Origin: Bryobacterales bacterium
Lineage (GTDB): Bacteria; Acidobacteriota; Terriglobia; Bryobacterales; Bryobacteraceae
Direction: 5' to 3'
NCBI GenBank assembly: GCA_003132905.1
Contig: PKZC01000386.1
Coordinates: 1 to 8,905, forward strand
DNA length: 8,905 nucleotides
Shown here: positions 1 through 8,905 of the stretch, in pieces
How positions within the stretch are numbered: the stretch's first letter is position 1
Layout of the letters: each line of letters begins with the position of its first letter
Notes under the pieces: model-generated
Databases searched by the model: none
Seen by the model: the letters and a program-made list of their open reading frames with translations, nothing else
Told to the model about the DNA's origin: nothing
Position numbers and translations under genes: made by a program

Positions 1-87
1 TTATAACCGGACGCCAGTGACTTTGTCCTGTGCCCAGAGCAGACCCAACAGAAGGAAAAATAGGAAGGGACGAACCACTGAAGTCAT
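1..87 (-). pseudogene. Signal-peptide ORF of 28 codons, possible truncated or frameshifted gene
   Basis: Reading leftwards from an ATG at 87-85, the frame gives MTSVVRPFLFFLLLGLLWAQ, then DKVTGVRL and a TAA at 3-1. The first 20 residues are a good Sec signal peptide: an Arg near the start, a Phe/Leu-rich core and an A-Q cleavage site like those of the other secreted proteins here. Almost nothing follows it. A well-placed copy of the shared promoter module (-10 at 111-106) lies upstream, which argues that the start is real and transcribed. It may be the 5' remnant of a secreted protein broken by a frameshift or deletion, or a genuine tiny exported peptide. The next bases lie outside the window, so a continuation in another frame cannot be tested. 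Confidence 0.4.
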
Positions 88-105
88 AGCGAACGAATCC
101 ACCTG

Positions 106-150
106 AGTTTATAACTTGCGATCTATTGCGCAATGGCTCCAACGAACTAA
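106..150 (-). promoter_or_regulatory. Promoter module copy A (dyad plus -10), minus strand
   Basis: On the minus strand, TTAGTTCGTTGGAGCCATTG (150-131) is followed, 21 nt after CCAT, by TAAACT (111-106) as the -10-like box. A -35-like TTGCGC (133-128) abuts the dyad with a 16-bp spacer. This is the most diverged of four copies: the second half-site is GAGCCA, not GAGCTA. A predicted transcript start near 99 leaves about 12 nt before the ATG at 87. Basis: motif and spacing are seen in the sequence; promoter function is inferred. Confidence 0.6.
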
Positions 151-178
151 ACGGCAATTTCAAGATTCGATTGCCCGG

Positions 179-223
179 CTAGTTCATTGGAGCTATCCGA
201 CGCGCCAAGAATAGAGATAGGAT
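179..223 (+). promoter_or_regulatory. Promoter module copy B (dyad plus -10), upstream of CMD gene 1
   Basis: CTAGTTCATTGGAGCTAT (179-196) is followed after exactly 21 nt by TAGGAT (218-223), a -10-like box. The -35 position (TCCGAC) matches the sigma-70 consensus poorly, which suggests that a bound activator is needed. The -10 overlaps the ATG at 222, so that ATG cannot be the start of a transcript made here. Transcription is predicted from about 230, with translation from the ATG at 252. Confidence 0.65.
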
Positions 224-251
224 GAGAGGGTTTGACTCAATACTGATTAAA

Positions 252-875
252 ATGAATAGAGTATTAGCTCTTCTTGTGTCGACTCTGGTCGCGAATGTGA
301 TGGTTCTCGCGCAGGAGCGCATGCCCCCGATCCCTCCTGAAAAAATGACTGACGCGCAGAAGAAGGCCGCGCAGGATTACAAGGATCTTCGCAACCAGAC
401 GCTGGGAGGCGGGCCCTGGGGCGTGATACTGCGAGTTCCAGATCTCATGGTCCCCTCGGTACAATTTCGCATTCACAACCAAAAGAACAGCGCGCTGACC
501 CCGAAGCTTACCGAATTCGCGATCCTGATTGCGGCCCGCCACTGGACCAACAATTACGAATTCATTCCTCACAGCGCAGCCGCGGCGAAGGATGGCCTGA
601 GTCCGGAGGTTATTGCCGCGATTGTGGACGGGCGGCGTCCCGAGAAAATGTCCGAAGACGAACAGGCTGTCTACGATTTCTGTGACGAACTGCTGCACAA
701 TCAGAGCGTGACCGACGCCACGTATGCGCGGATGCTGGCCAAATTCGGCGAGCCTGGTATCGTTGAGGCGGCGAGCCTGGAAGGCTATTACACCTATCTC
801 TCCATGCTGATGAATGTCGCCCGAACTCCGGTACCGCCCGGCTCCAAACCCCCGCTCACACCCTTTCCGAAGTAA
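252..875 (+). CDS. Secreted carboxymuconolactone decarboxylase-like protein, copy 1
   Basis: A 207-residue protein with a clear signal peptide (residues 1-20, cleaved at VLA-QER), so it is periplasmic or secreted. Residues about 84-130 carry the CMD-type helical signature: TEFAILIAARHWTNNYEF, then a His (107) and an Ala-rich helix leading to DGLSPEVIAAI. The AhpD CxxC pair is absent (only Cys144), so a thiol peroxidase role is unlikely; His97 and His107 are the visible candidate active-site residues. Known family members include gamma-carboxymuconolactone decarboxylase and many uncharacterised proteins; the substrate here is unknown. I chose the ATG at 252 because the in-frame ATG at 222 falls in the -10 box of promoter copy B; no clear Shine-Dalgarno precedes either. 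It is paralogous to the next gene (roughly 40-45% identical by eye from residue 85 on), and both have the same promoter module. Confidence 0.85.
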   Translation: MNRVLALLVSTLVANVMVLAQERMPPIPPEKMTDAQKKAAQDYKDLRNQTLGGGPWGVILRVPDLMVPSVQFRIHNQKNSALTPKLTEFAILIAARHWTNNYEFIPHSAAAAKDGLSPEVIAAIVDGRRPEKMSEDEQAVYDFCDELLHNQSVTDATYARMLAKFGEPGIVEAASLEGYYTYLSMLMNVARTPVPPGSKPPLTPFPK

Positions 876-902
876 CGGATTCAGACAGATAGACGAGTTT
901 GA

Positions 903-947
903 CTAGTTCATCCGAGCTATTGATCGGAGCGCGGCCAGGAATAGAAT
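903..947 (+). promoter_or_regulatory. Promoter module copy C (dyad plus -10), upstream of CMD gene 2
   Basis: CTAGTTCATCCGAGCTATTG (903-922) is followed, 21 nt after CTAT, by TAGAAT (942-947), the second-best -10 of the four copies. The -35-like TTGATC (920-925) has a 16-bp spacer. The predicted transcript starts near 954, leaving about 39 nt before the ATG at 993. The module sits in the 117-bp gap after CMD gene 1, so gene 2 and the three genes after it can be expressed as a separate unit. The gap holds nothing else I recognise. Confidence 0.7.
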
Positions 948-992
948 GTTTGTACGGTGTTGTGTGACTGAGCAAGGCCTGACGGTTTTAAT

Positions 993-1652
993 ATGCAAAT
1001 GAAGCGAGCGTTGCAGGTTGGCCTACTGATTGCCCTAGTGGGCGCCGCGATTGGGCAGGATTCTAAAACGCGTGATCTCAAACTAGCCGGTGATCGCTTC
1101 AAACCGTTGACCTACGAAACCATGACCCCGGAACAACGCAAGATGACCGATGATGTGCTTTCGGGAGACCGGGGGTCGATGGCCGGGCCATACAACGTTT
1201 TGCTGCGCAGCCCCGAGATGGGTGATCTGGCGCAGAAGTTCGGAGCTTACACCCGCTTCCACTCCACGGTTCCGAAAAAACTGAATGAATTCGCAATTAT
1301 TATTGTCGCGCGCCACTGGACCTCGCAGTTCGAATGGGCGCCGCATAAGCGAGCTGCTCTGCAAGCCGGTCTTAACCCCGCGATCGCCGAGGCCGTAGCG
1401 AACGGTAAGCGCCCCGCATCCATGCAACCCGACGAAGAAGCCGTCTACAACTTCTGCAATGAACTGTTGACCACCAAGCAGGTGAGTGATGGCACGTACG
1501 AGGGTGCGGTGAAATTGCTGGGTGAGCGGGGCGTGGTGGATCTTATGGGCGTGATGGGCTATTACCAGCTTGTCTCCATGCTTTTGAATACAGATCGTTA
1601 TCCGATGCCGAACGGGATGCCGCCAGAGTTAAAACCGCTTCCCACGAATTAA
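993..1652 (+). CDS. Secreted carboxymuconolactone decarboxylase-like protein, copy 2
   Basis: A 219-residue exported protein with a signal peptide (residues 1-21, cleaved at AIG-QDS) and the same CMD-like core as copy 1: NEFAIIIVARHWTSQFEW at about 98-115, His118, and AGLNPAIAEA. His108 and His118 match His97 and His107 of copy 1. The only cysteine is in NFCNELL, which copy 1 also has (DFCDELL), so there is no CxxC redox pair. The C-terminal part is also conserved between copies (GYYQLVSMLLN against GYYTYLSMLMN). An alternative start is the ATG at 999 (MKRALQ); the choice is uncertain because neither has a good Shine-Dalgarno. It is the first gene of a tight four-gene unit behind promoter copy C. 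Function is probably the same chemistry on a related substrate; no specific reaction can be assigned. Confidence 0.85.
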   Translation: MQMKRALQVGLLIALVGAAIGQDSKTRDLKLAGDRFKPLTYETMTPEQRKMTDDVLSGDRGSMAGPYNVLLRSPEMGDLAQKFGAYTRFHSTVPKKLNEFAIIIVARHWTSQFEWAPHKRAALQAGLNPAIAEAVANGKRPASMQPDEEAVYNFCNELLTTKQVSDGTYEGAVKLLGERGVVDLMGVMGYYQLVSMLLNTDRYPMPNGMPPELKPLPTN

Positions 1653-1679
1653 CAGCGGAGAGTATCCGCGGAGGTTTTG

Positions 1680-3017
1680 ATGTCAGAACGTAGATTTCTT
1701 CGATTGACTCTCTCGCTGCCGCTGGCCGGGCTCGCGATGTGGTTGATGCCATCGTTTGCCTCAGGCGCAGAGCCGGAGGTGACGTTTTCGAAAGATATCG
1801 CTCCCATTTTCGAGCGATCGTGCCAGAATTGCCACCGGCCCGGCGCGATCGCTCCCATGTCCTTGCTCACCTATAAAGACGCGCGGCCATGGGCCCGCTC
1901 CATCAAGGTGAAGGTAGTGAAGCGGCAGATGCCGCCCTGGCATATCGATCGCAACGTGGGGATTACTAAATTCAAGGATGATCCCTCCCTGAGCGAAGCG
2001 GATGTGGCAGCCATCTCAGCTTGGGTGGATCACGGCGCTCCAGAGGGCAATCCCGCGGATATGCCCCCGCCGCGTGAATTCACGGATCTCGACAAGTGGC
2101 ACATGGGAAAACCCGACGTCGTCGTAACGATGCCAAAGCCTTATATCTTGAAAGCTACAGGCGGCGATGAGTATTACGACGCGGAAGTGGACCCCGGATT
2201 CAAGGAAGACGTTTATGTCTCGGCGCTAGAGACGAAGCCGGATTTGGGCTTCGCGGTTGTGCATCATTGCACCACCAACCTGGTGGAAGATCCGGTGGAC
2301 GACCCGGTGGGGCTGTTCCTCAATGAATACGCCGTCGGCAAGAACGCCGATATTTTCCCCACTAACTCCGGTCGCTTGATTAAGGCGGGCTCCAAGATCC
2401 ATTTCAATGTCCATCTGCATCCTAACGGAAAGGCCACTCCGGTCCAGATTTCGCTGGCCCTCAAGCTTTATCCCAAGGATTTTGTGCCGAAGTATATTGC
2501 GTTCACGCAGCACATGGGCGATTCCGGCGAGTTGGATTTGCCAGCTGGTCAAATTACCCGCAACGACGGTTACTTCCGCTTGCCCCGAGCGGCGGTGATG
2601 ACAGCTTATCAGCCTCATTTTCACCTGCGCGGCAAGGCACAATGCATCGAGGCTATCTATCCCGATGTGCGAGCCGACTCCGCGCGGCCTGGACCGGCGC
2701 GCACCGAAACGCTCAGTTGCGTGAGCGATTACCAGTTCGGCTGGAGCATCACCTACAACTACGCAGAAGAGGTATCGCCGATATTGCCTGCCGGAACGAT
2801 GATTCACGTCACCACCTGGCACGACAACACGGACAATAACATCCATAATCCGAATCCCAAGAACTGGGTGGGCGGCGGCCAACGCACCAACGACGAGATG
2901 AGTTTCGCGTGGGTCAGCCTGTTCTACCTGGATGACTCCGACTATCAGGCGCGTGTCGCGGCCAGAAAGAAAATGGCCTCGATGGATTCCGCCGCCTTCA
3001 AGTTTCCGGCGCAGTAG
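1680..3017 (+). CDS. Secreted c-type cytochrome fused to a PHM-like (copper type II monooxygenase-like) domain
   Basis: A 445-residue exported protein. After a signal peptide (to about residue 29, ASGA-EPE) comes a short heme c domain: FSKDIAPIFERSCQNCHRPG with CxxCH at 48-52, then MPPW (84-87), whose Met is a likely distal heme ligand. From about 140 onwards it resembles the peptidylglycine-monooxygenase fold: HH at 195-196, HFNVHLH at 241-247, PHFHLRG at 312-318, a WHDNTDNN segment, and DEM with Met407. These can be matched to the two copper sites of that family (HH plus H for CuH; HxH plus M for CuM), so two mononuclear coppers are plausible. The reaction and substrate are unknown; similar proteins are common in Acidobacteriota and Planctomycetota. 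I chose ATG 1680 over the adjacent TTG at 1677 because GGAGG (1670-1674) lies 5 nt upstream of it. A small hairpin (GCGGA/TCCGC, 1655-1669) precedes that Shine-Dalgarno. Confidence 0.8.
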   Translation: MSERRFLRLTLSLPLAGLAMWLMPSFASGAEPEVTFSKDIAPIFERSCQNCHRPGAIAPMSLLTYKDARPWARSIKVKVVKRQMPPWHIDRNVGITKFKDDPSLSEADVAAISAWVDHGAPEGNPADMPPPREFTDLDKWHMGKPDVVVTMPKPYILKATGGDEYYDAEVDPGFKEDVYVSALETKPDLGFAVVHHCTTNLVEDPVDDPVGLFLNEYAVGKNADIFPTNSGRLIKAGSKIHFNVHLHPNGKATPVQISLALKLYPKDFVPKYIAFTQHMGDSGELDLPAGQITRNDGYFRLPRAAVMTAYQPHFHLRGKAQCIEAIYPDVRADSARPGPARTETLSCVSDYQFGWSITYNYAEEVSPILPAGTMIHVTTWHDNTDNNIHNPNPKNWVGGGQRTNDEMSFAWVSLFYLDDSDYQARVAARKKMASMDSAAFKFPAQ

Positions 3018-3021
3018 GAGG
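3016..3021 (+). promoter_or_regulatory. Ribosome binding site that fixes a TTG start
   Basis: AGGAGG overlaps the TAG stop (3015-3017) of the copper/heme protein gene and ends 7 nt before TTG at 3029. A perfect Shine-Dalgarno at ideal spacing, followed directly by a signal-peptide sequence, supports the TTG as the true start and suggests coupled translation of the two genes. Confidence 0.8.
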
Positions 3022-3028
3022 CCTCAAA

Positions 3029-3880
3029 TTGCGACCACGCTTCGCCTCCGTCGTCTGGCTGTGGGCCTTCACCTGTCTCATCGCAGCGGCCCAGACGCCG
3101 CCGCCCACTTATATACCCCAGACAAAGTTTTCCAGGGGTCAGGATATAGTTCCGTCTTTCGATGGCTGGATTCGTAATACCGACGGCACGTTCACCATGG
3201 TGTTCGGATACATGAATCGCAACTACGAAGAAGAGCTCGTAATCCCGGCGGGTCCAGACAATCAGCTCTCGCCCGGTGTCGCAGATCAAGGCCAGCCCAC
3301 TTATTTCCTGCCGCGGCGTCACGCCTGGGTTTTTCGCGTGAAGGTGCCCGCGGATTGGGGAAGCAAGGAATTGGTATGGACCATCAACGCGCATGATCGC
3401 ATCGAAAAAGCTTACGGCAGCCTCCAATCGGATGAAGAGATTCTGGAACGGTTGATCATGACTCATGGTGGTCTGAGTCCTGGCCTCGACGATCCCAATC
3501 AGCCTCCTGCCATCCAAATTGCGCCGGTCGAAGCGACGACCGTAGGTAATGCGGTAACGCTCACTGCATCAGTAACCGACGATGGGCTGCCGAAGCTCCG
3601 CGCGCCGAAGGCTTTGCCCGCCTCAGAGCCGGGTAGAGCGCAAACGAACACATCCATCAACCGGCCCAGGCTTGGACTGAATGTCACCTGGATGGAATAC
3701 CGCGGGCCCGGAAAAGCTATTTTCGAAACTACAGACCCGATTCTGGTGGCTAACGGTAAAGCTGTCACTAGAGCAATTTTTTCGGCACCGGGAACCTACG
3801 TATTGCGTGCCACAGCCAATGATGGCGAACTATCCACCACAAGCGACATCACTGTAAATGTCAATCCAAGCCATCCCTAA
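3029..3880 (+). CDS. Secreted protein of unknown function with C-terminal Ig/PKD-like domain
   Basis: A 283-residue protein starting at TTG. Its signal peptide (1-21, cleaved at AAA-QTP) exports it. Residues about 40-130 form a compact domain I do not recognise by name: VPSFDGWIRNTDGTFTMVFG, then NRNYEEELVIPAG, FLPRRHAWVFRVKVP and a W-T-I-N segment, all suggesting beta strands. Residues about 162-278 look like one Ig/PKD-type beta sandwich: VTLTASVTDDGLP near its start and FSAPGTYVLRATANDGE near its end. The Pro/Ala-rich stretch at 190-213 reads as a loop. There is no CxxCH, metal motif or catalytic signature, so a binding or scaffolding role beside the redox enzymes is an inference only. It lies 11 bp after the copper/heme gene and overlaps the next gene by 23 bp, so the three are almost certainly co-transcribed and meant to work together. 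Confidence 0.8.
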   Translation: MRPRFASVVWLWAFTCLIAAAQTPPPTYIPQTKFSRGQDIVPSFDGWIRNTDGTFTMVFGYMNRNYEEELVIPAGPDNQLSPGVADQGQPTYFLPRRHAWVFRVKVPADWGSKELVWTINAHDRIEKAYGSLQSDEEILERLIMTHGGLSPGLDDPNQPPAIQIAPVEATTVGNAVTLTASVTDDGLPKLRAPKALPASEPGRAQTNTSINRPRLGLNVTWMEYRGPGKAIFETTDPILVANGKAVTRAIFSAPGTYVLRATANDGELSTTSDITVNVNPSHP

Positions 3881-5930
3881 GCCACCATCCGTTCTCCTGA
3901 TACTGCCTGCCTTGATTTTGTTCGGTCTCGCGGGGTCTTCTCTCGATGCGCAATCGGGAGCCAAGAACGGCGAATGGCCGACGTACGGCGGCGATCTGGG
4001 CAATACGCGCTACTCACCGCTCGATCAAATCAACGCCGACAATTTCAATAAACTGCAGATTGCCTGGCGATTCAAAACCGACCACCAGGGACCGCGGCCC
4101 GAGTTTCAACTTGAATCCACTCCTCTGATGGTGCATGGGATTCTCTACACGACAGCGGGGTCGCGCCGTGCGGTGCTGGCATTGGACGCCGTCACCGGCG
4201 AGTTGCTCTGGACCCACAGCGAGAATGAAGGTGCGCGCGGTAGCGCTGCGCCTCGCCAACTCTCCGGCCGCGGTTTGGCATATTGGACCGACGGCAAGGA
4301 GGAGCGGATCGTCTACGTGACGCCGGGCTACCGGCTGGTCGCATTGGATGCGAAGACCGGTGTACCGATATCCACTTTCGGCAAGAACGGCTTGGTGGAT
4401 TTGAAGCTGGATGACGACCAGGAGATCGATCTGGTAAACGGCGAAGTTGGATTGCAGTCGGCGCCGGTGGTTGCCAGGAATGTCATCGTAGTTGGCGCCG
4501 CGCATCGCACGGGAGCCAATCCCAAGAGCAAAACGAATGTGAAGGGCTACGTACGCGGATTCGATGTGCGCACCGGAAAGCGCCTCTGGATTTTCCATAC
4601 CATCCCCATGCCCGGAGAGGCGGGAATCGAGACTTGGCTCAATGATTCGTGGTCGTACACAGGGAACACAGGGGTATGGGGGCAGGTTTCCATCGATGAA
4701 GATCTCGGTCTGGTGTATCTGCCCGTCGAGTTGCCGACTGGGGATTATTTCGGTGCGAATCGCCCGGGCAATAATCTATTCGGTGAGACTCTGGTAGCAG
4801 CCGATCTCGAAACCGGCAAAGAGCGCTGGCACTACCAACTGGTGCATCACGGTCTCTGGGATATGGACATCCCTTGCGCTCCGATGTTGACCGACATCAC
4901 GATCGGCGGGCGTACTATAAAGGCCGTTGCACAGCCCACCAAGCAGGCTAATTTGTATGTATTCGATCGAGCGACGGGTCAACCGGTCTGGCCCATTGAG
5001 GAGCGCCCCGTCCCGAAAGGCGAGGTGCCGGGCGAGTGGTATTCGCCCACTCAGCCGTTCCCTACCAAACCGCTGGGCTACGATCGCCAGGGTGTGACAC
5101 TTGATGATCTAATCGATTTTACGCCGGAACTGCACGAGCAAGCTGTGAAGTTAGTCGCGCGCTACAAGCTGGGGCCACTGTTTGAGCCGCCGCTGGTCAG
5201 CAAGCTTGAGGGACCGCTAGCCGTATTGCATCTGCCGTCCACTACGGGTGGCACGAATTGGCCGGGAGGCTCGTACGATCCAGAGAGCCATATCCTCTAC
5301 GTGTTTTCGCAAACCAACATTTCCGCCGTGGGTTTGGTGCCGCCCCCGGATGCCAGCGTTTCGACCATGGCGTATATCGAAGGCACGGCGCTGGCTGGTG
5401 CGCGACGCTCCGGCGGATCGGGCGCTGGTCCGGCCGATGGCCCGCCCAATAGTGAAGCTCCCGCTCGCGCTGCGTCCGGCGAGGGTGGCGGCGGAGGGCT
5501 TACCGTGCAGGGTCTGCCGCTGGTGAAACCGCCTTATGGAAGAATCAGCGCCATTGATCTGAACCGGGGCGAGATCCTGTGGCAGATCGCGCACGGCGAG
5601 ACTCCCGATAACATTCGCAACAATCCGGCTCTCAAAGGTCTCGATATTCCAAGGACTGGCAGGCCGGGCATCATCGGCACATTAGTCACCAAGAGTTTGC
5701 TGGTTGCAGGCGAAGCGGGTTTCTTCACAACGCCCAATGGGCAGCGCGGCGCGATGCTGCGTGCGTACGACAAGGCCACAGGCAAGGAAGTAGGCGCCGT
5801 GTACATGCCCGCGCCGCAAAGCGGTTCTCCAATGACGTACATGGTCAATGGCAGGCAATATCTGGTGGTAGCGATCAGCGGCGGAACTTATTCGGGAGAG
5901 TTGTTGGCGTTCCGGTTGCCGGCTTCATAA
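3858..5930 (+). CDS. PQQ-type quinoprotein dehydrogenase, glucose-dehydrogenase-like, soluble periplasmic
   Basis: A 690-residue exported beta-propeller protein (signal peptide 1-31, cleaved at LDA-QSG). The mature protein opens with WPTYGGDLGNTRYSPLDQIN, the classic first segment of PQQ dehydrogenases, and shows recurrent blade motifs such as ALDAVTGELLW, ALDAKTG, GFDVRTGKRLW and AADLETGKERW. The region HHGLWDMDIP (330-339) matches the catalytic-Asp segment of membrane glucose dehydrogenase, and Lys362 before ANLYVFDRATG matches its PQQ-contacting Lys. It lacks the five N-terminal membrane helices of that enzyme and has no vicinal Cys pair. Residues about 513-547 are a Gly/Ala/Pro-rich insert. 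The known reaction of the family is oxidation of sugars or alcohols with electrons passed to quinone or cytochrome; the substrate here is not evident. The ATG at 3858 lies inside the previous gene without a Shine-Dalgarno, which points to translational coupling. Confidence 0.85.
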   Translation: MSIQAIPKPPSVLLILPALILFGLAGSSLDAQSGAKNGEWPTYGGDLGNTRYSPLDQINADNFNKLQIAWRFKTDHQGPRPEFQLESTPLMVHGILYTTAGSRRAVLALDAVTGELLWTHSENEGARGSAAPRQLSGRGLAYWTDGKEERIVYVTPGYRLVALDAKTGVPISTFGKNGLVDLKLDDDQEIDLVNGEVGLQSAPVVARNVIVVGAAHRTGANPKSKTNVKGYVRGFDVRTGKRLWIFHTIPMPGEAGIETWLNDSWSYTGNTGVWGQVSIDEDLGLVYLPVELPTGDYFGANRPGNNLFGETLVAADLETGKERWHYQLVHHGLWDMDIPCAPMLTDITIGGRTIKAVAQPTKQANLYVFDRATGQPVWPIEERPVPKGEVPGEWYSPTQPFPTKPLGYDRQGVTLDDLIDFTPELHEQAVKLVARYKLGPLFEPPLVSKLEGPLAVLHLPSTTGGTNWPGGSYDPESHILYVFSQTNISAVGLVPPPDASVSTMAYIEGTALAGARRSGGSGAGPADGPPNSEAPARAASGEGGGGGLTVQGLPLVKPPYGRISAIDLNRGEILWQIAHGETPDNIRNNPALKGLDIPRTGRPGIIGTLVTKSLLVAGEAGFFTTPNGQRGAMLRAYDKATGKEVGAVYMPAPQSGSPMTYMVNGRQYLVVAISGGTYSGELLAFRLPAS

Positions 5931-5933
5931 CGC

Positions 5934-6383
5934 TTAGTCGAAGGTGATGAGATCCTTGTGGCTCTCGATCTTCTTGGCGTCGACGCCGGGGATTTTGCTG
6001 AGCGCGTCCCAGTCCTTAATCTTTCCGTGCTCCTTCCGATACTGAACGATGGCCGCAGCCTCGGGCGCGGTTAGCATCAGGCTCGATTGCAGATCCTCGG
6101 CCGCAGCCGTGTTCACATGAATTTTGACCGCTTCAGGGCCGAAGTTCGCTGCCAGATAATCGACGATCGTTTGCAGCTCGTCCGCTGTTCCGGAGGCGCC
6201 GCGGGAGACCATGTCGTTCACGACGCCGGACCATTGCTGTTTGGTGTCGTGCTCGGCGAGCAACAAATCGAGGCCATGACAGCTGGAGCATCGGTCTTCT
6301 ACCAGGTCTTTGCCTTTGCCGTCCGGAAGGTCCTGCGCCTGCGCCACGGCCAGCAAAACGAAGAGAACACCAACTCGCCGCAT
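5934..6383 (-). CDS. Periplasmic cytochrome c with C-terminal helix-hairpin-helix (ComEA-like) domain
   Basis: A 149-residue protein with a signal peptide (1-16, cleaved at AQA-QDL). A small heme c domain follows: CSSCH at 32-36, then W51 and Met58 in the WSGVVNDMVSRG segment, the likely sixth heme ligand. Residues about 89-149 form a ComEA-type helix-hairpin-helix: VNTAAAEDLQ, LTAPEAAAIVQYRKEHG, WDALSKIPGV. HhH domains usually bind DNA backbones; here the domain is exported and attached to a heme, so it may instead mediate protein contact. The ATG (6383-6381) directly follows the TAA of the quinoprotein gene (6386-6384), giving a TAA-ATG junction with no gap. That implies translational coupling and makes this cytochrome the probable electron acceptor of that dehydrogenase. 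No separate Shine-Dalgarno is clear. Confidence 0.85.
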   Translation of the reverse strand: MRRVGVLFVLLAVAQAQDLPDGKGKDLVEDRCSSCHGLDLLLAEHDTKQQWSGVVNDMVSRGASGTADELQTIVDYLAANFGPEAVKIHVNTAAAEDLQSSLMLTAPEAAAIVQYRKEHGKIKDWDALSKIPGVDAKKIESHKDLITFD

Positions 6384-8237
6384 TTACTGATCGATTCCGC
6401 CGGGGGCCGTTGCGCCTGCACCGATCACTGGCGATGGAGCAGGAGGCCCGTTGAGCGGATTGAGCTGGCCGCCTATTTTGAAGCTCCAGACCAGGTCGCC
6501 TCTGGCTTCTTTGAAACCGTCGCGGCTGCCACCAGTTGCGATTGCTACGTACTGCTCGCCGTCGATTTCGTAAGTGGCGGCGGGTGCATCCGCGCCGAAG
6601 CCGGTCTGGAAGCGCCAGAGCTCCTCACCGGTTTTGGAATCGAAGGCGCGGAAGAATCCATCGGTGCCGCCGTGGAACAACAAATCGCCGGCGGTAGCTA
6701 ACAGGCCGCTTCCGAATCCGGCGGGATAAGGAACTTCCTTCTGCCATACCTGCTTGTTGGTTTTTGAATCCAGCGCGGTGATCAAGCCGTCCTCCCGCCC
6801 ACCCAAGACCAAAGCGCGGCCGTGGCTGCTAAACCGCCGCACCGAAACTTCGGTGCCGAAGAACAGATACCCGGAACGCGGATCGTAAGCGCCAGGGGCC
6901 CAATCGCCCGCAGCCGAAGGACGCGCAATTTTGGTGTCGTCCCAAGCGGGTGTGAACATGCACCCCACTTCATAGCCCTTGATCGGCTCGGCACATTGTG
7001 GCGCCGTGGGATCGCCAATGGGAACCGGCTGTGTCGCTGCGGTCTTTTGCCGGGGCTCCTGCGGGACTGGTTTCTCTTCCACTCCGACCAGCGGCTTTCC
7101 CGTCACGCGATCCAGAATGTAGACCCACCCTTGTTTGGAGTGCGCGGCCAACGCCTTACGCGTTTCAGCGCCGTATGTCTGGTCGAATAGAATTATCGGC
7201 GTGGGCATGTCGAAATCCCACATATCGTGATGGACGGTCTGGTAATGCCAGCGATACTTGCCGGTAGCCGCCTCCAGCGCCACTACGGAACTGGTGAACA
7301 AGTTGTCGCCTCCGCGCGTGGATCCGTTATAATCCGGCCAAGGATTGCCGGTAGCGACGTAGAGCAAACCGAGATCGGCATCCACGGCCGGCTGCACCCA
7401 CATTGCGCCGCCGCCTGTCTTCCAAGAATCGCCTTCCCAGGTGTCGTTGCCAAATTCGCCGGGACCAGGCGTGGCATACCAGCGCCAAACTTCCTTGCCG
7501 GTTTTCGCGTCGTGCGCCGTCAAGCGCCCGCGCAACCCACTATCTCCACCCGAGATGCTCATGTAGACGAGGCCCTTGTAATAGAGTGGCGGCGCGGTGA
7601 TATATTTGCGGAAATTCTTGGGAACGTCCTCGCCGAGCTCGTGCTTCCAGAGCAGCTTCCCGGTTTTTTGATCAAGAGCGATTAGGTAAGTAACAGGCTC
7701 CGGCCGCGGCGTACGGCCTGCCGGGCGAGCCTCTCCTGCCAGGCGAGCCTCTGTGGGGTCACCGGATTCAGTAGGCGCAGGTGCAGGCGATGGAGGCGGC
7801 TTCCGGATATCCGCCGTGCTGCTGAAGACCATACCTTCACCCAGCGCTATACCGCGCTTGGCTTTATTGTCCGGAGTTTTCGGATCGGCATCGGTTTGAT
7901 ATTTCCAAATAATGTTGCCCGTTTTAGCGTCGATGGCGAAAACGTCCTGTTGTCCGGTCGGCAGGTACATGATGCCGTCCTTAACGACGGGTGTTGCCTG
8001 TTGCGAGTACGGTGCTCCGAACCCCGAATTGAGACGCAGCATCCAGGCGCCCTTTAGTTGTTTTACGTTCGACGTGTTGATCTTCGCGAGCGTCGAATAG
8101 CGTGTGTTTCCCCAATCCCCGCCGACCAGCGGCCACTCGGCGCCGGCTGTTTTTCGAAAATCGGGCGCTGTCTGCGCGGACAGTATTCGAACCAGCAACA
8201 GACCGAGGAGTGGGATCGATCTAAATGAAGAGTGCAT
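6384..8237 (-). CDS. PQQ-type quinoprotein, alcohol-dehydrogenase-like
   Basis: A 617-residue exported propeller (signal peptide 1-21, cleaved at LSA-QTA). It has WPLVGGDWGNTRYSTLAKIN at about 35-54 and blade motifs AIDAKTGNIIW, ALDQKTGKLLW, AHDAKTGKEVW, ALDSKTNKQVW and AFDSKTGEELW. GNPWPDYN (297-304), GGDNLFTSSVVAL and HHDMWDFD (336-343) match the Ca/PQQ and catalytic-Asp regions of type I alcohol dehydrogenases. Two features differ: no vicinal Cys-Cys, and GGDSGLRG (230-237), where methanol dehydrogenase has a Glu that I align with Asp232. Cys415 and Cys426 could form a loop disulfide. NCBI has a family named 'acido-empty-quinoprotein' for acidobacterial relatives in genomes without PQQ synthesis; membership is my recollection, untested. 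I chose ATG 8237: the longer TTG start at 8252 overlaps the -10 of promoter copy D. The 5' UTR would be only about 8 nt, without a Shine-Dalgarno. Confidence 0.85.
   Translation of the reverse strand: MHSSFRSIPLLGLLLVRILSAQTAPDFRKTAGAEWPLVGGDWGNTRYSTLAKINTSNVKQLKGAWMLRLNSGFGAPYSQQATPVVKDGIMYLPTGQQDVFAIDAKTGNIIWKYQTDADPKTPDNKAKRGIALGEGMVFSSTADIRKPPPSPAPAPTESGDPTEARLAGEARPAGRTPRPEPVTYLIALDQKTGKLLWKHELGEDVPKNFRKYITAPPLYYKGLVYMSISGGDSGLRGRLTAHDAKTGKEVWRWYATPGPGEFGNDTWEGDSWKTGGGAMWVQPAVDADLGLLYVATGNPWPDYNGSTRGGDNLFTSSVVALEAATGKYRWHYQTVHHDMWDFDMPTPIILFDQTYGAETRKALAAHSKQGWVYILDRVTGKPLVGVEEKPVPQEPRQKTAATQPVPIGDPTAPQCAEPIKGYEVGCMFTPAWDDTKIARPSAAGDWAPGAYDPRSGYLFFGTEVSVRRFSSHGRALVLGGREDGLITALDSKTNKQVWQKEVPYPAGFGSGLLATAGDLLFHGGTDGFFRAFDSKTGEELWRFQTGFGADAPAATYEIDGEQYVAIATGGSRDGFKEARGDLVWSFKIGGQLNPLNGPPAPSPVIGAGATAPGGIDQ
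7717..7752. repeat. Two tandem 18-bp repeats inside the quinoprotein gene
   Basis: CCTGCCGGGCGAGCCTCT (7717-7734) is followed directly by CCTGCCAGGCGAGCCTCT (7735-7752), with one mismatch. On the coding (minus) strand the two units encode EARLAGEARPAG in frame. They lie in a Pro/Ala-rich stretch (residues about 146-181) that interrupts the propeller between blades, and so look like an in-frame insertion tolerated in a surface loop. Confidence 0.85.
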
Positions 8238-8251
8238 GGAGTTAACGCTCA

Positions 8252-8296
8252 ATTTTATCGCCGGATTTCACTGGATCAATAGCTCCGATGAACTAG
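8252..8296 (-). promoter_or_regulatory. Promoter module copy D (dyad plus -10), upstream of the minus-strand quinoprotein
   Basis: On the minus strand CTAGTTCATCGGAGCTATTG (8296-8277) is followed, 21 nt after CTAT, by TAAAAT (8257-8252), the best -10 of the four copies. The -35-like TTGATC (8279-8274) has a 16-bp spacer. The 16-bp dyad TAGTTC-ATCG-GAGCTA has one mismatch between half-sites. The predicted transcript starts near 8245, so the dyad centre is about -42. The first CTAG of the module is shared with the 25-bp palindrome next to it. Confidence 0.7.
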
Positions 8297-8317
8297 GGCG
8301 TGTTGAACACGCCCTAG
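8293..8317 (-). terminator. Perfect 25-bp palindrome, probable terminator of the response-regulator gene
   Basis: The arms CTAGGGCGTGTT (8293-8304) and AACACGCCCTAG (8306-8317) pair perfectly over 12 bp around one central base, or as a 10-bp stem with a 5-nt loop. It starts 5 bp past the TGA of the response-regulator gene, the usual place for a terminator. No U-rich tract follows on either strand, so it is not a textbook intrinsic terminator. It could also act as a protein-binding site or an mRNA 3' stabiliser. Confidence 0.6.
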
Positions 8318-8322
8318 TGTAG

Positions 8323-8905
8323 TCAACGCAGGTGAACGATTCCGCGTTGAATCGCGGTGGTGGCGGCTTGCGTCCGGTCGTCCACCGACAGTTTGCTGAG
8401 AATGCTGCGCACGTGATTCTTGACGGTAAATTCGGCGATGCCGAGGGCAGTGGCAATCTGCCGGTTGCTCAATCCTGGCACAATCAGCTCGAGCACCTCC
8501 AGCTCTCGAACGCTTAACACCGGCCCGTGCGGATAGTTCTCAAGCATCGCGGCAATCGGGCCGCCAAAGTATTTCGCTCCCCGATAGACTTTGCGAATGG
8601 CCTTGATGAGCTCATCGTCCAGAACGTCTTTGGTGAGGTAGCCTCGCACTCCCGCCTGGCAAGCGCGGTAGACGTCTTCCTGGCCATCGTACGTGCTGAG
8701 CGCCAGCAAGTGCGCGCTCGGAAATTCGCTGCGAATTTGCGTGACGGCCTCAAATCCGTTCATCACCGGCATCCGCATGTCGATGAGTGCCACGTCGGGA
8801 CGCTTCTCGCGATACAGCGCTACCGCTTGCTGGCCGTTTGCGGCTTCGGCCACGGTAGCCATGTCTGGCTGAGCGTTGACGATGGCGGCGATGCCAACTC
8901 TGGTT
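8323..8905 (-). CDS. NarL/FixJ-family response regulator, 5' end cut by window edge
   Basis: A two-component response regulator: a receiver domain phosphorylated by a cognate kinase, then a LuxR-type helix-turn-helix that binds DNA. The open frame runs to the right edge. The 14 codons before the ATG at 8862 read TRVGIAAIVNAQPD, which fits the conserved first helix of receivers, so that ATG is internal and about 15-20 residues, including the acidic pocket, lie outside the window. The phosphoacceptor is the Asp of ALIDMRMPVMNG; the conserved Thr/Ser (LALST) and Lys (YLTKD) are visible. The C-terminus, LSVRELEVLELIVPGLSNRQ followed by IATALGIAEFTVKNHVRSIL, is a complete LuxR HTH. It points the same way as the quinoprotein gene downstream, separated by the palindrome and promoter copy D, so it could control the neighbouring genes, but that is inference. 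No kinase gene is in view. Confidence 0.9.
   Translation of the reverse strand, partial: TRVGIAAIVNAQPDMATVAEAANGQQAVALYREKRPDVALIDMRMPVMNGFEAVTQIRSEFPSAHLLALSTYDGQEDVYRACQAGVRGYLTKDVLDDELIKAIRKVYRGAKYFGGPIAAMLENYPHGPVLSVRELEVLELIVPGLSNRQIATALGIAEFTVKNHVRSILSKLSVDDRTQAATTAIQRGIVHLR

What the first reader, a model, noticed from the sequence alone, without database searches (positions are those of the whole stretch)
106..8296. One promoter module repeated four times, with exact spacing, ties two redox gene sets into an apparent regulon
Four sites (150-106 minus, 179-223 plus, 903-947 plus, 8296-8252 minus) share the consensus YTAGTTCRTYSGAGCYATTG, although copy B diverges in the last three bases. 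In all four a -10-like hexamer begins exactly 21 nt after the conserved CTAT/CCAT: TAAACT, TAGGAT, TAGAAT and TAAAAT. The intervening sequence is not conserved, so this is not recent DNA duplication but selected spacing. Every copy precedes an exported protein, and no copy was found inside a gene. The conserved block is too specific for a core promoter alone and suggests a dedicated regulator.
Basis: seen in the sequence. Interest (0 to 1): 0.85.

Follow-up and report, generated by a model that had tools for sequence, protein, structure and literature searches.

The report
Shared promoter box of redox operons
Four promoters in this acidobacterial DNA carry the same 17-base control box at one fixed distance from the start signal, most likely the docking site of a neighbouring response regulator that switches on secreted redox genes; it is an ordinary kind of control, but the exact box was not found in any related genome searched.

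Summary
Four intergenic sites match TAGTTCRTYSGAGCYAT exactly; the window has no other match at up to 4 mismatches. A set this tight appeared in 0 of 215 shuffles. TAnnnT starts 21 nt after the box in 4 of 4 sites; no other offset has it in 2 or more. I read the sites as promoters with a transcription-factor box centred near -42.5. The wider claim, a Bryobacterales regulon, is not supported: 0 exact matches in 541 relatives, one-mismatch matches near control counts (50 against 43 in the order, 76 against 52 in the class), nothing within 3 mismatches at 10 orthologous loci. The window's own genome is not held, so the regulon cannot be sized. Best candidate: the NarL/LuxR-type response regulator whose gene ends just upstream of box D. 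The box allows a NarL-like 7-2-7 reading, but the dyad is weak (10% of column shuffles match it). Its recognition helix carries F and R where 105 of 120 homologues carry H and K, which could fit a lineage-specific box. Nearest functional parallel: PedR2/ExaE and AgmR controlling PQQ alcohol dehydrogenases in Pseudomonas.

The parts
133..149 (-). Box A, TAGTTCGTTGGAGCCAT
   Evidence: exact match; in the 7-2-7 reading half-sites 4 of 7 alike
106..111 (-). -10-like TAAACT of promoter A
   Evidence: offset 21 after the box; presumed start near 99, ATG at 87 (inference)
1..87 (-). Reading frame behind promoter A: 28 codons, signal-peptide-like, in-frame stop at the window edge
   Evidence: read directly from the sequence; no predictor run
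180..196 (+). Box B, TAGTTCATTGGAGCTAT
   Evidence: exact match
218..223 (+). -10-like TAGGAT of promoter B; no -35-like hexamer (TCCGAC at 16 nt)
   Evidence: sequence
252..875 (+). CMD1, exported protein, relatives called 4-carboxymuconolactone decarboxylase by JGI; start probably at 252, not 222
   Evidence: ORF; many homologues are 207-208 aa with 95% query cover, though the nearest, P0001, is listed with 217; the ATG at 222 overlaps the -10; no Pfam family
904..920 (+). Box C, TAGTTCATCCGAGCTAT
   Evidence: exact match
942..947 (+). -10-like TAGAAT of promoter C, with TTGATC 16 nt upstream
993..1652 (+). CMD2, exported paralogue of CMD1; first gene of the presumed operon CMD2-cyt-Ig-PQQ1
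   Evidence: ORF; both CMD1 and CMD2 hit the same genes in relatives, CMD2 at about 40%
1677..3017 (+). Large protein with a weak cytochrome c match
   Evidence: PF13442 E 4e-4, below its cut-off; relatives at 76-86%
3029..3880 (+). 283-aa protein with no family match (called Ig here as a label only)
   Evidence: follows the cyt gene in L001-L004 too
3858..5930 (+). PQQ1, PQQ-type dehydrogenase propeller
   Evidence: PF01011 E 1e-186
8279..8295 (-). Box D, TAGTTCATCGGAGCTAT
   Evidence: exact match; within 1 mismatch of B and of C
8252..8257 (-). -10-like TAAAAT of promoter D, with TTGATC 16 nt upstream
6384..8237 (-). PQQ2, PQQ-type dehydrogenase propeller (start ATG at 8237 by inspection)
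   Evidence: PF01011 E 8e-107
5934..6383 (-). Small protein with a C-terminal HHH_3 domain and a CxxCH motif, directly behind PQQ2
   Evidence: PF12836; motif by eye
8323..8904 (-). NarL/LuxR-type response regulator, 5' end cut by the window; candidate regulator of the box
   Evidence: PF00072 and PF00196; 92% to P0121; helix AEFTVKNHVR
8292..8318 (.). Perfect 13-bp inverted repeat with 1 nt between arms, between the regulator's stop and promoter D; overlaps the first bases of box D
   Evidence: not called as a terminator (no T run)

Best explanation
The four sites are activator-dependent promoters of the ordinary sigma-70 kind. One dedicated transcription factor binds the 17-base box, which abuts the -35 region (centre about 42-43 nt before the start of transcription), and recruits RNA polymerase to a -10 lying two helical turns downstream. 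It so drives four units together: the gene behind A, CMD1, CMD2-cyt-Ig-PQQ1, and PQQ2-cytochrome. Most likely the factor is the NarL/LuxR-type response regulator encoded just upstream of promoter D, binding as a dimer to two 7-base half-sites (TAGTTCR-TY-SGAGCTA), under a sensor kinase of the propeller type such as lies next to two of its orthologues. Shown: the boxes, their spacing to the -10, their place before genes, and the response-regulator gene. Inferred: promoter activity, activation rather than repression, the identity of the regulator, the dimer reading and the signal.
For: Four exact boxes and tight B, C, D triple against 0 of 215 shuffles. -10 at offset 21 in 4 of 4, no rival offset. 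Presumed starts lie 8-39 nt before the ATG of each unit. Weak or absent -35: TTGATC in C and D, none in B, as expected when an activator is needed. Adjacent response regulator with F and R in the recognition helix. Among the 120 best homologues (of 7538 found), 105 have H and K there, 4 D and K, 5 Y and K, and 6 F or Y with R. Of 20 orthologues looked at in the order, which has no exact box, 20 carry K, 19 H and 1 Y. NarL activates from a 7-2-7 site abutting the -35 at ogt (centre -44.5) and just upstream of it at yeaR (PMC7419079, passages). Orthologues of the regulator lie behind a gene for a Reg_prop/Y_Y_Y/HisKA_3 kinase in L117 and L121.
Against: Nothing ties the regulator to the box except nearness and a plausible geometry. 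The dyad is weak (513 of 5000 column shuffles reach it). The exact box is absent from 541 related genomes, although 133 of 257 genomes of the order hold relatives of the regulator. Ten regions next to its orthologues in 6 genomes gave no dyad of 5 of 7 or better with a -10 at 19-23 nt (box A, with 4 of 7, would itself fail that rule). The regulator's own promoter lies outside the window. A repressor site at the same place is not excluded.
Confidence: 0.5

Rival explanations
1. The box is bound by a different factor encoded outside the window, activator or repressor; the response-regulator gene is a neighbour by accident.
For: Dyad weak; exact box absent in relatives that hold orthologues of the regulator. 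A site overlapping the upstream edge of the -35 could also serve a repressor.
Against: The regulator's changed helix and its place beside promoter D; promoter B has no -35, which speaks for activation.
Confidence: 0.3
2. The box is a common upstream promoter element of this one lineage, present before many unrelated genes, not a dedicated redox regulon. All four promoters that can be seen in the window carry it.
For: 4 of 4 presumed transcription units with a visible start have it; no unit without it is available for comparison.
Against: No exact copy in 541 relatives, which would be odd for a core element; 13 invariant bases of 17 is more than core elements show.
Confidence: 0.1
3. The box plus -10 is the recognition site of an alternative sigma factor.
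For: Fixed spacing of box and -10.
Against: The block is 17-20 bases, longer than any -35 element I know of (recalled), and the -10s are sigma-70-like (TAAAAT, TAGAAT); two of four also carry TTGATC at 16 nt.
Confidence: 0.05
4. The four copies are leftovers of DNA duplication (A and B form an inverted repeat; CMD1 and CMD2 are paralogues) without shared function.
For: A and B arms of 22 nt, 82% complementary; CMD1 and CMD2 related.
Against: Between box and -10 only scattered columns agree while both ends are conserved; D precedes an unrelated gene yet differs from B and from C at one base of 17.
Confidence: 0.05

Closest known systems
NarL 7-2-7 sites at E. coli yeaR and ogt
   Same: Response regulator of the same broad family; inverted pair of 7-base half-sites with 2 bases between, next to the -35; activation from a centre at -44.5 at ogt (PMC7419079, passages; 7-2-7 preference also PMC4549865, passages)
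   Different: Half-sites read TAGTTCR and TAGCTCS here, against TACCCCT in the engineered narG site quoted in PMC4549865; dyad only 4-5 of 7; binding not shown
PedS2/PedR2 (ExaD/ExaE) and AgmR control of PQQ alcohol dehydrogenases in Pseudomonas
   Same: LuxR-type regulators encoded in the cluster that activate PQQ-dehydrogenase genes; PedR2 also takes part in repressing one of them (PMC6115532 and PMC12997753, passages)
   Different: Other phylum; both dehydrogenases here score below the NCBIfam cut-offs of the alcohol-dehydrogenase subfamily; no DNA motif was found in the passages that I saw, so the boxes could not be compared
Reg_prop sensor kinase with NarL-type regulator
   Same: Orthologues of the window's regulator directly follow such a kinase gene in L117 and L121
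   Different: The kinase would lie outside the window and was not seen here; near the orthologue in L121 lies an RND-type transporter gene, not a PQQ dehydrogenase

Membership tests
Activator-dependent sigma-70 promoter (class-II-like) | Activator box overlapping or abutting the -35, centre near -41 to -45 | tested here: met
   Centre to first -10 base 30.5 nt in 4 of 4; -42.5 if that base is -12, an assumption
Activator-dependent sigma-70 promoter (class-II-like) | Poor -35 | tested here: met
   TTGATC in C and D, TTGCGC in A, none in B
Activator-dependent sigma-70 promoter (class-II-like) | Transcription starts at the expected base and depends on the factor | not testable with these tools
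   needs transcript data
NarL-type 7-2-7 operator | Two inverted 7-base half-sites, 2 bases between | tested here: inconclusive
   Best axis is the 7-2-7 one, half-sites 4, 5, 5, 5 of 7 alike, but 513 of 5000 column shuffles reach this
NarL-type 7-2-7 operator | Bound by a NarL/LuxR-family regulator | not testable with these tools
   a candidate gene lies next to box D
NarL/LuxR-family response regulator (protein) | Receiver domain plus GerE-type DNA-binding domain | tested here: met
   PF00072 E 6e-22, PF00196 E 1e-18
Named functional class of such regulators (NarL, MctR, MadR, UhpA and others) | NCBIfam score above the curated cut-off | tested here: not met
   the 25 best of 82 matched models are shown and all 25 score below their cut-offs, for example MctR 131 against 300; the window's copy lacks its 5' end
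Conserved regulon of Bryobacterales | Box present before genes in related genomes | tested here: not met
   0 exact in 541 genomes; 10 orthologous loci without a match at up to 3 mismatches

The most novel reading that the evidence does not exclude
A branch of this widespread acidobacterial response regulator has changed its DNA-reading residues (H to F, K to R) and, with them, acquired a new operator that was placed at four promoters of secreted redox genes in this lineage alone: a natural case of a regulator and its sites being rewired together, with the widespread H/K form as the unchanged control.
Probability: 0.2. Interest if true: 0.55.

Novelty: new member of a known kind. Interest (0 to 1): 0.36.

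Why it matters
To my knowledge few regulons are worked out in Acidobacteriota, whose genomes are rich in secreted PQQ-type dehydrogenases of unknown trigger (recalled, not tested here). A short, exact box with a neighbouring candidate regulator gives a test that can be run with one protein and four DNA fragments. If the regulator is the right one, its two helix changes against a large set of unchanged relatives would let one ask directly how a regulator and its sites change together.

Tried and rejected
Regulon shared across the order or class: not borne out in what is held. Footprints at orthologous genes: 10 CMD1 loci, 4 of them with PQQ2 within 1 kb, no box at up to 3 mismatches (the upstream letters were printed and no shared box was seen by eye). 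Box-like dyads with a -10 beside the regulator's orthologues: none in the 10 regions looked at, by a rule that box A would fail. Mobile-element origin: no match of a strict 20-base form (which only boxes C and D fit) in viral contigs and no near match of the window in the plasmid collection; the phage collection and distant matches were not searched. One-mismatch match L023 (intergenic, TAnnnT at offset 21) was treated as chance: 1 of 51, where 0.3 to 0.6 is expected from the TAnnnT rates. Literature: in the listings seen (3 papers, 10 of 69, 10 of 65, a letter-string search) no title or abstract start spoke of an acidobacterial regulon with this box; most of the papers listed are unrelated.
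Full report
WHAT IS THERE. The window (8905 bases, 57.7% G+C) holds eight main reading frames, chosen from the 24 listed. Plus strand: CMD1 and CMD2, two exported proteins (relatives of CMD1 are called 4-carboxymuconolactone decarboxylase by JGI; no Pfam or NCBIfam family for either), a 446-aa protein with a weak cytochrome c match, a 283-aa protein without family, and the PQQ-type propeller PQQ1. Minus strand: a small protein with CxxCH and HHH_3, the PQQ-type propeller PQQ2, and a NarL/LuxR-type response regulator cut by the window's end. Frames overlap or lie within 30 bases inside CMD2-cyt-Ig-PQQ1 and PQQ2-cytochrome, so I take these as operons (inference).

THE BOXES. TAGTTCRTYSGAGCYAT has four exact matches and no others up to 4 mismatches. 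Because the pattern was made from the sites, I used a pattern-free statistic: one 17-mer with two others within 1 mismatch and a third within 3. The window has it (box D as seed), 0 of 215 dinucleotide shuffles do; the looser set of three others within 3 mismatches is in 26 of 215 shuffles. So B, C and D are beyond chance by themselves and A joins them at 3 mismatches from D. Of the 17 positions 13 are invariant.

THE -10. TAnnnT begins 21 nt after the box in 4 of 4; no other offset from 0 to 69 has it in 2 or more. At the non-coding rate of 0.012 per base, four in register somewhere within 30 offsets would be a matter of less than one in a million (my arithmetic). Between the two only scattered columns agree. 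Taking the first base of the hexamer as -12 (an assumption), starts fall near 99 (A), 230 (B), 954 (C) and 8245 (D), that is 12, 22, 39 and 8 nt before the ATGs at 87, 252, 993 and 8237. CMD1 thus probably begins at 252, not at the 222 of the longest frame: the ATG at 222 overlaps the -10, and many close relatives are 207-208 aa long, though the nearest is listed with 217. The -35 is TTGATC in C and D, TTGCGC in A and absent in B.

WHAT IT MEANS. A long box ending at the -35 and centred near -42.5, with poor -35s, is the layout of an activator that touches polymerase from just upstream of the -35. E. coli NarL does this from one 7-2-7 site at yeaR and from -44.5 at ogt (PMC7419079, passages). 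The box can be read as 7-2-7 (TAGTTCR-TY-SGAGCTA), and of all symmetry axes that one is best, but 513 of 5000 column shuffles do as well; the dyad is a lead, not a result. A repressor is not excluded.

THE CANDIDATE REGULATOR. The response regulator (PF00072, PF00196) ends 27 bases before box D on the same strand. The 25 NCBIfam models shown for it (of 82 matched) all score below their cut-offs. Relatives at E up to 1e-40 are in 133 of 257 genomes of the order (only 12 candidates per genome were scored). In the 20 of these whose loci were returned, the two helix positions where the window has F and R hold H and K in 19 and Y and K in 1 (L084). In the 120 best homologues listed (of 7538 found) they hold H and K in 105, D and K in 4, Y and K in 5, and F or Y with R in 6, the last including the two at 91-92% identity. 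In L117 and L121 the orthologue follows a Reg_prop/Y_Y_Y/HisKA_3 kinase gene (the like-placed genes of the other four loci were not scanned); whether this is so in the window's organism is unknown. That these two helix positions face DNA bases is recalled from NarL work and was not shown by a call; two searches gave no residue-level passage. In Pseudomonas, LuxR-type regulators encoded in the cluster control PQQ alcohol dehydrogenases: PedR2/ExaE, which activates pedE and is involved in repressing pedH, and AgmR (PMC6115532, PMC12997753, passages).

RESULTS AGAINST A WIDER REGULON. No own genome is held. In 257 genomes of the order there are 50 one-mismatch matches in 43 genomes and no exact one, against 43 for the reversed control by my count, at most three per genome. 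In 399 of the class, which bring 284 new genomes, there are 76 one-mismatch matches in 68 genomes, none exact, at most two per genome, against 52 for the control by my count; this small excess is no sign of a regulon in any one genome, and several of the strings recur in like coding frames (GAGTTCATTGGAGCCAT in five genomes). Surroundings were returned for 51 of the 104 distinct one-mismatch matches: 43 lie in stop-to-stop frames of 150 codons or more, 8 do not, and 1 of the 51 (L023, intergenic) has TAnnnT at offset 21. The ten closest CMD1 loci, 59-69% identical by tblastn (60-71% in the table), have no match at up to 3 mismatches. In four of them (L066, L068, L070, L072) PQQ2 lies within 1 kb of CMD1, so these two genes, at opposite ends of the window's boxed stretch, are old neighbours.

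VERDICT. Observation confirmed; promoter reading well supported by sequence alone; regulon reading limited to four promoters of one lineage; regulator a reasoned guess. A new member of a known kind, of moderate interest, with a clear bench test.

Noticed in passing
window 1-87, minus: The frame behind promoter A has a signal-peptide-like start and an in-frame stop after 28 codons, exactly at the window's first bases; a true short peptide, a broken gene or an error near a contig end cannot be told apart.
   Followed up: no
window 8292-8318: Perfect 13-bp inverted repeat with a 1-nt centre lies between the regulator's stop codon and promoter D and shares bases with box D; it has no T run, so it is no standard terminator.
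   Followed up: partly
window 133-154 and 175-196: Promoters A and B stand back to back and their boxes with flanks form an inverted repeat of 22-nt arms, 82% complementary.
   Followed up: partly
L066, L068, L070, L072: In four relatives CMD1 and PQQ2 orthologues lie within 1 kb of each other, while in the window they lie at the two ends of the boxed stretch with CMD2-cyt-Ig-PQQ1 between them.
   Followed up: partly
window 252-875 and 993-1652: Both exported CMD-like proteins match no Pfam or NCBIfam model, although JGI names relatives of CMD1 4-carboxymuconolactone decarboxylase and one of the 120 listed (P0083) carries PF02627; an exported branch of that fold may be missed by the models.
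   Followed up: no
L117, L121: The widespread H/K form of the regulator sits behind a large Reg_prop sensor kinase gene, and in L121 a gene for an RND-type (ACR_tran) transporter lies close by.
   Followed up: partly
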